Shown piece by piece: positions 1-64,000 of a stretch of 64,000 nt of DNA; positions within the stretch are counted from its first letter, which is position 1; every line of letters starts with the position of its first letter. The position numbers and the translations under genes are program-made. The notes under the pieces are model-generated. The model saw nothing but the letters and a program-made list of their open reading frames with translations. It searched no databases and was not told the DNA's origin. Source of the stretch: Candidatus Scalindua japonica (GTDB lineage Bacteria; Planctomycetota; Brocadiia; Brocadiales; Scalinduaceae); NCBI RefSeq assembly GCF_002443295.1, contig NZ_BAOS01000045.1, positions 62,001-126,000 of the forward strand, in the 5' to 3' direction.

Positions 1-725
1 CCGGCTACCTTTCCCGTTTCCAGTTTTGCATCAATGAATCGTTCTGCGTCAGGATGCTTTATGGAGATGCTGAGCATGAGCGCACCCCTGCGGCCATCCT
101 GGGCTACCTCGCGTGTTGAATTTGAATAACGCTCCATGAAAGGAACGACTCCTGTTGAGGTAAGTGCGCTGTTTAACACCTGGCTTCCGGCAGGACGGAT
201 ATGAGACAAGTCGTGTCCGACCCCTCCGCGACGCTTCATTAACTGGACCTGCTCCTGGTCAATCTTCATAATACCACCATAAGAGTCAGAAAAGCCTTTG
301 TGTCCGATCACAAAGCAATTGGAAAGGCTCGCGATCTGGAAGTTATTACCAATACCGGTCATTGGTGAGCCTTGAGGAACGATGTATTTGAAGTCTTTTA
401 TTAACTCATAAAAATCATCAAAGGCGAGTGGATTGGAATACTGCTTTTCAACTCTGCTTAACTCACTAGCCAGACGCTTATGCATGTCATCCGGAGTTGA
501 CTCGTAGATATTTCCAAATGAGTCCTTTAATGCATATTTATTAACCCAAACTCTGGCAGCTAATGCATCACCTTTAAAATATTCCAACGAAGCCTCTAAC
601 GCCTCTTCAAATGAAAATATCTTCTTCTCGCTCTTTGATTCTATTTTTTGGTCTGTTATTACTTCGGTTGATGGGTTTTTGTCTGCAAAAGAGAGATTTA
701 TTTGTTGTGCTGTTTTTTCTGTCAT
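1..725 (-). CDS. nrdJ: Class II (adenosylcobalamin-dependent) ribonucleotide reductase, N-terminal part
   Basis: The frame opens with ATG at 725 on the minus strand and runs off the left edge after 241 codons. About 40 poorly conserved residues are followed by family signatures: SNCFVIG (including the first active-site cysteine region), then KRRGGVGHDLSHIRPAG, and RYSNSTREVAQDGRRGALM. These are characteristic of B12-dependent ribonucleotide reductases, which make deoxyribonucleotides from ribonucleotides in the cytoplasm without oxygen. The C-terminal half is outside the window. The start is supported by a weak AGGAC-type ribosome site a few bases upstream. No cobalamin riboswitch is visible upstream, but an NrdR-like palindrome and a TTGACA promoter are (separate entries). 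Confidence 0.9.
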   Translation of the reverse strand, partial: MTEKTAQQINLSFADKNPSTEVITDQKIESKSEKKIFSFEEALEASLEYFKGDALAARVWVNKYALKDSFGNIYESTPDDMHKRLASELSRVEKQYSNPLAFDDFYELIKDFKYIVPQGSPMTGIGNNFQIASLSNCFVIGHKGFSDSYGGIMKIDQEQVQLMKRRGGVGHDLSHIRPAGSQVLNSALTSTGVVPFMERYSNSTREVAQDGRRGALMLSISIKHPDAERFIDAKLETGKVA

Positions 726-830
726 GAAAGTCCTAGCTTAAAAGAGTTCTATCTGATCCAATAATTCGACTACGGAAAATGTAACAACAATTTAGTAATT
801 GGAGTTACTTGTAACAAAGTGTGCTTTACA

Positions 831-858
831 ACTTTAACAAAACAATATTAATTGTCAA
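831..858 (-). promoter_or_regulatory. Candidate sigma70-type promoter for nrdJ
   Basis: Read on the minus strand, TTGACA (853-858) is followed after 16 bases by TAAAGT (831-836, 4/6 match to TATAAT). It sits about 105 bases upstream of the nrdJ start and next to the NrdR-like palindrome, which supports it. Assigned by pattern only. Confidence 0.4.
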
Positions 859-862
859 GTCA

Positions 863-884
863 AATATACAATATATTGTATATT
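863..884. promoter_or_regulatory. 22-bp perfect palindrome, candidate NrdR box
   Basis: Positions 863-884 form a perfect 22-bp palindrome. Its core 866-881 (ATACAATATATTGTAT) matches the known NrdR-box consensus ACACWATATATWGTGT at 14 of 16 positions. A weaker, imperfect copy lies at 840-855 (about 12 of 16) and overlaps the -35 hexamer. NrdR is the repressor of ribonucleotide reductase genes and normally binds tandem boxes at their promoters, so the location fits. The centre-to-centre spacing here is about 26 bp, which is not a whole number of helical turns. That weakens the case for the second box. Confidence 0.55.
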
Positions 885-950
885 CTCAAAAAAATTGACA
901 ATATGTACTGCTTTTCACAAACTACATATTTAGAAATTACTCTTGGTATC

Positions 951-1364
951 CTGAAGAGTAAGGCCATGGTTATAAGTATCAAGAGCAATATTGTTTTCCA
1001 CAGTAAGAGTGGAACAAAGATCGACAAGCATAACCTTAGACGGGCATTTGTGATTGCAATGGGTAAGGCAGGGATTGAGGTCTTTACGTATCATTGACTG
1101 CGGCACACCTTTGCTACTCACCTGGCGCAGGGTGGATACGATCTCTATAAGATATCCAAACTGCTCGGACACAAGGATATCAAGACGACTCAACGTTATG
1201 CTCACCATTGCCCTGATAGTTTGAGAGGCGGAGTTGATATATTAGAAGCTGACTACAATCTGACTACAGTAGGGAGAAAAGCAGCAATTTCAGGTGAAGG
1301 AAATTGTCATAAGTCTTTGGGGAATAAAGTGCGCCCTGAAGGAATCGAACCTTCGACCCACTGA
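951..1364 (+). pseudogene. Decayed tyrosine recombinase/integrase, C-terminal catalytic part
   Basis: The reading frame encodes VFHSKSGTKIDKHNLRRAF, then H, a TGA stop at 1096-1098, and then continues in the same frame with [37 protein letters not shown] and [11 protein letters not shown]. These contain the HxLRH, LLGH and QRYAH boxes of phage-type integrases, so the catalytic R, H and Y are still recognisable. The core-binding N-terminal domain is absent upstream (AT-rich sequence and the nrdJ promoter). The frame runs on into tRNA-Lys and stops at 1362-1364. Integrase genes commonly abut the tRNA they target. The missing N-terminus plus the in-frame stop make this a remnant rather than a working gene. 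Confidence 0.8.
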
Positions 1365-1403
1365 TTAAGAGTCAGTTGCTCTGCCTGGCTGAGCTAAGGG
1401 CGC
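1330..1403 (-). tRNA. tRNA-Lys (anticodon CTT)
   Basis: On the minus strand a full cloverleaf can be drawn. The acceptor arm GCGCCCT pairs with AGGGCGC, the D arm is GCTC/GAGC, and the anticodon loop CTCTTAA (anticodon CTT) sits on an ACTGA/TCAGT stem. The T arm contains GGTTCGATTCC. The 3' CCA is not encoded. A degenerate copy of its 5' half lies about 3.3 kb to the right (4729-4771), and an integrase remnant overlaps its 3' end. Confidence 0.95.
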
Positions 1404-1675
1404 ATTTAGTTGTGACAACCACTTACGACATTTTTATTGTTTTATGTCCCATGATTTACTGGAATGTTCTTCTATTGTCTACCTCCTGATATTTTAGATA
1501 TATGAGACGGCCAGGTGGTTTCTTGAATAATTTTACCGTTTTTGCAGGAGTTGTTTGAACATATCCCAATTCTATGGCCTTTGTATACATATATTCCAAA
1601 AGAGCAATTTTACTAATCATCTCTGCTTAATTCAACAAAAATACATAATTTAGAAAATATCTCTCCTTTCTTTAT

Positions 1676-1885
1676 GTGTTCTCTGCTCCAGCAATGAATC
1701 TAATGCGGATTGATGATGTTATTAGCTATTGCAATAAAGATGTAGAAATCACCAGGGATATTTTTCTTTACGGCAGGGAAAATTGCCACATCATTATTGA
1801 AAAAAATGGGTGTGGAATGCTAAAATTGCGGGTAACGTGGAATATTGAACGTATAACAAATAATTTAAACACAAACCTCCAATAG
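1676..1885 (+). pseudogene. C-terminal remnant of an RNase H-like/DEDD exonuclease domain protein
   Basis: The translated stretch DDVISYCNKDVEITRDIFLY, followed by GRENCHIII and ending LRVTWN, resembles the C-terminus of RNase H-like domains often attached to DEAD/DEAH helicases. There a YCxxDVxxTRxLFLYG motif carries the last catalytic aspartate. Nothing recognisable precedes it. The upstream 270 bases (1404-1675) are AT-rich with stops in all frames and hold no gene I can support. The tail overlaps the 3' end of umuC on the other strand. The family call rests on memory of the motif and is moderate; the fragment cannot be functional alone. Confidence 0.45.
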
Positions 1886-3151
1886 TTCATTCCAGTTAGT
1901 TGTATATCTTCTGGAAAGCCTTGTCCTCCTCATTTTCCATGAATGTTTAGTACCCTCTGTAGCCAACTTCAGGCTATCACGCCCCCATTTTTTATTAATT
2001 TTATCAATTGTTTTCATAAGCATTTTTGTCTGCTCTTTTTTTACACAGTTAACAGAGTGGAAAAGGTTTAACTGTATCTGACTATCTGGATGAATTCCTT
2101 CTAATAAAACCCCCGCTTTTTTATATTTATAACCAGGTCTGTAAATCTTACTGAGAGCGGATAAAGCAGACTTTGTTAGATCAATTGTACTTGAGGTTGG
2201 TTCTTTTAATCTGATGTATGCTGAGTTTGAATATTGTGGTTCATCTCTTTTAAACCTGTTTGTGGTAATAAAAACGATAAGAACATTGGCGTATGAGTAC
2301 TGACTCCTGAGCTTTTCAGCAGCACGGCTTACGTATGATGCAACCGCTTCCTCTAAATCATTTTTTGAGATAACAGGTACACCAAAAGATTTTGAACTGC
2401 AAATTCCCTTCTTAGGTGCGGGGTGTCTGTCGAGCTCAAAACAGGAAGTACCATTTAATTCGTAAACACATCTTTCTCCCATTACGGTCATTCTCCTGCG
2501 TATCCAGTTAGTCTCTGCATATTTTAAGTCTTTTGCAGTATAAATATTGTTAGATTTTAAAAGCTTTGTATATTGTTGACCGACACCCCATACATCATTC
2601 ACATCTAATTGTTCAATACAAGAGTCAATTTCTTTTGCAGAACAATTGATAAAATCTACAACCCCGAAATATTTGTCATGTGTTTTTGCTATTTCATTCG
2701 CGGCCTTTGCTAAAACCTTAGTCCTTGCTATGCCAATAGAGACGGGAATACCCGTCCATTGATAAACCGTTTTCCTGATTTCCTGCCCGTACCTCTCACA
2801 GTCTCTTAAATCAAAACCGGTAAATGAAAGAAATGCTTCATCTATAGAATAGATTTCCAGATCAGGAGTGAATTGCCTCAGTGTCTCCATTACCCTGTGT
2901 GACATATCGGCATAGAGCGTATAGTTTGATGAAAATACCTGAATATTATGCTCTTTTATTAGTTTCTTACATTTAAAGGCGGGTGTTCCCATCTTTATTC
3001 CAAGCGCTTTAACTTCATTAGAACGTGCGACAACACATCCATCATTATTTGAAAGCACCATTACCGGGACATGTTTAAGTCTGGGGTTGAAAACGCGTTC
3101 ACAGGAAACGTAAAAATTATTACAGTCAACGAGTGCAAAAGCTTTATTCAT
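1865..3151 (-). CDS. umuC: Y-family error-prone DNA polymerase V subunit UmuC
   Basis: This 428-residue protein has the usual UmuC length (about 420). The N-terminal palm motif is [19 protein letters not shown] with the first metal-binding Asp. The second catalytic site is [11 protein letters not shown] (SIDE), followed by [21 protein letters not shown] helix-hairpin region ([16 protein letters not shown]), little finger and UmuC C-terminal domain complete it. It performs translesion synthesis with UmuD' and RecA in the SOS response. The ATG overlaps the umuD stop by 4 bases (ATGA), so translation is probably coupled. It is the last gene of a three-gene minus-strand operon with umuD and an SRAP peptidase. 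Confidence 0.95.
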
Positions 3152-3570
3152 TTTATTTCCTTAATACAATAGGTAACAACACCCCACACCTGAAAATCCA
3201 TCTCTTCTGTAATTTCTATTGGTTCATAACTGGGATTTGCGGGTACCAGAGACAGATTTCTTCCATTTACCTTTACTCTCTTTAAAACAAATTCACCATT
3301 CAGTAACGCGACAACAATAGTGTTATCAGCAGGTACAAGAGCACGATCAACAACAACCAGATCACCGCTAGAAATACCACTGTCTTCCATGGAATTCCCT
3401 TTGACTCTTACAAAAAAAGTTGCTGCCGGATGCTTTATTATATATTCATTAAGATCAATGTGTTTATCAATATAATCATCTGCCGGACTTGGAAATCCTG
3501 CAGATACAGGAAATTCATATAAAGGCAGTTTGATTTCCTTCTCTATTTTTGATTTATAAATTTCAGCCAT
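3148..3570 (-). CDS. umuD: UmuD-like self-cleaving accessory protein (LexA/S24 peptidase family)
   Basis: At 140 residues it has the standard UmuD size. The cleavage-site region [14 protein letters not shown] contains the Ala-Gly bond near residue 24. Catalytic Ser lies in [11 protein letters not shown], and catalytic Lys in [10 protein letters not shown]. RecA filaments stimulate self-cleavage to UmuD', which binds UmuC to form polymerase V. There is no DNA-binding domain, so it is not LexA. It overlaps umuC by 4 bases and starts 3 bases after the SRAP gene, indicating one transcript. Confidence 0.93.
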
Positions 3571-3573
3571 TTT

Positions 3574-4251
3574 TCAATTAACCTCTCTTGTTAATTGTGC
3601 GTTGTCATTCCGTGGATTATTTACCTCGTTTGATACAACGTAAGTTTTCATATTATCAGCAGGAAAAGGTTTTAACAGTTGTATTATTGACTCAGGATTC
3701 TGAATCTTCACGTTAAGCCACTGTCCTTCAACTTCTTTATGTAAAATTGCCGGCATTCTATCGTGTATTGGTTTTATTGTATTATTCGCATCTGTTGTAA
3801 TAATAGTAAAAGTTTTAAGCTCATTTCCAACACTATCTTTCCAGATATCATAAAGCCCGGCAAAACTGAAACTATTATTGTTCTTCAGTTCTATATAATA
3901 GGGTACTTTTTTATTATCTATCTTTTTCCATTCGTAGAAACCTGAAGCGGGTACTAAACATCGTTTTGTTTTCAGAATATGTTTGAATGACGGTTTTGTT
4001 GTGATAGTCTCTGCTCGCGCGTTAATCATTCTGCTTGCTGTCTTTTGGTTTTTTGCCCAGAACGGAACTAAACCCCACTTCATCATTTCCATTTTATATT
4101 CCTGTTCTTTATTCTGATAAATAACAGGAATATATTGCGAAGGTGCAATATTATAACGAGGCGTTATCTCTTTGATGATATCTTCTGTTATGGTGATCCT
4201 GAATTTTGAAAAAATAGCACCTATGTCAACAAATACAAATCTACCACACAT
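3574..4251 (-). CDS. SOS response-associated peptidase (SRAP, YedK/HMCES type)
   Basis: SRAP proteins crosslink abasic sites in single-stranded DNA through an N-terminal cysteine. The frame allows ATG at 4257, but the family needs Cys directly after the removed Met. I therefore place the start at the ATG at 4251, giving MCGRFVF. Other conserved pieces are MINARAETI (Asn), GFYEWKK (active-site Glu) and IHDRMPAIL (His). At 225 residues it has the expected length. It is the first gene of an SRAP-umuD-umuC operon, which fits a DNA-damage function. A 9-bp inverted repeat lies about 60 bases upstream. Confidence 0.92.
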
Positions 4252-4309
4252 AATCATCCAATCGAGTCGGTTTAGTTTTATTAGAATATAAAAGTTTGGT
4301 GGAATAAAA

Positions 4310-4333
4310 AATAAAGGAAATTGATCCTTTATT
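4310..4333. promoter_or_regulatory. Inverted repeat upstream of the SRAP-umuDC operon
   Basis: AATAAAGGA (4310-4318) and TCCTTTATT (4325-4333) are perfect inverted copies separated by 6 bases. The repeat lies 60-80 bases upstream of the SRAP start, where a promoter and a damage-responsive operator would be expected. It does not match the E. coli or Bacillus LexA box. Its role as an operator is inferred from position only. It could also be a weak terminator for the decayed aquaporin gene upstream. Confidence 0.3.
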
Positions 4334-4435
4334 AATATAACAATCTAACGGCTGGTACGAGCTACCGCTTATGCCAGCCTGAGCTAATACGATTATGAGT
4401 TTTTTTCTTGGCTTCCTAACCAGCGTTAGACAATA

Positions 4436-4657
4436 CCCGCCAAGATTGTGCCAACAATTGGAGCAGCCATAAATCCGTAATTGTGATATTGTCCAACTGC
4501 CAGCGAAGAGTGCCGCTCCAGTGCTTTTTGCAGGATTTACTGAAGTATTGGTAGCAGGAATACTGATAATGTGAATCAGTGTTAATCCAAGACCAATCTC
4601 AATAGGCGCAGAGCCCTGCTTGGCTCTTTTGTCAGTAGCAATTAATATAATTTACAG
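4436..4657 (-). pseudogene. Aquaporin (AqpZ-like) C-terminal remnant, frameshifted
   Basis: Minus-strand translation gives [19 protein letters not shown], then [20 protein letters not shown] and [11 protein letters not shown]. This is the typical AqpZ region around the second NPA motif (NPAxS). After a shift of frame near 4480 the sequence resumes as [15 protein letters not shown] and a stop at 4436. The N-terminal half with the first NPA motif is missing. This is a clear relic of a water/glycerol channel gene. The rest of 4334-4435 and 4658-4728 holds nothing I recognise. Confidence 0.75.
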
Positions 4658-4728
4658 TAACAATGGTTAAAGTTACGTGCTTAAATGACTTGTGTTGGTT
4701 TTTAACTACTTGGCGAAATGTCCAGAAT

Positions 4729-4771
4729 CTGATTAATGGTCAGTTGCTCTGCCTGGGTGAGCTAAGGGCAC
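4729..4771 (-). repeat. Degenerate copy of the tRNA-Lys 5' half (probable att remnant)
   Basis: Read on the minus strand, these 43 bases match positions 1-43 of the tRNA-Lys at 1330-1403 with four mismatches (39/43). The mismatches fall at tRNA positions 2, about 15, 33 and 34. Similarity stops right after the anticodon stem. No D/T-arm partner follows, so it is not a tRNA. A displaced tRNA end is the classic footprint of integrative-element insertion, although most elements displace the 3' half rather than the 5' half. Confidence 0.8.
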
Positions 4772-4861
4772 AATTACGCCTTCGTAATTGTAATGATTGA
4801 GAAAAAGAATTACATTATATCTATAGTAAATTTGTAGAATTTTGTCTAGACGTCAGTTAAA

Positions 4862-4938
4862 TGGCACGCCCGGCAGGACTCGAACCTGCAACCATTGGAT
4901 TCGAAGTCCACTACTCTATCCAATTGAGCTACGGGCGC
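4862..4938 (-). tRNA. tRNA-Arg (anticodon TCG)
   Basis: On the minus strand the acceptor GCGCCCG pairs with CGGGCGT (a G-U closing pair). The anticodon loop is CTTCGAA (anticodon TCG). The T arm contains AGGTTCGAGTCCT. The 3' CCA is encoded, unlike in the neighbouring tRNA-Lys. Confidence 0.94.
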
Positions 4939-5109
4939 TCTTTTTCTTTTAGATTCCAGAATATACTTGTTCAAGCGTTTAATGTCAACTTTTAATAGTT
5001 TATCAATAGTTAGTGATTTGGTGAATATCAGTTCCTCATATAATATGAACAGGAGGGTAAATAATTTATAGCTTGAACAATTTTGTTTGAGTGTTTATCA
5101 TGACTTCTT

Positions 5110-5598
5110 ATGAAATGGTATGCAATACATACAAGATCGAGACACGAAAAGCAGGTAGATTTATTTCTTGGTGAAAGAGGGATAGAGACATTTCTGCCAC
5201 TTGTTCACACTCTCAGTCGGAGGAAGGACCGGAAAGAGTATGTTGATATACCTCTTTTTCCCGGATATATGTTCGTATATGCGGATAAAGAGCGCCTGTT
5301 TGATGTTAAATATACGAGAGGTGTGACAAGGATAATTGGCACTGATGTGGATGTGCCTACACCAATACCGGAAAAACAGATACTGGATATAAAGTTTATC
5401 TTGGAAAGCGATGTTCAGCTGGACCCGTTTCCATACCTTCAAAAGGGTAGTATGGTAAGGGTGAAATCAGGGCCTCTCAAGGGGTTAGAAGGGGTTCTTG
5501 TTGAGAGAAAAGGTCATTATAAGCTCGTAATACAGATTGACCTTCTTCAGAAAGGTGCTGCTGCAGAAGTATTTATTTCAGATGTTGAGCCTGTTTAA
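5110..5598 (+). CDS. NusG-paralogue transcription antiterminator (UpxY/RfaH type)
   Basis: The 162-residue protein has a NusG N-terminal domain (WYAIHTRSRHEKQV at residues 3-16, PLFPGYMFVY near 48-57). A KOW domain follows at about residues 105-140 (KGSMVRVKSGPLKGLEGVLVE). Paralogues of this size at the head of polysaccharide loci (UpxY in Bacteroides, RfaH in enterics) keep RNA polymerase processive through long operons. Here it precedes about 58 kb of co-directional glycan genes, which supports that role. It is not the housekeeping nusG, as there are no rplK/rplA or secE neighbours. A good TATAAT sits at 5039-5044 upstream but lacks a convincing -35. Confidence 0.88.
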   Translation: MKWYAIHTRSRHEKQVDLFLGERGIETFLPLVHTLSRRKDRKEYVDIPLFPGYMFVYADKERLFDVKYTRGVTRIIGTDVDVPTPIPEKQILDIKFILESDVQLDPFPYLQKGSMVRVKSGPLKGLEGVLVERKGHYKLVIQIDLLQKGAAAEVFISDVEPV

Positions 5599-6147
5599 GT
5601 TTTTCGCTTGGTTGTTTTGTGTTGGCGTATGTTACAGGTGTTAGTATTGCTGTTAAAACAGGTTTGGTGTTTATCGGCCAAGGCACGGTTAAGTTTGTTG
5701 ATCAGAGTCTAAGTTGGGCACTGATAACGATACAGCACTGAATCCGGCAAGTAAGAAGTTGTTTGTGGAGGGAAAAAGGTCATCGCGGTGTAAATTCTGT
5801 TGCGTTGTGCGGTTTTTGTGGTATATTTGTTTTTTTTGTGTATAGTTTTCGGGCATTATATTTTACATATGATTCGTAATGAAATGCTCCTCATATTTCC
5901 ATCGCCTTGAGTTGTCTCAAAAAAGCTCATTTCAAAAGAGGTATATGGTTAAGATCATGATTTAAAATTTACTTTATATTTTTAAATTAAACTATTATAG
6001 AATATACAGTTAAAAGGTTTCTGGTAAATCCAGATTTTCATTTATAATTAAAATGTTTAAAGTGTTTTTTCTAGGGCATTCCGGTTGCCAAGTGAATGGT
6101 ATTCTGTTTGCTTAAGAATAATATTAAGAAATTAAGAAATAATAAGT
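5599..6147. other. Long non-coding leader region
   Basis: About 550 bases with no open frame or homology I recognise on either strand. It gets steadily more AT-rich toward the promoter at 6168. It may hold the downstream end of the antiterminator transcript. I see no strong terminator hairpin here and no ops/JUMPstart-like element. Confidence 0.5.
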
Positions 6148-6168
6148 ACTGTTTTTGATAAAAACAGT
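6148..6168. promoter_or_regulatory. 21-bp palindrome abutting a promoter, candidate operator
   Basis: ACTGTTTTT and AAAAACAGT are perfect 9-bp inverted arms around a 3-bp centre. The right arm ends on the first base of the -35 hexamer of the promoter at 6168-6196. This position is typical of a repressor or activator site. The binding protein is unknown. Confidence 0.5.
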
Positions 6169-6196
6169 TGACTTGCTATTGTATTTTTGTTATAAG
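6168..6196 (+). promoter_or_regulatory. Sigma70-type promoter for the exported CNA-B-like gene
   Basis: TTGACT (6168-6173) is followed after exactly 17 bases by TATAAG (6191-6196), each matching consensus at 5/6. This predicts a leader of about 150 bases before the ATG at 6356. Confidence 0.6.
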
Positions 6197-6355
6197 GACT
6201 TTACTTAGTTATGAAATGTTCTGTTGTCTTATGAGCATGTTTATACTATATACCTATCTTCTTGGCGATATCATTTAGAAGTTTTTGTGTGTTTAATGTT
6301 GATGTATAACAAGGGAATGTTAATTTTTATTTCAATTGGATGGAGGGAATTTGAA

Positions 6356-6865
6356 ATGCTGGGAAAATCTTATGTTTTTCGTTTAGTGATAATGTGTGCT
6401 GTTGGTATGCTTCCAATTTTAGGTTATGCCGGAAATACATTTGCGGCTAGCGTTGGTGTTATTAGGGGTGAGGTAACTGGGCAGAGGACTAATGCGTCAA
6501 TGGGTAATGTAGATGTACAGGTTACGGATCTCAATGGCAAGCTGGTGAAAAGCGTCAGAAGCCAGAAGGATGGAACATTTGCAGTTTCTCAGTTGCCTGT
6601 AGGTGAGTACAGGGTTATAGCTGGTAATGCTCCGGCGAAAAAAGTACAGGTTGCAATGGCTCCTCCTGTTACACAAGTTGACTTTCAGGTGCCTGAAAAG
6701 GGTTATACAGCTTTTGGGGGTATGGGTGCCGGATTGGTTGCAGTTGTGGGTTTGTCTGTTGCGGCAGCCGTTGCTGGAATCGTCATAGCTGTTAATGCTC
6801 AAGATGATGCGGATGATAATTCGGATGATTTGGATGATTTGCGTCAGCAACTTGCTTCACCATGA
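6356..6865 (+). CDS. Exported protein with a carboxypeptidase-regulatory/CNA-B-like domain
   Basis: I choose ATG 6356 over earlier in-frame starts because GGAGGGAAT lies 7 bases upstream and a clean signal peptide follows (MLGKSY, hydrophobic core, then GYAGNTFAA). The mature part, about residues 30-110, is one beta-sandwich repeat of the carboxypeptidase regulatory type (VIRGEVTGQRTN, VQVTDLNGKLVKSV, DGTFAVSQLPVGEYRVIAG). A single hydrophobic segment follows (about residues 120-145, GAGLVAVVGLSVAAAVAGIVIA), then an Asp-rich tail (DDADDNSDDLDDL). It is probably anchored in a membrane with the sandwich in the periplasm. Function is unknown; the position suggests a cell-envelope partner of the glycan exporter. 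It is followed by a strong terminator. Confidence 0.7.
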   Translation: MLGKSYVFRLVIMCAVGMLPILGYAGNTFAASVGVIRGEVTGQRTNASMGNVDVQVTDLNGKLVKSVRSQKDGTFAVSQLPVGEYRVIAGNAPAKKVQVAMAPPVTQVDFQVPEKGYTAFGGMGAGLVAVVGLSVAAAVAGIVIAVNAQDDADDNSDDLDDLRQQLASP

Positions 6866-6995
6866 TACACAATATAATATAGTGTGGCTTTTTTTGCGGT
6901 ACGCTTACTAGAGTAAAAGTTTTTTAGATTAGATGTTTTTGGTGGTTAGTATCTGTTTTATGAGATTAAATATATTAGTTGGGTAATATAATAAT

Positions 6996-7036
6996 AGCCC
7001 ACCTGTTAGTACTAATTAGACAGGTGGGCTTTATTT
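6996..7036 (+). terminator. Rho-independent terminator
   Basis: AGCCCACCTGT (6996-7006) pairs perfectly with ACAGGTGGGCT (7020-7030) around a 12-base loop and is followed by TTATTTCT. It ends the single-gene transcript of the upstream exported protein, so the next gene should have its own promoter or depend on antitermination. Confidence 0.88.
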
Positions 7037-7161
7037 CTATAAACAGATTCTGTTTCTGTAATATTTTAACATATTTTATGGTGCTTATAGTTTGGGTTGA
7101 TCGGTGTTCTTTCCTGTGAAAGGACGCTGGATTAATAAATTAACAGTTAAGGTAAGGATGT

Positions 7162-7686
7162 ATGCTAAAATTCCTCCGTTTGATGATTGTTGTCGTGGTG
7201 TTTTGTGGTGTTATCTGCCCTGTTTTTTCTAGTGTTTTTGCTGGGAAATATAAGCGAGATGATTTTTCGTTTGAAGTGCCTGATGAATGGGTAGAGATGG
7301 GTGCTATGAATATAAAAGGGGTAATAGCAGCTTTTACAAAAGAGATAGATGCGGAGGTAACACCTATTATATTGGTTGCTGTTAGTGACAGGCCTGTCGG
7401 TCGTACAATAAAAGAGGTAGTTGAGAATGCGGTAAATATAGTTACATCTACAATTCCTGATGCAAAATTCCTTTTTGAGCGGGATGTGTATACAGAAAAT
7501 GTAAAATGGCGTGAGATAATATATCAATATTCAGATGCAGGGTATTCATTCCAGGCTGTTCAATATCACACTATAAATAACAAAAAACATTATGCTTTTA
7601 CTGGACAGAGTCTTCAGTCAGATTTTAGAGAGTATCTTTCTGATTTTAGGAATACTTTCAATTCGTGGAAGTTTAAAGCAGATTGA
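7162..7686 (+). CDS. Exported PsbP/DcrB-like protein of unknown function
   Basis: The 174-residue protein begins with a signal peptide (MLKFLRLMIVVVVFCGVICP, cleavage likely after SVFA near residue 27). The remainder (YKRDDFSFEVPDEWVEMG, IIYQYSDAGYSFQAVQYHTI, FRNTFNSWKF) has the pattern of the PsbP/Mog1/DcrB fold. That pattern is an N-terminal 'F.vP.gW' strand and a C-terminal 'f..i..Sf' helix, seen in small secreted proteins of many bacteria. The exact biochemical role is not known. It lies just upstream of an FlgO-like lipoprotein and a metzincin in the export block. Confidence 0.6.
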   Translation: MLKFLRLMIVVVVFCGVICPVFSSVFAGKYKRDDFSFEVPDEWVEMGAMNIKGVIAAFTKEIDAEVTPIILVAVSDRPVGRTIKEVVENAVNIVTSTIPDAKFLFERDVYTENVKWREIIYQYSDAGYSFQAVQYHTINNKKHYAFTGQSLQSDFREYLSDFRNTFNSWKFKAD

Positions 7687-7771
7687 AGATAGCTTCAAAA
7701 GACATACAAAGAACACTCAATTATCATTAACAAGCACCGTTATATAAACCTCAGATAGTAAAGGATGATAA

Positions 7772-9724
7772 ATGTCTCATAAAAATTTACCATTATCGTA
7801 TATTCTCATTGTACTTTTCATGATTGTACCGTTATACGGTTGTAAAGACGGTATCAAGGCATTTGTTAAGAATAGAACAGGTAGTAGTGGTATTTACGAT
7901 GAAGCGGACTCTTCAGATGAGGATGACTTCTTTAGCGATACAGGTGGTAGTAATAATGAAGATGGGGCTGGTTATAGAAATAACACAAGTAGTGTTAATC
8001 GTGATTCTGTTTCTAAAACATCGTATAACACAAAAGGGTTTGGCAGGAGAAGGCGTTCTGTCATAGAAAGCGAGAAAAGTACTGCGGTAACACATTCTCA
8101 AAACATTTCTTTAACCAACGATACTGAGAATAGAAATCGTAATTTGAAAAAGGATAACAATGGGCCTCAATTAGCAAATAAAACAAAATCTGTTATTATA
8201 AATAAACACCCTGATTCAACAGCGAGATCAAATCCTTTGAATGCAAGTGGTAGGTCGAATAACGGTTCTGCCAGTGTCGAGAATAAGATTAAGGGCCTTG
8301 TTACGCAGATAGCAATGGCAGTACCTGCGACAGAAAAATTGAAAATATCAATAGTTGAATTTTCCAATTTTCATGGCGAGACTACAGATTTTACCACTTA
8401 TTTATATGAGGAGTTGGTTACTTTATTTTCATCAAATCCTAAATTTGAAGTGGTAGGCAGCACAAGTAAAATTGGCAAGAAAAGTGCAAAGATCGATGCA
8501 ATAGTGACAGGCTCAGTTATGGGTCTTGAAGATAACGTTAAGGTAAACGCGCGTCTCATGTTAAAAAGAACAGGTATGATTGTTACTGCGGTTTCAACAT
8601 CGTTGCCAAAAGATAAGGCAATAGAGAGGTTGATGGAAAAGAAACATAAAGCCATTAGTGTCAAATCTGAAGGGGATGATTTGTATTCCAAAATTGATGA
8701 CCTGGCTGGGCAGATAGTTAATTGTCTGCAACAAGGTAGAAAATATAAATTAGTCTTGCTTGAATTTACCGATATGAATGGAAAGACCAGTACATTTAGT
8801 AAATTCTTATTTCAGGAGTTAGTAACAAGGCTTTTTCTTGCTAACAATAAAAAGATTGAAATAGTAGACAATAATATTATCAATGAATTTATAAAGGAGC
8901 ATCATATCTCCTTACAGGAGTTGCCTTATCCTGAGTCTTCTAAAAAACTTGCTGAATCTCTTGGGGTAAATTGCATAGTTAAAGGGGTTATTACAGATTT
9001 GGGTAACAGCATAAAATTAAATACCCGTGTAATAACCGCAGAGACTGGTTCTATGTTTGGTGTTGCGGCGGTTGATATTGAGAAGGATGAGAAATTGGCA
9101 AAATTGTTGAGTGAAAAACATAAAGTTGCAAGTTTTGATACTGGAAAAATTGAAACAAAAATTGATGTAGATATAAAAGAAGAACATGCATCGCTCGGGG
9201 CTGCTGATTATGGTACCGTTTTCTTCGAAGAAGACTTTACAAACTATGATGATGGACAGCCTCTTCAGGTGTGGGGTGAAGGCCTGGTTGTCAGAAAAGA
9301 TGAAAGTGATAAATATTTTCTAACCTCGGATGTTGATGATTTTTCAGTTGCCAGTCGTGATATACAATTTCCTGATGAGTTTTCATTTGAATTTGAGGTG
9401 AAAGGGAGCACTAAATATTGGAGCTCAATAAGGTTTAAAGATTCTGATGGTAGTGTGTTTTCCGTGTCATTTCGTCTTTTTCAGGATGTTCTGAGTATAA
9501 CCTTTCCAGGTCCAAAACAGGTTAAAACGGAGATTGATGTGAATAACTATTGTAAGATCAAGATTGTAAGAAAAAATAAATTATATGAACTGCATACGAA
9601 TGATTCACTACTAATAGTAGGTTCATATTCAAAATATAAGACATTTAACTCTTTCGAAATTCACAGTGCATTCAATAGATTTCAGTTTGCCGGTTTTGTA
9701 GCTAATAATTTGGTAGAAAACTAA
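7772..9724 (+). CDS. Lipoprotein with two FlgO-like domains and a C-terminal beta-sandwich
   Basis: Residues 1-24 form a lipoprotein signal (hydrophobic core, then VPLYGC with Cys24). A low-complexity Ser/Asn/Asp-rich linker runs to about residue 165. Two homologous alpha/beta domains follow, near residues 185-290 (LKISIVEFSNFHGETTDFTT, YLYEELVTLF) and 320-445 (YKLVLLEFTDMNGKTSTFSK, FLFQELVTRLF). Both end in '.vkG.v..lg..ikln.R....etG', the FlgO/CsgG-type pattern. From about 480 a jelly-roll-like region starts with VFFEEDFTNYDDGQPL, as in laminin-G/3-keto-disaccharide-hydrolase-like domains that bind glycans. It is probably attached to the outer membrane and linked to glycan export. The duplicated FlgO arrangement is unusual. 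Confidence 0.65.
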   Translation: MSHKNLPLSYILIVLFMIVPLYGCKDGIKAFVKNRTGSSGIYDEADSSDEDDFFSDTGGSNNEDGAGYRNNTSSVNRDSVSKTSYNTKGFGRRRRSVIESEKSTAVTHSQNISLTNDTENRNRNLKKDNNGPQLANKTKSVIINKHPDSTARSNPLNASGRSNNGSASVENKIKGLVTQIAMAVPATEKLKISIVEFSNFHGETTDFTTYLYEELVTLFSSNPKFEVVGSTSKIGKKSAKIDAIVTGSVMGLEDNVKVNARLMLKRTGMIVTAVSTSLPKDKAIERLMEKKHKAISVKSEGDDLYSKIDDLAGQIVNCLQQGRKYKLVLLEFTDMNGKTSTFSKFLFQELVTRLFLANNKKIEIVDNNIINEFIKEHHISLQELPYPESSKKLAESLGVNCIVKGVITDLGNSIKLNTRVITAETGSMFGVAAVDIEKDEKLAKLLSEKHKVASFDTGKIETKIDVDIKEEHASLGAADYGTVFFEEDFTNYDDGQPLQVWGEGLVVRKDESDKYFLTSDVDDFSVASRDIQFPDEFSFEFEVKGSTKYWSSIRFKDSDGSVFSVSFRLFQDVLSITFPGPKQVKTEIDVNNYCKIKIVRKNKLYELHTNDSLLIVGSYSKYKTFNSFEIHSAFNRFQFAGFVANNLVEN

Positions 9725-9734
9725 TATCACAAAC

Positions 9735-11243
9735 ATGAAAATCAGGTCCATCGGTTTTCCAACACTCCGTCAGTACGGTTTGCTTTCTTGTTGCAGGTTT
9801 ATGACTTACAAAACTTATAGACAGGTTAGCGGCCATTTAAAATCTTTTTCTTTGATTAAAACAATCCGAAATTCTTTTCTAGTATTAATTACAATTGTCA
9901 GTGTGATTTCCTTTTTTATTGCTTTCTGTGCAGTACTCGGATATGCAGGAAATAATAACATTAGGGTAATTAATGTAAAGGTTGTTGCCGATGAAGAATT
10001 CAGGGCAAGTGATGAGTGGGTAGATGTGATAGTGGAGAGTTTTAAAAGAACATCTGCTTTTTATGAAGAACAATTTGGTATTAAGTTTAATTTGAAACTG
10101 ATTGGTGAGTGGATTTCGGATAATAATTCCTTTAATATTCAGTCTCTTCTAGAAGAGCTAAGTAATAATGTTGGAAAGGATGGTAGCGAATTAGTTGTTG
10201 GTTTTACTAGACAAGTTTCAAAGTCTCTTAAATGTGTTTTCAGTCGTCCAGCGTTAGGGATTGCACTGCCGTTTAATGATTATGTCATTGTAAGAGCAGA
10301 CAGAAAGAAAGGCTTTGATTATCACATAATGTCGTTAATATTAACCCACGAGTTGGGCCATGCTTTTGGGGCGTTGCACGTCCGTGACTCTACTTCTGTT
10401 ATGAATATATCGGTTAACAATCATACTGTTTTCCGGTTTGATGATAGAAACAGCAAGCTAATCAGATTGACAAAGTTTGTAGATTTTAATAAAGGTGTTA
10501 CTTCATTAAAAAAGAGCTGTCTTGAACAAATAATTGGTTTATATAGAGATGGCTTCGAAGTCGATTATGAGAACGCGACCAGACACCTGCTGATTGGTTC
10601 TATATTCAGTGAACAGGGAATGATAGATGAAGCTATTTTGGAATATAAGGAGGCTGTTAAAATAGACCGGAAAGACCCGGAATCACTTACGCGCCTTGGT
10701 GTTGCATATGCAGGCAAGGGGTTATTGGATGACGCAATAAAGGTGTTAAGTAAGGCCGTCAGGCTTGATTCGATTAATGGAGCGGCCCATGTTAACCTTG
10801 GTATGGTGCTTGTCAGAAAGGGTAAACAGGAAGAGGCGATAGACCATTTGAGGAAAGCTATAGAAATCAATAGTATTAATCCTGAAGCTCATTGCATTTT
10901 AGGTGGTATATATATCCAAAAAGGATTATTCGATAAGGCTATTTTTGAGTGTAAGAAGGCTTTGGATTATAACCATATCTATTCTGATGCCTATTATAAT
11001 CTGGGTATTGCTTATCACAGTAAATTGATGTATGATGAAGCTATAACTGCATATAAGAAAGCAATTGAGATAGAATATAAAAACACTATGGCGAGAAATA
11101 ATCTAGGTTTGGCTTATTATGAACAGGGAATGTTAGAAGAGGCAGAATCTGAATATATTAAATTATTGAGGGTTGATCCCGGAAATCAAATGGCGCTTAA
11201 TAATTATCAGGCAGTATTATTTGCAAAGAAGGAGGGGTTATAA
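9735..11243 (+). CDS. Membrane-anchored metzincin-type zinc metalloprotease with TPR repeats
   Basis: Residues about 48-72 are a transmembrane or signal segment. The catalytic domain follows, with zinc site HELGHAFGALH near residues 204-214 (HExxHxxGxxH) and a Met-turn TSVMNIS about 15 residues later, both defining metzincins. From about residue 275 to the end there are roughly six TPR motifs (for example EAILEYKEAVKIDRKDPESL and DAIKVLSKAVRLDSINGAAH), ending in LRVDPGNQMALNNYQ. It starts 10 bases after the lipoprotein gene, and its stop overlaps the wza start by one base, so it is co-translated with the exporter. The protease domain should face the periplasm. The substrate is unknown. Confidence 0.8.
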   Translation: MKIRSIGFPTLRQYGLLSCCRFMTYKTYRQVSGHLKSFSLIKTIRNSFLVLITIVSVISFFIAFCAVLGYAGNNNIRVINVKVVADEEFRASDEWVDVIVESFKRTSAFYEEQFGIKFNLKLIGEWISDNNSFNIQSLLEELSNNVGKDGSELVVGFTRQVSKSLKCVFSRPALGIALPFNDYVIVRADRKKGFDYHIMSLILTHELGHAFGALHVRDSTSVMNISVNNHTVFRFDDRNSKLIRLTKFVDFNKGVTSLKKSCLEQIIGLYRDGFEVDYENATRHLLIGSIFSEQGMIDEAILEYKEAVKIDRKDPESLTRLGVAYAGKGLLDDAIKVLSKAVRLDSINGAAHVNLGMVLVRKGKQEEAIDHLRKAIEINSINPEAHCILGGIYIQKGLFDKAIFECKKALDYNHIYSDAYYNLGIAYHSKLMYDEAITAYKKAIEIEYKNTMARNNLGLAYYEQGMLEEAESEYIKLLRVDPGNQMALNNYQAVLFAKKEGL

Positions 11244-12394
11244 TGAGAAAATCTCTAACAAGGTTAAAATGGCAAACAATTTGCGGGCTTATGATTGTTT
11301 GTTTGTTGTTTTCTTACTGTAGCTGTATTTTCGCTCAGACAGTCTATAACATGTCTCAACATTCACAATCTACTCAAGGTGTTCCGGGTGGAGTTGGATA
11401 CAATAGCAACTCATTACTGGGACAGGATTATTTGATTGGGCCCGGAGATGTGCTTGACATAAAAATATTTGATTCGGAGGATTTAAACAGAACGGTACGT
11501 GTTGGGGGGGATGGTTATATATCATTACCGTTGATAGGCAGTATAATCGCCGGTGGCTTGAACGTTTCTGAGCTGGAGTTTAACATGGCCTATGAATATT
11601 CAAAGAAATATTTGCAGAATCCCCAGATTTCGGTATACGTCCAGGAGTTTCACAGTAAAAGGGTGGCAGTACTGGGTGAAGTGAAAAACCCGCAATTGCT
11701 GGAAATGACAAGAAACAGTAGTAATCTTCTGGAGATGATAAGTTTGTGTGGTGGTGTTACTAAAGATGCCGGAGATTTGATTTATATAATACGCCATACA
11801 GAACAGTATGACGCTTCTGGCAGGAGTGATGATACCCATGCGGTTCATTATAGTAACACAGATGATAGAAGTTATGGAAGAGTAACTGAGGATGTCCATG
11901 GGTCCAATGGTAGTTGGGATGAAGAAGACTATTTACAGGCCAGGGATGAGGTAATTACTGTAAATATCTCAGAACTGGTTAAATATCAGAATCCTCTTTC
12001 AAACGTGGATATTCTGCCTGGTGATATGATAAGCGTTCCTCCTGCATCTTTCTATTTTGTATTTGGGGAAGTGGACAAACCAGGCGCTTTTCAGTTAAAA
12101 ACGAATATGACTGCATTACAGGCTTTATCACAGGCTGGCAGTTTCTCAAGTGTTGCAAAAAATAAAATCAAATTGATAAGAGAAGATCTTGAGAATAGAG
12201 AGAAAATTATTACTACTTTAGATGTTAGGCGATTAGCAAAAGGTGAGGATGAAGATGTTAGAATTATTGGTGGAGATGTTCTTCTTGTCGGTAAGAGTAG
12301 TTTTAAAGAGGTGCGTAATCAATTATTGGCCTTCTCAAACTCTGCCGTTACGGCCTTTACAACTGCCTATGCATACGACAGTTTCCGAGATTGA
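11243..12394 (+). CDS. wza: Polysaccharide export outer-membrane protein (Wza family)
   Basis: The 383-residue protein has an N-terminal signal with possible lipobox (FSYCSC). A polysaccharide-export domain follows (LIGPGDVLDIKIFDSEDLNR, VGGDGYISLPLIG) at about residues 65-130. Then come two SLBB domains (RVAVLGEVKNPQLLEM near 137 and FYFVFGEVDKPGAFQLK near 270). An Asp/His/Tyr-rich insert of about 50 residues (DASGRSDDTHAVHYSNTDD) splits the first SLBB and is atypical. Wza forms the outer-membrane pore for exopolysaccharide and works with the Wzc-type kinase encoded next. Confidence 0.92.
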   Translation: MRKSLTRLKWQTICGLMIVCLLFSYCSCIFAQTVYNMSQHSQSTQGVPGGVGYNSNSLLGQDYLIGPGDVLDIKIFDSEDLNRTVRVGGDGYISLPLIGSIIAGGLNVSELEFNMAYEYSKKYLQNPQISVYVQEFHSKRVAVLGEVKNPQLLEMTRNSSNLLEMISLCGGVTKDAGDLIYIIRHTEQYDASGRSDDTHAVHYSNTDDRSYGRVTEDVHGSNGSWDEEDYLQARDEVITVNISELVKYQNPLSNVDILPGDMISVPPASFYFVFGEVDKPGAFQLKTNMTALQALSQAGSFSSVAKNKIKLIREDLENREKIITTLDVRRLAKGEDEDVRIIGGDVLLVGKSSFKEVRNQLLAFSNSAVTAFTTAYAYDSFRD

Positions 12395-12642
12395 TATTAT
12401 AGGAAACTACCACTTATTGCGAGTTCCTGACATGTCCGTTTGAATGACAGTAGGTCTGTCGAGTTTAGGGGGATATTGTTGTGTCTTTGTGTGAGCCGAA
12501 TTTATTATTTGATGTTCAATATGTGTTGTTTATTTATTTAGATAGGTGTTCATTCACTTTATCCAGGCAACAAATAATTAATTACTTTTTGAATTATGTT
12601 TAGCAGAACCAGGAAACAAGCAACCATAGAGAGCTAAATCCT

Positions 12643-14850
12643 ATGAATAACGATTCATTTCTAAATCAAACCCAAGACCCTTCTAATTATTATAGCGGCA
12701 AGACTTCCTCTCTTGATGAGATACATCTCAGGGATTACTTTCGCGTGGTTATGCACCGTAAATGGGTAATTGTTGCCATTTTTACAATTACAGTGCTGTT
12801 GGTTACGCTCTATACGTTTAAACAGAAACCTATATTTCAGGCAGTTACAACTATCAGGATATTTAAAGAAGCGCCAAAGGTACTCTCCTTCGAAGAGGTG
12901 ATGAGTACAGAAGGAGGACGGACTGATTTCTACAAAACTGAATGTGAGGTATTAAAAAGCCTTACACTTGCCAAGAGGGTGGTTGACAGTTTAAGGCTTG
13001 ACTTGGATCCGGAGTTCATAGGCAATAGCAAAGCTTTAGATGGAAGTGTTAATAAATCAGTTAGTATGGACAGACTGGCAAGACAACTTTTGGGGAGGAC
13101 AGAAATATTGTCTGTCAGAAATAGTCAATTGGTGAAGATTAAAGTTAGCACAGGATATCCTGAACTATGTAAGAAAATTGCTGATACTATAGCAGATGAG
13201 TACATTAAAAAGAACCTTGAAGACAAAGTTCTGACTACTTCGGGCGCAACAGATGAGATAGTTGAACAATTGAAAGAGATTAAGATAAAGATCGAAGATT
13301 CAGAGAAAAAATTGTATAAATATGCACGTGAGAATGATATCGTTGCCATGGATGCAAGCCAAAGTATAATTTTGAAAGAACTGACTACAATCTCAGATGA
13401 ATTGACAAGGGCGGAGGCAGAACGTATTGGCAAAGAGATCAGGTTTCTGGCAGTACAGAATAGTGACGACCTTTCTTCTTTACCGGGGATAGCAGATAAT
13501 AAATTAATTAATGAATTGAAGTTGGAATATACGAGGCTTAATGCAAAGTATGCCAGTGAGCTTGGCAGAGTCAAGGAAGATCACCCGCTGGTGCAGAGGC
13601 TTAAGACTGAAAAAAGTCTTATCGAACAGGAGATAAAGGATGAACAGGGGTGGCTGGGGAAGGCAATTAAGGCAGAGTATCAGGAGGCTGTTGGTAAAGA
13701 AAAAGGTCTTCGGCAGCACCTGGAGGAGCTTAAAAGGGAAAACAATCGATTGGAAGGGAAATCAATCAGTTACAAGGTGCTGAAACGTGAGGTGGATGCA
13801 AATACACAGCTATACGAAGGGCTGCTTCAAAGGATGAAGCAGGCAACCGTATCGTCACAAATAAAGACTACAAATGTTCAAATAGTTGATAGGGCGGCAT
13901 TGCCTACCAGACCTGTTAAACCAAAAAAAAGGTTAAATGTGTTCCTCTCTATGGTTGTAGGGTTGGTAATGGGAACAGGTATTGCCTTCTTTTTAGAATA
14001 CCTTGATAATACAATTAAAAGCGCAGATGATGTTGAGAAACATCTTAATGCTACAGTACTAGGTGTATTAGAGAAGGTAGAAGTGGAGAGGGATGAGGTG
14101 GAGAACTTTGATACCATTTTGCACGAATTACCCAAGTCAACATTTGCGGAAGCAGTGCGTAATGTAAGGACCGGTATCATGCTGTCATCTGCAGATAATC
14201 CCAAGAGGATAATGCTGGTTACAAGCACGACTCCCAGTGAGGGAAAAACATTTGTAGCGAGTAACCTTGCTATTGTAATAGCTAAGACCGGCAAGAAAAC
14301 ATTGATTGTGGATTGTGACTTTCGTAAGCCCAGGGTGCATAAAGCCTTTAATATTCAGATGATGCCTGGTTTAACTAATCATATTCTTGGAGATAATGAT
14401 TTGGATTCAATCATTAAACATACGGCCATTCCTAACATCAGTGTTATTACATGCGGCCTTATTCCGCCAAACCCTTCGGAGATGTTGGGGTCTCACAGTA
14501 TGGAAAAATTTTGTAAGGAGATAATGGATAGGTTTGATACTGTAATACTTGATACACCTCCTGCTATGGCAGTTACTGATACAATTGTTCTCTCTAACAT
14601 GGTTGACGGAATAATTTACGTAATCAAATCAGGTAAGATATCAAAAGAATCTGCCAGAAGGTCTCTCCATCAATTTGCAGGTAAAAAGGCTGAAGTGTTG
14701 GGTGTAGTTATAAATAGTGTAGATGCTGCCAGGGGCGACTTTTATGGGTATGGGTATGGGTATGGGTATGGTGTGGAGGAAAAGGGGAAAAAGGGAATAA
14801 TAGAGAGAATGAAGTGGACGAAGGGAAAAGAAAAGGTAGAAAATACCTGA
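12643..14850 (+). CDS. wzc: Polysaccharide co-polymerase with tyrosine autokinase domain (Wzc type)
   Basis: This 735-residue protein contains a Wzz chain-length domain with a first transmembrane helix near residues 41-60. A long periplasmic coiled coil (about 195-400) and a second helix near 430-452 follow. The cytoplasmic BY-kinase has Walker A (TTPSEGKTF, about 528), Walker A' (LIVDCDFRKP, about 554) and Walker B (VILDTPPA, about 635). A tyrosine cluster GYGYGYGYGYG sits at about 700-710 near the C-terminus and is the expected autophosphorylation tail. It controls chain length and export with Wza. The 248-base gap before it has no recognisable feature. Confidence 0.95.
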   Translation: MNNDSFLNQTQDPSNYYSGKTSSLDEIHLRDYFRVVMHRKWVIVAIFTITVLLVTLYTFKQKPIFQAVTTIRIFKEAPKVLSFEEVMSTEGGRTDFYKTECEVLKSLTLAKRVVDSLRLDLDPEFIGNSKALDGSVNKSVSMDRLARQLLGRTEILSVRNSQLVKIKVSTGYPELCKKIADTIADEYIKKNLEDKVLTTSGATDEIVEQLKEIKIKIEDSEKKLYKYARENDIVAMDASQSIILKELTTISDELTRAEAERIGKEIRFLAVQNSDDLSSLPGIADNKLINELKLEYTRLNAKYASELGRVKEDHPLVQRLKTEKSLIEQEIKDEQGWLGKAIKAEYQEAVGKEKGLRQHLEELKRENNRLEGKSISYKVLKREVDANTQLYEGLLQRMKQATVSSQIKTTNVQIVDRAALPTRPVKPKKRLNVFLSMVVGLVMGTGIAFFLEYLDNTIKSADDVEKHLNATVLGVLEKVEVERDEVENFDTILHELPKSTFAEAVRNVRTGIMLSSADNPKRIMLVTSTTPSEGKTFVASNLAIVIAKTGKKTLIVDCDFRKPRVHKAFNIQMMPGLTNHILGDNDLDSIIKHTAIPNISVITCGLIPPNPSEMLGSHSMEKFCKEIMDRFDTVILDTPPAMAVTDTIVLSNMVDGIIYVIKSGKISKESARRSLHQFAGKKAEVLGVVINSVDAARGDFYGYGYGYGYGVEEKGKKGIIERMKWTKGKEKVENT
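14743..14772 (+). repeat. Hexanucleotide repeat encoding the Wzc tyrosine tail
   Basis: Four exact TATGGG units are followed by one TATGGT. They encode alternating Tyr-Gly in the kinase tail. Perfect short repeats can gain or lose units by slippage without changing frame, so the number of phosphorylatable tyrosines could vary between strains. Confidence 0.85.
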
Positions 14851-15013
14851 AATCGAATTCGTATTTAATATGATTTTAATTTTGTTTCTTGTTTGATGTA
14901 TGTGCTGGTAGTTTCAAGTCGTAAGGATTGACCTTTGGCAGATGTAAGTCATATGACAGCGTAGCCGTAATTTTGTTTCACATCAACTTTAACTGACCGT
15001 GAACGAATAACTA

Positions 15014-16555
15014 ATGTTAACAAGATTTCCTTTAATTGCCGATAGAGTCATAGAGTGGGGTATTATCTTTCTTTTAGTATTTACACCACTTGCGTTACCA
15101 ACAAGGTATGGTCTTCTGCACCTTTGGGTCTACACGATAATAGAGATAACAATATTCGTTTTAGTAATAATATGGTTACTTAAGCGGATTATAATTGCGA
15201 TAAATGCAAACTCTGATCTCCGAATTCCAAACTCTATAATTATCAATCGCTTCGGTTTTGTAAAAACTCCTCTGAATATTCCAATTATATTGTTTGTTGG
15301 TCTTATTATACTTCAGCTTATACCGCTTCCGCCGGGTGCTCTCAAACTGCTAAGTGCCAATACGTATTATCTATATCAAAACAGCAACCCGTTACCGGCA
15401 ACCCGCAACCAGAACTTAGAAATTTCACCTACAAAATTACCAATCTCCAATGAGCAACCTGACATCCAAACTCAGCGGTCTGAAATCAGTGATTGGTTGC
15501 CAATCACTATCTATCACTACGCTACTAAATCAGAGTTTATCATGATCCTTGCATATATAGGCATGTTTTTCCTTGTTACGAATACACCAGGTTTAAGAAT
15601 AGATCGTTTTTTGCTTATTATTATGGGTGTAGGATTCTTTGTCTCTTTTCTGGGTATTTTACAGAAATTTGCTGGTGCTGATAAGATATACTGGTTATTA
15701 GATTCACCTGGTCCGAGCTTTTTTGGTTCTTTTATAAATCGTAACCATTTTGCCGGTTATATAATAATGGTAATACCACTCTCTTTGGGTTTGCTGATCT
15801 CCAGATTTGGGAGTATTACATTTCATAAGACTATGACATGGCGAGTAATTTTTACAGAATTTGAATCTCATATTCTTGGTAACGGTTTATTGGTATTCGC
15901 CATTATGATTATGGTTTCTGCTTTATTCCTTTCGCTGTCACGTGGAGGCATATTGTCATTTGCTGTTACAATAGTTGTGTTTGTGACCATTATCAGTCTC
16001 AGTAGAAAAACCAGGAGTATTATAAGTAAAGGACGCAAGGTAACGATCATTACGTTGTTTCTGGCTTTTATACTTCTTGTTTGGCTTGGTATTGGTCCTG
16101 TCATGGAAAGATTGTCTGATATTTCGTCACCTGACAGGAATCAAGTCTTTCAAGATACAATTGATATGACCAAAGATTTTCCTCTTCTTGGGTCTGGGCT
16201 TGGTACCTTTCAGCACCTTTTTCCGAAATATAAAACCCTGGAGAGGCAACAATTTTATGACCATGCACATAATGATTATGTCGAACTTTTATCAGATAGC
16301 GGTCTTATAGGGTTTATTTTAATAATAGGCAGTATTATCATATTTATCAGGAAGATATTGGTTAGATGGTGGGAAAGGGGAGACTCTTTTGCTAAAGGTG
16401 TTACACTCGGAGGATTTTGCGGGATTATTGCGATCCTTTGCCACAGTGTTACGGATTTTAATCTGCATATTCCGGCCAATGCTCTTTTCCTCTCTTTTCT
16501 TCTTGGCCTTACATGGAACGCTGTCAATCGGGAAAGTAGTTATAATGAGAATTAG
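15014..16555 (+). CDS. O-antigen ligase/polymerase family membrane protein (Wzy_C)
   Basis: The 513-residue protein has about 10-12 hydrophobic segments. The Wzy_C signature occupies roughly residues 200-440, with FGSFINRNHFAGY near 235 and the periplasmic loop HAHNDYVELLSDSG near 418. Such proteins polymerise lipid-linked repeat units or ligate glycans to a carrier. An odd polar insert of about 45 residues lies near 120-165 (NSNPLPATRNQNLEISPTKL), between helices. A TPR gene follows directly, an arrangement common for ligase/polymerase pairs. A second polymerase candidate lies at 42918-44387. Confidence 0.85.
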   Translation: MLTRFPLIADRVIEWGIIFLLVFTPLALPTRYGLLHLWVYTIIEITIFVLVIIWLLKRIIIAINANSDLRIPNSIIINRFGFVKTPLNIPIILFVGLIILQLIPLPPGALKLLSANTYYLYQNSNPLPATRNQNLEISPTKLPISNEQPDIQTQRSEISDWLPITIYHYATKSEFIMILAYIGMFFLVTNTPGLRIDRFLLIIMGVGFFVSFLGILQKFAGADKIYWLLDSPGPSFFGSFINRNHFAGYIIMVIPLSLGLLISRFGSITFHKTMTWRVIFTEFESHILGNGLLVFAIMIMVSALFLSLSRGGILSFAVTIVVFVTIISLSRKTRSIISKGRKVTIITLFLAFILLVWLGIGPVMERLSDISSPDRNQVFQDTIDMTKDFPLLGSGLGTFQHLFPKYKTLERQQFYDHAHNDYVELLSDSGLIGFILIIGSIIIFIRKILVRWWERGDSFAKGVTLGGFCGIIAILCHSVTDFNLHIPANALFLSFLLGLTWNAVNRESSYNEN

Positions 16556-16619
16556 TAATTAATAGTCTCCTGATCTCCTTATAGACATTTCTTTTACTGT
16601 TGTTTATGATAATTTTAAG

Positions 16620-17774
16620 ATGCTTAGGACAAAATCAATACTCAGGCCAGAGATATTTCTCACTTTCTTTCTTATTGTTCTTACAATATTAGTGTCTGTC
16701 TTTGTTGTTAAAAATTTTGCTGGCAATCTATACTATCATAAATGGGAAGGTTTGCCTCAGAGAGATGAGGATAGTATTGCCATTCTGGAAGACAAAACGG
16801 CAAAGTTTATTCCATCTAAATCAGATACTTTTTATCAACTGGGGAAATATTATCACAATAAAGCGTTTACCGCTGATTCTCTTGAGGAACAGTTGGAAAT
16901 ATTCAAGAAAGCAGAGCAATTTCTAACCAGGGCAATCTTGCTACAGCCTGGCAATAGCTACTATCTGGCAGAATATGCGCGTGTGGTTGGTAATCAGGGA
17001 GATGCTGGCATGGCGATCAACTATTTTGAAAGATCAACAACTTTGTCAAGAACAGACGCTCTTATTCACAAGATTTATGCAAGGTGGTCCCTCTATCGTG
17101 CACAGAGTGTTTTCAGGATTGAAGATTTGGACTTCCTTGTAAAGATGTACAATAATCCGGAGCAGACGATTCCCTTTTATGAAGAGCGTTTGATTGACGG
17201 AATTATGACTAAGACATTTATAAATATTGCTGAAAGGGAATGGGGTGAGGTACTGCGGTTAGGTATTCCAAAGAGTCGGAGAACATACAGAAACCTTGGC
17301 GATTTGTATATGATGACATGTAAGCTTAATAAAGCAATTGAAAATTATAGACATTCAGAAAGTAGTATTAGATTAATAAACAGCTATTTTATTAAACAGG
17401 ATTTTACAACTCTTTTTAGTGTGGTTAAACACATTATAGGGGCAAAAAATCGTGTTTTCTTATCAAGATGGGATGAAATCAGAAAGCTTCTTGAAAGGAT
17501 TACTATTTTCGACAGAAATAGTTATGAAGCATTTTACTGGTTGGGTCAAGGACATTATCAACAAAACATGTTCAATGAGGCGATTAATGTTTTGGAAAAG
17601 GTGACAACCCTGAAACCTGATCATGTAAATGGACATTTGTTTCTTGCTAAATCATATGAAGCTGTAAAAAAAAGTGAGAAGGCTATTCATGAATATACAG
17701 AGGTTTTAAAACTAAAACCAGGCCATAAAGAGGCAAGTGAACTACTCAGTAGAGCCATTAAAAGCAAATTATAG
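16620..17774 (+). CDS. Membrane-anchored TPR protein next to the polymerase
   Basis: The 384-residue protein has one N-terminal hydrophobic helix (ILRPEIFLTFFLIVLTILVS, residues about 6-27). TPR-like helical repeats follow near residues 60-140 and, more clearly, 300-380 (EAFYWLGQGHYQQNMFNEAI, AIHEYTEVLKLKPGHKEASE). It is probably a periplasmic scaffold for the upstream Wzy/ligase protein. Function beyond protein binding cannot be read from the sequence. Confidence 0.7.
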   Translation: MLRTKSILRPEIFLTFFLIVLTILVSVFVVKNFAGNLYYHKWEGLPQRDEDSIAILEDKTAKFIPSKSDTFYQLGKYYHNKAFTADSLEEQLEIFKKAEQFLTRAILLQPGNSYYLAEYARVVGNQGDAGMAINYFERSTTLSRTDALIHKIYARWSLYRAQSVFRIEDLDFLVKMYNNPEQTIPFYEERLIDGIMTKTFINIAEREWGEVLRLGIPKSRRTYRNLGDLYMMTCKLNKAIENYRHSESSIRLINSYFIKQDFTTLFSVVKHIIGAKNRVFLSRWDEIRKLLERITIFDRNSYEAFYWLGQGHYQQNMFNEAINVLEKVTTLKPDHVNGHLFLAKSYEAVKKSEKAIHEYTEVLKLKPGHKEASELLSRAIKSKL

Positions 17775-18139
17775 ATTATATCCAGTTAGTAATCAGGTTA
17801 CTGCATTCTTTGGCAAGAAAGATAATATTCATTAAACGGTAAAGAGTGCAAATGAGATTATGCACAGTGAAAGGTACATACAAACTGGATAAAGTGCTCC
17901 AATTATAAAAAAAGAATCAAGAAAATAGTAAATAACCATTAATTCATGGACGAAATATATATAATTTTACAATTTCCTTATGAAAAGGGTATGATAAAAA
18001 CTGCGCTGGAGAGATACAACTATTTTTTTCTTTCAGCAACAAAAACTAAGTAGAAAAAAATATAAATGAGTCTTCGGATACTCGATAAAAATATCGTTTC
18101 TGGTTCTTATATTATCTGTTGGTAGATAGCAATTGCCCC
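17775..18139. other. AT-rich intergenic region
   Basis: About 365 bases with no supported gene. It separates the export block from the epimerase gene. I see no terminator hairpin with a T-run, and the downstream part contains the promoter listed next. Confidence 0.5.
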
Positions 18140-18167
18140 TTGACAAACAGTGGCAAACACATAGAAT
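18140..18167 (+). promoter_or_regulatory. Sigma70-type promoter for the UDP-glucuronate epimerase gene
   Basis: A perfect TTGACA (18140-18145) is followed after 16 bases by TAGAAT (18162-18167, 5/6). The distance to the ATG at 18234 predicts a leader of about 60 bases. Confidence 0.6.
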
Positions 18168-18233
18168 ACATAAAAAATTTTCATTAAAGCCAAGAGAATT
18201 ATAAACATTTCATCATCCCCAAGAAAGAACACA

Positions 18234-19235
18234 ATGACATATTTAATAACAGGTGCTGCAGGTTTCATAGGTTATCATTTATCCAGGCGTTTGCTTGAGC
18301 AAGGGAAAAGCGTTGTTGGGGTTGACTGCCTCAGCGAGTATTATGATGTCAATCTGAAAAATGCCAGGCTGAATGAACTTAAAGGAGATCCGGGCTTTAC
18401 TTTTTGTAAATTAGATTTGGTGGATCGTGAAGGGGTTGAACAGTTATTTACGGTAAATAAGTTTGATTATGTTGTGCATCTGGCTGCTCAACCCGGAGTA
18501 AGGTATTCACTCTCTAATCCTCATGCTTATGTTGACTGTAATATTGTTGGCTTCTTAAATATACTGGAAGGGTGCAGGTACAATGATATCAAACATCTTG
18601 TTTTTGCCTCTTCAAGCTCCGTTTATGGGGCTAATACAAAAATGCCATTTTCAGTTCACCATAATGTAGACCATCCCGTTTCCCTTTATGCAGCTACAAA
18701 AAAGGCAAATGAACTTATGGCCCATACTTATTCGAGTTTGTACAAAGTACCGTGTACGGGACTAAGATTTTTTACTGTATATGGTCCGTATGGGAGGCCT
18801 GATATGGCCCCGTTTTTGTTTACCAGGGCAATATTGGAAGGTAAACCTATTGATGTGTTCAACTACGGAAAGATGAAGAGGGATTTTACTTATATAGATG
18901 ATATTGTGGAAGGTGTTACCAGGTTAATCGAAAAGGTACCGGAGCCAAATCCGAGTTGGAACGGTGATGAACCTGACTCCGCGACAAGTTATGCTCCGTA
19001 TAAATTGTACAATATTGGAAATAATAATCCTGTTGAACTCATAAAGTTTATTGAGGTATTAGAGGATTGTCTTGGGCGGAAGGCAGAGAAAAATCTTCTA
19101 CCACTGCAACCTGGTGATGTGCCAGGTACATATGCTGATGTAGATGAATTGACTAACGATATTGGTTTTAAACCTTCCGTTCAAATTGAGGAAGGGATTA
19201 AGAAGTTTGTGGAATGGTATTGGGAGTATTATTAA
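18234..19235 (+). CDS. UDP-glucuronate 4-epimerase-like NAD-dependent sugar epimerase
   Basis: This 333-residue extended SDR has TGAAGFIG at residues 6-13 for NAD binding, SSSSVYG near 125 and YAATKK with catalytic Tyr/Lys near 150-154. The motifs [15 protein letters not shown] (residues about 33-47), [15 protein letters not shown] and [19 protein letters not shown] distinguish UDP-glucuronate 4-epimerases (UDP-GlcA to UDP-GalA) from UDP-glucose epimerases. It likely supplies galacturonate for the exported glycan. It has its own promoter at 18140. Confidence 0.88.
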
Positions 19236-19429
19236 TAAAGTGAATCTTCCGATGTGTACAAAATAGATTTAAGTATTTGCCAATAGCAAATTTACTTTGT
19301 GCTATTTCCTTTGCATAATGTGTGCTTTGTGTCAGTAGTATGTTTTTTTGTGTATCAAGCGTTTTTTCTAGTGCTTTTGTCTTGCCTCATGTTTACCGGT
19401 TCAACGAATCAACTATCCCGGTTTTCTCC

Positions 19430-19458
19430 TTGACTATGACATGTCGCGATAATAGAAT
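19430..19458 (+). promoter_or_regulatory. Sigma70-type promoter ahead of a possible small RNA/leader
   Basis: TTGACT (19430-19435) and TAGAAT (19453-19458) are separated by 17 bases, and both match consensus at 5/6. Transcription would begin near 19464-19466, well before the MarR-type gene at 19651. Confidence 0.5.
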
Positions 19459-19463
19459 AAACA

Positions 19464-19625
19464 TGCGTTCATGTATTGAACAAATAAACAGGGACAGTTC
19501 TGCCTGGCTCCAGGTATTACGTAACTGAGAGGGCGGAGCTTTGTAAACTTCAAGGCTCTGGGTTTCAGGCATCTGGCTCTCTGGATAAAGAGATAAATCC
19601 CTTAATTTATCTCTTTACTTTTTAT
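19464..19625 (+). ncRNA. Possible small RNA or attenuated leader upstream of the MarR-type regulator
   Basis: A promoter at 19430-19458 and a strong hairpin plus T-rich tail at 19586-19625 delimit a transcript of about 160 bases with no good open frame. Inside are short stems: ACATG/CATGT around 19461-19475, CCTGG/CCAGG near 19504-19516, and GAGCTT/AAGGCTC near 19538-19560. It could be a free small RNA or a leader whose terminator controls read-through into the regulator gene 34 bases downstream. The remaining 19236-19429 holds nothing I recognise; an ORF at 19322-19528 looks spurious. Confidence 0.3.
19586..19625 (+). terminator. Long A/T-rich terminator hairpin
   Basis: A 13-bp perfect stem (19586-19598 with 19605-19617, TAAAGAGATAAAT and its inverse) encloses the 6-base loop CCCTTA. 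It is followed by a T-rich tract. It lies just upstream of the MarR-type gene. It may end the epimerase or small-RNA transcript, act as an attenuator, or serve as an operator for the regulator. Confidence 0.65.
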
Positions 19626-19650
19626 TTTTTGTGCCTTCTTAAACGGATTA

Positions 19651-20004
19651 ATGAAATATCTTGAAGAAACAGTAAAATTGCTTAATCATATTCAAGATAA
19701 TCCTGATTCGACTCAGCGGGAACTGGTGAAAAAACTTGATTTTAGTTTGGGGAAGGTTAACTATCTCATTAAAACACTCACAAAGAGAGGGACCATCAAA
19801 CTGGAAAGATTTAAAAAATCAAGTAAAAAGGCTGGGTATCTGTATCTCCTTACACCAAAAGGAATACAGCAGAAAACTGAAATAACGAGAATATTTTTAA
19901 AGCAAAAATTGAATGAGTACGATAGGCTTCAAGAGGAAATTCAGATTCTTTCAATTGAATTAGATAATGCTGGAGAGAAAAGGAATAATAATAAGATATG
20001 TTAA
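19651..20004 (+). CDS. EPS-associated MarR-family transcriptional regulator
   Basis: The 117-residue protein carries a winged helix-turn-helix (residues about 4-75, DSTQRELVKKLDFSLGKVNY, LIKTLTKRGTIKLERFK) and a C-terminal coiled coil (about 83-112, KQKLNEYDRLQEEIQILSIE). The size and the 'QRELAkkLgiSLGKvNYllkaLi.KG.ik...F..s..K..Y.YlLTP.Gi' pattern fit the small MarR subfamily found next to exopolysaccharide genes. It probably regulates this locus. The inverted repeat at 19586-19617 is a candidate autoregulatory site. Confidence 0.85.
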   Translation: MKYLEETVKLLNHIQDNPDSTQRELVKKLDFSLGKVNYLIKTLTKRGTIKLERFKKSSKKAGYLYLLTPKGIQQKTEITRIFLKQKLNEYDRLQEEIQILSIELDNAGEKRNNNKIC

Positions 20005-20350
20005 TTGGTTATAGGATGTAGTGCTACTCATGATTTTTGTTTTTTTTAAACTCAGGGCTGTCTTTACTCTTTTAAATGTAGCGGCTGGTATCGAGCTATA
20101 TTAATAGGAAAGCACTTTGTTTGTGAGACAAAAGCAGAAGTTATTGCAACGTTACAGATTCCTGCTCTTTTGAGAGTTCTGCAGTATTGCCATTGAGCGT
20201 CATGGGTTTCTTTGCAAAAGGTATAAGGTCTTCAACGTCGTTAATTGTCAGGTGTTTGTTGAAATGTTACACTAATAGATTTAAAATGAAAAACTTGTTT
20301 TTTTCTTGATGATTGGGAATATCGTAATATAGGTTTATTATTCTGGTTTT
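20005..20350. other. Intergenic region with a candidate promoter
   Basis: No supported gene lies here. On the minus strand a start-less open stretch of about 40 codons (20140-20265, containing NDVEDLIPFAKKPMTLNG) looks like decayed coding sequence that I cannot identify. A promoter-like pair TTGATG (20306-20311) / TATAGG (20328-20333) with 16-base spacing lies just before the deacetylase gene. Confidence 0.35.
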
Positions 20351-20980
20351 ATGAAAATTTTAGCAATAGGCGCTCATTTTGACGATGTCGAATTAGGATG
20401 TGGGGGTACTCTACTCAAACATAAAGAGAGGGGGGATGATATTTCCATAATTGTGATAACTCACTCAGGTTATGAAAGTCCAACAACTAATTCTGTTCGC
20501 TTAAAAGATCAGGCAAAACAAGAAGGTGAAAAATGTGCTAAGATGTTAGGTGCTTCTTTAATTTGCTGCGACAAAGAGCCTACAGTTTTAGTCCCCACAG
20601 AGAAATTTGTTTTAGAAGTGGAACATATTGTCAGTAAAATTAAGCCTGATCGTGTCTATACACATAGACCCGGTGATTCTCATGCAGATCATGCAGCGGT
20701 GGGTTATGTATCTTTACGTGCATGTCGAAAGTATGATGAAATTTTGTTATATCGAAGTAATTGGTATATGACTGATGGTACGCAAGAAGATAATTTTTAT
20801 GTTGATATTTCTCCATTTATGGAACAAAAGATGGATCTTATACGTGTTTATGAGTCGGAAATGAAAAAGGTAAATTACTCATGGATAGACTTTGTAAAGA
20901 AACAAAATTTTGCATCTGGTGCTAAGGTTGGTGTCCAGTTTGCCGAAACCTTCCATTTTGTAAAAATGTTTTGGAAATGA
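20351..20980 (+). CDS. PIG-L family zinc-dependent deacetylase
   Basis: The 209-residue protein starts MKILAIGAHFDDVELGCGG, with the His9/Asp11/Asp12 zinc and catalytic motif. The second metal motif HADH is at residues 111-114. The family (PIG-L, LmbE, BshB) removes N-acetyl groups from amino sugars or their conjugates. As the first gene of the 20.3-33.1 kb sugar cassette, it probably deacetylates a nucleotide-linked or glycan-linked N-acetylhexosamine. It is separated from the WbqC gene by 12 bases. Confidence 0.88.
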   Translation: MKILAIGAHFDDVELGCGGTLLKHKERGDDISIIVITHSGYESPTTNSVRLKDQAKQEGEKCAKMLGASLICCDKEPTVLVPTEKFVLEVEHIVSKIKPDRVYTHRPGDSHADHAAVGYVSLRACRKYDEILLYRSNWYMTDGTQEDNFYVDISPFMEQKMDLIRVYESEMKKVNYSWIDFVKKQNFASGAKVGVQFAETFHFVKMFWK

Positions 20981-20992
20981 GCTAGAGTTATC

Positions 20993-21688
20993 ATGAAAAT
21001 AGCAATTCATCAACCTGAATTTCTACCTTGGTTAGGTTTTTTCTATAAAATGATACTGGCTGATTTATATGTTGTGTTTGATCACGTACAGTTTAAAAAG
21101 CGATATTTTGAAAACAGGAATAAGATTGTTTTTCAATCGGGGGATACTAGTTGGATAAATGTACCTGTAAAAACGAAAGGGAAATATACTCAATCAATTA
21201 ATGAGGTTGAAATTGATAATGACCAGAAGTGGAAAAGCAAAATGTTAACAAAGATTCAGCATTGTTACAGAAGTGCGCCATACTTTGAAGAATATTATCA
21301 TGATTTTGTGTCATTACTTGACGATAGAGAATACGATAAATTAATTGATCTGAATATGGAAATAATAAATTTTATTAGAAAAAAGTTGGATATTACCGTT
21401 CCTATGCTCTTTTCATCCAGTATGGATGTAGGCAGTTCAGAAGGTTCTGACCTTATTTTAAAAATTTGCCTGGTTAATAACGCCAATACCTACCTATGTG
21501 GAGCTTCCGGTAAGGATTATCTGAATGTGGAAAATTTCGATAAGAACGGTATTGTAATTGAGTGGTTAGACTATCAGCCCCCTGTTTATAAACAACTGTG
21601 TCAGCAATTTACACCTTATATGTCGATATTGGATTTGTTATTTAATTATGGGTCAAAGAGCTTAGGGATTATAATGAAACCGACTTAA
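20993..21688 (+). CDS. WbqC-like family protein
   Basis: The 231-residue protein begins MKIAIHQPEFLPWLGFFYKM, followed by ADLYVVFDHVQFKKRYFENR, the signature of the WbqC/WbmP family. These occur in O-antigen and capsule loci and are believed to help attach or transfer unusual (amino) acyl groups, but no reaction is firmly established. A CGASGKDYL motif near residue 160 is conserved. It lies between the PIG-L and carbamoyltransferase genes in a tight operon. Confidence 0.85.
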   Translation: MKIAIHQPEFLPWLGFFYKMILADLYVVFDHVQFKKRYFENRNKIVFQSGDTSWINVPVKTKGKYTQSINEVEIDNDQKWKSKMLTKIQHCYRSAPYFEEYYHDFVSLLDDREYDKLIDLNMEIINFIRKKLDITVPMLFSSSMDVGSSEGSDLILKICLVNNANTYLCGASGKDYLNVENFDKNGIVIEWLDYQPPVYKQLCQQFTPYMSILDLLFNYGSKSLGIIMKPT

Positions 21689-21705
21689 TGGAGGGAGACT
21701 GATAT

Positions 21706-23403
21706 ATGTATATTTTAGGTTTAAACGATTCTAATTCTGCGGCTGCCATAATTAAAGATGGTGAGTTAATTGCAGCTGCCAGGGAAGAACGGTTTGACAG
21801 AATTAAATTTTCTGATTCATATCCTACGAAAGCGGTTGATTATTGTCTGAGTACTGCTGGTATAGGGATAAAAGAATTGGACTATATTGTTTTTGCATGG
21901 AACCCCGGACATGAACTCGAACCACAGTGTTCTTCTGCTGCTGTTAGAGATCATAAGCATTTTCTTCATTACATTCCTAACAATTTACTTAGACATATAG
22001 GGGGCGATAAAAGTAATAAGAGGATTGCGTCCATTGATGAAAAAATCGAATTCAATGAAGGTGAGTTGAGTATCCGTTTCGTTCCGCATCACCACTCACA
22101 TGCTGCCGGGGCTTTTTTTGTGTCGCCTTATGAGAAAGCGGCAATTATGACAATTGACGGTTATGGTGATGATATTACGCACAAGTTTTTTATTGGGGAA
22201 GGCAATAAGCTTGAACCTGTAGGCAAAACCCTTTTTCCTCATTCAATGGGACATGTTTATGCCGCAGTTACACAATTCCTTGGATATAGGGCAAACAGTG
22301 ACGAGTGGAAGGTTATGGGATTAGCTGCCTATGGAAATCAGGATTACTATGATCGTTTTGCAAAAGTTATTCGCTTTGACAAGGATGTTGGGGAGCTACG
22401 CGTTAACCTTGACCTGTTTTCATATTACATATGGACTCCCAGGCGTTATACGGATGTTTTCATTAATATGTTCGGTCCGGAAAGATATCCAAATGATGAA
22501 ATTACGGATAGGCACATGAATATTGCGGCAAGTTTTCAAAAGAGGATAGAGGATGTAGTGCTGGATATGTGTACTTATCTGGCAGAAAAGACAGATATGG
22601 ATAATCTTTGCTTTTCGGGTGGGGTAGCGATGAACAGTAAAATGAACGGTCGTATACTTGATGAGTCACCTTTCTCCAAAGTTTGGGTACAGCCGAGTGC
22701 TGATGATGCCGGTTGCTCCCTGGGGGCTTGCTTCTATTATTGGAATCAGGTTCTTGGTAATGACCGTAGTTTTATAATGGAGCATGATTATTGGGGGCCA
22801 GGTTTCTCTGATGACGAGATTAAGAGTGTTCTTGACAATTCACTTGTTTCCTATGAGTATCTTGAAAACCCTGAGAGTGAAGCGGCTAAATCTATTGCGG
22901 ATAATAAGGTTATAGGCTGGTTCCAGGGTAGAATGGAACATGGTCAGCGTGCCTTGGGTAACCGTTCTCTCCTTGCGGATCCCAGGGACCCGAAGATGAA
23001 GGACAAGATTAATGGGTTAATTAAGCACCGTGAATGGTATCGTCCATTTGCACCGTCTGTTATGGAAGAGTATCAAGGTGATTATTTTGAAATAGATCAC
23101 CACAGTCCTTTTATGCAGATGGTTTACCCTGTTCGTAAGGATAAGCATGATGTTATTCCGGCTGTCGTGCATAATGATGGTACCGGACGCCTTCAAACTG
23201 TAACCAAGGTTGCCAATAAACGTTACTGGAAGTTGATTGATGAATTTCGAAAAATTACAGGTGTTGCAGTAGTACTAGATACTTCCTTTAACGATAATGA
23301 TGAGCCAATCGTCTGCTCGCCAAAAGAGGCTGTTCGTACATTCTATGGGACGGGTATTCATGAACTTTATATGGGCAATTATCGTATTGTAAAATCTAAA
23401 TAA
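21706..23403 (+). CDS. NodU/CmcH-family O-carbamoyltransferase
   Basis: The 565-residue protein matches the family length. The N-terminal Kae1-like domain has LGLNDSNSAAAIIKDGELIA, the metal motif HHHSHAAGAFF near 128 and DGYGDD. FSGGVAMNSKMNGR lies near 305. The C-terminal carbamoyl-phosphate domain has GRMEHGQRALGNRSLLADPR and REWYRPFAPSV. It transfers a carbamoyl group from carbamoyl phosphate, via carbamoyl-AMP, to a hydroxyl, here presumably on a surface sugar. GGAGGGA precedes the start. Confidence 0.93.
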   Translation: MYILGLNDSNSAAAIIKDGELIAAAREERFDRIKFSDSYPTKAVDYCLSTAGIGIKELDYIVFAWNPGHELEPQCSSAAVRDHKHFLHYIPNNLLRHIGGDKSNKRIASIDEKIEFNEGELSIRFVPHHHSHAAGAFFVSPYEKAAIMTIDGYGDDITHKFFIGEGNKLEPVGKTLFPHSMGHVYAAVTQFLGYRANSDEWKVMGLAAYGNQDYYDRFAKVIRFDKDVGELRVNLDLFSYYIWTPRRYTDVFINMFGPERYPNDEITDRHMNIAASFQKRIEDVVLDMCTYLAEKTDMDNLCFSGGVAMNSKMNGRILDESPFSKVWVQPSADDAGCSLGACFYYWNQVLGNDRSFIMEHDYWGPGFSDDEIKSVLDNSLVSYEYLENPESEAAKSIADNKVIGWFQGRMEHGQRALGNRSLLADPRDPKMKDKINGLIKHREWYRPFAPSVMEEYQGDYFEIDHHSPFMQMVYPVRKDKHDVIPAVVHNDGTGRLQTVTKVANKRYWKLIDEFRKITGVAVVLDTSFNDNDEPIVCSPKEAVRTFYGTGIHELYMGNYRIVKSK

Positions 23404-23415
23404 TTCGGAAATAAA

Positions 23416-24420
23416 ATGGGAAGAGGACCGACAGAAGAATATTATAAAGTGTTAAATGAAGACTATGTGGAAGGTACGCTTACATGTTTAAAACCTTCTA
23501 CAATAAAAAGGGTTGTTAATGTTGACTTCCCGAATATCCTCAACATTGAACCTACTAACAAATGTAATCTTGCTTGCGTGTATTGTCCAAGAGAGCGTGC
23601 GGATAAGGGGATAGGTATAATGGACTGGGATATGTACACCAGGATAATTGATGAAGCTTCTGAGTACGAAAAGCTGATTATCCTTAACCTCCATAAGGAT
23701 GGTGAGTCATTTTTACACCCCAGATTTATAGATATGATCCGCTATGCTAAAAAGAGGGATATGGCTAAGACGATTCATATGAATACGAATGCTATCTGCT
23801 GGACGGACAGGATGATTGATGAGCTTCTGGATTCAGGCATCGACGATATTACCGTCAGCATCGATGCTGCAAGGCCAGAAACATTCCATAAACATAAGGC
23901 TGCTGATTGCCTTGAAAGGGTTGAAAGGCAGGTACGTTCATTTTTTGATAAGAGGGAAAAAATGAGATTAGATCGTCCTTTTGTTCGTGTAAAGATTATG
24001 GAGTTTGATGAAATTTCAAAGGACGAAATTAGAGAGTTTTTTAAAAAATGGAATGGTATAGCTGATGAAGTTCAGGTAACTGGGATACATTCCTGGAGTG
24101 GGGAGATAGGAGGGGTAGCTGTGACTGATGAGGCTTCTCCGGTGAGATATCCTTGTGTTATCATGTGGTATGCATTGGTTATAAACTGGAATGGAGAATC
24201 GACAGTTTGCTCTGTTGACTGGAATACGGAGATAAAAATAGGTGATGCAAAAAACCAATCAATTCACGAGATATGGAATTCGCGTGAGTTAAAGGATGCC
24301 AGGAAGTCCCAGATTGATAAGTGTTATGATAAATATCATGTTTGTAAAGACTGTGTTGTATGGGTATCAATTGGTGATTTGACAGAGTGGCTTACTGAAA
24401 GAAAGGAATTTTATCTTTAG
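23416..24420 (+). CDS. Radical SAM/SPASM-type protein
   Basis: The 334-residue protein has the radical SAM cluster motif CNLACVYC at residues 50-57 (CxxxCxxC). LHKDGESFLHP lies near 93 as the GE motif and TVSIDAARPETFHKH near 155. The C-terminal half has the short SPASM/twitch region with CSVDWN, IGDAKNQSIHEIWNS and CxxxxxxCKDC. Such enzymes carry out radical dehydrogenation, epimerisation or dehydration of sugars or peptides. In this context (aminotransferase, cytidylyltransferase, NeuB), a sugar substrate is most likely. A paralogue lies at 26440-27453. Confidence 0.88.
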   Translation: MGRGPTEEYYKVLNEDYVEGTLTCLKPSTIKRVVNVDFPNILNIEPTNKCNLACVYCPRERADKGIGIMDWDMYTRIIDEASEYEKLIILNLHKDGESFLHPRFIDMIRYAKKRDMAKTIHMNTNAICWTDRMIDELLDSGIDDITVSIDAARPETFHKHKAADCLERVERQVRSFFDKREKMRLDRPFVRVKIMEFDEISKDEIREFFKKWNGIADEVQVTGIHSWSGEIGGVAVTDEASPVRYPCVIMWYALVINWNGESTVCSVDWNTEIKIGDAKNQSIHEIWNSRELKDARKSQIDKCYDKYHVCKDCVVWVSIGDLTEWLTERKEFYL

Positions 24421-24434
24421 ATAATATCTATAAT

Positions 24435-25733
24435 ATGTCAAACAAACAGAATAACAAATATCGTAAATCATATGAACTCTGGGAGAAAGCAGAAAGTCTG
24501 TTTCTAAACGGGGTCCAGACCCTTTCTAAGTCTCCCAAATACATAACATTCGGGAGTTGTCCCACATACATAGATAAAGCAAAAGGCGCATATATGTGGG
24601 ATTACGATGGCAACCGTTACATCGACTATCCTATGGCATTAGGGCCAATAGTGCTGGGCTATGCTTTTGATGAAGTAGACGATGCTGTGAAAGAGCAGAT
24701 ATCTAAAGGATTTCTGTACTCCCTGTCAAACAGGCTGGAAATAGAACTGGCTGAACTATTGTGCGATATAATACCTTCAGCGGAAAAGGTTAAATTATTA
24801 AAAAGTGGATCTGAAGCAACATCAGCAGCCGTTCGTATTGCAAGGGCCTATACCGGGAAAGAGGTTGTTGCTGTTTGCGGCTATCATGGATGGCACGACT
24901 GGACAGTTATAAGGACGACACGCAATCACGGTGTTCCGGCCTCATTAAAAGATTTGGTATCGGAGTTCAAGTATAATGACTTAGACTCTTTACAAAGAGT
25001 TTTTGACCGGAATCCGGGCAAGGTTGCAGCTGTAATATTAGAGCCAGTAGGGATGTACCAGCCTGAGAACAATTTTTTAGAGAATGTTGCGGCGCTGGCA
25101 AGAAAAAATGGGGCATTACTGATTTTTGATGAGATAATCACGGGTTTCAGACTTGATTTGGGAGGTGCCCAATCGTATTTTTCTGTTACACCAGACCTGA
25201 GTACTTTTGGCAAGTCTATGGCTAACGGCTACCCCATATCCGTACTTGTTGGCAATAGAGATATTATGAACGCTGTTGAGGATAACGTTTTTATTTCATC
25301 CACATATGGGGGAGACTTGTTGTCTATTACTGCTTCTATCAAGACATTAGAGATTTTGAAAAAAAAGAAAGTAAACGATTATATCCTCTTGCTTGGGAAA
25401 AAACTGAAAGATGGTCTTAATGAAGTGATAAAAAAAAATAATGTGAGTGCGGTATGCGAGGGTATGCCTCACAAGACCTTCTTGCTATTTGATGATGTTG
25501 GAGATTGTTCCGGTAAAATGATAGAAACTCTTTTTAGACAGGAGTGTCTCGAAAAAGGAGTGTTCCTGGGATACGGTCAATTCATCTCTTTTTCTCACAC
25601 AGAGAATGATATCGAACACTCTGTTGATATAGCTTCTGATGCTTTTGCGCTTATCAGGGAGGCGCTGGATCGGGGTAATCTGCAGTCGTTGTTAAAGGGG
25701 GAAATCTCAACTGACGTTTTCAAGAGATACTAA
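24435..25733 (+). CDS. Class III PLP aminotransferase (glutamate-1-semialdehyde aminotransferase-like)
   Basis: The 432-residue protein has the fold-type I motifs of the GSA aminomutase group. They include SGSEATSAAVRIARAYTGKE near 122-142, CGYHGWHDW, FDEIITGFR (PLP ring Asp) near 232 and the Schiff-base lysine in TFGKSMANGYP near 262. Real hemL enzymes occur in tetrapyrrole contexts. This one sits between two radical SAM genes and a sugar-nucleotide cytidylyltransferase, so it probably transaminates a keto sugar or a sugar-derived aldehyde. The downstream gene appears to start inside its 3' end. Confidence 0.88.
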   Translation: MSNKQNNKYRKSYELWEKAESLFLNGVQTLSKSPKYITFGSCPTYIDKAKGAYMWDYDGNRYIDYPMALGPIVLGYAFDEVDDAVKEQISKGFLYSLSNRLEIELAELLCDIIPSAEKVKLLKSGSEATSAAVRIARAYTGKEVVAVCGYHGWHDWTVIRTTRNHGVPASLKDLVSEFKYNDLDSLQRVFDRNPGKVAAVILEPVGMYQPENNFLENVAALARKNGALLIFDEIITGFRLDLGGAQSYFSVTPDLSTFGKSMANGYPISVLVGNRDIMNAVEDNVFISSTYGGDLLSITASIKTLEILKKKKVNDYILLLGKKLKDGLNEVIKKNNVSAVCEGMPHKTFLLFDDVGDCSGKMIETLFRQECLEKGVFLGYGQFISFSHTENDIEHSVDIASDAFALIREALDRGNLQSLLKGEISTDVFKRY

Positions 25734-26424
25734 ACCACAAGTCGGAATTGTTGTTCAGGCAAGGATGGGGTCAACACGGTTGCCTAAAAAGGTATTAATG
25801 GAGGTTGTAGAAGGGTATAGCATCCTGGGGTATCTTTTAAAGCGTTTGTCGAGCGGTAAGCAAGCTGACAAGATTATCGTAGCTACCACAACAAATAACA
25901 AAGATGACGAACTTGAGGAGTGGGTGAAGGATAGTGGATACCACTATTTCCGTGGGAGCGAAGCAGATTGTCTCGACCGATTTTACCAAGTAATAGAGCG
26001 GTATGGTATTGATATTGTTGTTCGTATTACCTCCGATTGCCCACTGATTATTCCGGAGGTTGTTGATGAAATGATTAAATATTATTTGAATAATAGCACG
26101 AAGATAGACTACTTGAGCAACAGGCAATTTACAAATTTTCCAGAGGGCATGGATGTGGAGATCTTCAGCCGGGAAATACTGGAGGATGCTGCCAGAAATG
26201 CGGCGAAACAGAAGGAACGTGAACATATTAATTATTTTTTCTTAGATCGACCATCCCAATATAGAATTCGTTACTATAATCACAATTTAGGAGTGGATTA
26301 CTCCCGTTTTAAACTTTCTGTCGACACGCATCAGGAATTAGAGCAGATTCGCTCTTTTTTTAAGGAAAAAGGGTTACCGTTTCAGTTTACATTTAAAGAA
26401 TTGATTAACGTACTAATCAAATAA
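25711..26424 (+). CDS. SpsF-like cytidylyltransferase (acylneuraminate/KDO cytidylyltransferase family)
   Basis: The frame encodes GIVVQARMGSTRLPKK, the nucleotide-binding N-terminus of this family, followed by RGSEADCLDRFYQ and RITSDCPLI. The first ATG (25765) falls inside that motif and would remove the first beta strand, so the true start must lie upstream. The frame opens at 25696 and has no ATG, GTG or TTG before 25765. CTG at 25711 follows AAAGGGGGA (25694-25702) by 8 bases and is my choice, giving 237 residues and a 23-base overlap with the aminotransferase gene. It likely makes a CMP-activated nonulosonate-type sugar with the NeuB-type synthase nearby. Confidence 0.78.
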   Translation: MTFSRDTKPQVGIVVQARMGSTRLPKKVLMEVVEGYSILGYLLKRLSSGKQADKIIVATTTNNKDDELEEWVKDSGYHYFRGSEADCLDRFYQVIERYGIDIVVRITSDCPLIIPEVVDEMIKYYLNNSTKIDYLSNRQFTNFPEGMDVEIFSREILEDAARNAAKQKEREHINYFFLDRPSQYRIRYYNHNLGVDYSRFKLSVDTHQELEQIRSFFKEKGLPFQFTFKELINVLIK

Positions 26425-26439
26425 TAAAGGACAGATTTT

Positions 26440-27453
26440 ATGAGTATAAATGAAGCTCAAAAGGAAATGAAAATTAATCATCATCAATTTTCTCTTGATT
26501 CATATGAACGTGAGCGTCTATGGGATGAGCGCAGACGTCATTTTGCGGACTACTGTGTCAATCGTTTTCAGTGGTTTAGTTATCCCAAATGGTCTTACGT
26601 TTCTCCATTTCCACTTCATGTAGATTTTGAAGCAAGTTTTAATTGTAACTTGAAATGTCCGATGTGCTTCAGGCCCCATATTGATAAGAAAAATTATGGT
26701 GATATGGAATTTGATCTTTATAAAAAGGGGATTGATGAGTGCGCCGATAATGGTTTGTATTCAATAAGACTAAGTTGGAGGGGAGAGTCTACACTTAATC
26801 CTAATCTCGTTAAGATGGTTGAATACGCTAAAAAAAAGGGCATTAAAGAGGTGTCGTTTATATCAAATGGACGATTGCTTGAAGGTGATCTTACAGAGGG
26901 CTTGATAAGGGCTGGTTTGGATTACATTACCGTATCGGTTGATGGTTTGGAAGAGCATTATAATAAGTTACGTAAACCGAACACATATGAAGAAATTACA
27001 GAAAAACTTCGAGATTTTTATAATCTTAAAAATCGTATTGGTGGTGGGTTTCCTCGTATAAAAATTCAGGCTATCTGGACGTATATAAAACAAGACCCAA
27101 CAGCCTATTATAATCATTTCAAAGATTTTACAGACAAAATTGATTTCGACCCAGAGAATGACTACTCATTGAGTGATGTACCTCAGGATAATGATTTTAT
27201 CTGTCAATACCCCTGGCAGCGTATAACCATTATGTGGAATGGGGAAATACCTCTATGTATATCAGACTGGAATGGTGCTACAGCTATAGGAGATTTAAGA
27301 AAACAAACTATTAAAGAAGTTTGGGAAGGAAGGAAGATGGAGAACTATAGGCAGATACAGAGAAACAGGAAAAGAATGTCTATTCCTTGTTGTAAAAGGT
27401 GTCATAGACCATCCACAGAACAGATTGGTAACAAACCGGAGGGTGAACAATAG
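26440..27453 (+). CDS. Radical SAM/SPASM-type protein (second paralogue)
   Basis: The 337-residue protein has a CxxxCxxC motif CNLKCPMC at residues 69-76, the GE-type motif LSWRGESTLNP near 115 and SVDGLEEHYNKLRKP near 166. The C-terminal half has CISDWNGATAIGDL, IKEVWEGRKM and a final CCKRCHRP. It is related in layout to the protein at 23416 (ISDW and VDWN, IGD, hEIWNSRE/EVWEGRK). It has an AAAGGAC ribosome site. Substrate unknown; context suggests sugar or sugar-amine chemistry. Confidence 0.88.
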   Translation: MSINEAQKEMKINHHQFSLDSYERERLWDERRRHFADYCVNRFQWFSYPKWSYVSPFPLHVDFEASFNCNLKCPMCFRPHIDKKNYGDMEFDLYKKGIDECADNGLYSIRLSWRGESTLNPNLVKMVEYAKKKGIKEVSFISNGRLLEGDLTEGLIRAGLDYITVSVDGLEEHYNKLRKPNTYEEITEKLRDFYNLKNRIGGGFPRIKIQAIWTYIKQDPTAYYNHFKDFTDKIDFDPENDYSLSDVPQDNDFICQYPWQRITIMWNGEIPLCISDWNGATAIGDLRKQTIKEVWEGRKMENYRQIQRNRKRMSIPCCKRCHRPSTEQIGNKPEGEQ

Positions 27454-27813
27454 GCAACCCTTTTGTTCGGAAATTTGCTTGAGAATATGAGTGTCGACCA
27501 TAATGCAGGGTGAAAGAAACCTGGTTTTTCTATTACAGTGGTGATAATATTTGCCGGGTTTATATCTTGGTATTTTGAAAAATCCTTTAAATAAATACTA
27601 TTGAATTTACGGTTACAAATTTAATCGAGACTGATTCAACATTTTAACAAAAGAGCATATATAGCGGTCAGGCTGTTAAAATAAGCCTGTAAGGATGATG
27701 GGAATGTATAGACAGATTCAATCAAAAGGAAAAACAATGGTTGTCCTTTTCTATCAACAATGTTACAAGCTGACTACTGAGCAGATAAGCATTAAATCGG
27801 GAGGAGAAGGATT
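27454..27813. other. Intergenic region within the sugar cassette
   Basis: About 360 AT-rich bases with no gene, repeat or convincing promoter that I can support. It ends with a very strong ribosome site (GGGAGGAGAAGG) for the GTG start at 27814. Confidence 0.45.
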
Positions 27814-29154
27814 GTGAATATTTTATTTGCAAATTTGCATTGGGACTATGGTGAAGACCACACTCAAGAAAACATGAAACCACTTCAATTTCCAACAGGT
27901 TTGGCAATCATTGCGGCAGAGATTAAGAAACACAGAAATGACAATCTTTTTACAATTGATAATTATGTTGCAAATTTAAAAGACGAAGATGTATTTGCTT
28001 TTATCTCTGACCATTCAGTTGATTGCGTGCTTTTATCTCTTTTTTTAGGGAACTATCAGTATCGTTATCTTAAAAAATTTATTAATAATCATAATGAAAC
28101 GTTTTCTTCATGCAAGATTATTATTGGTGGGCCGATGGCTTCTACAATACCTCACCTGATATTAAAAAATACTAAAGGTGATGATGAACAAGTTATTTGC
28201 GTGATTGGAGAAGGAGAAGACACAATTATAGATTTGATGGCATGTCTTGATTCGAATGATGACCTATCCAAGGTCAAGGGTATATGTTTCAAGCGTGGGC
28301 AGAGAATTATTCAGACAGATGCTCGGTCACGATTAAAGAATTTAGATAATCAGCCATATCTTGCGTATGATTTGTTTGAAACACAGACATATGTTGATTA
28401 CGTAAATTCAACAAATCGTTGTTGGGAACTTTGTACAAGTCGTGGTTGTTTTGGGAGTTGTGTATATTGTAAGCTTGTTTTTGGCAGGAAAATTACAATG
28501 AAGTCCGCAGAATCCGTATTAAATGAGATGATTGATTTCTACAAATCTTACGGAGTAAATCGATTTAATTTTGTAGATGACAATTTTCTTAATACAGAGA
28601 AACAAATATGGGAATTCTATAATGTTTTAAAAGAGTGCGATATTAAATTTAAGTGGCGATTTCAGGGTAGAGCTGATCGTTTAGATCCTTCCTTAGCATC
28701 TGCACTGGTAGAAGTAGGTTTATATGATATCTCTTTTGGTATAGAATCTGGATCAATGTTAATTCACAAGGAAATGGACAAGAAGCTTAACCTGGATCGA
28801 GCCAGAGCAAATCTGAAAATGCTTCCTTCAGAACTCGATACACATGCATCTTTTATAATTGGTATGCCAAGTGAATCACACAAAACAATTGAACAGTCTT
28901 TAGAGTTTATCCAGGATGTTGGCGTAAAAAATATAAATGCGGGGATTTTAACTCTCTTTCCTGACACGGTGCTTTATGAGATCGCGAGGTCCAAGGGGTT
29001 GATAACAAATGAAGACGAATACTGTGATAATCTGGGACCAGTTTATGTGTATCCATATACTAATCTTACAGACTACACAGACGATCAGCTAATTAAGTGG
29101 ACTGAAATGATTAGCAATGCAGGAAGTGTAAATAAGGCAAATAATAATGATTGA
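27814..29154 (+). CDS. B12-binding-type radical SAM protein
   Basis: The 446-residue protein has an N-terminal Rossmann-like domain of the cobalamin-binding group (residues 1-170; FPTGLAIIAAEIKKH, KIIIGGPMAS, VICVIGEGEDTI). The radical SAM domain has the cluster motif CFGSCVYC at 212-219, then FVDDNFLNT, GRADRLDP and FGIESGS. The canonical DxHxxG cobalamin motif is not visible, so B12 use is uncertain. Relatives are methyltransferases or mutases acting on natural-product and hopanoid substrates. The GTG start is supported by an excellent Shine-Dalgarno sequence. Confidence 0.85.
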   Translation: MNILFANLHWDYGEDHTQENMKPLQFPTGLAIIAAEIKKHRNDNLFTIDNYVANLKDEDVFAFISDHSVDCVLLSLFLGNYQYRYLKKFINNHNETFSSCKIIIGGPMASTIPHLILKNTKGDDEQVICVIGEGEDTIIDLMACLDSNDDLSKVKGICFKRGQRIIQTDARSRLKNLDNQPYLAYDLFETQTYVDYVNSTNRCWELCTSRGCFGSCVYCKLVFGRKITMKSAESVLNEMIDFYKSYGVNRFNFVDDNFLNTEKQIWEFYNVLKECDIKFKWRFQGRADRLDPSLASALVEVGLYDISFGIESGSMLIHKEMDKKLNLDRARANLKMLPSELDTHASFIIGMPSESHKTIEQSLEFIQDVGVKNINAGILTLFPDTVLYEIARSKGLITNEDEYCDNLGPVYVYPYTNLTDYTDDQLIKWTEMISNAGSVNKANNND

Positions 29155-29266
29155 AGAATTAACATCAGTTATTGATTTTCTAAAAAAGCATAATTATCAT
29201 TCAATCCAGCGGGTTCCACTAAGACAATATCCAATCTTACCTTTATTATTGATAGTTACACAATGA
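29147..29266 (+). CDS. Possible 39-residue small protein between the radical SAM and synthase genes
   Basis: An ATG at 29147 overlaps the last codons of the radical SAM gene, and the TGA at 29264-29266 overlaps the neuB-type ATG by 4 bases. The frame is therefore linked to both neighbours. The product has a charged helix (IEELTSVIDFLKKHN) and a hydrophobic end (YPILPLLLIVTQ). I do not recognise it. It may be a translational coupler, a true small protein, or the truncated start of a lost gene. Confidence 0.35.
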   Translation: MIEELTSVIDFLKKHNYHSIQRVPLRQYPILPLLLIVTQ

Positions 29267-30273
29267 AATCTATACATATAGGAAATAAAATAATAGGAGA
29301 TTGCCATCCAGTTTATGTCATTGCTGAGATTGGAATTAATCACAACGGCGATGTCAGCCTCGCAAAAGAGATGGTTGCGGCGGCATGGGAATCAGGTGCT
29401 GATGCAGTTAAAATTCAAACATTCATTACTGAAAAATTTCTCCATCCAAGCCACCCCGGATTTAATTACGACATTAATGCGGAGCTTCCCCATGAAAAGG
29501 AACTGGAGATATGGGATTTTGCCGGGCAGAATGGTATTAATCTCTTTTCGACGCCTGAAGAATTCCTAAGTCTGGAGTTTATAAAAAAACAGAAACCTGT
29601 CTTAATAAAAATTGCGGCCATGGATTTTAATTATAAGGAATTAGTGCAGAAGTCTGCGTCCCTGGAAATACCGATTATCCTTTCTTCTGGAATGAGCACT
29701 ATGGAAGAAGTATTGCGCACTGTGAGGTGGGTTGAAGAGGCTGGAAATAATGACTATATTGTTCTGCACTGTGTGTCATGTTACCCGTCACTTCCGGAAT
29801 CGTGCAATTTATCAGCAATTCAAACTATGAAAAAAATATTGAATTGCCCGGTTGGTTTTTCCGATCATACGGAGGGTATTCATATACCTCTTGCCGCAGT
29901 GGCTTTAGGGGCAAATATTATTGAAAAACATTTTACTATTGACAGAAAACTACCTGGACCTGATCAAAAGTGCTCGGTGGATCCTGTTGACCTGAAGATA
30001 TTGGTTTCCAATATTCGCGACATAGAATGTGCTATGGGGCATGGTCGCAAGGAACCTGCTCCAGAAGAGCTTGAACCTCGTCGATATAAACGTAGGGGAA
30101 TTTATGCGGCTTCCAATCTGAAGTCCGGAACTGTTTTAGAGAAAGAAAATGTACTGTTTTATGCTCCTTCTACAGAAGGTAGCTGCGTTACTGATTGGCC
30201 TTATATAGGAGGGAGAAGGTTAAAAGGAGATATTGCTAAAATGCATCCTATAAGCCTTAAGGATGTTTACTAA
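29263..30273 (+). CDS. NeuB-family nonulosonic acid synthase
   Basis: The 336-residue protein has the synthase TIM barrel (IAEIGINHNGD near residue 21, GADAVKIQTF near 44, LSSGMSTMEEV near 142, VGFSDHTEGI near 196, EKHFTIDRKLPGPDQ near 224). A C-terminal antifreeze/SAF domain lies from about 275. It condenses phosphoenolpyruvate with a C6 amino sugar to a nine-carbon sugar acid (sialic, legionaminic or pseudaminic type). The sequence alone does not fix which. PseG-like and SpsF-like neighbours argue for a pseudaminate- or legionaminate-like product. Confidence 0.92.
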   Translation: MKSIHIGNKIIGDCHPVYVIAEIGINHNGDVSLAKEMVAAAWESGADAVKIQTFITEKFLHPSHPGFNYDINAELPHEKELEIWDFAGQNGINLFSTPEEFLSLEFIKKQKPVLIKIAAMDFNYKELVQKSASLEIPIILSSGMSTMEEVLRTVRWVEEAGNNDYIVLHCVSCYPSLPESCNLSAIQTMKKILNCPVGFSDHTEGIHIPLAAVALGANIIEKHFTIDRKLPGPDQKCSVDPVDLKILVSNIRDIECAMGHGRKEPAPEELEPRRYKRRGIYAASNLKSGTVLEKENVLFYAPSTEGSCVTDWPYIGGRRLKGDIAKMHPISLKDVY

Positions 30274-30275
30274 AT

Positions 30276-31277
30276 ATGAAAGAAACCATACTATTTAGAG
30301 TAGATGGTGGCAAGGTTTGGGGAATCTCTTTTGGTCATATTTATAGGTCTCTTATTCTTGCTTCCGTTTTGGCAAGAAAAAACAAGATTATCTATATTAT
30401 GAAAAATTACCAGGACGGTGTTTTCTTTGTTAAACAGCAAGGTTATGAAGTTGAAACTATAGGTGTAGATGATGATAGCGATAATTCATTAATTAATTTT
30501 CTAGAAAAATACTCTCCAAAACAAGTCGTTTTTGATCTTCGTTCAATTAAATATAACATGTTTTTTGACTATACACGAGAGAGGCATGTTCAAACTGTTG
30601 TTTTTGATATTCTGGGTAATTGTACAGGGGTACCTGATATTTTGATTAACGATTCTTTTGTTAAGGAATTTACCAAGTATCCTCATTTAACTAATCGTAC
30701 AAAATTATGTCTGGGTCCAAAGTTTTTCTTTACGGAGAGTTTACCTGAAATTATACCCATAAGAGATAATGTAAAAGAGGTAATGATTACAATGGGTGGT
30801 TCCGATCCGGCAGGATTAACATTGAAGATCCTGAGTTCCTTAACAGAATGTTTAACCGCTTATAATGTTCATGTTGTAATGGGGCCGGCTTTTACTGATG
30901 AAGAACAAGTTTCTAATCTTACTGTAAATTTTAAAAATATAAAAATTTATAAAAATCCTGACAATTTTATTGAACTTCTAAGTCAACAAGATGTTGTTAT
31001 TACTGCTGCCGGTCGTACGTTATATGAATGTGCTGGTTTAGGGCGACCTTTAATAGTAGTGCCTACTATAGAATTTGAGGCTTTAAGATCTATAGAATAC
31101 GAACGGTTAACAGGCAGTTTTGATATTGGTCTCTGGGATGTTTCCAGCCCTGAAAAAATAATGAATGCCATGAGAATATATACTGAAAACAAAAATCTTC
31201 GTAGATCAATTTTTAAAACGAGTCGACGTCTGGTTGATAGTCATGGCCTTGAGAGAATTTTGAATTTACTAAATTAA
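30276..31277 (+). CDS. PseG/SpsG-like nucleotide-sugar hydrolase or glycosyltransferase
   Basis: The 333-residue GT-B protein has an N-terminus FRVDGGKVWGISFGHIYRSL, close to the PseG pattern (RxDxGxxxGxGHxxRxxxLA). MITMGGSDPAGLT lies near residue 171 and AAGRTLYECAGLGRPLIVVP near 240. PseG removes UDP from the 6-deoxy amino sugar that is the substrate of the NeuB-type synthase. The usual GxGH is GISFGH here, so catalysis may differ. It starts 2 bases after the synthase gene, which supports joint function. Confidence 0.82.
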   Translation: MKETILFRVDGGKVWGISFGHIYRSLILASVLARKNKIIYIMKNYQDGVFFVKQQGYEVETIGVDDDSDNSLINFLEKYSPKQVVFDLRSIKYNMFFDYTRERHVQTVVFDILGNCTGVPDILINDSFVKEFTKYPHLTNRTKLCLGPKFFFTESLPEIIPIRDNVKEVMITMGGSDPAGLTLKILSSLTECLTAYNVHVVMGPAFTDEEQVSNLTVNFKNIKIYKNPDNFIELLSQQDVVITAAGRTLYECAGLGRPLIVVPTIEFEALRSIEYERLTGSFDIGLWDVSSPEKIMNAMRIYTENKNLRRSIFKTSRRLVDSHGLERILNLLN

Positions 31278-31280
31278 ATA

Positions 31281-33101
31281 GTGATTTGTAAGAAATACTA
31301 TCTTAGTGGAACCTCACTCCTGCCCAAGGGCCGTATTGACCGCAAGGTTGTTTTTCTTTCACAAGCTTGCATAACTGACGCTGTAAAGAGAAGATTAAAA
31401 ATTCGGGATTTTGAAGTCTTGCCGGAAGTTTGGAGTAGCAATGAAAGCTTGGTAGATGTCCATGTGTACCTTGAAAAAATTTACTGGAATATTTCCTTGG
31501 AGATTGGCAAGAGATTAGAGACGATTCATGGGCAGAATTACGGTGCTGGATTCTGGGAGTTACCTATTGGATCCTGGCTGTTTTATTACATACAAATTCT
31601 TTATGATCAATATAACAGAATTGAATGTGCTATCAAGAGGTATGGTAGGGATAATATAACACTTCTGACTTGTAATACTAAAATTACACCATTTGACTCT
31701 TTTCCAAAATTTCCTTATGAATATTTGAAGGACGAACGGCAGGTTTCTGCTCTTTACGGTTTAATAGCAAAAGAGCTGGGTATTACCGTTGCAGGATTTG
31801 AAGATTGCCTTAATCCTGATTTGAATAGCGGAGGTAAGAGGAACAATGTCTTTTTAAAAACAACTTTAAGCAAAATTGTTAATTTAACAATAAATAAATG
31901 TCTTTGCCTTCTTCCGTCAAGGGTCATTAGGGGTGAAATGGTTTTAATTGATCAACCTGTTTTTAGTGGTTTTGCAAATATAGGATTTGCCATTAAATTG
32001 AAGGCATCTTATTTTCATGTATGTGGAAAAATAAAAACACAGTCAAAATCTGTGAATAGAGCAGAGTTATTATCGATTACAGCAGAAGATGGATTTGAAA
32101 AAATTCTTGTCAGTCTACTGCCATTGCTTATGCCCCGTATTTTTCTTGAAGATTGTTTTTCATACATAGATGCTGCTGAGAAGTATAGTAATTATAAAGT
32201 TTACCATTCAAGAAACATTATGTTGTCTAGCATTGTCTTTCAATATGCTGCATCTTTGGGCAGGCTCAAAGGTGCGAGAATCGTTTTTCAGCAACATGGC
32301 GGTGGATATGGTCAACTTAATAATGTGTTTGTAGAGTGTTGGGAACGGAGACAGTGCGATTTTTACATTACCTGGGGATGGAGGGATACGCATTATCCAG
32401 GCGCAAAGACAGTGCCTCTTCCTCAACCTCTACATTCAAAGGTGATGGATACATATAAGCAAAAGAGTGAAATGGCTTTATTTGTGTCAAATTCAACTTC
32501 AAAGCATGTTATGAGGTTTCAAGAATACCCTGGTATGCCACACATGATATATAAGTACCTTGATTTCAAAAAAATTTTTATTTCAAGTCTTGACACTGAT
32601 GTTCGAATGCATTTGTTATATCGCCCACACTTCAACCAGTATGGTTGGTTGGAGAAGGAGCTGGATTTAATAAAAAAATATCCTGAAATAGAGATTAATC
32701 AAAAAGGTAAACTAATAGAGTTGCTGAAAAGTGTCAAACTGTATATATGTGATCATCAGGGCACAAGTTTTATGGAAGCCCTCGTGGTAAATACACCAAC
32801 AATAATTTTCTGGGACAACCAATATGCAAACCGGAAAGGTGCGGAAAGGAGTTTCGACATTTTAATTCAGTCAGGGATTCTTTTTTATGATCCGAAAGAG
32901 GCAGCAAGTAAGGTAAACTTGATCTGGGATGATGTTAAGGGATGGTGGATGCATAAAGACCGACAGCAGGCGCGTAAGGAATTCATTAACTCCCAATGTA
33001 TGATAGATAAAGATTGTTTTGGAAAGTGGGTGGATACATTTAAGAATATTCTTAACAATCCGGGTTATATAAATAGAGAAGATTCTCTGAAAAAACGTTA
33101 A
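31281..33101 (+). CDS. LIC12162-family putative transferase
   Basis: The 606-residue protein starts at GTG 31281, four bases after the PseG-like gene. Features match the LIC12162 group of putative glycan transferases: an N-terminal 'Y.....W...l' region (LPIGSWLFYYIQILYDQYNR), VFQQHGGGYGQLNNVFVECW near 335 and a C-terminal KLYICDHQGTSFMEALVVNT, PTIIFWDNQY region. The latter resembles the GT-B donor site of capsule-type transferases. It may move the nonulosonate-like sugar made by its neighbours. The reaction is not established for the family. Confidence 0.75.
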   Translation: MICKKYYLSGTSLLPKGRIDRKVVFLSQACITDAVKRRLKIRDFEVLPEVWSSNESLVDVHVYLEKIYWNISLEIGKRLETIHGQNYGAGFWELPIGSWLFYYIQILYDQYNRIECAIKRYGRDNITLLTCNTKITPFDSFPKFPYEYLKDERQVSALYGLIAKELGITVAGFEDCLNPDLNSGGKRNNVFLKTTLSKIVNLTINKCLCLLPSRVIRGEMVLIDQPVFSGFANIGFAIKLKASYFHVCGKIKTQSKSVNRAELLSITAEDGFEKILVSLLPLLMPRIFLEDCFSYIDAAEKYSNYKVYHSRNIMLSSIVFQYAASLGRLKGARIVFQQHGGGYGQLNNVFVECWERRQCDFYITWGWRDTHYPGAKTVPLPQPLHSKVMDTYKQKSEMALFVSNSTSKHVMRFQEYPGMPHMIYKYLDFKKIFISSLDTDVRMHLLYRPHFNQYGWLEKELDLIKKYPEIEINQKGKLIELLKSVKLYICDHQGTSFMEALVVNTPTIIFWDNQYANRKGAERSFDILIQSGILFYDPKEAASKVNLIWDDVKGWWMHKDRQQARKEFINSQCMIDKDCFGKWVDTFKNILNNPGYINREDSLKKR

Positions 33102-33191
33102 CCGAATAAATTGTTTCTTATATCTGGTGGTTTCTTTTATCCTTACAACCTAATCGGACGACACTGTTTTAATTTATCTTGAGGCCATATT

Positions 33192-33842
33192 TTGAAGATT
33201 TTAAACAATGAAAAAATATTATGCGTTGTTGGAGTTGCCGGAGGATCATGTTCCGGTAAAGGACATCTTTGTTACCATTTGCGTGCACAGTTAACCGCTG
33301 AGCATTGTTTGATCATTCCAATGGATTGTTACTACAGGGACCTCTCTTATTTGTCCTTAAATGAACGTCATAGGTCCAACTTTGACCATCCGGATGCCAT
33401 CGACTATGAGTTGTTTAGAGAGCACCTGGAGGTGCTCATTTCTGGTGGTGTAGTTTATATGCCTTTGTATGATTTCCATACTCATACTCGCTCCGTTTCC
33501 AGGGAAGAGATTCAAGCAAGGGGGAAGGTGATTCTGGTTGATGGCCTTTTTGCACTGTATTGGTCTGAAATCAGTAAACTATATGATTTAAAGGTTTTCA
33601 TTAATTTAGATTCAGTTATTTGCTTACAAAGGCGAATTAAACGTGATGTTCAATACCGCGGTCGTTCTTATCTAAGTGTAAAAAAGCAGTATTATAAGAC
33701 GGTATTACCTATGTATGAAAAATACATTGCACCTACACAATACCATGCGGATCTCTCTCTGCATGGTGATATGCCAGTGCAGGAGTCTGTAAGGCAGATG
33801 CTGCAGGCTATAAATGCTATTTCAAATGAAGGATCTATTTAG
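33192..33842 (+). CDS. Uridine kinase-like P-loop small-molecule kinase
   Basis: The 216-residue protein starts at TTG 33192 (no better start preserves the strand before the P-loop). Walker A is GVAGGSCSGKG at residues 14-24, where most uridine kinases have GGSGSGKT. MDCYYRDLSYL carries the substrate Asp, FDHPDAIDYELF and VILVDGLFALYW follow, and a lid with RRIKRDVQYRGRS. These define the uridine kinase/phosphoribulokinase family. A glycan-locus location suggests phosphorylation of a sugar or nucleoside rather than salvage, but this is inference. Confidence 0.85.
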   Translation: MKILNNEKILCVVGVAGGSCSGKGHLCYHLRAQLTAEHCLIIPMDCYYRDLSYLSLNERHRSNFDHPDAIDYELFREHLEVLISGGVVYMPLYDFHTHTRSVSREEIQARGKVILVDGLFALYWSEISKLYDLKVFINLDSVICLQRRIKRDVQYRGRSYLSVKKQYYKTVLPMYEKYIAPTQYHADLSLHGDMPVQESVRQMLQAINAISNEGSI

Positions 33843-33877
33843 AAATCAATAGACAAGATAAATGGAGTTAAACAATC

Positions 33878-34741
33878 ATGACAAATAGTATTGAAAAATT
33901 TTATGATGAATGGCATAAAAGCGCAGAATCCAATCGTACGTTGGAGATAAGAGACCGTGATTTGTTGGCAATCGAATATGTAGGGAATTGCAGATCTCTT
34001 CTCGAATTAGGGTGTGGTTGCGGTGTTTTATTAAATAGGGCTTCATCTGCTCAGAAGGCAGGTGCTGACATCTCTGCAGAAGCCATTAAAATTGCAAAAA
34101 AAGAAGTTCATGCTTCAGGCAAAGTAGATTTAAGGGTCGTTAACATCGATAGTGAAAATTTGCCTTGGGAAAGTAATTCATTTGAGGGATGTATGGCTGT
34201 TGAAGTTTTAGAGCACCTTTTTGATCCGGTACATGCACTTGCAGAACTAAATCGGGTACTTGAGAAGAATGGTAAGATTGTTGTCACGATACCAAATAGT
34301 GGTTACTTTTACTATAGATATTATCACCTGGTTACTGGTGGGGTTTCAGATTTTCATGGTAATGGGATGATAGTAGATGAACATATTCGTTATTATTGTG
34401 AACGTCAGATTATGAAGATGATGCAGTTAACTGGATTTGGACATATTAGAATCAAAGGAGTAATGAAGACAGTTGTCAGCACAGAAACTATCCAACAGAA
34501 GAGGGACCGAAAACTCAGTTTTAGAAAACTCCTTCATGCTGTACGCCCAACGCCTGTCAATGTCTTATCCAAGAGTAACAAAATATTTCATCTTTGGAAG
34601 CGATACCCATCTCTTTTTGCTGTTGGTTTAGTCATTGAAGCCAGGAAAGTGGAAGAAAGTAAATTTCGATACAATGCGGCTATAGACCACCAACATCGTA
34701 CGGCTGAATTAGAGAAGCTAAATATAAATTACGTAGATTAG
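33878..34741 (+). CDS. Class I SAM-dependent methyltransferase
   Basis: The 287-residue protein has motif I LLELGCGCGVLL near residue 48, a SADISAEAI segment, motif IV EGCMAVEVLEHLFDP near 110 and LNRVLEKNGKIVVTIPNSGY. This is the UbiE/Methyltransf_11 pattern. Probable substrate is a sugar or carrier in this locus; the sequence does not say which. Confidence 0.85.
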   Translation: MTNSIEKFYDEWHKSAESNRTLEIRDRDLLAIEYVGNCRSLLELGCGCGVLLNRASSAQKAGADISAEAIKIAKKEVHASGKVDLRVVNIDSENLPWESNSFEGCMAVEVLEHLFDPVHALAELNRVLEKNGKIVVTIPNSGYFYYRYYHLVTGGVSDFHGNGMIVDEHIRYYCERQIMKMMQLTGFGHIRIKGVMKTVVSTETIQQKRDRKLSFRKLLHAVRPTPVNVLSKSNKIFHLWKRYPSLFAVGLVIEARKVEESKFRYNAAIDHQHRTAELEKLNINYVD

Positions 34742-34820
34742 ACCATATCTGCTATTCAGTAGTAATTATTAGAGTAGACGTGCTTTGACGCAGTTCATCA
34801 AAACAGGATAAAGAAACATA

Positions 34821-36314
34821 ATGTTCAAAGATATTCTGAGTTTAATAAAACAAACCATTGCCTATGGTTCCGGGCAAATGCTGATAAGGTCATTGGGGAT
34901 TATCCTTATCCCTGTATACACTCGCGTATTAACAGTATCGGATTATGGCATTATTAATACCCTTGCGTCGTTCTCAGCGATATTGATGTATTTTTATAAT
35001 TTTGGTCTCAGCGGTGCAGTTATGCGATATGATGCAGAGCTTCACAGTGATGAAGAGCGCAGGATTGCACACGGTACAGCTTGGGTGTTTCTTGTTCTTA
35101 TGGCCTTAGGCATTACAGTATTACTGGCTTTTATAAGTCCGTTCACATGGAAGTTTGTTTTCCCCTCCGTTCCTATATTTCCTTTTGCGTTTCTGGTGAT
35201 TGCCACTGTAGCTATTGAGTCAACCAACGTTGTCCCTATGGCTTTATTACGCATCCGTGGTAAGGCCATCACCTTTTCTACTATTCAATTTCTTCAATTC
35301 CTTTCCGTTACTTCGTTAATCATTTTGTTTGTTGTTGTCTTACATCTTGGAGCAAAGGGGCAGTTTTTCGCTCTAATGTTAAATTCTGCGATTTTTGCAA
35401 TACTCTATGTGGTAATTGCTTTAAGACAAATTAAAATGAACCTTAATTTTCACTATTTGAAAAAATATCTTTCTTTCGGACTCCCATTAATTCCAAGCGG
35501 ACTTTCGATGTGGTTTCTCTCTTTGTCCAGCATCTTGATTATACAATGGTTGATATCTCTTGAAGCAGTAGGTCTGTTCGGATTGGGCTTCAAGTTTGGC
35601 CTTATCCTGGATCTCTTTGTGGTTGCCATTTTGACAGCATGGCAGCCATTTTTCTATAAAAAGGCGGAAACGGAGGAGGGCATTGAACTGTTTTCGTTAG
35701 TCGGCACTTATTTTCTGTTTGTTGTAATGGGAATTGGAGTAGCACTATCGCTTGCCGCCTATCCTGTACTTCACCTTGTAACAACACCTGACTACTTTGC
35801 AGCAGGCTCCGTAGTGGGTTTTATAATTATTGGTGTTGTCATCAGAGCGATGTATTATTTCAATGTTCAGGGAATTGCATTTATGAAGAAAACTAAGTAT
35901 CTCCCGCTCATTGACGGTTCTGCCGCAGCCCTTAATATAGGGTTATGCTTGTTACTTATCCCGAGATACGGAATTAAAGGAGCTGCATTCTCTACTATGA
36001 TGGCCTACTTCTTGCAACTCTCGATTTGTTTTATAGTATCAAAACGTTTGTATCCCATTCCATACCAGTACGGTCGCCTGATCAAGATCCTGATAATCTT
36101 TGTGCTTGCATATGTTGGATTATCACATGTGGAATTCAATTCAGACTTATGGACACTCACTATTCGTATGGGAATGCTGCCATTGATTGTGTTGGTTGGA
36201 TTGTTGCTCTTCCGGGTACTTGAGGAACGTGAGATACGGAAGATTTCTCAATTGTTGCTACAATACAAAACACAATTTGCCAAATATACTACTGGCAAGA
36301 CTAAAGGAATATAG
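34821..36314 (+). CDS. wzx: Wzx-type oligosaccharide flippase (polysaccharide biosynthesis protein)
   Basis: The 497-residue protein has 12-14 hydrophobic helices. It begins with an N-terminus typical of MVF/PST transporters (GSGQMLIRSLGIILIPVYTR, VLTVSDYGIINTLASFSAIL). It moves undecaprenyl-linked repeat units across the inner membrane for Wzy polymerisation. It is the only flippase in the window, although two initiating transferases and two polymerase candidates are present. Confidence 0.92.
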   Translation: MFKDILSLIKQTIAYGSGQMLIRSLGIILIPVYTRVLTVSDYGIINTLASFSAILMYFYNFGLSGAVMRYDAELHSDEERRIAHGTAWVFLVLMALGITVLLAFISPFTWKFVFPSVPIFPFAFLVIATVAIESTNVVPMALLRIRGKAITFSTIQFLQFLSVTSLIILFVVVLHLGAKGQFFALMLNSAIFAILYVVIALRQIKMNLNFHYLKKYLSFGLPLIPSGLSMWFLSLSSILIIQWLISLEAVGLFGLGFKFGLILDLFVVAILTAWQPFFYKKAETEEGIELFSLVGTYFLFVVMGIGVALSLAAYPVLHLVTTPDYFAAGSVVGFIIIGVVIRAMYYFNVQGIAFMKKTKYLPLIDGSAAALNIGLCLLLIPRYGIKGAAFSTMMAYFLQLSICFIVSKRLYPIPYQYGRLIKILIIFVLAYVGLSHVEFNSDLWTLTIRMGMLPLIVLVGLLLFRVLEEREIRKISQLLLQYKTQFAKYTTGKTKGI

Positions 36315-36317
36315 AAA

Positions 36318-37391
36318 TTGTTATATGATCAAGTCCTTAACAAACACATGGGTTATATCATAAAAGCATGTATAAATCTACTTCCTGATCTCCAGTCCAT
36401 TATACTTTATGGTAGTTTCGGCAGGGATGAGGGGAGTATGTATCAGGATCAACATGGCAGTTGGCATCCATATAACGATTATGATATTTGTATTGTTGCA
36501 AATCGGAAAGCTTTGCCAGGGGATGTAAAGAAAGTGAAGGAAAGACTAGCCCGTAAGGTGGGGATTAACTGGATTGATTTGGGACAGTTTTCACCAGAGG
36601 AAATGAGGTGTTTTTGTCCCAGTATCTTGAATTATGATTTTAAATATGCTTCAAAAGTTATTTATGGGGATCAAATGGTACTTGACCTTATTCCAGAAAT
36701 AAAAGCCTCTGCGCTTCCAATGAAAGAAGCTCAGATCCTCTTCTTTACTCGACTATATACTTTACTTGGCTCGTTGGACAAGAATGGGCTTGACCAAAAC
36801 CTTAGGGGGGAAACATCCCGTTTTTTTCGTAATCAAATGGCCAAAGCTATCCTGGCAATAGTTGATGTGCTGCTCTTGGCTAAAGGCGCTTACGATGCCA
36901 GTTACTGTAAACGTGTCGAAAAGGTAAACGAGCTTTATCCTGAAAAAAAAGAATTTCTTGTGCTGGGCCGCTGGGCACTTGAGGAAAAACTTCGACCTCA
37001 GTCGTCAGAAATGAGTTCACAGGAAATACGCAGGATGTACCAATCTGTTCACTATCACTACTTCATAGAAATGTATAACTCCCTGAGCCTGCACTTTTGC
37101 AAGAATCTTAATGACCCTCAAGATATTGAGTTCTGCATGAAATGGCAACCTCTTTCATTTATGAAGCGGTTGTATTGGTTTGTTCGTTATTGTGGATGGC
37201 AGGTAGAGAGGCAAATTTCCATACAAATAGCGCAATGTTATATTGCTGCCGCCTGGAACCCTGAAAATATTATTATAAAAAACCTTAATCGCGGTATAGC
37301 TTTGCTGCGGACAGTGGATCCTCAATTGTCAACTGAAATGAATTGGGATGAGGCACGACTTCAAGCGGTACGCTTGAGGATGGAGGCATAA
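36318..37391 (+). CDS. Nucleotidyltransferase-fold protein of unknown function
   Basis: The 357-residue protein starts at TTG 36318, 3 bases after wzx. The pol-beta nucleotidyltransferase signature IILYGSFGRDEGSM is near residue 34 with the Asp pair NDYDICIV near 54. The remainder is mostly helical with no second motif I recognise. Members of this fold transfer nucleotidyl groups to sugars, proteins or antibiotics. It is next to a phosphodiesterase-like gene (2 bases apart), hinting at a paired activation/hydrolysis or modification step. Confidence 0.65.
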   Translation: MLYDQVLNKHMGYIIKACINLLPDLQSIILYGSFGRDEGSMYQDQHGSWHPYNDYDICIVANRKALPGDVKKVKERLARKVGINWIDLGQFSPEEMRCFCPSILNYDFKYASKVIYGDQMVLDLIPEIKASALPMKEAQILFFTRLYTLLGSLDKNGLDQNLRGETSRFFRNQMAKAILAIVDVLLLAKGAYDASYCKRVEKVNELYPEKKEFLVLGRWALEEKLRPQSSEMSSQEIRRMYQSVHYHYFIEMYNSLSLHFCKNLNDPQDIEFCMKWQPLSFMKRLYWFVRYCGWQVERQISIQIAQCYIAAAWNPENIIIKNLNRGIALLRTVDPQLSTEMNWDEARLQAVRLRMEA

Positions 37392-37392
37392 A

Positions 37393-38637
37393 ATGTCTAC
37401 TATTCTTTTGTTGCTCGATGCATTCCGTTGTGACTATCTTTCAAAAGAAACAACTCCCTTTCTCTGGAAGTGTGCACATGAAGGTGAACACTACGAGAGA
37501 GTTGTGCAGAGCCTTGGATTCTGTGAGCGTACGGAGATACTAACCGGAATGAGAGGAGACGAGTCAGGTTTTTTCACCGCTATCGGTTTTGATACGCTGA
37601 ACAGTCCTTACGCAACTGCCAAGGGTCTCTCTTTTTTGCATTTTGCAGAGCAGGTAGTTCTTTTTCTTTTAAAATTTGTTCCTCAAACTTTTGGTAACAA
37701 AATCCAAAAGCGACTACGCTCATATGTACAGTGGTATTTTCGACAGCAAGGTATCATAATGCCATCATTTTTGATTCCATTTACCTGGCTTCGTTATTTT
37801 GCGCTGACTGAAGACCGTATGGATCTGCGATGGACCAACGCGTTTTCGAGACCTTCCATTTTTACCCTCTTGACCGAGGCAGGGAAGACATACTTCTACG
37901 ACTCATTCACTGCGCTGGGGCTTGCCACGCCATATGCTTCTGACCAGGAACGATTGGATGCAGTAGTCAGAGATCTGGGTGAGGGCAAGAAGGACCTTTA
38001 CCTTGTCTATGTCTCCATCCCCGATACGTATGGACACCTTTACGGTCCGGAAAGTATAGAATTCCGTACAATACTTCTGGATATGGACCAAATGCTGGAA
38101 CAATTTGTCGGACAAGCGGAGGCAGCTTCTTCCAAGAATCGATTTCTTTTCGTCGGGGATCATGGTATGCTGACTGTGACAGAGCGTTTCAATGCAGAAA
38201 GTGAAATCGAAAATATCTTACATTCTGCTCGCCTGAAAAAGGGAAAGGATGTTTTGTATTTTTTGGATTCTACTATGGTGCGTTTATGGGCGATGAACGA
38301 TATGGCTCGAAAAACGTTGCCCGGGCTGCTACAGAATGTTTCAGGTTTTTCAGCTTATGGAACATGGATGGATGTTGGAACTGCCGAATGCTACCATGTG
38401 CCGTGGCCTGATCGACGTTATGGAGATCATCTCTGGTTGGCAAATCCAGGTGTGCTGGTTTTTCCAGACTTTTTTCATCGTATTGCACCTTGCAAGGGTA
38501 TGCATGGCTATAACCCGCACATTCAAAAAAGTCAGGGCGTATGTATCCGTTGGGGAGAAGGAGTGGCACTCAAAACCTATCCAACACTACCGTTGTCTAC
38601 GGTGTTTGAATTGTTAAGACAGAGTGTAGGAGTATGA
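37393..38637 (+). CDS. Alkaline-phosphatase-superfamily phosphodiesterase/pyrophosphatase
   Basis: The 414-residue protein has the superfamily metal and nucleophile elements: LLLDAFRCDYL (first Asp), the Thr nucleophile in FCERTEILTGMRG, SIPDTYGHLYG (Asp/His), FVGDHGM and a final CKGMHGYNP His. This pattern is closest to nucleotide pyrophosphatase/phosphodiesterase enzymes and phosphoglycerol or phosphoethanolamine transferases. No transmembrane helices are evident, so it is probably cytoplasmic or peripheral. It may hydrolyse or transfer a phospho-substituent on the glycan. Confidence 0.75.
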   Translation: MSTILLLLDAFRCDYLSKETTPFLWKCAHEGEHYERVVQSLGFCERTEILTGMRGDESGFFTAIGFDTLNSPYATAKGLSFLHFAEQVVLFLLKFVPQTFGNKIQKRLRSYVQWYFRQQGIIMPSFLIPFTWLRYFALTEDRMDLRWTNAFSRPSIFTLLTEAGKTYFYDSFTALGLATPYASDQERLDAVVRDLGEGKKDLYLVYVSIPDTYGHLYGPESIEFRTILLDMDQMLEQFVGQAEAASSKNRFLFVGDHGMLTVTERFNAESEIENILHSARLKKGKDVLYFLDSTMVRLWAMNDMARKTLPGLLQNVSGFSAYGTWMDVGTAECYHVPWPDRRYGDHLWLANPGVLVFPDFFHRIAPCKGMHGYNPHIQKSQGVCIRWGEGVALKTYPTLPLSTVFELLRQSVGV

Positions 38638-38659
38638 TAATATTATAGAGGAGAAGAAG

Positions 38660-39436
38660 ATGAAAGTTGTTATATTGTGTGGTGGCAAGGGAACACGCTT
38701 ACGAGAAGAAACTGAATACCGGCCAAAACCGATGGTGGAGATCGGAGGAAAACCCATTTTGTGGCATATTATGCGCGGGTATTCGTACTATGGTTGTGAC
38801 GATTTTGTCCTTTCCCTGGGTTACAAGAGTTTCTGTATCAAGGAATACTTTCTTCAGTTTAAGCACCTACACAACGATTTTACTATTCAACTTGGTACAG
38901 GGCAAATTACCGATCATTTGAAAGAGGGCATTATGGATTGGAAAGTGACTATGGCTGATACTGGAGAAGAAACGCTCAAGGGTGCTCGCATCGCCCGCAT
39001 CAAACACCATCTGGATGGCGAACCTTTTATGGTGACTTATGGGGATGGTGTTGGCAATATCAATATCGAAGAACTTCTGGCATTTCATAAAAAAGCGGGT
39101 ACGATTGGTACTTTTACCGGAGTACATATGCCGTCCCGATTTGGCTCAGTCGATGCAGATGTCGATGGTCGCGTCCTGTCTTGGAAGGAAAAACCAATTC
39201 TTGCTGGCTATATTAATGCTGGTTACTTTGTCTTTGAACCTGAGTTTTTGGAGTATCTGTCTGATGACCCTGAGTGTGACTTGGAAAAAGAACCACTCGA
39301 AAAACTGGCTGCTGATAGTCAACTGTCTATGTATCGCCATGAGGGGTTCTGGCACTGTATGGATACCTACCGCGACAGTATTGAACTGAATGTTATGTGG
39401 AACAAGGGGCAGGCGGAGTGGAGGGTATGGAAATGA
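38660..39436 (+). CDS. rfbF: Glucose-1-phosphate cytidylyltransferase
   Basis: The 258-residue protein begins MKVVILCGGKGTRLREETEY, then RPKPMVEIGGKPILWHIMRG. FVLSLGYKS, MVTYGDGVGNINI and GFWHCMDTYRDSIELN follow. These are diagnostic of RfbF, which makes CDP-glucose. GAGGAGAAGAAG precedes the start. It opens a CDP-6-deoxyhexose cassette with the three following genes. Confidence 0.93.
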   Translation: MKVVILCGGKGTRLREETEYRPKPMVEIGGKPILWHIMRGYSYYGCDDFVLSLGYKSFCIKEYFLQFKHLHNDFTIQLGTGQITDHLKEGIMDWKVTMADTGEETLKGARIARIKHHLDGEPFMVTYGDGVGNINIEELLAFHKKAGTIGTFTGVHMPSRFGSVDADVDGRVLSWKEKPILAGYINAGYFVFEPEFLEYLSDDPECDLEKEPLEKLAADSQLSMYRHEGFWHCMDTYRDSIELNVMWNKGQAEWRVWK

Positions 39437-40440
39437 GTGAACAATCCATCAGACTGGACTGTTCTTTTTGGAAGGATCGAACAGCTTTGATCACGGGTGC
39501 TACCGGTATGGTTGGATCCTGGTTGGTGAAAGACTTGTTAACAGCGGGCGCACGAGTAATTGCCTTAGTGCGTGACAGTGATTACCAGACTGAGTTTTTC
39601 CGGTCTGGTGACTACCACAAGACCACTATTGTAAATGGCAGGATTGAAGACTACGACACGGTGGAACGCGCTATTAACGAACACGAGGTGAATACTGTTT
39701 TTCACCTGGCGGCTATGACCATCGTTGGTACGGCGCTACGCTCTCCCCTGGCCTGTATGGAAGCGAATATTCGAGGTACATACAACGTTCTGGAAGCGTG
39801 TCGTGTTTACGGTAACCTTATTCGGCAAGTAGTGATAGCTTCGAGTGACAAAGCATACGGAGATCAGCCGCACCTCCCCTACAATGAAGACATGCCTCTA
39901 ATAGGTCGGCATCCCTATGACGTGTCAAAAAGTTGCACGGATTTGATCTCCCAGGCATATGTGAACACGTACGATCTGCCGCTCGCCATTGCGCGATGTG
40001 GCAATATTTTTGGTGGTGGAGATCTGAACTGGAGCCGTATAGTACCTGGGACGATTCGTGCCCTGCTGGCAAGAGAAAGTCCAGTGATTCGCAGCAACGG
40101 GAAATTCATACGTGACTATGTGTATGTGAAGGATATCAGCCGAGCTTATATGCGACTGGCAGAGTGTATCCAGGATCCACAGGTTCGGGGAAATGCCTTC
40201 AATTTCAGCCTGGAGCGCCCCATGAATGTACTGGAGATCGTAGATCTGATTCAGAAGTTGATGCACCAAACGGATATCGAACTGGATATTCGTGACAAAG
40301 TAAGTTGTGAGATCAAATCCCAGTTTCTGGATTCTACACGTGCCAGGGAAACCCTGCAATGGACTCCTCAGTTTTCCCTGGAAGCCGGTATGCGGGAAAC
40401 CATTGAATGGTATGAATCTTATTTACAAACCGAGGCTTAA
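39433..40440 (+). CDS. rfbG: CDP-glucose 4,6-dehydratase-like SDR enzyme
   Basis: The start is placed at ATG 39433, which overlaps the rfbF stop (ATGA) and has GGAGGG 8 bases upstream. The open frame extends further left inside rfbF. The protein (335 residues) has TALITGATGMVGSWLV for NAD binding, HLAAMTIVGTALRSP, SSDKAYGD and YDVSKSCTDL with catalytic Tyr/Lys. It continues RCGNIFGGGDLNWSRIVPGT and RDYVYVKDISRAY. It converts CDP-glucose to CDP-4-keto-6-deoxyglucose. G+C is visibly higher here than in the rest of the locus. Confidence 0.88.
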   Translation: MSEQSIRLDCSFWKDRTALITGATGMVGSWLVKDLLTAGARVIALVRDSDYQTEFFRSGDYHKTTIVNGRIEDYDTVERAINEHEVNTVFHLAAMTIVGTALRSPLACMEANIRGTYNVLEACRVYGNLIRQVVIASSDKAYGDQPHLPYNEDMPLIGRHPYDVSKSCTDLISQAYVNTYDLPLAIARCGNIFGGGDLNWSRIVPGTIRALLARESPVIRSNGKFIRDYVYVKDISRAYMRLAECIQDPQVRGNAFNFSLERPMNVLEIVDLIQKLMHQTDIELDIRDKVSCEIKSQFLDSTRARETLQWTPQFSLEAGMRETIEWYESYLQTEA

Positions 40441-40458
40441 TCAGAAGGAGAGATATAG

Positions 40459-40908
40459 ATGATTGATGGCGTACAAATCCATCCTTTGAGACAGATTTGC
40501 GATGAGCGTGGCAAAATCATGCACATGCTGCGAGCGGACGCCCCACACTTTGAGCAATTTGGTGAGATTTATTTTTCTGTAGTCTATCCGGGTTCGATTA
40601 AGGCCTGGCACCTGCATCACAAACAGGTCCTGAATTATGCAGTTGTATCTGGTATGATCAAATTTGTCCTGTACGATATTCGAGAGAATTCTCCTACCAG
40701 GGGTGAACTGCAGGAAGTGTTCATGGGGGAAGACAACTACTGCCTGGTGCGTGTACCAACCGGGGTATATAATGGCTTTAAAGGTTACGGGGGAAAACAA
40801 TCCATTGTGGCTAACTGTGCTACAGTACCGCACTCGCCGGACGAGATGGAACGGCTGGACCCTTTTGATCCGAGTATTCCATATGACTGGGCTTTGAAAC
40901 ATAGATAG
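40459..40908 (+). CDS. dTDP-4-dehydrorhamnose 3,5-epimerase-like (RmlC-type) cupin
   Basis: The 149-residue cupin has RQICDERGKIMHMLR, VVYPGSIKAWHLHHKQVLNY (catalytic His region) and VRVPTGVYNGFKGYG. This matches RmlC-family sugar epimerases in a shortened form. Following RfbF/RfbG, its substrate is expected to be CDP-4-keto-6-deoxyglucose rather than a dTDP-sugar. Epimerisation at C5, and perhaps C3, would give an L-configured keto sugar. Confidence 0.82.
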   Translation: MIDGVQIHPLRQICDERGKIMHMLRADAPHFEQFGEIYFSVVYPGSIKAWHLHHKQVLNYAVVSGMIKFVLYDIRENSPTRGELQEVFMGEDNYCLVRVPTGVYNGFKGYGGKQSIVANCATVPHSPDEMERLDPFDPSIPYDWALKHR

Positions 40909-40918
40909 GAAACTATGA

Positions 40919-41788
40919 ATGCATAAACGAAAAATTCTGATTACAGGTGGGCGTGGCATGTTGGCAACTGATCTTGCGGCGTTCTTTTTGGATAAGCCGT
41001 TTGATGTTCGATCTGTGGATCGGCATGAGCTGGATATCACCTGTCGCGATCAGGTACAGGCATTTTTTCAGAGCCCTGAACGCCCGGATGTGGTGATAAA
41101 TACACCCTGTTTGCATGTCGAACCATGTGAGGATGTACCGCAGACTGCGTATGCGATCAATGCCTGGGGACCAAAATTGCTTGCCGAGACATGCCAGCAT
41201 TTTGGAGCTACACTTATACAGATTAGTACTTGTGGGATTTTTGGTGACACGATATGTGCTTACCATGAATACGACCCGGTTGTGCTGAAAACCTCTTATG
41301 CTCGCTCTAAATACGCGGGGGAAAAGTATGTGTCTCGTATTTGTGACAAGCACTACATTTTACGCCTGGGCTGGTTGTATGGAGGGGAGGTGCATCACGC
41401 GCGGAATTTTATTGTTGCGCGCTATCGAGAGGCGCTACAAACGGATGTGATGCATAGTGCAGGCGACAAATACGGGTCGCCTACATATACCTTTGACGTG
41501 GGTGAAACCCTCCTGTCTCTTTTGGATGCTGACCAGTACGGCGTGTATCATGTATCGAATCAAGGTGGGTGCTCGCGCGCGGAGTATGTGCGGGAGATAC
41601 TCCATGCATTCGGTCTGGATGTCCCGGTGGAAGAGGTGGACTCCAGCCATTTTCCACGCAAGGCCAATGTGCCGGATTGCGAAATTCTGACGAGTTACAA
41701 TTTGTCTTACGTCGGAGTGCCCCTGCTGGAACCGTGGAAAGAGGCGCTGGCTCGCTACGTGCATTTGATTAAGAACAAAATATTATAA
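40919..41788 (+). CDS. dTDP-4-dehydrorhamnose reductase-like (RmlD-type) SDR enzyme
   Basis: The 289-residue protein has ILITGGRGMLATDLAAFF at residues 5-22, VINTPCLHVEPCED, INAWGPKLLAETC, then ISTCGIFGD and YARSKYAGEKYV with catalytic Tyr/Lys. LRLGWLYGG and GSPTYTFDVGETL follow. RmlD reduces the 4-keto group after RmlC. With RfbF/RfbG it should complete a CDP-6-deoxy-L-hexose. It is the most G+C-rich gene of the locus. Confidence 0.83.
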   Translation: MHKRKILITGGRGMLATDLAAFFLDKPFDVRSVDRHELDITCRDQVQAFFQSPERPDVVINTPCLHVEPCEDVPQTAYAINAWGPKLLAETCQHFGATLIQISTCGIFGDTICAYHEYDPVVLKTSYARSKYAGEKYVSRICDKHYILRLGWLYGGEVHHARNFIVARYREALQTDVMHSAGDKYGSPTYTFDVGETLLSLLDADQYGVYHVSNQGGCSRAEYVREILHAFGLDVPVEEVDSSHFPRKANVPDCEILTSYNLSYVGVPLLEPWKEALARYVHLIKNKIL

Positions 41789-41845
41789 AATAAAACACTA
41801 TTAACCGTTATTGTTTCGGTAGATATTTTGGAAAATTAGATACAA

Positions 41846-42928
41846 TTGGACAAGAACATTTTTCCACACTTATTTATTTCAGTTGTTGTCTGTGTTTTTA
41901 ATGAAGAAAAATATCTTCGGATGTGCCTTGACGGGCTCTTAAATCAAACATATCCGAATGATGGATACGAAATTCTGATCATTGAAAATGCTTCAAAGGA
42001 TCGTACCCGGGAAATAGGTGAGGCGTATATTCGCTCTTTGCCTCCGAATTCTCCGAATATGCGTATGCTCTGCATTGAACACGTAAATCTGTCGGTATCC
42101 AGAAATATAGGAATTCGTAATGCGAGCGGAAATTTTATCGCTTATATCGATGGTGATGCTGTGCCGGAGCCAACCTGGATTGAGGAACTTGTGAAACCTT
42201 TGCGCTCAGGAGCTGATTATGTGGGAGGGCGGATCAATCTCCTCAATATAGATTCTAGCGTAGCCAGGTTCCTGCAACGTACTCGCAACCGGCAGTTCTT
42301 TGGTCCACACATTTTCGAAGGGCATTTCGTTGGGTGTAATATGGCGTTCCGCAAGGAGATATTTGATAAAGTCGGGGGATTTTATGAAAACTTTGTTGCA
42401 CGCGGCGATGAGTCTACATTACATGAAAGGATTTGTGGCCGTTTTTCTTATGCTCCTGCTCCAGAGGCAGTTGTCCTTCATGAGCGTCCTGATACGGTAA
42501 TAAAAAGTGTGCGTACCGAATGGAAGTCTGCTATTTTGTCAAACTTGTGTGCCAAAGCTTCAAAATCTAAAATGCATTGGAAGGTGGTGTTCCTTTTCTT
42601 AGAACAGTTCCTCATGACCATTTTTCCTCTTTTGTTATGTATTGTCTGGTTTGCACCAGGGATCTTAAGTCTTCCGTTAGCGCTTACGACATTTGCCGTT
42701 ATCCGGCGCTTATATTTTCGCCCTCTTAATCGTGCGATAGCGAAAGGACTTATAGGGAATTACGGCTTTTTCAGAGGTTTTTTTGCACATATTCTGTTTT
42801 GCTTTAGCTATAATATTCTCTATTTTTTTGGATCTCTTATCAGCCCTTGGCTGTATCGTAACATGAAAATTATTCCTCCTATGACTACAGACTTTAAAGT
42901 TCTAAAGGCATTTGTTAATGAGAAGTAA
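41846..42928 (+). CDS. Family 2 glycosyltransferase with C-terminal membrane segments
   Basis: The 360-residue protein (TTG start at 41846) has a GT-A fold: ISVVVCVFNEEKYLRMCLDG, LIIENASKDRT and IAYIDGDAVPEPTW (DxD-type). GCNMAFRKEIFDKVGGF and ARGDESTLHERI follow. Two or three hydrophobic helices lie at about residues 250-340. It adds a sugar to the lipid-linked oligosaccharide at the inner membrane. It overlaps the next gene by a few bases. Confidence 0.87.
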   Translation: MDKNIFPHLFISVVVCVFNEEKYLRMCLDGLLNQTYPNDGYEILIIENASKDRTREIGEAYIRSLPPNSPNMRMLCIEHVNLSVSRNIGIRNASGNFIAYIDGDAVPEPTWIEELVKPLRSGADYVGGRINLLNIDSSVARFLQRTRNRQFFGPHIFEGHFVGCNMAFRKEIFDKVGGFYENFVARGDESTLHERICGRFSYAPAPEAVVLHERPDTVIKSVRTEWKSAILSNLCAKASKSKMHWKVVFLFLEQFLMTIFPLLLCIVWFAPGILSLPLALTTFAVIRRLYFRPLNRAIAKGLIGNYGFFRGFFAHILFCFSYNILYFFGSLISPWLYRNMKIIPPMTTDFKVLKAFVNEK

Positions 42929-44387
42929 TATGTACCTGAATAAACAAGATTTACCATTATCGTCACACCGTTTTCTGTTTTCCGATATAATCGCTACGAG
43001 TATATTCTGGTTACCCCTTCTACTAATCGGCAGTTATCTGCTTAGTATTGCAAACGAAACATATGCTCCTTTCCTGGCTGTCTTTTTGTTTGTGGTTTTT
43101 GGGCTGATTGTATGTGCTATGGTTTTTTCAAAAGGAGAATACGAATTACGTTCATTTCTTTTGTCTTTTAGTGTTTGTGTCTTAGTGGCAGGTGTGGCAC
43201 AAAATTACTCATTAATCACTTTCGGTGAATTGCAATCTACGCGTGACGCCGCAAACTCTTTTTTCCCGCTCATTTCGGAATCGCCCCCTTTTACAACTAT
43301 GCAGGATATACCTGTTAATTTTAATTCTCCCCTGGCTATTTTAATTTGGCAGAGAATTTATGCCTTGGCATGGTTGCTTGGGATGAAGTTTGGGCTTTAT
43401 ACGGGAGTCCTTTGTAATGCTTTTGTTGTAGGCTTGTCTGGTGCTACAACCGTGGCTGTAGCCAGGGAGGTATTTGGAAATGATCACTTGAGACTGAGGC
43501 GTCTTAGTATCCTGGTATCATGTTGTGGTCTGTTCTGGCTTTTTGGTGCTATCTTAATACGTGATTGCTTTATCTTGTTTATAAATGTTATGGTTCTATG
43601 GAGATGGGTTGTCTGGATGAATAGGCCGTCTGTAAAAAATTTTATTTTCGGCATAGTCATTACAGGAATTGCAAGTTACGCAACCTTTTATCTTCGACAG
43701 AAGGCCGTAGTTCTGTTTGGATTATTTTTTATGATGTCAGTTATTGTTAGGATACGGCATATGGATTCGAAATTCCAAAAACCTGTTTTCGTAATCGTTA
43801 TAACTCTTGGTATTTTGCTTGGATTTGGCTATATACGTCAATTTTCTGATATTTCGCTAAATTACAAATCGCAGGTAAGTGAGAATTACTTAGAGCATAT
43901 AAAAGATCATGCAACGGAAGATTCACTAGGAATGAAATTGGTTGTGAACCAACCTTTACCAATAAAGTTAGTGCTTGGCTGTGCCACGATGGCCATAAGT
44001 CCCATCCCAATTTGGTGTTCACTTAAGTTTGGCGCAAGTGAGTATCATTTAATAAAAAATTTTAATGGCATCTACCAGATAATAATTATGCCTTTAGTTA
44101 TTGGCGGAATATTCATGGTGTTCCATAGAATGTATGGTCGCCAAAAAAATCAAATTGCTGATTCTCTGTTTTATCTTGCTATTTATTCATTAGTTGGAAT
44201 CTTGTCAGTGGTTGCTACATCATTGGAGCAACGACATTTTGTGCCATTTCTCCCAGCTTTATTAATTCTTGCGGTATTACCTGACATAAGAGAAACCGGT
44301 ACTTTGCGGTTATTACGTAAAATTTCACTTATGTGGTATGCTATTGTAATATTGGTGCATGTGGGGTGGTTATTACTAAAATTGTAA
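42918..44387 (+). CDS. Polytopic membrane protein, candidate second Wzy-type polymerase
   Basis: ATG 42918 is chosen because TAAAGGCA lies about 10 bases upstream, though TTG 42912 and ATG 42930 are also possible. The protein (489 residues) has about 10-12 hydrophobic helices and an extracytoplasmic loop with a conserved-looking QRHFVPFLPALLILAVLP end. It lacks strong family motifs, as is usual for Wzy. Its place between glycosyltransferases and its topology are the only evidence. It could instead be a GT-C-type transferase. Confidence 0.5.
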   Translation: MRSNMYLNKQDLPLSSHRFLFSDIIATSIFWLPLLLIGSYLLSIANETYAPFLAVFLFVVFGLIVCAMVFSKGEYELRSFLLSFSVCVLVAGVAQNYSLITFGELQSTRDAANSFFPLISESPPFTTMQDIPVNFNSPLAILIWQRIYALAWLLGMKFGLYTGVLCNAFVVGLSGATTVAVAREVFGNDHLRLRRLSILVSCCGLFWLFGAILIRDCFILFINVMVLWRWVVWMNRPSVKNFIFGIVITGIASYATFYLRQKAVVLFGLFFMMSVIVRIRHMDSKFQKPVFVIVITLGILLGFGYIRQFSDISLNYKSQVSENYLEHIKDHATEDSLGMKLVVNQPLPIKLVLGCATMAISPIPIWCSLKFGASEYHLIKNFNGIYQIIIMPLVIGGIFMVFHRMYGRQKNQIADSLFYLAIYSLVGILSVVATSLEQRHFVPFLPALLILAVLPDIRETGTLRLLRKISLMWYAIVILVHVGWLLLKL

Positions 44388-44487
44388 AACTATTCGCATA
44401 AAGTTTGGCTGTTGATGTATAGGAATTTCAATAATTGTTAATAATATTTTAAATTCGTTTTATGTTTTCTATTAAGGTGAAATCACG

Positions 44488-45657
44488 ATCAAAGTTTTAA
44501 TTTTTGTGACACAGTTTTATCAACTTAATGGTGCAGAGCGCCTTGCTGTGGAACTGGCAGAAGAGTTGAATCACCTCGGGATCCATGCTGATATTCTGAG
44601 TATGTATACTGAGGATCTATATGGTGTAAAAGAGATAAAGACTTCCCTCTTGGCAAGAGGTATTCGTAGAGTGTTTTTCCTCGGGTTGAGAATCCATCCG
44701 CCGATTATTAGTATGATCCCTGCGATAGTACAACTCAGGAACTTACTGCGTGAGGAAAAGTATGACATTATTGAAACTTCCAATATTTCTCCGACAGTTC
44801 TTGCGGCTTGGGCCACATGGGGACAGCGAACTAAGCATTTAGTCGGTTTGCACTGTGTATATAGCAAAGATCGTGAGAATTCACTATACCACCGCTTTTG
44901 GCGATTTTCTGTTCGTTGCAACTCTCAGATTCGTTTTTATGGTATATCAAATTTTGTTACGGGCAGATGGATCAGCTATTTTAATACATCTCTGTCGTAC
45001 TGCCGGACTATTTATAACGGTATTTCCCGGGAGTACTTTGAAGTGAGTTCGGCAAGAAGTGATGTACGCCAGGAATTAGAAATATCAGATCAAGGAAGAA
45101 TTATTATCTATGTTGGACGGTTGGTAAAGGAAAAAGGTATTGATACGCTTTTTGAAGCAGTCTGTCCACTTTTGCAAGAAAATGATTGTTATCTTTTATA
45201 TATAGGTCTTTCCTATTTGAATGTATGTGGCTCTGATGAATTAGTTAAACTCATAAAAAAGAAAACAGAAGATGCTGGAGTACAAAAGCGTGTAAAGTTT
45301 CTTGGATTTCGTAAAGACACGGCGAGATTAATGGCATCATCCGATATTCTTGTGCATCCTGCTCAAACTGAAGGCTTTGGTCTTGTTCTTGTTGAAGCAA
45401 TGGCAACTGGGTTGCAAGTAGTGAGTAGCAATGTTGATGGAATTCCAGAAGTGCTGAAGGAGACTGATTCGATAATGGTCCCCCCTGATTGCCCTGACAC
45501 GTTACGTAAGGCAGTTCTCGAAGTACTACAAAGAACTCCGGAAGCAATGGAGAACGCTATTTCAAAAGGACGTATACGGGCAGAGGAATTTCGAGTGGAA
45601 CGGCGAACTAAAGAAATGATTACACTTTTTGAAAATATGCTTACTGGTGATTTTTGA
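44488..45657 (+). CDS. Family 4 glycosyltransferase (GT-B)
   Basis: Conserved motifs: QLNGAERLAVELAEEL near the N-terminus, IIYVGRLVKEKGIDTLFEA near residue 205, VKFLGFRKDTARLMASSDIL and VHPAQTEGFGLVLVEAMATG (donor EX7E). The first canonical start, GTG 44506, would lose the first beta strand. The frame is open from 44476 and reads KVLIFVTQFY from 44491. An AAGGTGA ribosome site at 44474-44480 supports a non-AUG start, and I use ATC 44488 (ACG 44485 is also possible). A base error near 44480 would explain this too. Confidence 0.8.
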   Translation: MKVLIFVTQFYQLNGAERLAVELAEELNHLGIHADILSMYTEDLYGVKEIKTSLLARGIRRVFFLGLRIHPPIISMIPAIVQLRNLLREEKYDIIETSNISPTVLAAWATWGQRTKHLVGLHCVYSKDRENSLYHRFWRFSVRCNSQIRFYGISNFVTGRWISYFNTSLSYCRTIYNGISREYFEVSSARSDVRQELEISDQGRIIIYVGRLVKEKGIDTLFEAVCPLLQENDCYLLYIGLSYLNVCGSDELVKLIKKKTEDAGVQKRVKFLGFRKDTARLMASSDILVHPAQTEGFGLVLVEAMATGLQVVSSNVDGIPEVLKETDSIMVPPDCPDTLRKAVLEVLQRTPEAMENAISKGRIRAEEFRVERRTKEMITLFENMLTGDF

Positions 45658-45866
45658 TGAAGAGATTACGACACTGGTATACTCATTCCTGTTTAGTACT
45701 CTCTGCATAAGACACCATTCATTTCTTTGATACCATTATGATTTTGTTCGTTAAAAAAGTACATAATCTTTTAAGGGTGTCGCTGTGGTAAATCTGATTC
45801 TTTACAACATACTTGGTTCTGGTAAATATTAAAATGAAAGGCTTGAGGTGTGTCGATAATAGAAGT

Positions 45867-46504
45867 ATGAATAGAAAAAAGTATTTTTATTTTCTTACGT
45901 TTTTTATAATTAGCATAATTTTATTTTGCTTCTCCCTGTTTTATACATTTCCTTTTTTTTAGTAGTTAATAAACAGCCTACAGGTGAAGTTGATGTGATT
46001 CTCAACCTCTCAGGTGATTTTGGGCGAGTAGTGTATACTGCTGAGCTTGCTCACCGTTACCCAAAGGCACAAATCCTGATAACCTGGGCTGAAATACCTT
46101 TTAACAGTAAGATACTTGAAGAGGCTGGGGTAGAATTCCCTCTAAATAAAGATGTAATGCGTAAATTGCTTATTGTAAAAGGTGTCGAAGATCACAGGAT
46201 AGGTGTAATTGGTAAATGGCTGACTTCCACTTTAGAAGAGGCCCTCACTCTCCAAAAGTACTGGCAGAGTAATAGCTTTAATAAACTGCTGGTGGTTACT
46301 TCTCCTGTACATTCCCGCAGGGCAAAATTCACATTCCAGGAGATATTTAAAGATACAGATGTGGAAATTTCTGTTCTATCTGATCCTTACGATCCGTTTA
46401 ACCCTGGTAAGTGGTGGAAAGATGAGGGTAGTTTATTAAATGTAGTTTCAGAAGGGTTAAAAATATTACTGTATCGTTACAAATTTGTTACAGAAAATTT
46501 CTAA
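45867..46504 (+). pseudogene. DUF218/YdcF-like membrane-anchored protein, -1 frameshift in a T8 run
   Basis: From ATG 45867 the first frame encodes MNRKKYFYFLTFFIISIILF, a transmembrane anchor, and stops at 45960-45962 right after eight Ts (45953-45960). The next frame continues FLVVNKQPTGEVDVILNLSG and the DUF218 core (TAELAHRYPKAQILITW, GVEDHRIGV, LLVVTSPVHSRRAKF). One extra T would join them into a normal SanA/ElyC/YdcF-type protein of about 213 residues. These proteins have poorly defined roles in envelope biogenesis. It may be a sequencing error, polymerase slippage or a real mutation. Confidence 0.75.
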
Positions 46505-46644
46505 AAAACATTGGGGTTTGGGGCATCGCCTCAATAAAAAGAAGCCTATTTATAGCACCTATGCATTAACTAATCAGTTTGTTGTTATCATTAGACTTAT
46601 ACCAATTTAAGCAATTTATTGTATCTGCGCGCTAGTTGAAAACT

Positions 46645-47121
46645 ATGAACTTAAGAAACCCTCTAAGCTATTACCGTTTAGCACATTTTTTTTATAAAAG
46701 GCGCGTACCCATAATTCCAATAGTGATTACTATGACCGTTCGTCTTTTATTTTCCTGCTGGTGTCCTGCAACGGCAATAATTGGAAAGAATACCAGTCTT
46801 GGCTATGGTGGGTTAGGTGTAGTGATTGGTTCAAAAGCAATTATTGGTAATAATGTTGAATTAGGATCTGGCGTAGTTGTTGGCGGCAATGCTACAGAGG
46901 CTGGAGATCCTGTTATTGAAGACGATGTCTACATCGGTGCTGGCGCTAAGATACTTGGTCCAATTCGTTTAGGAAAGGGGTGCTTGGTGGCCGCTAATGC
47001 AGTCGTAGTCAAGGATGTTTCCTCTGGTTGCGTTGTTGGAGGAGTACCCGCCAAGGTTCTAAAAGAAGAAATTGACATAAACAGTTTTCTTTATCACCGG
47101 CAGAAGAGGAGAAATACATAG
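46645..47121 (+). CDS. Serine acetyltransferase-like hexapeptide-repeat transferase
   Basis: The 158-residue protein (ATG 46645; a TTG three codons earlier is possible) has left-handed beta-helix repeats from about residue 45. Key pieces are SLGYGGLGVVIGSKAIIGNN, VEDDVYIGAGAKILGPI-like IEDDVYIGAGAKILG, and GVPAKVLKE at the end. Such short CysE-like proteins in glycan loci O- or N-acetylate sugars using acetyl-CoA. The acceptor is unknown. Confidence 0.8.
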   Translation: MNLRNPLSYYRLAHFFYKRRVPIIPIVITMTVRLLFSCWCPATAIIGKNTSLGYGGLGVVIGSKAIIGNNVELGSGVVVGGNATEAGDPVIEDDVYIGAGAKILGPIRLGKGCLVAANAVVVKDVSSGCVVGGVPAKVLKEEIDINSFLYHRQKRRNT

Positions 47122-47294
47122 TAGTTTTTTTGTAATGCCAGATTGATAAGTGGCGCCTTGTAGTTCTAATTATGCAGAAAAAATATGTACAAGGCCGGGA
47201 TGTTCCCATTTTTCTATTATGATCTCGCGAATACATATATCTCTTTAAAAATTATAATGAGAGAATGTAAAAGTATATTAAAGGAGTTACATGT

Positions 47295-49178
47295 ATGTGC
47301 GGCATACTTGGTATGTTAAATAAGAAGTACAACATTGACGAAGCGACTAGACACCGTTTCAATTCTGCGTTGAAAACTATTAATCACCGGGGACCAGATG
47401 ATCATGGTGAACTTGCTATAGATAGAACTCTTTTAGGACATGCAAGGTTGAGTATCCTTGATATTTCTCGTTCAGGTCATCAGCCAATGACAGATATCAA
47501 TGTTCCTAATCACATTGTCTACAACGGAGAAATTTATAATTATAAGGAAATAAAAACTCAAATTGCCTCAAACTCCTATCGTTCGGAGACGGATACGGAA
47601 GTCGTTTTGCGAGCATATTGTAAATGGGGGGAAAAGGCATTTGCTTGCTTCAATGGAATGTTTGCTTTTGCAATTCTCGATGAAAAACAACAACTCTTGT
47701 ATCTAGTCAGAGATCGCTTTGGGATTAAACCACTTTATATATATGAAGATAAACACACTTTAGTTTTTTCGTCAGAAATTAAAGCGATCAAAAAGTGCCT
47801 TCTGTTATCTCTTGAATTAAATTATGAAGCGCTTCACGAGTGGCTCTACTACGGAAATACTTTAGGAGAAAGAACATTATTTAAGAACGTAAAAAAACTT
47901 TTGCCGGGGAGTTATTACAAGATTAACTTGAGGACTGGGGAGGGCTCGCAATACTTTTACTGGAAGCCAGAAATGCTCTTGGGGCCTGAAGCGCCATTAC
48001 AAACTGAATATGAACTTATTAATACAACTCGTGATCTGCTGGAATCGGCAGTGAAAAGGCAACTTGTCAGTGATGTGCCGGTCGGTATTTTTCTTTCCGG
48101 AGGGATTGATTCTTCAGCCATTACCGCCTTTGCTTCACGACATTACGCTGGAGTAATTAACACATATTCCGCGGGTTTTGATTATGAAAATGGTATTAAT
48201 GAATTACCTAAAGCCAGATTAATCGCAGAGCGCTATAAAACAAACCATCAAGAAATTCATATCAGCGGGCAGGATGTGCCGCATATTATTGAGACACTAA
48301 TAGACCATCATGATCTCCCTTTTTCTGATGCAGCAAATATTCCTCTTTACTTAATATGTGGCAAAGTAAATGGTTCTTCGAAGGTTATTCTTCAGGGGGA
48401 TGGGGGTGATGAAATATTTGGTGGCTATAGACGTTATAATACGCTTTATTGGCGTGCTCTTTGGCAACCATTTATTAAGATGGTAACTTTTCTTAACAAC
48501 ATTCGTCAAAAAAAAGGCTCTTATTATTCTAGACGTAGATACTTAAATGCCTTAAGTGAGAATGACTTTGCCGTGCAGATGGCTCTTTTATTGACAGTTG
48601 AAGATGTACAAAATAATCCATTAAAAATATTCTCAAAAGAGTCAAGAAAACTTGTATCCATGGGGGATCCGTTTCTTCGTTACAGGCGGTGTCATGAACG
48701 GTTTTCTGGGCTTGATCCTGTTCATGAGATGTTAATGACAGACACACAAATAATTCTACCAGATATTTTTCTTGAAAAAGTTGACAGAGCTACAATGGCG
48801 TTCAGTATTGAAGTGCGGGTGCCTTTTCTTGATCACGATTTAGTTGACTATATATTGCCGCTTCCCGGTAAAATTAGAATTAAAAAGTCAAAGAAGAAAT
48901 TTTTACTAAAAAAAGCTTTAAGTGGTTTAGTCCCTGATGAGATTCTTTATGGGCCTAAAGTTGGTTTTAGCGTTCCTTTTGGGTATTGGTTAAAAACATC
49001 CCTTAAGAAATATTTTATTGAAAGAATTGAAGAATTACAAAAAAAAGGATCCGGACTGCTTGATTATGATAACATAAAGTTTTTGCATAGAGAACATTGT
49101 GAAGGACGAAGGAATCATGAATTCCTGCTCTGGAAAGTTCTAAATATTTCTATTTGGGCTAATAAAAATAGATTTTAA
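47295..49178 (+). CDS. asnB: Glutamine-dependent asparagine synthase-like amidotransferase
   Basis: The 627-residue protein begins MCGILGMLNKK with the class II glutaminase Cys2. INHRGPDDHGE, VYNGEIYNYKEI and VRDRFGIKPLY follow. The synthetase PP-loop FLSGGIDSSAI is near residue 270, with GDGGDEIFGGYRRY further on. In polysaccharide loci these enzymes are thought to amidate uronic acids or similar carboxyl groups of the glycan. A homologue is encoded at 50322-52196, with one glycosyltransferase gene between them. Confidence 0.92.
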   Translation: MCGILGMLNKKYNIDEATRHRFNSALKTINHRGPDDHGELAIDRTLLGHARLSILDISRSGHQPMTDINVPNHIVYNGEIYNYKEIKTQIASNSYRSETDTEVVLRAYCKWGEKAFACFNGMFAFAILDEKQQLLYLVRDRFGIKPLYIYEDKHTLVFSSEIKAIKKCLLLSLELNYEALHEWLYYGNTLGERTLFKNVKKLLPGSYYKINLRTGEGSQYFYWKPEMLLGPEAPLQTEYELINTTRDLLESAVKRQLVSDVPVGIFLSGGIDSSAITAFASRHYAGVINTYSAGFDYENGINELPKARLIAERYKTNHQEIHISGQDVPHIIETLIDHHDLPFSDAANIPLYLICGKVNGSSKVILQGDGGDEIFGGYRRYNTLYWRALWQPFIKMVTFLNNIRQKKGSYYSRRRYLNALSENDFAVQMALLLTVEDVQNNPLKIFSKESRKLVSMGDPFLRYRRCHERFSGLDPVHEMLMTDTQIILPDIFLEKVDRATMAFSIEVRVPFLDHDLVDYILPLPGKIRIKKSKKKFLLKKALSGLVPDEILYGPKVGFSVPFGYWLKTSLKKYFIERIEELQKKGSGLLDYDNIKFLHREHCEGRRNHEFLLWKVLNISIWANKNRF

Positions 49179-49180
49179 CT

Positions 49181-50278
49181 ATGTCTTTAAAATCAAAGGA
49201 GAATATTGGAATTAAACCCTGTACACGGATATTACTTGTAGGGCCTTTGCCACCTCCGGTTGGTGGCACGACTACTTCGTTCTATGAATTAGTAGAGGGT
49301 ATTTCCAGTGATACCTCTATTAATACTTTTGTTATAAATGTTTCTAGATCGCAGCAGAAAAGTCTACTTGCTAATTTTGTGATTGGAATGTCGTGTCTAA
49401 TAAGAAGTGTTGTCAAAATTCCATTAGTCGATGTTGTTGCTCTGAATCTTTCTAATGAGGGGTTTCTCGTTTTTGGCACACTGATATCTTATGTCTGTAA
49501 ATTGTTTAATATACCAATTCTTTTTAGAGTGTTTGGTGGTTCTCTGGATATATATTGGGAAAATTGTGGTATTTTAAAACAAGCTTTTTTACGTAGACTT
49601 TTTCATAGTGGCAACATACTCCTACAAACAAAACTACTAACTGATTATTTCAGTGTGAAATTTCCTGAAGCTAAGATTCATTGGTTTTCTAACAGCAGGG
49701 TTATACAGGAAATCGGGAGCGAACCGAAATATTTCCAAAAATTCCGCTTCATTTATATTGGGCGAATTGATAGTAAAAAAGGTATTTTTGAAATTATTGA
49801 AGCATCTAAAAAATGTGACCCAACAAGTGTTGAAATCCATTTATTTGGACCACTGGTGGGCAACATCACTTTGGCTGACTTTGATGCCAATCCTATTATT
49901 ACATATAAAGGAATTGTTCCCTATGATCAAATTTATGAGACCCTGCAAGAATACGATACGCTCTTACTTCCAACTTATTATGAAGGTGAAGGTTATCCAG
50001 GCGTTATCCTTGAAGCGTTAGTATGTGGAGTTCCTGTAATTTCTACCCTGTGGAGATCAATACCGGAGATTATAACTCATGAATCTAATGGCATTCTCGT
50101 TCCTCCAAAGGACATACCATTATTGTGTCAAAGCATGTTACGTTTAGTTAACGACCGTGTGTTTTTTCAAAAATTAAAAATGGAAGCCATAAAAACCGCA
50201 TCTCGGTTTGATAATAAAATTTGGAACAAACGCTATGTAAAACACTGCCTAAATGCTATCGTTAATAAAAAAATATAG
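49181..50278 (+). CDS. Family 4 glycosyltransferase
   Basis: The 365-residue GT-B protein starts 2 bases after the asparagine synthase. LLVGPLPPPVGGTTTSFYEL forms the N-terminal glycine loop. FRFIYIGRIDSKKGIFEIIE begins the C-terminal domain, and LPTYYEGEGYPGVILEALVC is the donor EX7E site. It adds one sugar of the repeat unit. Confidence 0.88.
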   Translation: MSLKSKENIGIKPCTRILLVGPLPPPVGGTTTSFYELVEGISSDTSINTFVINVSRSQQKSLLANFVIGMSCLIRSVVKIPLVDVVALNLSNEGFLVFGTLISYVCKLFNIPILFRVFGGSLDIYWENCGILKQAFLRRLFHSGNILLQTKLLTDYFSVKFPEAKIHWFSNSRVIQEIGSEPKYFQKFRFIYIGRIDSKKGIFEIIEASKKCDPTSVEIHLFGPLVGNITLADFDANPIITYKGIVPYDQIYETLQEYDTLLLPTYYEGEGYPGVILEALVCGVPVISTLWRSIPEIITHESNGILVPPKDIPLLCQSMLRLVNDRVFFQKLKMEAIKTASRFDNKIWNKRYVKHCLNAIVNKKI

Positions 50279-50321
50279 TTATTTTTTTTTGGGGACCTTA
50301 AAGAAATTAATGTGGTGATAT

Positions 50322-52196
50322 ATGTGTGGAATATCTGGCGCTATTTCAAATAATCAAAGTTTTATTTCTGAATTTTTGAAGAAATCAGAAACGGCTCAAA
50401 TACATAGGGGACCAGACTATCAAGGGAGAGAAATTGTTGGTGTTGGTGACTGGTTAATCGGTCTCGGACATCAACGTTTGTCTATTCTGGATCTAAGCGA
50501 ATCAGGGAAACAACCAATGTGGTCCGCATCATCTAAAACTGTAATAGTTTACAATGGAGAGGTCTACAATTATAAAGAGTTAAAAAAAACGTCTCTGGAT
50601 TTCACCGCTAAAAGTTCGACTGATACTGAAATAGTAATTCAGATTCTGGAGAAATTTGGGATTCAAACGGCGCTAAATCAATTTAATGGAATGTGGGCTT
50701 TTGCATGGCTCAATACTGATGAAAAAAAACTTTATCTTGCTAGAGATCGGGCAGGAATAAAGCCACTCTATTATACTATTCAAGATAGCGGTATTTATTT
50801 TTCTTCAGAAATAAAAGGTATTCTAAAGGGGATTGGTTCAACGTTTGCCATTAATCTTGAGGTTATTAGCGAATATATTTGTCAATCATTACAAGGCTCA
50901 ACAGATCAAACATTTTTTGAAGGCATAAACATCATTCCAGCAGGACATTTTGCTGAAATTGATTTGTCCGGTTCTGACCTTAATATAAATCTAATAAAAT
51001 ACTGGGATGTACTTGATGCAAAATTGTCATCTGATTTGTCAGGTATTGAAGCCCGTTCTAAATCGCTATTTTTCGATGCAATAATGCTAAGGATGCGCAG
51101 TGATGTGCCTGTTGGGGTTACATTATCAGGCGGTGTTGATTCATCGGCCATTTCCGCCGTCATGAAAAATTTCTTGGCTGAAGAGCAGCAGTTAAATATC
51201 TTATCAGTTGTCTCTCCAGGCTCAGATCACGATGAGTCTGAGTTTATAGACATCATGGCTGAGCATCTACAGAACAAGGTTTACAAGGTTCAACTGGGAT
51301 GGAATCCTAAAGACACAATGACTCTTATGAAAAAAGCGACTTGGAATAATGATTCACCATTAGGGAGTTTTTCTAATGTTGCTCATTATTTGCTAATGAA
51401 AAAAGCCAGTGAATTAGGAATAACGGTTATTCTAAGTGGGCAGGGGGCTGATGAATTACTATGCGGATACAAAAAGTATCTTGGGTTTTATTTACAGTTT
51501 TTGCTTAGAACTAAAAAATATTTCAAAGTCATCCTGGTAATTACAGGATTCCTATTGAACCGCAGTGTCATTACACAATTTAATTTTCAAGAAGCAAAGC
51601 GTTACTTACCTTCGCTTTGGCATAAAAAAGATATTGATATTCGTGGAAGTAAGTTAAAATCTTATCATTATAAACAATTGGGCTTGACTGGCAAACAAAC
51701 GATGCAGGAACGCCAGGCTGATGATTTGAGAAAATACTCAGTGCCTTTTTTAACGCATTATGAAGACAGAATGTCTATGGCCTGGTCTCGTGAAATAAGA
51801 TTGCCCTTTCTCGATTATCGTCTGATGGAGTTGTTTGTTAATCTACCAACTGCTTATAAGCTCAAAAATGGTTGGACTAAGTATGTTTTCAGGAAGGCAA
51901 TTGAAAACATCTTACCTAAACAAATCACATGGCGCAGGGATAAACAAGGATTTGTCATACCTCAGGAACAGTGGCTAAAAAAAGAATTAAAAGAGGAAAT
52001 ACTGAAGTTGTTTTCAGAAGATGCCTTAATATTTAAGTACCAGATTATTAATAGAGAGGCATTACTTCAGAAATATGTGGATTACTGTCAGCAAAAAGAT
52101 CATAAAGGTAACGTTTGGTATAGAGAAATATTTAATCCTATGGCTCTTGAAATATGGCTACAGGTTAATCACCAATATATCGATAGCACCGTATAA
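50322..52196 (+). CDS. Second asparagine synthase-like amidotransferase
   Basis: The 624-residue protein starts MCGISGAISNN with Cys2. IHRGPDYQGRE, VYNGEVYNYKEL and ARDRAGIKPLYY lie in the glutaminase domain. The PP-loop TLSGGVDSSAI is near residue 268 and SGQGADELLCGYKKY near 375. Both catalytic domains look intact. The two paralogues differ substantially and flank a glycosyltransferase. This suggests amidation of two different carboxyl sugars or positions. Confidence 0.9.
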   Translation: MCGISGAISNNQSFISEFLKKSETAQIHRGPDYQGREIVGVGDWLIGLGHQRLSILDLSESGKQPMWSASSKTVIVYNGEVYNYKELKKTSLDFTAKSSTDTEIVIQILEKFGIQTALNQFNGMWAFAWLNTDEKKLYLARDRAGIKPLYYTIQDSGIYFSSEIKGILKGIGSTFAINLEVISEYICQSLQGSTDQTFFEGINIIPAGHFAEIDLSGSDLNINLIKYWDVLDAKLSSDLSGIEARSKSLFFDAIMLRMRSDVPVGVTLSGGVDSSAISAVMKNFLAEEQQLNILSVVSPGSDHDESEFIDIMAEHLQNKVYKVQLGWNPKDTMTLMKKATWNNDSPLGSFSNVAHYLLMKKASELGITVILSGQGADELLCGYKKYLGFYLQFLLRTKKYFKVILVITGFLLNRSVITQFNFQEAKRYLPSLWHKKDIDIRGSKLKSYHYKQLGLTGKQTMQERQADDLRKYSVPFLTHYEDRMSMAWSREIRLPFLDYRLMELFVNLPTAYKLKNGWTKYVFRKAIENILPKQITWRRDKQGFVIPQEQWLKKELKEEILKLFSEDALIFKYQIINREALLQKYVDYCQQKDHKGNVWYREIFNPMALEIWLQVNHQYIDSTV

Positions 52197-52213
52197 ATAA
52201 TTGACCAAAAAAA

Positions 52214-54043
52214 GTGAGTAAGGTACGAATTAAAAAGCTCAGAATTAAGTTACTTACATTTTTTCGACTTGGCTTAATAAATATTGTCATTGTACTCGTT
52301 TATCGTGTTCTTAAACGAATTGGCTATTATCGATATCGGCTTTTGATTGGCTTGCCACTGGAAGGATCACTCTATAGTGATGAAGCAATGCTAACCGATA
52401 AAAGTGTATTGTTGTATTATTTTTTATATCATAAAATGGAAGTATCATCACCGCCAGATTGGTTTGTCAATCCCTGGAGTGGTTCGAGATATGAGAATGT
52501 TAGCTGCCATTGGTCAGATATACCGGACTTTGTACCGGAACTGGGTGATATTAAAACAGTTTGGGAGGCTTCGCGTTTTGATTGGTTGCCGAAAATGGCG
52601 TGGGCTTATCAACAAGGTGATACCGAATCTTTGAAAAGATTAGAGTTCTGGTTGCGGGACTGGGCTATCCGTAACCCAGTGAATGGGGGAATTAACTGGA
52701 AGTGCGGGCAGGAGGCCTCATTGCGTTGTCTTAATTTGCTGGTGGGTGCATTGGCTATTAATCGTGTTTTTGAAGATCCACCGCATCCGGCTTTTTTAAA
52801 GTTACTTTATATCCATTTGCAAAGAATAGTACCGACTGTCTATTATGCCATGGCGCAGGATAACAATCACGGTATCAGTGAAGCAGCGACACTGTTTATT
52901 GTTGGACACTATTTGTCTAAGAATGGGAACAGGGAGCAAATAGAACAAGGAAGCAAGTGGGCACGCAAGGGGCGGTATCGGTTGGAGAATCGAGTTGCAC
53001 ACCTGATATTAGCAGACGGCAGCTTTTCCATGCATTCAGTGACCTATCATCGTTCGATACTGGATGTTTTGTCTTTGACGGAATTGATGCGCTCTCGACT
53101 CAAAATTTCTGAATTCAGTGACACATATTACAGTCGAGCAAAATTGGCGGTTAAATGGTTTTATGGAATGATGGATATTCAAAGTGGTGATGCTCCAAAC
53201 CTGGGATCTAATGATGGTACCCACCTGTTCAATCTTGACGGAACACCTTATAGAGATTTTAGACCAAGTCTACAATTAGCTTCGGCTTTATTCTTAAAGA
53301 GAGCAATATGGGTAGAAGAGGTTACCCATCCTTTACTTGATCTATTTTCAATAGATCTCAATAATCTTGCGCCACTTAAGGCAACTTCGTCGAAACTTTT
53401 CTCTGAAGGGGGATTTGCAAGGATTAATCATGAGGCAGGGTTTGCTATGTTACGTCTCCCCGTTTATAGCTTTCGACCCAGCCACGCCGATGCCTTGCAT
53501 TTGGATGTGTGGTATAATGGTGTAAATTGGATCAGGGATGCTGGCTCTTATAGTTATAACGTAGATGATACTAGCCTGGAGTACTTTCCTGGAACAGAGA
53601 GTCACAGTACAGTATGCTTTGATGGGCATGATCAGATGCCCAGGTTGGGGCGCTTTTTGTTTGGCGCATGGTTAAAGCCAGATGTGCTTGAGTTTGATGC
53701 ACAAAAAGGTTATGTTAAAAGTGGATATACTGATTATTTAGGTTCACATCATACCAGAGAGTTACGTCGTGCGGCGAATGGATGGCGTGTGGTTGATGAT
53801 CTGGGTGGATTTAAGAAGGAAGCTGTCATTAGATGGCGGTTAGCACCTGAAAAGTGGCTCTTGGATGGACAGGCCCTGTCATGTGACAGTGTGAAACTTG
53901 AAATTAATACTGAAATCGCAGTTGTATTGAAATTAACTGAGCAGTTTGAATCTCGCTACTACTTGCAGAAAAAGTTGATTCCCGTATTGGAAGTGATCTG
54001 TCACCAACCTGGGAGAGTAGTAACTCATATTCAGCTGGCTTAA
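52214..54043 (+). CDS. Heparinase II/III-like polysaccharide lyase family protein
   Basis: The 609-residue protein (GTG start) has an alpha-toroid N-terminal domain with NWKCGQEASLRCLNLLVGAL, AQDNNHGISEAATLF (catalytic Asn/His) and FSMHSVTYHRSILD (Tyr/His). A C-terminal beta-sandwich has PSHADALHLDVWYNGVNWIR and DAGSYSYN. No signal peptide is visible. Such proteins in capsule and EPS loci cleave uronate-containing chains or trim misassembled polymer. It fits with the UDP-glucuronate epimerase and the amidotransferases in the same locus. Confidence 0.88.
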   Translation: MSKVRIKKLRIKLLTFFRLGLINIVIVLVYRVLKRIGYYRYRLLIGLPLEGSLYSDEAMLTDKSVLLYYFLYHKMEVSSPPDWFVNPWSGSRYENVSCHWSDIPDFVPELGDIKTVWEASRFDWLPKMAWAYQQGDTESLKRLEFWLRDWAIRNPVNGGINWKCGQEASLRCLNLLVGALAINRVFEDPPHPAFLKLLYIHLQRIVPTVYYAMAQDNNHGISEAATLFIVGHYLSKNGNREQIEQGSKWARKGRYRLENRVAHLILADGSFSMHSVTYHRSILDVLSLTELMRSRLKISEFSDTYYSRAKLAVKWFYGMMDIQSGDAPNLGSNDGTHLFNLDGTPYRDFRPSLQLASALFLKRAIWVEEVTHPLLDLFSIDLNNLAPLKATSSKLFSEGGFARINHEAGFAMLRLPVYSFRPSHADALHLDVWYNGVNWIRDAGSYSYNVDDTSLEYFPGTESHSTVCFDGHDQMPRLGRFLFGAWLKPDVLEFDAQKGYVKSGYTDYLGSHHTRELRRAANGWRVVDDLGGFKKEAVIRWRLAPEKWLLDGQALSCDSVKLEINTEIAVVLKLTEQFESRYYLQKKLIPVLEVICHQPGRVVTHIQLA

Positions 54044-54234
54044 AAAAACACTGATATCTAAAAAAGAAAAACTAAACAATACATAAATTATCAATATCAG
54101 AATTAAATAAACAATATACTAAGGCAAAAATGACAAATCAATAACAGTACGACCTTGAAGACCGAGTTTTTTATTTTTTTGGATTTCTAATTTTTGACCG
54201 AAAGTGAGCGTTTTTGGTCAAGTTCTCTTTGTAT

Positions 54235-55473
54235 ATGCGAATTCTCTATTTTCATCAGCATTTTTCCACACCATCAGGTTCAACCGGTACTCGTTCCTAT
54301 GAAATGGCGCGCGCATTGGTAACGGCAGGACATGAAGTAACGATGGTTTGTGGCAGCTATCTAGATGGTAATACCGGGCTTGAAAGCGCTTTCAAAGATG
54401 GTAAGCGTAGCGGAACAGTGGACGGTATCCGTGTCATAGAATTGGCGTTGGAGTATTCAAATCATGATAGTTTCATCAAACGAAGCAGTATTTTTTTTAA
54501 ATTTGCCGTGCGTAGCATAGGAATTGTATTTAAAGAACCGTGTGATTTGGTTTTTGCGACAAGTACTCCGCTTACAGCCGGGCTACCTGGTATCTTCGCA
54601 CGTTGGTTAAAAGGGAAGAGATTTGTTTTTGAGGTGCGTGATCTCTGGCCTGAATTACCTCGGGAGATGGGTGTTATTACAAATCCGATTACCCTATGGC
54701 TGATGTCCCTGTTGGAGCGGGTAAGTTATCGCTCTGCTCATGCTTGTATAGGTTTGTCACCAGGAATTGTGGATGGGATTCGACGCTGTAGCGGTAAAGA
54801 TAAGCCGATAACTATGGTCCCCAATGGTTGTGATTTAGAGTTGTTTTCTAAAAACAATATTGCAAAACGGCCACATGGTATTAATGAAAGCGATCTGATG
54901 GCCGTGTTTACCGGAGCACATGGTATTGCTAATGGATTGAACGCGGTGTTGGACGCAGCAGAAGTGCTTAAACGGCAAGGATATAATAATATTAAACTGG
55001 CTTTCATCGGTGATGGTAAATTAAAGCCCCAGCTAATGGAATGCGCAAAGCAAAAGGGACTTGATAATTGCTTGTTCCTGGATCCTGTACCAAAAACCGA
55101 ACTGGTTGGGTATTTGAAAGTTGCGGATGTAGGTTTAATGGTATTAGCAAATGTTCCGGCATTTTACTATGGAACATCGCCAAATAAGTTTTTTGATTAC
55201 TTATCGGTTGGCTTACCGGTAATCAATAATTATCCAGGTTGGTTGGCAGACATGATCAATGAGCATAAATGTGGTGTGGCTGTTTCACCCGATGATCCAA
55301 ATGCTTTTGCTGAAGCATTGATCTATTTATATAAGAATCCTGAGAAAAGAAAAGAAATGGGTGATAATGCTATAAAGTTGGCCTTATCTGATTTTGATCG
55401 TACTTATCTTGCTGATCAATTTGTTCGGTTTTTAGAAAAAATTGTTTCACCTGAATTAAAAGAAATTAAATAG
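54235..55473 (+). CDS. Family 4 glycosyltransferase, WbuB type
   Basis: Start chosen at ATG 54235 (MRILYFHQHFSTPSGSTGTR), the usual beginning for this subfamily; a TTG seven codons earlier is possible. VFEVRDLWPELPREMG near residue 143, MVPNGCDLELF near 200 and PNKFFDYLSVGLPVI near 335 match WbuB-like transferases. These add N-acetylfucosamine-type or similar sugars to the lipid-linked first sugar. The next genes encode a bacillosamine-type initiation set, so it may add the second sugar. Confidence 0.88.
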   Translation: MRILYFHQHFSTPSGSTGTRSYEMARALVTAGHEVTMVCGSYLDGNTGLESAFKDGKRSGTVDGIRVIELALEYSNHDSFIKRSSIFFKFAVRSIGIVFKEPCDLVFATSTPLTAGLPGIFARWLKGKRFVFEVRDLWPELPREMGVITNPITLWLMSLLERVSYRSAHACIGLSPGIVDGIRRCSGKDKPITMVPNGCDLELFSKNNIAKRPHGINESDLMAVFTGAHGIANGLNAVLDAAEVLKRQGYNNIKLAFIGDGKLKPQLMECAKQKGLDNCLFLDPVPKTELVGYLKVADVGLMVLANVPAFYYGTSPNKFFDYLSVGLPVINNYPGWLADMINEHKCGVAVSPDDPNAFAEALIYLYKNPEKRKEMGDNAIKLALSDFDRTYLADQFVRFLEKIVSPELKEIK

Positions 55474-55688
55474 TGATAAAAAGTTTTTGAATGTTATCAG
55501 TAATACTGAAAGTGTCTTTATTGCTGAACAGAAACAAAAGAAACAACCAATAGGCTTATTATTATGTTTAAGTATTATTTTGCTCTTGCTGCGGTTTTTG
55601 GTAGAGTGATTTCTTTTGGTTTAACCGGATGGATATATTGTAAATGAATAAAATAGAATTTAATGATAGAGTTTGATTGATATGTTTT

Positions 55689-56318
55689 ATGGATTCAAAA
55701 AAAATTAAATTATTTTCTGCCTTAAAAAGGATTTTTGACCTTATTACTGCCTGTTTTAGTTTACTCATCCTCTTTCCATTTCTGCTAAGTATAGGAGTTC
55801 TGGTACGTATGAAAATAGGTAGTCCGATTTTCTTTAAGCAACAAAGGCCAGGATTGAATGGGAAACCATTTTGTATTTATAAGTTTCGTACAATGACGAC
55901 AGAAAAAGACAAGAAAGGCAATATTTTACCTGATGAAAAACGCCTGTTGCCTTTTGGGAAATTTTTGCGTGCGACCAGCATTGACGAACTTCCTGAGTTG
56001 TTCAATGTATTAATGGGACATATGAGCATGGTGGGGCCAAGACCGCTTCTTATGCAATATTTAGAAAGATATACACCAACGCAGGCGAGAAGGCATGAGG
56101 TTAAACCGGGAGTTACAGGTTGGGCGCAGATAAAAGGGCGCAACTCTATCTCATGGGAAGAGAAGTTTGATTTGGATGTATGGTATGTGGATAATCATGA
56201 TTTTAAGTTGGACTTGAAAATATTGTTACTAACATGTTGGTATGTCCTATGTAGAAGAGACATTAATGCGGATAATTGTGCCACTATGCACGAATTTAAT
56301 GGAGAGAAAACTATCTAA
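55689..56318 (+). CDS. Initiating phosphoglycosyltransferase, PglC type
   Basis: The roughly 210-residue protein starts best at ATG 55689. It has one hydrophobic hairpin (DLITACFSLLILFPFLLSIG) and the monotopic PGT catalytic core: FFKQQRPGLNGKPFCIYKFR, ATSIDELPELFNVLMGHMSM (catalytic Asp-Glu) and VGPRPLLMQYL. VKPGVTGWAQIKGRN follows. Short PglC-type enzymes transfer phospho-diNAcBac or a related sugar to undecaprenyl phosphate. A short open frame at 55564-55647 upstream is probably spurious. It overlaps the acetyltransferase gene. Confidence 0.9.
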   Translation: MDSKKIKLFSALKRIFDLITACFSLLILFPFLLSIGVLVRMKIGSPIFFKQQRPGLNGKPFCIYKFRTMTTEKDKKGNILPDEKRLLPFGKFLRATSIDELPELFNVLMGHMSMVGPRPLLMQYLERYTPTQARRHEVKPGVTGWAQIKGRNSISWEEKFDLDVWYVDNHDFKLDLKILLLTCWYVLCRRDINADNCATMHEFNGEKTI

Positions 56319-56745
56319 GAAAATAGTTATGGATGATAGATTTAAAGATTGGGAACTTCCCTGCTTAGAGGAAGGAAAGCCGAATAAATATAATTGGTTA
56401 GTACAAAATCTAGCTGGTTTCAGCTTAGGTTACAAAACTGATATTGGTGCTTTTACATACATAAATGCAAAATTTAAAGTAGTTATAGAAGATTTTGTTC
56501 AAGTCGGTTCACATTGTTCTATTTACTCTATATCAACTATTGATAATAAAAAGGGAATGGTTAGATTGAAGAAAAATTGTAAAATTGGATCCCATAGTGT
56601 TCTTATGCCTGGTGTGACTATTGGAGAAAACTCGATAGTAGGAGCTTTTAGTTTTGTTGATAAAGATATTCCAAATAATGTTGTTGCCGTTGGAGTGCCG
56701 GCAAAAGTTATGAGGGAAATCAAAAAAGCAGAAACACTTCATTGA
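56299..56745 (+). CDS. Hexapeptide-repeat sugar acyltransferase (PglD-related position)
   Basis: I place the start at ATG 56299, within the 3' end of the PglC-type gene; ATG 56329 is also possible. About 148 residues contain beta-helix repeats: FSLGYKTDIGAFTYINAKFK, GSHCSIYSISTI, then KIGSHSVLMPGVTIGENSIV and GVPAKVMREI. The N-terminal Rossmann-like half of PglD is absent. Its place between a PglC-type transferase and a PglE-type aminotransferase suggests N-acetylation of the 4-amino sugar. Confidence 0.8.
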   Translation: MERKLSKKIVMDDRFKDWELPCLEEGKPNKYNWLVQNLAGFSLGYKTDIGAFTYINAKFKVVIEDFVQVGSHCSIYSISTIDNKKGMVRLKKNCKIGSHSVLMPGVTIGENSIVGAFSFVDKDIPNNVVAVGVPAKVMREIKKAETLH

Positions 56746-56788
56746 TTCTAAATGCATTATACCATCTTGTGAAAAATATCTTATCAAC

Positions 56789-57922
56789 ATGAATAAACGT
56801 ATTTATTTGTCGTCCCCTCATATGGGAGACCAGGAATTTGCTTTTGTAAAGGAAGCATTTGAGACTAATTGGATAGCTCCTGTCGGCCCACATGTGGATG
56901 CATTTGAGAAGGAATTTTGTGAATTAACAGGTTCTCCGCATTCCGTTGCACTAAGCTCAGGAACAGCAGCTATCCATCTTGCATTAATTTTGCTAAATGT
57001 TCAGCAAGGTGATGAAGTAATATGCTCTTCTTTTACGTTTGCTGCCAGTGCTAATCCGATAGTCTACCAGGGAGCAACTCCGGTATTTGTTGATAGTGAA
57101 ACAGCTACCTGGAATATGGATGCAGCTTTTCTTGAAGAGGCAATTCAAGGAAGAATCAAAAATGGCAAAATTCCCAAGGCTGTAATCCTGACTCATTTAT
57201 ATGGCCAAAGTGCTGATATTGATTCCATCTTAGATGTATGTAAAAAGTACAATATACCGTTAATTGAGGATGCGGCAGAATCGGTGGGTGCTTATTATAA
57301 AGGGAAACATACTGGTACTTTAGGTGAGTTTGGAGTTTTCTCTTTTAATGGTAATAAAATTATTACCACATCGTCTGGAGGGATGTTAGTGTCAGACAAT
57401 GAAGAACTAATTAAGAAGGCTAAATTTCTCTCTACTCAGGCAAGAGACGCGGCACCACATTATCAACATTCGCATATAGGCTATAACTATCGACTGAGCA
57501 ACGTTCTTGCTGGGGTTGGACGGGGGCAACTTCTTGTTCTTAAAGATAGGGTAAAGGCACGCAGGGCTAATTTTGAGTTTTATAAAAAAGAACTGGGTGC
57601 ATTACCTGGTATTGAGTTTATGCCTGAGGCCGATTTCGGAAGGAGTAATCGTTGGTTGACATGTTTCTCTATAGAACCCTCTGAACTTGGCGTAACGAGA
57701 GAAATGATTCGTTTAGCCCTGGAGTCTGAGAATATAGAAGCACGTCCTGTCTGGAAGCCTCTGCATTTGCAACCAATTTTCAAAGATTATCCCTATTACG
57801 GTTCCTGTGTAGCAGAAGATCTATTTGATAAAAGTCTGTGTTTACCATCAGGTTCGAACCTTTCCAGGGAAGATCTTAGGAGGGTAGTAAATATTATTCA
57901 TAAAGTTTATCCGGTTAAATAG
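56789..57922 (+). CDS. DegT/DnrJ/EryC1 aminotransferase (PglE-like)
   Basis: The 377-residue protein has YLSSPHMGDQEFAFVKEAFE, TNWIAPVGPHVDAFEKEF, SSGTAAIHLAL near residue 58, EDAAESVGAYYKGKHTG near 160 and FSFNGNKIITTSSGGMLV with the PLP lysine near 186. RYxLSN-type HIGYNYRLSNVLAGVGRGQL follows. It matches PglE/WbpE-type enzymes that aminate C4 of a UDP-4-keto-6-deoxy-HexNAc. The required 4,6-dehydratase is encoded next. Confidence 0.92.
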   Translation: MNKRIYLSSPHMGDQEFAFVKEAFETNWIAPVGPHVDAFEKEFCELTGSPHSVALSSGTAAIHLALILLNVQQGDEVICSSFTFAASANPIVYQGATPVFVDSETATWNMDAAFLEEAIQGRIKNGKIPKAVILTHLYGQSADIDSILDVCKKYNIPLIEDAAESVGAYYKGKHTGTLGEFGVFSFNGNKIITTSSGGMLVSDNEELIKKAKFLSTQARDAAPHYQHSHIGYNYRLSNVLAGVGRGQLLVLKDRVKARRANFEFYKKELGALPGIEFMPEADFGRSNRWLTCFSIEPSELGVTREMIRLALESENIEARPVWKPLHLQPIFKDYPYYGSCVAEDLFDKSLCLPSGSNLSREDLRRVVNIIHKVYPVK

Positions 57923-57989
57923 CTTGGGGGTTGTTGATTGGTTTTTGTATATCGATCATAGAATTACATATAATTTTAAAGTGTAAATA

Positions 57990-59828
57990 ATGAAAAAGAA
58001 GAGCTTACTAATTATTGTTGATATCTGCTTAATTTGCATATTGTATTTTACTGCCTTTCTTTTAAGGTTTGAGTTTAAAGGTGCTTTAGAATATGCTCAT
58101 TTTATTTATACCTCATTGCCAATTATTATTATCATAACAATTGGGGTATTCATCAGAATGGGAATGTATAATGCTGTATGGCGATATGCAAGTGTAGATA
58201 GTTTCGTTATGATTCTGAAAGCTGTTACAATTAGCGTTCTTATTGCTGTTGTACTTGTTTTCTTTTTTCAGACATATAGAATGCCTAGAAGCATATTTAT
58301 TATTTATTGGTTGCTGTTTTTATTAGGGACCGGAGGTGTGCGTTTTAGCACGAGAGTTTATAGATATTATTTTGTCCTTAAAAGAGGGAGAGGGCGTAGA
58401 GTATTGATATACGGCGCAGGATCTGCAGGACAAATGATAGCAAAAGAGATGAGGTATGACCCTTTGCTTGGATATTGTCCCATTTGTTTTGTAGATGACG
58501 ATCCAAACAAGATTGGAAGGAGTATACATAGCCTTCCTATTTATTCTGGAAATACTGATTTGGATGAAATAATTAGAGAAAATAATATTGAAGATGTTTT
58601 AATTGCAATCCCTTCTACATCTGGTGTAAAAGTAAGAAATATAATTGAGAGTTGCAAGGCGTCACAGGTAAAATTCAAAACACTGCCTAGCTTGTCGGAG
58701 ATAGTTGGTGGCAGTGTAAGTGTTAATCAAATAAGAGAGATAGAGATTGATGATCTTTTGAAGCGTGCGCCAAAGGATTTAGATAGGCGTCGCATTAATA
58801 GCTTTATTGATGGTAAATCGGTTTTAATAACTGGTGCAGGCGGTTCTATTGGGTCTGAATTATCAAGACAAATAGCAGAATGTAACCCTTCAATTGAAAT
58901 GTTAGTTGATAATAATGAGCATGGATTATATCTAATTGATTCTGAGTTGAATGGAAATAATAACGCAGTGGAATTTCATGCAATCCTGGAAAGCGTAACA
59001 AAACCTATTTGTACGGAAAATCATTTGAGGAGATTTAATACAGACATAATCTTTCATTCTGCTGCTTACAAACATGTTTCACTTGTTGAGATAAATCCAT
59101 GTGTGGCGATGATCAATAATGTACTGGGTACACTTAAAACCGCAAAACTGGCAGACAAGTATAAGGTGGAAAAGTTTGTCTTAATATCAACGGATAAAGC
59201 GGTCCGACCTACAAGTGTGATGGGTGCTACCAAAAGGGTGTGTGAATTATACATTCAAAACTTTAATAAGATAAGTAATACCGATTTTATCGCAGTCAGG
59301 TTTGGTAATGTGCTTGATAGCTCAGGTAGTGTAGTGCCAAAATTTAAGCAGCAAATAAAAGAAGGTGGTCCGGTAACAGTAACGCATCCTGATGTTACCC
59401 GTTATTTTATGCTTATACCTGAGGCCGTTCAGCTTGTGATGCAGGCTGCCAGTCTGGGGAAAGGAGGGGAAATATTTATATTGGATATGGGAGAGCCAGT
59501 AAATATAGAAAATATGGCAAAAGACATGATAAGGATGATGGGCTTTGGTCCTGAAGATGTGAAAATTAAATATTCTGGGTTAAAACCCGGAGAAAAACTT
59601 TATGAAGAGCTGTTAATAGATGAATCCGAAAAGGATACAAAATATGAGAGCATCACAATCGCGGGTGTTACCAATGTCAATTGGGAAGAATTTAATAGTG
59701 ATATAGAAGAGCTTTTACACTTTGCAGATAAGGAAAATATTGATGGTGCCATACGAGTGCTGAAAAAACTAGTTCCAGAGTACAATCCACAGAATAAAGT
59801 ATATGAGACAATATTGACAAAACAGTAA
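57990..59828 (+). CDS. Membrane-bound UDP-HexNAc 4,6-dehydratase (PglF/WbpM/CapD type)
   Basis: The 612-residue protein has four N-terminal transmembrane helices (about residues 5-115). A Rossmann domain follows (RVLIYGAGSAGQMIAKEMRY near 136), then the catalytic SDR domain (VLITGAGGSIGSELSRQI near 282). It contains LISTDKAVRPTSVMGATKR, where Met replaces the usual SDR Tyr, as in this family. It converts UDP-GlcNAc to UDP-4-keto-6-deoxy-GlcNAc, feeding the aminotransferase and acetyltransferase upstream to give a diNAcBac-type sugar. Confidence 0.92.
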   Translation: MKKKSLLIIVDICLICILYFTAFLLRFEFKGALEYAHFIYTSLPIIIIITIGVFIRMGMYNAVWRYASVDSFVMILKAVTISVLIAVVLVFFFQTYRMPRSIFIIYWLLFLLGTGGVRFSTRVYRYYFVLKRGRGRRVLIYGAGSAGQMIAKEMRYDPLLGYCPICFVDDDPNKIGRSIHSLPIYSGNTDLDEIIRENNIEDVLIAIPSTSGVKVRNIIESCKASQVKFKTLPSLSEIVGGSVSVNQIREIEIDDLLKRAPKDLDRRRINSFIDGKSVLITGAGGSIGSELSRQIAECNPSIEMLVDNNEHGLYLIDSELNGNNNAVEFHAILESVTKPICTENHLRRFNTDIIFHSAAYKHVSLVEINPCVAMINNVLGTLKTAKLADKYKVEKFVLISTDKAVRPTSVMGATKRVCELYIQNFNKISNTDFIAVRFGNVLDSSGSVVPKFKQQIKEGGPVTVTHPDVTRYFMLIPEAVQLVMQAASLGKGGEIFILDMGEPVNIENMAKDMIRMMGFGPEDVKIKYSGLKPGEKLYEELLIDESEKDTKYESITIAGVTNVNWEEFNSDIEELLHFADKENIDGAIRVLKKLVPEYNPQNKVYETILTKQ

Positions 59829-59879
59829 CTATTGAATTAGTGTTTCGGTTTAGAGTTTTTTAAGCTATTAAAATAAATT

Positions 59880-60310
59880 CAAAAAAAGCAATGCAGCTTT
59901 ATTAATCCACATAAGCCCTATTTCATTGTTGTTGAACATAGGCATATACAACGCGCAATTTATAAGGCTGTCCACAGGATGTATTGTCTTCAATAATAAC
60001 ATACCATACTTAACCTCTATGATTCTTTGGAAAATATCATGGATGCCTGCCTCTTGACTGATTCCTGAAAATTTATGCCATGCCCAGTGTAGTTCAATAT
60101 ATGAGTTTTTTCTTGTTGCTTTGATTGTAGAAAGTGTCTTCGTAATAGAAATCTCTGGAATTTTCAAATCTTTTATCCTGGCACTTGTAACCCAGGCCAG
60201 AAATGTGTTTTTCGGCTAAGGTTATTTGCTCAGGATACACCAACAAATCAATGTCTCCGTATGGTCTTGCCGCCGAGTCAGAATATACGGTCCTCGCCAG
60301 TGCCGGTCAT
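59880..60310 (-). pseudogene. Uncharacterised nucleotidyltransferase (NTP_transf_5 type), decayed
   Basis: Minus-strand translation gives ALARTVYSDSAARPYGDIDL, LVYPEQITLAEKHISGLGY and then a frame change near 60110. After it comes NSYIELHWAWHKF, continuing to KTIHPVDSLINCALYM. 'LaRt.Y.d...RP.GDIDLLV' and 'ELHW' are typical of a nucleotidyltransferase family common in polysaccharide loci. The N-terminus is interrupted by a stop upstream of 60310, and the C-terminus has no proper end. It is the only minus-strand gene trace in the glycan locus. The remaining 60311-60591 holds only an inverted repeat. Confidence 0.7.
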
Positions 60311-60435
60311 TTTAAGACTACATTCAGAATTCTTCAATAAGTAAGAAATCATTGGCTTTTTTCTGCATATTTTATAATATTGATATAGTAAACAAGTTAA
60401 ATAAAAAGAAGACGTAATCACTGTATAGATTTTCA

Positions 60436-60464
60436 GATTCTGATTATATTGTTTTATCAGAATC
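60436..60464. repeat. 9-bp inverted repeat upstream of the second initiating transferase
   Basis: GATTCTGAT (60436-60444) and ATCAGAATC (60456-60464) are perfect inverted copies around 11 bases. No T-run follows on either strand, so a terminator is unlikely. It may be an operator about 130 bases upstream of the gene at 60592. Confidence 0.35.
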
Positions 60465-60591
60465 AAATTGTATGAGTAAATGAATATCGTAAGTTTAAAT
60501 AATGCTATATGGCTTTAATAATAGCAGTACAGGTGGGTACCATCCAACGTTCCTGTGTTAAAATGTTCAAAAGATCACTAACATACTGATT

Positions 60592-61962
60592 ATGCTGTTA
60601 AAACATATTCCAAAAAAGACAATACTCCTTTTATCAGGTGATATTATTTTTATTATTCTGTCTATAGCGGTAGCTTATTATGTAAGGTTGGGCAGGTTTG
60701 ACTTATTATCAAATTTCACTGGCGCGTCTATTATAACACTCACCATACATATATTTACTTTCTATATATTTGACATTTATAGTTTCAAGTATAAATTTAC
60801 AACTATAAATTATTTTCTAAAATTGCTACTTGCTGTTGCTGTTGGGAGTACGCTTGTGGCCTTGAGCTTTTATCTTATTCCTCATTATCAATTTGGAAGA
60901 GGTATATTTTTTATTAAAATAATTTTTCTTACTATCTTCATGTATTTATGGAGGGCTGCTTTTGAGTCTTTTCTATTAAACAAAGGTAACAAAAAAAATG
61001 TTGGAATAATGGGAGTTGGAGTTTCCGGACAAACTATCTGTAGATTGCTTCGTAAGAACACTAACTATAATATAGTCGGTTTTTTTGACGACAATCCGAA
61101 ATTGCATAATCAAACTGTTGAGCAATATTCTATTCTGGGTAATAGCCGTAATTTAAGAGATATGGCAACAAGAGGTGAAATAGATGTTGTTGTGGTTGCA
61201 ATTACACAAGAGAAAAGAAGTGAATTATTTAAAAATATACTCTCTGTGAAGATGTCTGGTATTGAAGTTTATGATATGCCTTCACTATATGAAGAATTGT
61301 CAGGAAGGGTTCCAGTAAAGCATATAAGGGATTCATGGTTTATATATGTAGCATTATCAGGGATAAAAAGGAGTATATTCACTCAGAGAATCGAACGTAT
61401 TGTGGATGTGATATTCTGTGTACTGGGCCTTATTGGATCGCTGCCGGTAAGCTTAATTACTATTGTTCTGATAAAGCTTGGTTCAAAAGGGAGTATTTTT
61501 TATATACAAGACAGAGTTGGACATAATGGAAAGATATTCAAGTTGATTAAATTTCGCTCAATGAAGCCGGATGCAGAAGCAAATGGTGCCGTGTGGGCAA
61601 AAGAAGGTGATCTAAGAGTGACGAAAATAGGAAGAATTATAAGGAAATTAAGAATTGACGAGATGCCTCAAATGTGGAATGTGCTTAAAGGAGATATAAG
61701 TTTAATTGGGCCAAGGCCGGAAAGGCCAGAATTTGTGAAAGACCTGGAAAAAGAAATCCCTTATTTTTCCTTGCGTCATTCGGTCAGGCCTGGATTAACA
61801 GGTTGGGCACAAGTAAATCATGGATATGTTGCATCAAAGAAAGATACTCTTGAGAAGCTTCAATATGATCTTTATTACATAAAGAACAAATCAATCCTGC
61901 TTGACTTGATTATAATTGTTAAGACCATAAAAGTTGTATTACTTGGAAGCGGGGCAAGATGA
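60592..61962 (+). CDS. Polyprenyl glycosylphosphotransferase (WcaJ-like initiating transferase)
   Basis: The 456-residue protein has four N-terminal helices, a Rossmann-like domain (VGIMGVGVSGQTICRLLRKN near 138) and one more helix near 275. The PGT core follows: FYIQDRVGHNGKIFKLIKFR, LRIDEMPQMWNVLKGDISLI, GPRPERPEFV and VRPGLTGWAQVNHGY. Such long enzymes transfer hexose-1-phosphate (often glucose or galactose) to undecaprenyl phosphate. It is the second initiating enzyme in the window, so two lipid-linked glycans may be built here. Confidence 0.92.
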   Translation: MLLKHIPKKTILLLSGDIIFIILSIAVAYYVRLGRFDLLSNFTGASIITLTIHIFTFYIFDIYSFKYKFTTINYFLKLLLAVAVGSTLVALSFYLIPHYQFGRGIFFIKIIFLTIFMYLWRAAFESFLLNKGNKKNVGIMGVGVSGQTICRLLRKNTNYNIVGFFDDNPKLHNQTVEQYSILGNSRNLRDMATRGEIDVVVVAITQEKRSELFKNILSVKMSGIEVYDMPSLYEELSGRVPVKHIRDSWFIYVALSGIKRSIFTQRIERIVDVIFCVLGLIGSLPVSLITIVLIKLGSKGSIFYIQDRVGHNGKIFKLIKFRSMKPDAEANGAVWAKEGDLRVTKIGRIIRKLRIDEMPQMWNVLKGDISLIGPRPERPEFVKDLEKEIPYFSLRHSVRPGLTGWAQVNHGYVASKKDTLEKLQYDLYYIKNKSILLDLIIIVKTIKVVLLGSGAR

Positions 61963-62082
61963 AGCTGGTAATTACCGATCTTTTTATTTGTAAAAATAGA
62001 CAAAAAACAGGATGCGTAAATTATGTTAAGAACACGTGATACTTATTCTTGATATCCATGCCAGCAAGTTGTATTTTGTGAT

Positions 62083-63484
62083 ATGCCTGTAATTCTTGAA
62101 TTCCATGGTGCTACTGAAGGTGTTACCGGATCGTGTTCCCAGATATCATTCGCAGATGAGAGCCTGCTTGTTGACTGTGGTCTTTTTCAGGGTAAAGAGG
62201 CCAGAGAATACATTGATTTAAAAATTAATTTTAATATATCGACTCTTAAAGGGTTGATTCTTACGCATGCGCATCTGGATCACATTGGCCGTATTCCATA
62301 TCTGCTTGCATCCGGGTATACCGGCCCCATATACACGTCTGTTCCAACCTCATATCTTGTACCGGGACAACTTCAAGATGCTTTGAAAATCGGGTTTACG
62401 AAAAACCGTAAACTTATCAATAGTGTTATTAGTGTACTACAGAAACGTATCGTTCCCTGTAAATACAGGCAGTGGATATCGGTATCGGATAGTTTTAAAA
62501 TTAAATTTCACCCTGCTGGTCACATACTTGGGAGTGCTTTTGTTGAGATTGCGGTTAAGGTAATTCCAGGGAAAAAACATAAGAGTTTAAACAACACAAA
62601 ACGTATTGTCTTTTCAGGTGATCTTGGTGCTCCTTATACCCCAATCCTGTCTATGCCACAATCACCCTTTCAGGCTGACGTTCTCGTGCTGGAGTCAACA
62701 TATGGAAACAGGAAGCACTCCGGAAGAAAGGAACGTCGTCATCACTTATTAAAGGTATTAAAGAAATCACTTTCAGATAATGGGATAATTATTATTCCCG
62801 CGTTTGCTATCGGACGTACACAGGAACTGCTTTATGAACTGAATGAAATAGTTGAAAGAGAAAAACTGTCCAGGCTTCCGGTAATCATCGATTCACCTCT
62901 TGCAAACAGGTTCACTGCTCTATATTCTGACCTTAAGGATTTCTGGGACAAGGAATCCAGGAGACGATTGAGAGGCGGTGATGACCCGTTTGTATTCCCT
63001 GGGCTTGTTAGTATTAATAATCATAAGGACCATTATAAAAGCATTACGATGGTTGAATGATAAAGGTGGGCCCGCTATTGTAGTTGCTGGTAGCGGTATG
63101 TGTACGGGAGGGAGGGTTGTAAACTATCTGAAAGAGTTCTTGCCGGATAGCAGAAATGATATTCTGTTTGTAGGATATCAGGCTTGTGGGACACCAGGGA
63201 GAGATATTATTACTTGTGGAAACAATAAAATGAGACATGGGTATGTGACCATTGATGGTAAAAGGATAGATGTTGGCGCCGGAGTCCATGAAATTTCAGG
63301 GTATTCAGCTCATGCGGATAAAGATGATCTTGTTCGTTGGGTAATGAGGTTTCGTAATAAACCTTCAAAAATATTCCTTGTTCATGGAGAAGCAGAATCA
63401 AAAAAGTCTTTGAAGAAGGAACTAGACACAATGGGGTTGGATGTAACAGTTGCAAGGAAAAAGAGATACATTGTAGATGCTTGA
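62083..63484 (+). pseudogene. Metallo-beta-lactamase/beta-CASP RNase-like protein, +1 frameshift
   Basis: The first frame (62083-63060) encodes the metallo-beta-lactamase part (GATEGVTGSCSQISF, THAHLDHIGR, FHPAGHILGSAF, FSGDLGAPYTP) and most of beta-CASP (ESTYGNRKHSG, IIPAFAIGRTQELLYEL, SPLANRFT). It stops at 63058. The +1 frame continues from about 63053 with LNDKGGPAIVVAGSGMCTGG and GYSAHADKDDLV to a stop at 63484. Joined, it is a normal protein of about 466 residues of the RNA-metabolising MBL/beta-CASP (CPSF-like, Ysh1-like) family. One surplus base near 63050 explains the break; an assembly error is as likely as a real mutation. Confidence 0.85.
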
Positions 63485-63928
63485 AATATTAATAAGAAGC
63501 TTGATATGTGTTAATTATCAGAAAACCATACATCATATTTCTCTTGACATTGTCTTATAGTGGATGTTAAATGGCAACAGCATATTGAATGTATCGATTA
63601 AAGAAAAAATATTCAGACGGGCTTATTATTTTCCTGGGAGAATAAATGCTTCAGAGCTTCAGACATGTCTTTTTTTGCGGTAGATTTTATTCGTAAGATT
63701 TATACCCATTACGAAGTTGTTTTAGGAATTTCAGGACAGGAGTTTGCCTGAAATTTTGATTTTTCGATTGAATAAAACCAGAGGCATAGCAATGCTAAGT
63801 CGAGGATTTTGTGATTGAGAAAAATCTATAAGTTCTGGTGAAATCTGGTAATGAAAACTGAAAACCAATTCGTGATGGGTATACTTACAACATTAATATG
63901 GGATTCCGGTTTAGGAAAGGAGAATTAC
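63485..63928. other. Intergenic region before the last gene
   Basis: About 440 bases without a supported gene. It contains a promoter-like pair near 63544 and an AT-rich leader with several small possible stems around 63780-63830. I compared those with common riboswitch cores from memory and found no match. Confidence 0.4.
63544..63572 (+). promoter_or_regulatory. Candidate sigma70-type promoter
   Basis: A perfect TTGACA (63544-63549) is followed after 17 bases by TTAAAT (63567-63572, 4/6). It would drive the exported-protein gene at 63929 with a leader of about 350 bases. Confidence 0.4.
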
Positions 63929-64000
63929 ATGGACGTTATTCGCAAAGTATCTGTTGTGTTAATAGTAGTAGCCTTGGTATCTTTTGTTGGTGGATTTGCC
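63929..64000 (+). CDS. N-terminus of an exported protein, cut by the window edge
   Basis: ATG 63929 follows AAAGGAGAA by a good distance. The 24 visible residues are a signal peptide or membrane anchor (MDVIRKVSV, then LIVVALVSFVGGFA). Nothing more can be said about its function. Confidence 0.6.
   Translation, partial: MDVIRKVSVVLIVVALVSFVGGFA

Follow-up and report, generated by a model that had tools for sequence, protein, structure and literature searches.

Envelope genes of varied combination at polysaccharide-export (OPX) loci in Candidatus Scalindua japonica and related Brocadiales

Results

Genes at the head of the polysaccharide cluster

The window (the whole 64,000-nucleotide stretch of Candidatus Scalindua japonica DNA analysed here) holds a Scalindua-type (Brocadiales) polysaccharide cluster, the first part of which contains the following features.

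5110-5598, + strand: UpxY-type (NusG/RfaH family) antiterminator (NCBIfam UpxY, 131.3 bits against a cut-off of 100)
6168-6197, + strand: promoter-like TTGACT-17-TATAAG, a consensus match only, in register in three Scalindua species in a leader alignment
6356-6865, + strand: small secreted protein of the CarboxypepD_reg type, CpdReg (Pfam, 38.3 bits, above cut-off)
7162-7686, + strand: PsbP-like secreted protein (Pfam PsbP, E=1.7e-4, slightly under cut-off)
7772-9724, + strand: lipoprotein with two FlgO-type domains and a C-terminal lectin-like jelly roll (Pfam FlgO, AlphaFold model, Foldseek)
9735-11243, + strand: exported metzincin (HELGHAFGALH) fused to TPR repeats (Pfam Reprolysin_5, TPR)
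11243-12394, + strand: long OPX (Wza-type), 383 aa, with Poly_export, two SLBB stretches and a C-terminal segment of ~35 residues (Pfam)
12643-14850, + strand: Wzc-type polysaccharide co-polymerase with a tyrosine autokinase domain (Pfam Wzz, GNVR, AAA_31)
15014-16555, + strand: Wzy_C (polymerase/ligase family) membrane protein (Pfam, E=4.4e-23)
16620-17774, + strand: membrane-anchored TPR protein, found together with Wzy in most of the cassettes read

The four ORFs singled out by the first-pass annotation (7162-7686, 7772-9724, 9735-11243 and 11243-12394) are all present and colinear on the + strand, with the domains that it described. Their spacing is tight (9724/9735/11243), and the stop codon of the metzincin-TPR gene shares one base with the start of the OPX gene (junction TAATG). 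From 6356 to 17774, a consensus scan of the + strand returned nothing that resembles a terminator. Rfam matched no leader RNA anywhere in the window, but only two tRNA genes (1330-1403 and 4865-4938, - strand) upstream of the cluster, the second immediately before the antiterminator gene. The antiterminator (5110-5598) is regulatory and lies outside the envelope set; its position marks the head of the cluster. It is also kept beside the cassette in loci L005 and L109, the latter from a sister species with a barrel-type cassette (below).

Several other genes deserve mention in their own right. A Heparinase II/III-type gene (52214-54043; Hepar_II_III_C, E=3e-23) lies within the biosynthesis cluster and may encode a polymer-editing enzyme, and a small winged-helix (HTH_24/MarR) protein is encoded at 19651-20004, with distant relatives near the Wzy cassettes of L112, L114 and L115. 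A second OPX gene (contig C45, 127671-127895; Poly_export, 68.7 bits) lies 1.7 kb past the end of the window, and the source genome (G000) gives five OPX matches in all, so several export systems are present.

A long, tailed OPX and its alternative in sister species

The OPX encoded in the window has the domains of a Class 1 OPX: Poly_export (E=4.6e-21), two SLBB stretches and matches to Wza in the PDB. In six long OPX proteins the ~35-residue tail aligns in length and place with the Wza_C segment of E. coli Wza, with little identity, and may be its counterpart. With the E. coli Wza-Wzc system the locus shares the Poly_export and SLBB domains of the OPX, a C-terminal OPX segment as long as Wza_C, the tyrosine-kinase Wzc, Wzy_C and a large glycan biosynthesis cluster. 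Unlike that system, it has extra genes in front of OPX (CpdReg, PsbP-like, FlgO2-lectin lipoprotein, metzincin-TPR), and the OPX of the three set-bearing Scalindua has no clear lipobox. The OPX, Wzc and TPR proteins also score against the NCBIfam models for XrtA/exosortase-associated EPS clusters (EpsE, PrsT), all below the equivalog cut-off.

Sister Scalindua species have something different at the same place. In the readable neighbourhoods of G191, G200, G193 and G194, the OPX is 237-264 aa long and stops right after the SLBB domain (where sequence was read), the Wzc is different, and a BBP2_2 beta-barrel gene adjoins. These cassettes fit the composite OPX/beta-barrel translocon (EpsY/EpsX, VpsN/VpsM; PMC9601211, PMC9603273), for which an OPX of <=280 aa lacking the C-terminal helix and a nearby barrel gene are diagnostic, whereas the window holds the opposite arrangement, a tailed OPX of 383 aa and no BBP2_2. 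Across the loci read, none of the six tailed OPX genes has BBP2_2 at its locus (G000, G190, G195, G154, G106, G203; BBP2_2 gave no match in any of these genomes, or for G106 at the locus), while all nine others have it within ~10 kb (G191, G200, G193, G194, G201, G165, G178, G172, G170; the OPX of G201 and part of that of G165 were classed by length and position only). This anticorrelation (Fisher p=2e-4, uncorrected for relatedness) matches the published OPX/barrel dichotomy.

The two kinds of cassette, seen by comparing window positions 5110-19235 with L109-L112, are alternative OPX/Wzc/accessory sets with the same epimerase and antiterminator genes nearby. Identity between the two kinds is 80-83% for the neighbouring epimerase and 38-49% for Wzc. 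In the Wzc tree the set-type Scalindua group with G106, G203 and G154 of other families (98/100; G203 and G154 are long branches) and the barrel-type Scalindua form a separate group (100/99), so that Wzc phylogeny follows cassette type and not species. In the Wzy tree, Scalindua of both kinds stay closer together; a Wzy relative is retained in five other Scalindua genomes, among them the four whose neighbourhoods could be read. Exchange of OPX, Wzc and accessory genes together between species is the simplest reading, the alternative explanation of the Wzc cassette tree being old paralogy with differential loss. The barrel-type loci have a conserved accessory of their own, a 162-aa secreted protein with no Pfam family that precedes the BBP2_2 barrel (L109 1070-1558, L110 2287-2775).

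Recurrence of the accessory genes at export loci

Gene order proved to be conserved in related genomes: CpdReg, PsbP-like, lipoprotein, metzincin-TPR, OPX, Wzc, Wzy and TPR protein follow one another identically in the source genome and in two further species of the genus, with the records SMSL01000006.1 (Brocadiaceae bacterium S225) and JAIQZR010000072.1 (Scalindua sp. OFTM180), our genomes G190 and G195. The proteins of the set are 59-75% identical between the window and these two, the metzincin gene overlaps the OPX gene in all three, and a UpxY-type antiterminator lies upstream of the set in one of the two further records.

Of the 62 Brocadiales genomes analysed, seven have the full lipoprotein (G000, G190, G195, G154, G165, G167, G178), always inside an OPX-Wzc-Wzy locus; metzincin-TPR occurs in four, each time directly 5' of OPX; and the PsbP-like gene occurs in four, in every case within an OPX-Wzc-Wzy locus. 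Full-length CpdReg relatives were found in the same four genomes as the PsbP-like gene and nowhere else among the 62. This fifth gene (6356-6865; start codon set by comparison with homologues), which the first-pass annotation had left out, is part of the set, and the set begins there.

The proposal of a fixed four-gene module did not survive this comparison. G106 has metzincin-OPX-Wzc-Wzy-TPR and lacks the lipoprotein; in G154, CpdReg-PsbP-lipoprotein-Wzy runs divergent from OPX-Wzc and there is no metzincin; and the Brocadia types (OPX-Wzc-Wzy-TPR-lipoprotein) have only the lipoprotein, downstream of the Wzy and TPR genes. The set is modular, and metzincin and lipoprotein separate. Nor does a long OPX need the set, since G203 has such an OPX with none of the set adjoining. 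We also considered the set as a strict replacement for the barrel and rejected this, because the clusters of Brocadia G165 and G178 combine the lipoprotein with BBP2_2 and because of the G203 arrangement.

Such variation, together with the apparent swapping of cassettes between species, is what would be expected if these were unrelated envelope genes riding in an exchangeable polysaccharide cluster and sharing its promoter. We think this quite unlikely: beside OPX, three families have these same genes in varied orders and orientations and at 23-48% identity, which would hardly happen without selection for linkage. The recurrence at OPX loci of lipoproteins with identities down to 23% indicates a genuine linkage to export of long standing. 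It is not phylum-wide, since in other planctomycetes (G391, G221, G027, G052) the distant homologues of the metzincin have no OPX adjoining. In profile searches of 392 genomes of the phylum, the full architecture of the lipoprotein was confined to Brocadiales and the other matches were FlgO-only; profiles were needed, as a single-sequence search of the phylum gave only weak FlgO matches. A FlgO pair in G228 was set aside, its neighbourhood being without OPX. The concern that the genes might be peculiar to one genome, or have homologues linked to flagella or pili instead, can be dropped: in the Brocadiales loci read, the genes of the set lie with OPX and not with flagellar or pilus genes.

The lipoprotein and the small secreted proteins

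The lipoprotein gene is single-copy in the source genome. Its product has a lipobox cysteine (Cys24) followed by a variable, disordered linker of ~140 residues (modeled with very low confidence) and then the folded domains. In E. coli, lipoproteins without Asp after the lipid-bearing Cys are sorted to the outer membrane; here Cys24 is followed by Lys, and by this rule the protein is probably anchored in the outer membrane. The Brocadia relatives have no clear lipobox.

The tandem FlgO-like domains of the first-pass annotation hold up well. FlgO scores 33.3 bits against a Pfam cut-off of 22.6 and is found in 7 of 7 relatives, and the AlphaFold model contains two FlgO-type domains (~168-290 and 304-447) with a similar order of secondary structure elements. 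By sequence, its PDB relatives are FlgO chains, of which each entry contains 58, as in a ring. FlgO and FlgP lipoproteins form the outer-membrane-associated H-ring that helps the flagellum across the outer membrane (PMC7990780). The protein described here shares with the FlgO/FlgP, CsgG and LpoB lipoproteins the FlgO domain above cut-off, the FlgO/LpoB fold (in the model) and a lipoprotein signal, but it differs from the single-domain, flagellar-linked FlgO in its tandem domains, long linker, jelly roll and location at a polysaccharide-export locus.

In Foldseek, the best single-domain fold match is the C-terminal domain of LpoB (TM 0.79 by target length), and the order of anchor, linker and domain is similar too. 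The lipoprotein might then act as LpoB does, activating a wall synthase or opening the wall for the exporter and so controlling peptidoglycan synthesis at export sites. We give this only a slim chance, given that the FlgO/LpoB/CsgG fold is common to several unrelated lipoproteins, that the sequence match is to FlgO and not LpoB, and that two domains plus a jelly roll are unlike LpoB.

The C-terminal jelly roll (residues 483-650) is modeled with high confidence, and its Foldseek matches are CBM66, galectin and galectin-like folds, at moderate TM scores (about 0.45-0.57 by target). The model and these matches lend substance to the possible glycan-binding sandwich noted at first pass, and we infer from them that the lipoprotein may bind glycan; Pfam gave no lectin match for this domain.

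A lectin-like domain invites the chief rival to a role in export itself, namely that the lipoprotein holds finished polysaccharide at the surface in the manner of Wzi while the rest of the set shapes the surface layer, no member belonging to the translocon. Several observations suit this: some cassettes do without the set, the Brocadia lipoprotein gene sits after Wzy/TPR, and the lipoprotein is absent from the only cluster read that has a Wzi gene (G172). By tblastn with the G172 Wzi, the window itself has no match to a Wzi-like (Caps_assemb_Wzi) barrel. Surface retention would, however, leave the FlgO domains and the metzincin-TPR unexplained, as well as the constant position of the metzincin gene directly 5' of OPX and its overlap in all three Scalindua, and the lectin resemblance itself is limited by the Pfam result and the TM values. 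We regard it as a real but minority possibility.

The PsbP-like protein scores 22.1 bits, below the Pfam gathering score of 23.5, with the domain aligned nearly whole, and its PsbP profile returned no PsbP from the PDB. CpdReg combines a signal peptide, the CarboxypepD_reg-type domain, a C-terminal Gly/Ala-rich hydrophobic segment and a charged tail.

The metzincin-TPR protein

Pfam assigns Reprolysin_5 (E=3e-9) to this protein, along with six stretches of TPR. The HEXXHXXGXXH zinc motif and the Met-turn are intact in all four examples (the window, L004, L005 and L035), and by these motifs it is a predicted protease. The structure model of the metzincin domain is of low confidence and too poor for judging the cleft; the best 50 Foldseek matches were all TPR or other helical-repeat proteins and included no protease.

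In its layout the protein resembles BepA, which acts in outer membrane assembly quality control: both are exported and have a zinc metalloprotease followed by TPRs. BepA, however, is an M48 protease, whereas the zinc motif here is that of a metzincin; no M48 peptidase was among the 25 Pfam matches listed, the peptidase matches being Reprolysin/Matrixin, and the likeness is thus one of analogy only.

Discussion

The genes described here probably have an accessory role linked to export. The reading that we prefer, with roles inferred and at what we would call an even chance, is that they form the outer-membrane-side accessory set of an exporter of the Wzx/Wzy type, for exopolysaccharide or capsule, with a long, Wza-like OPX. 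The lipoprotein would be anchored in the outer membrane, with a linker long and flexible enough for its two FlgO/LpoB-fold domains to extend to the periplasmic OPX ring and form a collar around it, while the jelly roll would grip the emerging polysaccharide chain. The metzincin-TPR protein would be a periplasmic protease that helps the OPX/lipoprotein complex to assemble or controls its quality, a role like that of BepA but with another protease fold, and the PsbP-like and CarboxypepD_reg proteins would be further periplasmic or outer membrane helpers.

These parts do not all carry the same weight. Because FlgO lipoproteins form a ring elsewhere, a collar on the OPX is a reasonable guess, no more, and collar or docking alike seem to us rather doubtful; the protease role, though also short of even, is a slightly better prospect. 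Linkage alone would also fit co-regulated surface proteins that never touch the OPX. Further still from what we would expect is the boldest version, a new outer-membrane stage in which FlgO/CsgG-superfamily lipoproteins with lectin domains form a ring or collar on a long OPX, are maintained by the metzincin and are exchanged as a cassette against OPX/beta-barrel translocons among anammox (ammonium-oxidising) species; we consider that improbable.

The route of the polymer across the outer membrane has been solved for Wza; for OPX/barrel pairs an answer has only recently been proposed. Within the literature searched, no paper combined FlgO with polysaccharide export. What is new here is that sister Scalindua species with a short OPX and BBP2_2, and set-bearing species with a long, tailed OPX and no BBP2_2, have these alternatives at the same locus. 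The recurring mix-and-match envelope genes beside OPX, where sisters carry a barrel, suggest that a familiar export machine has an accessory variant not described before. Close anammox relatives with two alternatives at one locus make a natural comparison of which accessory proteins go with which translocon, and the set provides concrete candidates for building the anammox capsule or biofilm matrix, which is relevant to granule formation in wastewater treatment.
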